NCBI GenBank assembly: GCA_014859225.1
Contig: JACUUP010000039.1
Span: 1 to 11,253, forward strand
Direction of reading: 5' to 3'
Origin: Candidatus Aerophobota bacterium
GTDB taxonomy: Bacteria > Aerophobota > Aerophobia > Aerophobales > B3-G15
Length of the DNA stretch: 11,253 bases
The notes under the pieces were generated by a model. That model saw only the letters and a program-made list of their open reading frames with translations. It made no database searches and had not been told where the DNA came from. Shown piece by piece: positions 1-11,253 of this stretch. Each line of letters begins with the position of its first letter. The first letter of the stretch is position 1. A program made the translations under genes and the position numbers.

Positions 1-68
1 TTTTTTATTCGAGGATCTCTTTAATGCAAAAAAAAATAAATCTGTCCCCTTTTTTTTGTGGGGGGGGG

Positions 69-96
69 TTGACAGGGGTATTTTTTCAAATATAAT
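69..96 (+). promoter_or_regulatory. Sigma-70 type promoter of groES-groEL
   Basis: A perfect -35 hexamer TTGACA (69-74) and a perfect -10 hexamer TATAAT (91-96) are separated by 16 bp. Transcription would start near position 103, giving a leader of about 36 nt before the groES ATG. A run of nine G residues (60-68) abuts the -35 box. No CIRCE/HrcA inverted repeat (TTAGCACTC-N9-GAGTGCTAA) is visible here or in the leader, so the heat-shock control common for groE operons is not evident. Confidence 0.8.
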
Positions 97-139
97 CTTT
101 TTTCACAAAATCAAAACATAAATATTGAGGAGGGACGAG

Positions 140-406
140 ATGAACATCAGGCCTCTGGGTGAAAGAATAGTGGTAAAAGCGCAAAAACAAGAGGAAAAGA
201 CAGAAGGAGGGATTTATCTTCCCGATACAGCAGGCAAAGAAAAGCCTCAGCAGGGGGAAGTCATAGCTGTAGGTCCTGATTTTAAAGGGGTTAAAAAAGG
301 CGATACAGTTATATTTGCAAAGTATGGAGGAACGGAGGTAAAATTAGGGAAAGAAGAGTATCTTGTGCTGGGTGAAGATGATGTATTGGCTGTGCTGGAA
401 AAATAA
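140..406 (+). CDS. groES: Co-chaperonin GroES (Hsp10), short form
   Basis: GroES forms the heptameric lid that caps GroEL and encloses the folding substrate in the cytoplasm. The 88-residue protein begins MNIRPLGERIVVK, the usual GroES opening. It has the mobile loop that docks on GroEL, with the hydrophobic tripeptide IYL at residues 25-27 (EEKTEGGIYLPDTA), and the late motif GDTVIFAKYGGTEV. The ATG at 140 is chosen because a GAGGAGGGA ribosome-binding site lies at 127-135; an in-frame TTG at 125 would overlap that site. The protein is several residues shorter than the usual 94-97 because the segment between the VGP motif and GDTVIF (residues 44-59), which carries the roof hairpin, is short. 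groEL follows after 38 bp on the same transcript. The family assignment is secure. Confidence 0.97.
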   Translation: MNIRPLGERIVVKAQKQEEKTEGGIYLPDTAGKEKPQQGEVIAVGPDFKGVKKGDTVIFAKYGGTEVKLGKEEYLVLGEDDVLAVLEK

Positions 407-444
407 TCTTTTTTAAACATTAAACAAAAAAGGAGGTTAAACCT

Positions 445-2067
445 ATGGCTGCAAAACAAATTGCTTTTGGCTCTGAGGCCAGACAAGCTCTTATAAAAGG
501 GCTTGATAAATTAGCTAATGCTGTTACCATCACTTTAGGACCAAAAGGACAAAACGTTGCTCTGGCGAAAAGTTTCGGTTCACCTACGGTTACTGACGAT
601 GGAGTAACAGTAGCAAAGGAGATAGAGCTTGAGGATGCCTATGAGAATATGGGAGCGCAACTGGTCAAAGAGGTGGCAGAGAAAACCAAAGATGTAGCTG
701 GAGATGGAACTACCACCGCGACCCTTTTAACTCAATATATGGTTCGCCAGGGCATGAAAAGTGTTATGGCTGGAGTTAACCCCACCTATCTGAGAAAAGG
801 AATGGAAAAAGCAGTCCGCACTGTAGTAGGGGAGATAAAGAAACTAAGTAAACCGGTAAAGGATAAAAAATCCATCGCTCAGGTAGCGACCGTTGCCGCC
901 TCCAATGACACTATGGTAGGAAATTTAATTGCCGATGCTATGGAGAAAGTGGGAGAAAATGGTGTAATAACTATTGAAGAAGGAAAAACCGCTGAGACCA
1001 ATGTAGAGTTTGTTGAGGGTATGCAGTTTGACCGTGGTTATATATCTCCCTACTTTGTTACCAATCCTGATAAAATGGAAGTTGCACTGGAAGAGCCATA
1101 CATCCTCTTGCACGATAAGAAAGTAAGCAATATGAAAGACCTTTTGCCTCTTCTGGAGAAAATCGCCAACACCGGTCGGGCATTCCTCTTAATTTCTGAA
1201 GATGTAGAAGGAGAAGCTCTTGCTACCCTGGTTGTGAATAAAATTAGAGGAACTTTGAAGTGTGCTGCGGTTAAGGCTCCTGGTTTTGGAGATAGAAGAA
1301 AAGCAATGCTGGAGGACATTTCTATCTTAACCGGGGGACAGGTTGTGGCAGAAGATTTGGGTCTGAAACTTGAAAATGTTGATATCTCAATGCTCGGTCA
1401 GGCTAAACGGGTTCGCATAACCAATGAAGAGACAACTATTATTGAGGGACAGGGAGACAAAAAGGTAATTGAGGATAGAATTAAGCAAATAAAACTCCAG
1501 ATAGAAGAAACTGATTCTGATTATGACCGGGAAAAATTAGAAGAAAGATTAGCCAAGTTATCGGGTGGAGTTGCCGTTATTAATGTAGGAGCAGCTACTG
1601 AGGTGGAGATGAAAACGAATAAAGCCAGAATTGAAGATGCTGTAGCGGCAACCAGAGCAGCTGTAGAGGAAGGAATAGTTCCTGGTGGAGGAGTCACCCT
1701 GTTAAGATGTATGCCAGTTCTGGAGAAATTAAAGGGTGAAAATGAGGACGAAAACATAGGAATAAAAATAATAAGGGAAGCTTTGAGAGAACCTTTGCGT
1801 AAGATTGCCTCAAATGCTGGCCTTGAAGGTGGAGTGGTGGTAGAGGAAGTTGTGAAAAAAGAAGGTTCCTTTGGCTTCAACGCCGAGACGGGAAAATATG
1901 AAGACCTGGTAGAGGCTGGCGTTATTGACCCAGCAAAAGTGGTCAGAACAACTGTAGAAAATGCAGCAAGCATTGCCTCCCTCATCCTCACTACCGACGC
2001 TGTGGTAGCGGAGATGCCGGAAAAAGAAGAGAAAAAGATGCCCCCTTATCCACCTCCTCAGTATTAA
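445..2067 (+). CDS. groEL: Chaperonin GroEL (Hsp60)
   Basis: This is the 540-residue subunit of the double-ring ATP-dependent folding chamber. The ATP-binding motif GDGTTTAT is at residues 86-93, with the metal-binding Asp at 87 as in E. coli GroEL. The catalytic Asp lies in ARIEDAV, and the family signature [12 protein letters not shown] follows it. The apical domain (roughly 190-375) contains the expected [13 protein letters not shown] motif. The start has an AGGAGGT SD site at 431-437. The gene ends with tandem stops TAA TGA and is followed by a strong terminator. The odd part is the C terminus: the flexible Gly-Gly-Met tail that usually lines the cavity floor is replaced by a charged stretch ending MPPYPPPQY (532-540). 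Only one groEL is in this window; paralogues elsewhere cannot be excluded. Confidence 0.98.
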
Positions 2068-2100
2068 TGAGCCAATAGAAAGTAAAGACGAATAGAGCAA

Positions 2101-2134
2101 GAAGGCGGGGGGACCAAATCCCCCCGCCTTTTTT
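2101..2134 (+). terminator. Rho-independent terminator after groEL
   Basis: An 11-bp G+C-rich stem pairs AAGGCGGGGGG (2102-2112) with CCCCCCGCCTT (2120-2130). An extra A-T pair leaves a five-base loop, and a run of six T residues (2129-2134) ends the structure. It lies about 35 bp after the groEL stop and separates the groE operon from yebC. Confidence 0.93.
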
Positions 2135-2142
2135 ATTTCAAA

Positions 2143-2175
2143 TTGACAGTTTGCTTTTTTTTGTTAAATTATAAT
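2143..2175 (+). promoter_or_regulatory. Probable promoter of the yebC-tldD-tldE operon
   Basis: A perfect -35 hexamer TTGACA lies at 2143-2148. Two -10 candidates exist: TAAATT (2165-2170), with a 16-bp spacer but only four of six consensus bases, and TATAAT (2170-2175), a perfect match with an over-long 21-bp spacer. Both lie inside the palindrome at 2156-2187, so a protein bound there would block RNA polymerase. The upstream terminator implies this operon needs its own promoter. Confidence 0.6.
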
Positions 2176-2187
2176 TTAACAAAAAAA
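2156..2187. promoter_or_regulatory. Perfect 32-bp palindrome, candidate operator of yebC
   Basis: The arm TTTTTTTGTTAAATTA (2156-2171) is followed with no spacer by its exact reverse complement (2172-2187). The outer T/A runs are low complexity, but the central 22 bp (2161-2182) is a mixed-sequence perfect palindrome. It covers both possible -10 boxes and ends inside the yebC ribosome-binding site (AAAGGAG, 2185-2191). A repressor operator is the simplest reading; an RNA hairpin covering the SD is possible only if transcription starts upstream of it. The half-sites TTGTTAA/TTAACAA resemble those of the redox repressor Rex, but the gap is 8 bp instead of 4. Confidence 0.55.
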
Positions 2188-2200
2188 GGAGCGTGAGAAC

Positions 2201-2953
2201 ATGTCAGGTCATTCTAAATGGAGTAGTATAAAACATAAAAAGGCAAAGAAAGATGCCCAGAAAGGAAAACTCTTCAGTAAACTCGCCCGCAAAATAGCTG
2301 TGGAAGCAAAACAGGGAGGAGGTGATATTGATAAAAATCCGGGCCTGCGTCTCGTAGTGGAAAAAGCCCAGGAAGCAGGTATGCCCAAAGAAAACATAAA
2401 AAGAGCTATACAGAAAGGAACAGGTGAGCTTCCCGGAGTAGCTTACGAAGAGATAACCTGCGAAGGATACGGACCAGCAGGAGTTGCTCTTTTAATTGAG
2501 GCTGTAAGTGATAATAAAAGAAGGACTGTAGCTGAAATAAGACATACTTTAAGCACTTATAACGGACGCATGGGAGAAACCGGTTGTGTGAGCTGGCTCT
2601 TTGAGAGGAAAGGCTCTGCAGTTTTCGACAAAAAGGGGGTTGATGAGGACAAAATTATGAACCTGGCAATTGATGTGGGTGCAGAAGATATTAGAGAGGA
2701 TGAAATTACCATAGAAATTATCTTTCCTCCGGAAAATTTTGGGCTGGTTAAAGAAAAGATTAATGAATCTAAGTTGAGCCCTGATATTTTTGAGCTAACT
2801 ATGCTCCCTCAAACCGTTATACCCTTAGAGGAAAAAGAAGCTATTCAAATGCTCAAGCTAATGGATGCACTGGAAGAGATGGAAGAGGTGCAAAATGTTT
2901 ATGCTAATTTTGATATATCTGAGGAGATTATGCAAAAGGTTTCCATATTATGA
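2201..2953 (+). CDS. yebC: YebC/TACO1 family translation factor or regulator
   Basis: The 250-residue protein has the typical YebC length and opening MSGHSKWSSIKHKKAKKDAQKGK, shown here only in part as MSGHSKWSSIKHKK (1-14). Further family motifs are NPGLRLVVEKAQEAGMPKEN (46-65), the YEEITCEGYGPAGVALL stretch (82-98), NKRRTVAEIRH, and GRMGETGCVSWLFERKG. The family was first described as DNA-binding regulators. The mitochondrial relative TACO1 acts in translation, and recent work ties YebC-like proteins to relief of ribosome stalling at proline runs; which role applies here cannot be read from sequence. The ATG at 2201 has an AAAGGAG SD site nine bases upstream. Its stop codon overlaps the tldD start (ATGA), so the two are translationally coupled. 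Confidence 0.95.
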   Translation: MSGHSKWSSIKHKKAKKDAQKGKLFSKLARKIAVEAKQGGGDIDKNPGLRLVVEKAQEAGMPKENIKRAIQKGTGELPGVAYEEITCEGYGPAGVALLIEAVSDNKRRTVAEIRHTLSTYNGRMGETGCVSWLFERKGSAVFDKKGVDEDKIMNLAIDVGAEDIREDEITIEIIFPPENFGLVKEKINESKLSPDIFELTMLPQTVIPLEEKEAIQMLKLMDALEEMEEVQNVYANFDISEEIMQKVSIL

Positions 2954-4311
2954 AATCTTACTTTTTTTCTTGCCTTGACAAAATCAAAGCTGAATACGCA
3001 GAAATAAGATATGAGGAAAATGTTGCTACCTATCTTCGCTGGATAGGTAAAGAATTAGAAACCATAGGAATCTCCAGGGAAAAAGGGGGAGGTATCCGGG
3101 TAAAGGGAAAATCTGGATGGAGTTTTTTATCCTTCAACAACCTGGATAATTTACCCTCTTACCTTACATTGGCTGCCCGACAATCTCTTTTACCTCAAAA
3201 TGGTGCGGTGAAATTAGCCAGGGTTACTCCTGTAACCAAAATTATACCGGGAAATTTTAAAATAGACCCTCGCCAGATTGATTTAGAAGAAAAACATAAA
3301 CTCTGTCTTTCTTATAACCAGATTTTGCTTTCCGGACCCGAGGTCCAGACTTCTGACTTGAGATATGTTGACCTTCGCACTGTTAAATACTTTGTAAACT
3401 CAGAAGGGACCTACATACAACAGGAAAGATTCTACACCCTTCTCGGGATGACATCCATTACCCGCAGAGGTAGTAATATTCAATCAGCCCACGAAGGAGT
3501 GGGAGGAGTTGGGGGATATGAACTTGTGGAAAATCAAGAGGAAAAAGCGGAGAAAGCAGTTAAAAGGGCAACTCTTTTGCTTGATGCTGAGCCAGCAACA
3601 GGAGGTAGATACACTGTAGTTGTAGACCCTGAGTTAAGTGGTGTGTTTGCCCATGAAGCTTTCGGTCATCTCTCAGAAGCTGATTTTCTCTTTGAAAATG
3701 AACGTTTGTTAAACATCATGAAACCCGGTAGAGGGTTCGGCAGTGAAATTCTTAACATTGTGGATGAACCCCCCATTCCTGGAGAAGGAGGTTTTTACCT
3801 CTATGATGATGAGGGAGTAGCTGCCAGTAAAACTTACCTTATTAAAGAAGGAAAACTTGTGGGGAGACTTCATTCCAGAGAAACTGCGGCAAAGTTAGGA
3901 GAAAGACCAACAGGAAATGCCCGAGCTATAAATTATGAATATCCCCCAATAGTTAGAATGAGTAATACTTACATAGAAAAAGGAGAGAAAACTAAAGAGG
4001 AGATAATCTCTAATATAAAAGATGGAATATATGCCCGGGGTTTCAGAGGTGGTCAGACCAACCTTGAGATGTTCACATTTGCTCCCGAGGAAGGATACCT
4101 AATCAACAATGGAAAAATAACCAGAAGAATCAGGGATTTTAATTTAACTGGAAATATCTTTACCACTTTATCCCGGATTGATGCTGTGGGAAATGATTTA
4201 ATTTTATTTACCGGTCCGGGAGGGTGTGGTAAGGATGGGCAATCACCTCTTCCTGTTTCCACGGGTGGTCCTCATCTACGAATAAAAGAGCTGGTAGTGG
4301 GGGGTAGATAG
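2950..4311 (+). CDS. tldD: TldD-type zinc metallopeptidase subunit
   Basis: TldD is the catalytic subunit of the TldD/TldE heterodimer, a cytoplasmic metallopeptidase that degrades unfolded peptides and, in enterobacteria, matures microcin B17 and helps remove the CcdA antitoxin. The zinc motif HEAFGH is at residues 235-240 within VFAHEAFGHLSEAD. A C-terminal cysteine at 426 (GPGGCGKDGQ) sits where the family's third zinc ligand is found, so the enzyme looks intact. At 453 residues the length is usual. The start ATG overlaps the yebC stop by four bases, with a modest AAAAGG SD in the end of yebC. The stop overlaps the first base of the tldE GTG start. The peptide substrate is unknown; no bacteriocin-precursor-like small gene is visible nearby. 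Confidence 0.95.
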   Translation: MKSYFFSCLDKIKAEYAEIRYEENVATYLRWIGKELETIGISREKGGGIRVKGKSGWSFLSFNNLDNLPSYLTLAARQSLLPQNGAVKLARVTPVTKIIPGNFKIDPRQIDLEEKHKLCLSYNQILLSGPEVQTSDLRYVDLRTVKYFVNSEGTYIQQERFYTLLGMTSITRRGSNIQSAHEGVGGVGGYELVENQEEKAEKAVKRATLLLDAEPATGGRYTVVVDPELSGVFAHEAFGHLSEADFLFENERLLNIMKPGRGFGSEILNIVDEPPIPGEGGFYLYDDEGVAASKTYLIKEGKLVGRLHSRETAAKLGERPTGNARAINYEYPPIVRMSNTYIEKGEKTKEEIISNIKDGIYARGFRGGQTNLEMFTFAPEEGYLINNGKITRRIRDFNLTGNIFTTLSRIDAVGNDLILFTGPGGCGKDGQSPLPVSTGGPHLRIKELVVGGR

Positions 4312-5603
4312 TGGAAGAAATTTTAAAAAGAGCCCTTTTCCGGGCCGATGAAGCAGAGGTTTATAGAGAAGATTTTGAAAACGCAACAGTCAGTTTTCAA
4401 TCCAACCGGCTCAAATCCATTGATAACTCCTTTGGGCAGGGAACCGGACTTAGAATAATAAAGAATGGAAAGATAGGTTTCTCCAGTACTACTAACCTAC
4501 AGGATGCTGACTTTCTGGTAACTTCAGCCATAGAATCCTCTAAGTTTGGACAACCTGCCTTTTTCAAACTTCCTGCTACCTCTAAAATACCACAGGTTAG
4601 ATGTTTTGATGGGAACATCTCTTTAATTTCCACAGAACAGATGATTGGTGAGGGAAAAAGAGCAATTGACGCTATTTTAAAAGAATTTCCTTCCTTTCAA
4701 TGTGAAGCAGAGATAGATAAAACCATAGCTAAAACGTCTATCTTAAACAGCTCAGGACTCAAGGTAAGCTATGAAAAAACTTTTTACAGCTTTTCTATTT
4801 ATGCCTTTCTGGCTGAAGAGGGAGATTTTTTAGGAATAGGAGAGACACAATCTGCCTGTCAATATAAGGACGCATCAAAAGTAGTTGCCCGAAAAGTTTT
4901 AGAGAAAATCCGTTTGGCCAGGCGAAGGGCAGCTATTAACAGGGGAGTATATCCTGTAATCTTTACTCCAAAAGCCATGCCCGTTATTTTAAGCTTGCTT
5001 AAAAGAGGAATAAACGGCAAATTTATACAAAAAAAAGTATCCCCGCTTTTCTCAAAACTAAACACTCAGGTAAGCTCATCAATGGTTAACATTGTGGATG
5101 ATGCTACCTTTCATTATGGCAAAGCTTCCCGGCCTGTAGATGGAGAAGGAGTTCCCTCTCGCCAGAATGTCATAATAGAACAAGGGGTTTTGAAAAATTT
5201 TGTCTATGACCTGCAAACAGCAGGATTGATGGGGACGCAAACAACAGCAAATGCTGCGAGGGAATACGACTCTCTTCCCTCCCCTTCTACCACAAATTTT
5301 ATAGTCAGGGAAGGGGAACTTTCTTTAGCTGAGATGGTCAAAGATATAAAAGAGGGTTTAATTATTGACCAGGTAATTGGGGCGGGGCAAAGCAATGTTC
5401 TCATGGGGGAATTTTCGGTAAATCTTGACCTGGGATTTAAGGTGGAACAGGGAAAAATAAAAGGCAGAATTAAAAACGCCATGGCTACCGCTAATATCTA
5501 TGAGCTTCTTAAAAATGTTGTGGGGATAGGAAAAGAGGCTGAATTTGTCGGTTCCACGTTTACGCCCCCCTTTTACTTTGCCCGGATTAACATAGCAACT
5601 TAA
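4311..5603 (+). CDS. tldE: TldE/PmbA family peptidase partner
   Basis: The 430-residue protein belongs to the PmbA/TldE side of the TldD family. It lacks an HExxxH motif, as expected for the non-catalytic partner that completes the peptide channel of the heterodimer. Family features include the N-terminal QSNRLKSID stretch, the GxGLRIIKNGKIGFSSTTN segment (45-63), the mid-C-terminal DDATFHYGKASRPVDGEGVP block, and the C-terminal region with VIGAGQSNVLMGEFSVNLDLG followed by GRIKNAMATANIYELL (only short parts quoted). It starts with GTG, whose first base is the last base of the tldD stop TAG, so expression depends on translation of tldD. No terminator with a T-run follows. Assignment rests on both sequence and pairing with tldD. 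Confidence 0.93.
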   Translation: MEEILKRALFRADEAEVYREDFENATVSFQSNRLKSIDNSFGQGTGLRIIKNGKIGFSSTTNLQDADFLVTSAIESSKFGQPAFFKLPATSKIPQVRCFDGNISLISTEQMIGEGKRAIDAILKEFPSFQCEAEIDKTIAKTSILNSSGLKVSYEKTFYSFSIYAFLAEEGDFLGIGETQSACQYKDASKVVARKVLEKIRLARRRAAINRGVYPVIFTPKAMPVILSLLKRGINGKFIQKKVSPLFSKLNTQVSSSMVNIVDDATFHYGKASRPVDGEGVPSRQNVIIEQGVLKNFVYDLQTAGLMGTQTTANAAREYDSLPSPSTTNFIVREGELSLAEMVKDIKEGLIIDQVIGAGQSNVLMGEFSVNLDLGFKVEQGKIKGRIKNAMATANIYELLKNVVGIGKEAEFVGSTFTPPFYFARINIAT

Positions 5604-5618
5604 AGGTGGTAAAGGTGG
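5601..5618 (+). repeat. 9-bp tandem direct repeat at the tldE stop
   Basis: TAAAGGTGG occurs twice in a row (5601-5609 and 5610-5618), the first copy containing the tldE stop codon. It immediately precedes, and overlaps by two bases, the left end of the inverted-repeat element at 5617. It may be a trace of the insertion or a chance duplication. Confidence 0.6.
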
Positions 5619-5739
5619 GGTCAGGTCTTGCAATATCACATAATAGAAATTATGCTTCAGAGAATTAACATGGTTTATGTCAAACGTTCAAGACCTCAGC
5701 TATCACCATTGAAAATGTGATATTGCAAGACCTGACCCC
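5617..5739. repeat. 123-bp element with perfect 25-bp inverted ends (MITE/REP-like)
   Basis: Positions 5617-5641 and 5715-5739 are exact reverse complements of each other: the left arm starts GGGGTCAGGTCTTGCAAT and the right arm ends TTGCAAGACCTGACCCC. The 73-bp centre has no ORF worth calling but contains a third copy of the sub-motif CAAGACCT (5689-5696), also found in the right arm (5726-5733). The pair could fold into a long hairpin. There is no T-run after it, so it does not look like an intrinsic terminator. Non-autonomous mobile repeats moved by a transposase in trans are the best-known explanation for such a structure; similar CAAGACCTGACCCC ends are, from memory and unverified, common near REP-associated Y1 transposases. 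No transposase is present here. Confidence 0.75.
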
Positions 5740-5751
5740 TACGTTATACTA

Positions 5752-6285
5752 ATGAAAAAAGGGTTGATTCAGATATATACGGGAAATGGTAAGGGAAAAA
5801 CCACTGCAGCAACCGGCCAGATAATTAGAGCTATAGCAAGAGATTTCAGGGTAATGATGGTTTACTTTCTAAAAGAGGAGGGGGGCTCAGGAGAAATGGA
5901 TGTATTAAAATGCCTGGGAGTGGAAACTTTGTTCTGGGGTGGTAAGTATGGAAGAGCCTTTCTAAAAGATAAACCAGTAGAAAACAAAAAAAGGGTAAGA
6001 GAGGAAAGTGGGTATTTCCTGCAACAGATAAAAGATAAGTTAAAAAAACAAAACTACGACCTGGTGGTTTTTGATGAAATAAATGTGGCTTTAGACCATG
6101 GTTTAGTGAAAGAAGAGGAGCTTTTGAGTTTTTTAAAAGATAAACCCACCTGCTTAGAGATTATCTTAACCGGACGCAAAGCTTCTCAATGTGTACTCAA
6201 CATTGCAGACCTTGTAACTGAAATGAGAGAAGTAAAGCACCCTTACAACAAAGACATAAAGATGAGAAAGGGAATTGAATATTGA
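5752..6285 (+). CDS. cobO: Corrinoid adenosyltransferase (CobO/BtuR/CobA family)
   Basis: This enzyme transfers the adenosyl group of ATP to the cobalt of reduced corrinoids, making adenosylcobalamin or its precursors, for de novo synthesis or salvage. The 177-residue protein begins with the family's unusual P-loop GNGKGKTTAATG (11-22). It has a Walker-B-like DLVVFDEIN (103-111) and ends with the diagnostic block DLVTEMREVKHPYNKDI...KGIEY (153-177). No other cobalamin gene is in the window, so a salvage or solitary role is as likely as a pathway cluster. The ATG at 5752 has no recognisable SD, and the inverted-repeat element ends only 12 bp before it; in-frame sequence upstream holds no ATG, GTG or TTG before a stop at 5710-5712. 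Whether it shares the tldE transcript is unclear. Confidence 0.94.
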   Translation: MKKGLIQIYTGNGKGKTTAATGQIIRAIARDFRVMMVYFLKEEGGSGEMDVLKCLGVETLFWGGKYGRAFLKDKPVENKKRVREESGYFLQQIKDKLKKQNYDLVVFDEINVALDHGLVKEEELLSFLKDKPTCLEIILTGRKASQCVLNIADLVTEMREVKHPYNKDIKMRKGIEY

Positions 6286-6286
6286 T

Positions 6287-6314
6287 TTGACAAATTATAT
6301 ATTTAGATTAAAAT
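6287..6314 (+). promoter_or_regulatory. Sigma-70 type promoter of the ABC cassette
   Basis: TTGACA (6287-6292) and TAAAAT (6309-6314) are spaced by 16 bp, starting one base after the cobO stop codon. Transcription would begin near 6321, leaving about 40 nt before the ATPase start. This suggests the four ABC genes form their own transcription unit. Confidence 0.7.
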
Positions 6315-6361
6315 AAGTTTCAATTTTTAACTAATTATCCGGTAAAATTGAGGAGGAACCA

Positions 6362-7321
6362 ATGACGAAGATAATCCAAACTAAGAACCTGACTAAAGAG
6401 TATGATGGATTTAGAGCTGTAGATAACTTGAATTTAAATATTGATGCAGGTGAGATTTACGGATTTTTAGGTCCAAATGGAGCAGGAAAAACTACAACTA
6501 TCTTAATGCTTCTTGGCATTTTAAAACCAACTCAGGGTGAAGTTTACCTTATGGAAGAGCCATTAAGCAAAAATCCCCTTTCTCTCAAGAAAAAAATAGG
6601 TGTAGTTTCTGAAACGCAGCATCTCTACAAAGAGATGACGGCGGGAGAATACCTGAGGTTCTTTGCTGAACTTTACCGGGTAAAAAATAAAGAGAAGAGA
6701 ATAGATGAGCTTCTAACAGCGGTTGACCTGCTTGATGTAAAAAACAAAAAATTAGATGCTTTCTCACGCGGAATGCAACAAAAGCTTGGATTTGCCAGAG
6801 CCCTCCTTCATGAGCCTGAACTTCTGCTTCTTGATGAACCAGTTTCAGGTCTTGACCCTGCAGGAATAAAGCAGGTAAGGGACCTGATAGAAAAGGAAAA
6901 CAGGAAGGGAAAAACTATCTTTATCTCTTCCCATCTTTTATCCGAAGTTGAAAAGCTCTGTAAAAAAGTGGCTATAATAAATAAGGGAAGGCTTTTAGCT
7001 GAGGATACCATGCAAAATTTACGGAAAAAGCTGACTGATTTCATCCAAATTGAAATTGAGCTTGTTGAGATAAAAAAGGAAATCATGGATACTTTAAACT
7101 CCTTTAATTTTGTGAAAGAGATTCAGCAGGAAAACAAAATTCTTACTCTCAAGGTAACTACCGACAAAGACCACAGAGCTGAAATATCCGCAGCTATTGC
7201 CAGAAATGGAGGAGTTGTGCTGGGAATAAATATAAGAGAGATGAGTCTTGAAGAAGCCTTTGTCACTATCACTCAAAAAAATATCTCCCTATTAGCAAGC
7301 ACTGAGGAGGCTGCTCAATGA
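6362..7321 (+). CDS. ABC transporter ATP-binding protein (ABC-2 / NatA-like)
   Basis: This is the cytoplasmic ATPase of an ABC-2 exporter. In its 319 residues the Walker A motif GPNGAGKTT is at 37-45, the signature is FSRGMQQKL (134-142) in place of LSGGQ, Walker B LLLLDEP is at 154-160, the D-loop SGLDP at 162-166 and the switch His at 191 (ISSHLLSE). Glu84 sits where many ABC proteins have the Q-loop Gln, a variation common in NatA-like exporters. Residues after about 215 form the extra C-terminal domain seen in this subfamily. A GAGGAGG SD lies ahead of the ATG. Its stop overlaps the next start (ATGA, 7318-7321), and the cognate permease is the third gene. The substrate is unknown; drug, ion, lipid and protein-secretion roles are all possible for this class. 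Confidence 0.95.
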   Translation: MTKIIQTKNLTKEYDGFRAVDNLNLNIDAGEIYGFLGPNGAGKTTTILMLLGILKPTQGEVYLMEEPLSKNPLSLKKKIGVVSETQHLYKEMTAGEYLRFFAELYRVKNKEKRIDELLTAVDLLDVKNKKLDAFSRGMQQKLGFARALLHEPELLLLDEPVSGLDPAGIKQVRDLIEKENRKGKTIFISSHLLSEVEKLCKKVAIINKGRLLAEDTMQNLRKKLTDFIQIEIELVEIKKEIMDTLNSFNFVKEIQQENKILTLKVTTDKDHRAEISAAIARNGGVVLGINIREMSLEEAFVTITQKNISLLASTEEAAQ

Positions 7322-8025
7322 AGAAAGTTTTCATCTACATATCTGCCATAGTAGTTGTAGTGGTGGTCTTAATCGTAGCTTTCGTGATGACTCTGGCATC
7401 TCCCAGGTATGGAATAGTCAAAGGGAAAATTTATGATGAGCTCTCAGGAGATGCGGTAAGAGGAGTCAGATTGGTACTGGATGAAAGGTCCACCGTTATT
7501 TACCAGATAAGCCGTTATGAGCTTACAAAAATTCCACCTGCAGAACATACCCTGCAGGTTTCTTCACCTGCGGGATGGATAAGCTTTAGCAAAACTTTTA
7601 AAGTGCGAGCGGGTGAAAACGAAGTTGATATACCTTTAAAAGGAGATAAAATCCCCGATTTGACAGGAATAATCTGCTTTACCGAATCTGAAAAAGAGGG
7701 AATTACTGTAGAAATAAGGTATGTTGACAGTGAACGAATTGGAATGACAGAGTTTCCCCGCCTTCCCATTAAAATTAATGTCACGTTACGGGAAAGAGTC
7801 GGGAGGGAAGAGCCTTATGAAAAGGGAGAAAAGTTATTTGAAGGGGAAGTTAAGGATTTATGGGACTCAGGAGAATACCTTGCTAAAAATAAGGGATTTT
7901 TACCATGGGATGAGGTTGCGGTGAAATTTGAAGATAGAAAATATGCAATTTTGGACGTGAAAGTTACCCTGGAGCAAGGGGACTTTGAAGATACAATAGG
8001 TGACGTTAAACTTTTTTTTGAATAA
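7318..8025 (+). CDS. Membrane-anchored beta-rich protein of unknown function in the ABC operon
   Basis: This 235-residue protein matches no gene I can name. Residues 4-27 are a strongly hydrophobic, valine-rich helix after MKK, most likely an uncleaved N-terminal anchor that places the rest outside the membrane. Residues 33-108 (GIVKGKIYDELSGDAVRGV, then a segment with the SPAGWISFSKTFKVRAGENEVDIPL pattern, quoted in parts) resemble the carboxypeptidase-regulatory-like beta-sandwich. Residues 110-235 form a second, hydrophilic, apparently beta-rich region with no recognised motif. It starts within the ATPase stop codon (ATGA) and has its own GAGGAGG SD at 7304-7310. The permease begins 12 bp after its stop. 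The placement between ATPase and permease genes suggests an accessory subunit of the transporter; this is inference from context. Confidence 0.85.
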   Translation: MKKVFIYISAIVVVVVVLIVAFVMTLASPRYGIVKGKIYDELSGDAVRGVRLVLDERSTVIYQISRYELTKIPPAEHTLQVSSPAGWISFSKTFKVRAGENEVDIPLKGDKIPDLTGIICFTESEKEGITVEIRYVDSERIGMTEFPRLPIKINVTLRERVGREEPYEKGEKLFEGEVKDLWDSGEYLAKNKGFLPWDEVAVKFEDRKYAILDVKVTLEQGDFEDTIGDVKLFFE

Positions 8026-8037
8026 GGAGGAAAAATA

Positions 8038-8874
8038 ATGAATGAAAGAGGTATCTCTTTATCAACACACAGCACAAAGATACTTACCAGAAGGGAATTT
8101 TTATCTGCTTTATATGGATGGGGATTTTATGTGGCGATATTCATCTCTTTTTTGGTCTCCTCTCTTATTTTAAGAAATTTTCTTCAGGGAATAAGGGAAG
8201 ATAATATTTTCATCTCTTCATACCCCCTTAACTTCCCGCTTTTTGTATCCATGGTTATTATATCACTTTATCTGGTGATAGTATCTGCTGTTTCCATCTC
8301 CCGAGAAAAAGAGCAGGGAACATTAGAGGTTTTATTTTACGGACCTGTTTCTTCCTCCTCATTTCTTCTGGGGAAATATTTTACAGATATGCTTTTATAC
8401 CTGATAATTGCAGGTTTTTTTTCCGTTTACTTTTTCGGGGTATCACTTATAACTAACCTGGGATTTACTGTAGCTCTGGGAAAGGCAATTTTTGTCTCTA
8501 TATTTATTGCCTCGTGTGTGATAAGCTTTGGCCTTTTCATATCCTCTTTAACCGGAAAGGTTAGAAGCTCCATAGTGTGGCTGATAGGAATACTCATTGG
8601 TTTTCTTGTTATCTGGTTTTTTCAAAATATGTTCCGCGGCATCCCTTCTGAGGCCCTTTCTTCCTGGCTTATATATGTGCAGCGAACTCTCAATGTAATT
8701 TATTATTTTGTAAACTGGGTATCTCCTTTCTCCTATCTTTCCCGGGGAATGGAATCAATAGGAGTTGGAAGTATGAGACCATTTTTACTTAATATACTTT
8801 ACTCAGTTGTCTATACGGTGGTTTTTTTAACCGCTTCCATCTATATTTTAAAAGCAAAGGGGGTAAGAGCATGA
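8038..8874 (+). CDS. ABC-2 type transporter permease
   Basis: This 278-residue integral membrane protein is the likely channel subunit for the ATPase encoded two genes upstream. About six hydrophobic helices are visible (near residues 27-46, 66-87, 115-136, 147-170, 176-196 and 250-271). The hallmark of the ABC-2 family lies between helices two and three: SREKEQGTLEVLFYGPVS (88-105), followed by LGKYF. The overall plan resembles the NosY/GldF group of permeases. The start has an excellent AAGGAGG SD (8024-8030) overlapping the preceding stop. The stop overlaps the next start (ATGA, 8871-8874). A single permease suggests a homodimeric membrane part. The substrate cannot be inferred from the sequence. 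Confidence 0.93.
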   Translation: MNERGISLSTHSTKILTRREFLSALYGWGFYVAIFISFLVSSLILRNFLQGIREDNIFISSYPLNFPLFVSMVIISLYLVIVSAVSISREKEQGTLEVLFYGPVSSSSFLLGKYFTDMLLYLIIAGFFSVYFFGVSLITNLGFTVALGKAIFVSIFIASCVISFGLFISSLTGKVRSSIVWLIGILIGFLVIWFFQNMFRGIPSEALSSWLIYVQRTLNVIYYFVNWVSPFSYLSRGMESIGVGSMRPFLLNILYSVVYTVVFLTASIYILKAKGVRA

Positions 8875-10223
8875 AATTGAAAAATCTTTTGTTAACCTGC
8901 GCAGCTTTAGTTTTTTTGACTTTAACGCCACAGCCTGGACTTACACAGGAGGAAAAACCAGCTATAAGTCTTGCTCCTCTGCTTCAGGAACAGCTTGTAT
9001 ACAGTTTTAATGTATTTGATGGAAAAGGATGGAGTGGGGGGTTTGTTCCTAAAAGTGAAGATACAATATATCTTATTGCTAATAAAGATAATGCCTTATC
9101 TGCCAAGAAAACCCTGGTTTATTTCTGGCCCATTACCGCAAGATATATGGCAGGATGGAGAACCTTAAATGAGGATATGCAAGGGACTCTTGAGATTTTA
9201 AAAGATGGAAAACTAATAGATAAGTTAGAAAAACAAGATACCGTCCTTTCTTATCCAGAAGGTTACTGGGCCGAGATAACTTTATTTTACACTGCAGAGG
9301 AGGCAACTGAATGGCACAAAAGATATAAAGATGCAGTGGATAAGTACTACGAGGCTTTAAGTAAATTCTATGAGGCAAGAGCCGAGTATACGAGGAAAAT
9401 GGATGAGTTTTTTGAGCAAATTAGAAAAAGAAGAGAAGCCGGGGAAGAAGGCCCACTTGACATTGAAATACCGAGGGAACCTGAGCCTCCTACAGGACCT
9501 GATTTTTATGTTACCGAACCTACCCGAAATTATGTGATAAATCTTCCTGTGGGTGAATATGAGATAAGATTAAGAGCAGATGATGGAACAATTGTAGAGG
9601 GAAGTGAAAAAAATCTTGTTGTATTTACCGCAAGAAGAAGAGGAGGGGTAGGTTATGAGATAATTCCCGGCAATCGCTGGACTGCAGAAGAGCAGTGTAA
9701 CGACCCGGCGGATGCTATTTATGCTGCGGGAAGAAATTTGCTTTACTTTCGTCCCTATCAGCAGGATGAGTATAACGAGCTTTATCATAACAAGTTGCTT
9801 GACCCTCAAAATGAAGGGATGAAAGAGAACTGGAAGTGGGTTCATACACAACCTCTGGAAAATGTATATCTTTTATTCTACAGCCAGGACAGGCTGCTGG
9901 AGCGTATAGATAAAAGACCCTATAAGGTGGAGCAGATTCCGGGAGCGGAGCTTGGCTATAATATTGTTGAATTTGCCCCCGAGTATCCGGGAGATAAACC
10001 CACTTTTGAAGGACAGCAGTTAATTCTTTCAGAGGAGCTTGCCAGAAAAGATTACAGAATTTATCTTGAGGATAAAGAGGAAAATACTATAATTTCTGGA
10101 AGTGAACGAGAGATAAGGTTAGCAAAAAAAGAAAATGTTAATTTTCTCTACTACCTTTCCTTTTTCCCTCTCATCATAGGAGGCATTGTTTTTACTTTCA
10201 GGCGAAGGAAGGTAAAAAAATAA
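8871..10223 (+). CDS. Exported, C-terminally anchored protein with internal duplication, unknown function
   Basis: I do not recognise this 450-residue protein. It opens with a signal peptide (MKLKNLLLTCAALVFLTLTP, cleavage likely near residue 25) and ends with a hydrophobic segment (about 424-443) and a basic tail RRRKVKK, predicting a large extracytoplasmic domain held by one C-terminal helix. Residues 141-192 are highly charged, probably helical or coiled coil, then a proline-rich linker (EIPREPEPPTGPD, 199-211). Two halves look homologous: LVYFWP (82-87) with LLYFRP (290-295), DGKLIDKLEK (112-121) with QDRLLERIDK (339-348), and YEIRL...TIVEGSEK (230-247) with YRIYL...TIISGSER (395-413). 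It starts in the permease stop codon, behind a weaker AAAGGGGG SD. Its gene order implies a partner of the transporter, such as a substrate-handling or cell-surface component. Confidence 0.87.
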   Translation: MKLKNLLLTCAALVFLTLTPQPGLTQEEKPAISLAPLLQEQLVYSFNVFDGKGWSGGFVPKSEDTIYLIANKDNALSAKKTLVYFWPITARYMAGWRTLNEDMQGTLEILKDGKLIDKLEKQDTVLSYPEGYWAEITLFYTAEEATEWHKRYKDAVDKYYEALSKFYEARAEYTRKMDEFFEQIRKRREAGEEGPLDIEIPREPEPPTGPDFYVTEPTRNYVINLPVGEYEIRLRADDGTIVEGSEKNLVVFTARRRGGVGYEIIPGNRWTAEEQCNDPADAIYAAGRNLLYFRPYQQDEYNELYHNKLLDPQNEGMKENWKWVHTQPLENVYLLFYSQDRLLERIDKRPYKVEQIPGAELGYNIVEFAPEYPGDKPTFEGQQLILSEELARKDYRIYLEDKEENTIISGSEREIRLAKKENVNFLYYLSFFPLIIGGIVFTFRRRKVKK

Positions 10224-10231
10224 GGGCAAAC

Positions 10232-10774
10232 TTAAAAAATATTCTTAACAGAAAAGGAAAATCCCTTTAAGAGAGGAGATGAAAAAGTGCTTCCCTCTGG
10301 ATATACTTGAGTTGTTTCTAATCCTTTCTTTCCCAGAGAGCTTACCTCAATAGTTCTATTTTCAGAGTCTACAATCCAGTATTCTTTGACCCCGTATTTG
10401 GCATAAATTTTCCGCTTTATCCCCTTATCTTTCTGGCGAGTAGCATGAGAAAGTATCTCCACTACAAGATCCGGCGCTCCCTCTACACCCCTTTCCTCTA
10501 TTATACCACTGCGTTCTTTAGCAATGTAAAGAATATCCGGTTGCAGAACATTTTCCTCGGAAAAAATAACATCAATGGGAGCATAGCGAACCTCTCCAAT
10601 ATTTGTGCTTGCCACATACTGAGCCAAAATCTGGAAAATCTTCATGGAGATGGTCTGGTGAGACCATCCGGGAGATGGCACCATAGCAAGTTCTCCTTCT
10701 ATGATTTCGTATCTTTTATCCTCAGGAAGAGAAAGATAATCCCGGTAATTAAATTTAACCCTGGTTTTAAACAT
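10232..10774 (-). CDS. Uma2 family PD-(D/E)XK nuclease-fold protein (DUF820)
   Basis: The 180-residue protein has the layout of Uma2 proteins, a restriction-endonuclease-like family abundant in cyanobacteria and many uncultured bacteria, whose biological role is not established. Visible family motifs are RYEIIEGELAMVPSPGWSHQ (21-40), the acidic QPDILYI (78-84; Asp80), PDLVVEIL (101-108; Glu106), the basic run KGIKRKIYAKYGVKEYWIVD (117-136), and a C-terminal segment ending in FSSPLLKGFSFSV. The putative metal-binding and catalytic residues are present, so it looks intact. A GGAGAAAGAGGG SD region precedes the ATG. It converges with the ABC operon, with only eight bases between the two stop codons. 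It lies downstream of thiC on the same strand but has its own promoter candidate. Confidence 0.92.
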   Translation of the reverse strand: MFKTRVKFNYRDYLSLPEDKRYEIIEGELAMVPSPGWSHQTISMKIFQILAQYVASTNIGEVRYAPIDVIFSEENVLQPDILYIAKERSGIIEERGVEGAPDLVVEILSHATRQKDKGIKRKIYAKYGVKEYWIVDSENRTIEVSSLGKKGLETTQVYPEGSTFSSPLLKGFSFSVKNIF

Positions 10775-10801
10775 AAATCCCTCTTTCTCCTATTTTTCTT
10801 T

Positions 10802-10830
10802 ATTTTAATGTCCCGCACTCTAAAAGTCAA
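10802..10830 (-). promoter_or_regulatory. Candidate sigma-70 promoter of the uma2-family gene
   Basis: Reading the minus strand, TTGACT (10830-10825) and TAAAAT (10807-10802) are spaced by exactly 17 bp, in the 101-bp gap between thiC and the Uma2 gene. Transcription would start near 10795, about 20 nt before the ATG at 10774. Confidence 0.6.
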
Positions 10831-10875
10831 ACCCTTAACTCCAGTTTCCTAAAAATTCAATTGCTGCCCTTTACC

Positions 10876-11253
10876 TCAGGACAGCACAAAAGAACGGTCT
10901 CCCCGCAGGGCTTTTTCTACCATCTTCATGGCACAAAACTCCCCGCACATAGTGCAAACATCTTCAACCTTGGGTTTAGCTGCATCCCGCATCTTATGTG
11001 CAAGCTCAGGGTCTATAGAACTATTTATAAGCTTCTCCCAATCTCTTTTTTCACGGCTCTTTGCCACCCCCAGGTCCCATTCAAAGGCTCCTTTTACACC
11101 TTTACTCAAATCACCCACATGAGCAGCTATCCTTGCTGCAATTACCCCTTCTCTTACATCCTTTAGGGTGGGAAGTCTGAGGTGCTCCCCCGGGGTTACA
11201 TAACATAGAAAGTCAGCTCCCACACTTGCAGCATAGGCTCCACCGATGGCAGA
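10876..11253 (-). CDS. thiC: Phosphomethylpyrimidine synthase ThiC, C-terminal part (runs off the window)
   Basis: ThiC is the radical-SAM enzyme that rearranges aminoimidazole ribotide into hydroxymethylpyrimidine phosphate for thiamine synthesis. Only the last 125 residues are inside the window; the frame stays open to base 11253. They read SAIGGAYAASVGADFLCYVT, then PGEHLRLPTLKDVREGVIAA, both highly characteristic of ThiC, followed by RIAAHVGDLSKG and the DWEKLINSSIDPELAHKMRD stretch. The iron-sulfur cysteine motif near the C terminus is CTMCGEFC (bases 10956-10933), spaced CX2CX3C, one residue tighter than the CX2CX4C of the E. coli and Caulobacter enzymes. The tail after it is short (about 18 residues). 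The start, and any TPP riboswitch upstream of it, lie beyond the window. Confidence 0.95.
   Translation of the reverse strand, partial: SAIGGAYAASVGADFLCYVTPGEHLRLPTLKDVREGVIAARIAAHVGDLSKGVKGAFEWDLGVAKSREKRDWEKLINSSIDPELAHKMRDAAKPKVEDVCTMCGEFCAMKMVEKALRGDRSFVLS

Follow-up and report, generated by a model that had tools for sequence, protein, structure and literature searches.

A conserved ABC-2 transporter module with a putative Ig-like periplasmic partner in Aerophobota and other bacterial lineages

ABC-2 transporters are ubiquitous, but most have yet to be matched to a cargo, and few are known to have partner subunits in the periplasm. An 11,253-nucleotide stretch of DNA from the 1.8 Mb genome of a Candidatus Aerophobota bacterium, hereafter the window, raises the question of what is built by four adjacent genes in which an ATPase and a permease alternate with two exported proteins, here called ExpA and ExpB. 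The ORF list bears out the preliminary description of this arrangement, with four ORFs in the order ATPase-ExpA-permease-ExpB at exactly positions 6362-10223 (Table 1).

Table 1. Features of the four-gene module, in coordinates of the window.
Feature	Position	Strand	Length	Description	Sequence
ATPase gene	6362..7321	+	319 aa	ABC-2 type, DrrA/GldA-like; PF00005 E 5.9e-33	
ExpA gene	7318..8025	+	235 aa	N-terminal anchor, carboxypeptidase-regulatory-like domain	
Intergenic gap	8026..8037	+	12 bp	holds the permease Shine-Dalgarno sequence	AATAAGGAGGAAAAATAATG
Permease gene	8038..8874	+	278 aa	ABC-2; PF12679 E 4.2e-15	
ExpB gene	8871..10223	+	450 aa	signal peptide, two Ig-like domains and C-terminal anchor (model)	

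Both kinds of junction that had been reported were found; ATGA overlaps join the ATPase to ExpA (7318-7321) and the permease to ExpB (8871-8874), and the 12-bp gap ahead of the permease carries the motif AAGGAGG. Each of the four genes is, however, preceded by a Shine-Dalgarno-like sequence of its own, so that production of the four proteins in a fixed ratio, as had been proposed, does not follow from the junctions. These genes recur in dozens of genomes with junctions of this type, which argues that the module is not a product of chance. A search of open-licence papers returned none that describes this gene set.

The first and third genes place the module among ABC-2 systems, which are recognized by a PF00005 ATPase together with a permease bearing an ABC-2 membrane domain. 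The ATPase matched PF00005 at 114.8 bits; among NCBIfam models, DrrA (263.5 bits) and GldA (243.2 bits) scored best, neither reaching its cut-off. The permease matched PF12679 (ABC2_membrane_2; 56.2 bits) and PF12698 (48.6 bits) above the cut-offs, and its best NCBIfam model was GldF (32.2 bits, E 1e-7); hydropathy predicts approximately six transmembrane segments with a long loop between the last two, and the alignment contains a near-invariant SREK..GTLE.LFYGP motif. When the permease profile was compared by sequence with solved structures, no relative was found.

ExpB is an undescribed protein with a predicted Ig-like fold. It begins with a hydrophobic signal (residues 6-24) and ends with a hydrophobic stretch (425-443) followed by RRRKVKK. 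In the structural model (pLDDT 88.8), a first Ig-like domain composed of residues 39-141 and approximately 205-253 is split by a long helix (142-189), a second Ig-like domain spans approximately 256-420, and a C-terminal anchor occupies 421-449. No family in Pfam or NCBIfam accounts for ExpB; the only Pfam match of the window protein, to Fe_bilin_red at E 0.12, is attributable to chance. A structure search returned generic Ig-type matches (filamins, the S-layer proteins EA1 and SlaB, and antibodies) with Z values of 5-6.8; no match reached E<=0.001 or Z>=8, which in itself is no proof of a new fold. Comparison by sequence with solved structures gave one hit, a weak coiled-coil similarity to antigen I/II (E 0.015). 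The invariant columns of the ExpB alignment are mostly aromatic, small or proline residues and include no set of the kind found in enzyme active sites; ExpB is therefore unlikely to be catalytic, and its conserved residues would fit a structural or binding subunit.

ExpA carries a single N-terminal transmembrane stretch (approximately residues 4-22), a carboxypeptidase-regulatory-like (transthyretin-like) domain at approximately 32-107 and a second beta domain at 117-231; its model (pLDDT 88.0) likewise contains two beta domains. CarboxypepD_reg (PF13620) was detected in 16/16 ExpA homologs at E<=0.1, the best at 1.7e-10, and the window protein itself scored 21.2 bits, below the cut-off of 32.3. 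Foldseek retrieved DUF3823 (E 2e-6), the SusC N-terminal extension and carboxypeptidase regulatory domains. The earlier statement that neither exported protein matches a family therefore stands for ExpB, as far as Pfam and NCBIfam are concerned, but not for ExpA. The resemblance of ExpA to proteins of the CarboxypepD_reg/DUF3823 type lies in its transthyretin-like domain; it differs from them in its inner-membrane anchor, its second conserved beta domain and its tie to an ABC-2 operon.

ExpB was present in 16 of the 17 Aerophobota genomes and, among 386 genomes sampled across the domain, in only four outside that phylum. Two of these four belong to Atribacterota, where 21 of 50 genomes carry it, all within one set of families and amounting to most of one half of that phylum. 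It was also found in 3/3 genomes of the other phylum represented among the four, a three-genome phylum, and in a few Spirochaetota, Limnochordaceae (Bacillota), Clostridia, ANGP1 and Armatimonadetes MAG records. The 'Clostridia bacterium' MAG records CSMAG_2055 and CSMAG_2518 look mislabelled and are apparently genomes of the window's own order. Distant homologs with 23-25% identity across >90% of the protein are encoded on two Rhizobiaceae plasmids. The topology of the ExpB tree agrees for the most part with the phyla, and the Rhizobiaceae pair branches remotely from the rest.

These four genes form a real, conserved unit. Co-occurrence across genomes had been put forward as a test of the original proposal, and in Aerophobota and Atribacterota the genes indeed lie together with their order preserved; ATPase-ExpA-permease-ExpB is kept in Aerophobota wherever the contig allows, apart from one genome without ExpA, and is the same in the 14 Atribacterota loci that were read. 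Exported-protein genes without ABC genes in most genomes would have spoken against the proposal, and this was not what was seen; one paralog lacks its ATPase alone. Where the contig reached far enough, the permease always accompanied ExpB, and a permease profile run against 61 genomes (E<=1e-10) recovered only copies beside ExpB. The start-stop overlap of permease and ExpB is retained almost everywhere, across phyla. The four proteins show parallel pairwise distances (r 0.90-0.95), as plain vertical descent would also predict. The trio of ATPase, permease and ExpB was found in the three-genome phylum, Spirochaetota, Bacillota, ANGP1/Armatimonadota and the Rhizobiaceae plasmids. ExpA is missing in two genomes (G008 and G061), was not seen next to the module in Bacillota or ANGP1, and precedes the ATPase in Spirochaetota; since it is missing or displaced in some lineages, the core consists of ATPase, permease and ExpB, with ExpA as an accessory. 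This core, recurring in several bacterial lineages, is probably one conserved machine.

Genes neighbouring the module vary between genomes, and genomic context therefore indicates no cargo. In some Atribacterota (L117, L119, L123) the module is adjoined by an importer, likely of CUT2 type, with a periplasmic binding protein, a double-length ATPase and two permeases; in others (L092, L118, L120, L121, L122, L124, L125) it adjoins a mutM-type DNA glycosylase gene, with a SorC-type regulator nearby.

Our preferred reading, to which we give a probability of roughly 0.55, is that the products of the four genes assemble into a single ABC-2 transporter complex, with ExpB and ExpA making up its periplasmic side; the gene set, its order, its conservation and its domain make-up are observed, membrane topology and folds are predicted, and the complex, its stoichiometry and the direction of transport are inferred. 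Every Aerophobota genome searched encodes Omp85 proteins, so that 'outside' here means the periplasm. In such a two-membrane bacterium, the four products would form a single inner-membrane complex in which a pair of ATPase subunits powers a pair of permease subunits. The C-terminal helix would hold ExpB, an obligate subunit, beside the permease, while its two Ig-like domains and helical arm extend into the periplasm; ExpA would be an accessory, anchored at its N-terminus and bearing a transthyretin-like domain. ATP hydrolysis may then either push a substrate out to ExpB and ExpA or move the periplasmic parts mechanically. A glycan or sugar-related compound is weakly suggested as cargo by the nesting of the module in sugar-importer operons and by the likeness of ExpA to domains of carbohydrate-handling proteins. 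The module is a strictly conserved pump-plus-partner unit with an unnamed, putatively Ig-like subunit, carried by nearly all Aerophobota and half of the Atribacterota genomes searched, two phyla from which very little has been cultured; it is a defined, testable gene set, and the Rhizobiaceae plasmid copies bring a relative within reach of genetics.

An alternative is that the module is an accessory of sugar uptake, working with CUT1-type importers, for instance by exporting sugar-derived waste or handling glycans nearby, and that a paralog without an ATPase is driven by MalK or by the window ATPase. Support comes from that paralog, a second permease-ExpB-ExpA set in the window genome (G000:C220, L003 6021-11761) whose ExpB and ExpA are 43% and 38% identical to those of the window. 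There the gene order is SorC-type regulator, HAD, binding protein, MalF, MalG, permease, ExpB, MalK, VOC, amidase, ExpA, FGGY kinase and a transaldolase-type gene; permease and ExpB sit between MalG and MalK of a CUT1 operon that contains no ABC-2 ATPase, and the closest ATPase in the genome, the window copy aside, is 38% identical to the window ATPase. On the Rhizobiaceae plasmids a similar nesting occurs, with SBP-MalF-MalG-MalK-ATPase-SDR-Perm-ExpB on one strand, and ANGP1, a Clostridia record and Caldatribacterium also have CUT1 genes close to the module on the same strand. Against this, the paralog and its operon are known from one Aerophobota genome only, and the operon's binding protein was absent from 289 other genomes at E<=1e-40, save for one 28% relative. 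In the ExpB tree the paralog falls inside Aerophobota on a long branch, which makes its placement unsure; it looks like a recruited duplicate.

Most copies of the module, moreover, are not beside a CUT1 operon. With the paralog and the Rhizobiaceae operons left out of the count, 5 of 22 lineages had a CUT1 permease gene no more than 8 kb from the module, where the density of such genes predicts 2.8 (P ~0.13); with 5-84 CUT1 permease matches per genome, the two will often be close by chance. A stricter same-strand count gave 3 against 0.6 expected (P ~0.02), by a rule set after the data had been seen. Constant coupling to sugar import was accordingly rejected, only some copies adjoining CUT1 genes. 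We treat the link to sugar importers as a lead, not a result, and consider the accessory reading unlikely, if marginally the likeliest of the alternatives. Less probable still is a composite machine, in which the paralog permease and ExpB, built into the CUT1 operon, would have lost their own ATPase and a MalK-type or window ATPase would power both the importer and the ABC-2 permease. PMC7912956 mentions the R. leguminosarum glycerol transporter GlpSTPQUV, with two MalK-type ATPases as in the Rhizobiaceae operon; the small protein of the latter has no Pfam match, so that a cargo was not assigned on this basis.

The preferred reading of an ABC-2 complex with periplasmic partners invites comparison with named systems, the loose likeness to GldA/GldF and NosF/NosY having been raised at the outset. 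That likeness holds for the general plan. GldA-GldF-GldG, which is associated with gliding in Bacteroidota, combines an ATPase and a permease that belongs broadly to the same ABC-2 class with an anchored partner, encoded by the next gene, that has a large outside domain; ExpB shares the position and anchor orientation of GldG. The module could on these grounds be a distant member of the Gld plan, with ExpB as the large C-terminally anchored periplasmic subunit of a surface-secretion or gliding-type apparatus, and GldA and GldF do rank second and first among the named models for ATPase and permease, respectively. The scores fall far short of the cut-offs, however, at 243.2 of 402.6 bits for the ATPase and 32.2 of 288.5 bits for the permease. 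The GldG-type auxiliary domain (PF09822) had no match in window ExpB and was not among the families listed for 30 homologs (25 of the 35 matched); ExpB is Ig-like by prediction, ExpA is additional, and the module lies outside Bacteroidota as far as the search extended. Kinship with Gld therefore appears improbable.

NosD-NosF-NosY, which acts in nitrous-oxide reductase maturation, likewise has a periplasmic protein dedicated to its ABC-2 ATPase-permease pair. NosD, however, is a soluble beta-helix, whereas ExpB is anchored and modelled as two Ig-like domains with a long helix and no beta-helix; window ExpB had no match to the NosD family, and no nitrous-oxide genes, nosZ included, were seen within the window. 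The DrrA-DrrB pair supplies the best named model for the ATPase, which nevertheless falls below the DrrA cut-off of 312.45 bits, and the permease matched DrrB at only E 0.19; the Drr plan is not known to include exported partners. Membership in GldAFG and NosDFY was thus rejected on the features tested, scores and predicted fold being unsuitable. The best-supported conclusion is that the module works in the manner of ABC-2 systems that have a periplasmic partner, yet on these features belongs to neither.

It is comparably doubtful that ExpA and ExpB are not subunits at all, the pump being merely co-transcribed with exposed proteins that act elsewhere, for example in an envelope scaffold or adhesion. 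The structural likenesses of ExpB to S-layer proteins would agree with such a role, at scores that are generic. Against it, the ordinary signal peptide of ExpB and its C-terminal anchor with a positive tail make a dedicated exporter unneeded, and its one-to-one occurrence with the permease across phyla exceeds what would be expected of an unrelated surface protein. A defence system was rejected, since PADLOC gave only generic hits to the ATPase and none to the other three proteins.

No RNA or tRNA features were found in the window. Upstream of the module are groES/groEL, yebC, tldD/pmbA-type and cobO-type genes, those from groES to pmbA being named from the sequence itself. Directly after ExpB, and convergent with it, lies a gene for a putative endonuclease of the Uma2 family (PF05685; 10232-10774, minus strand), followed by a thiC-type gene on the other strand, also named from the sequence itself. 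GroEL (445-2067) terminates in MPPYPPPQY in place of the usual GGM-rich tail.
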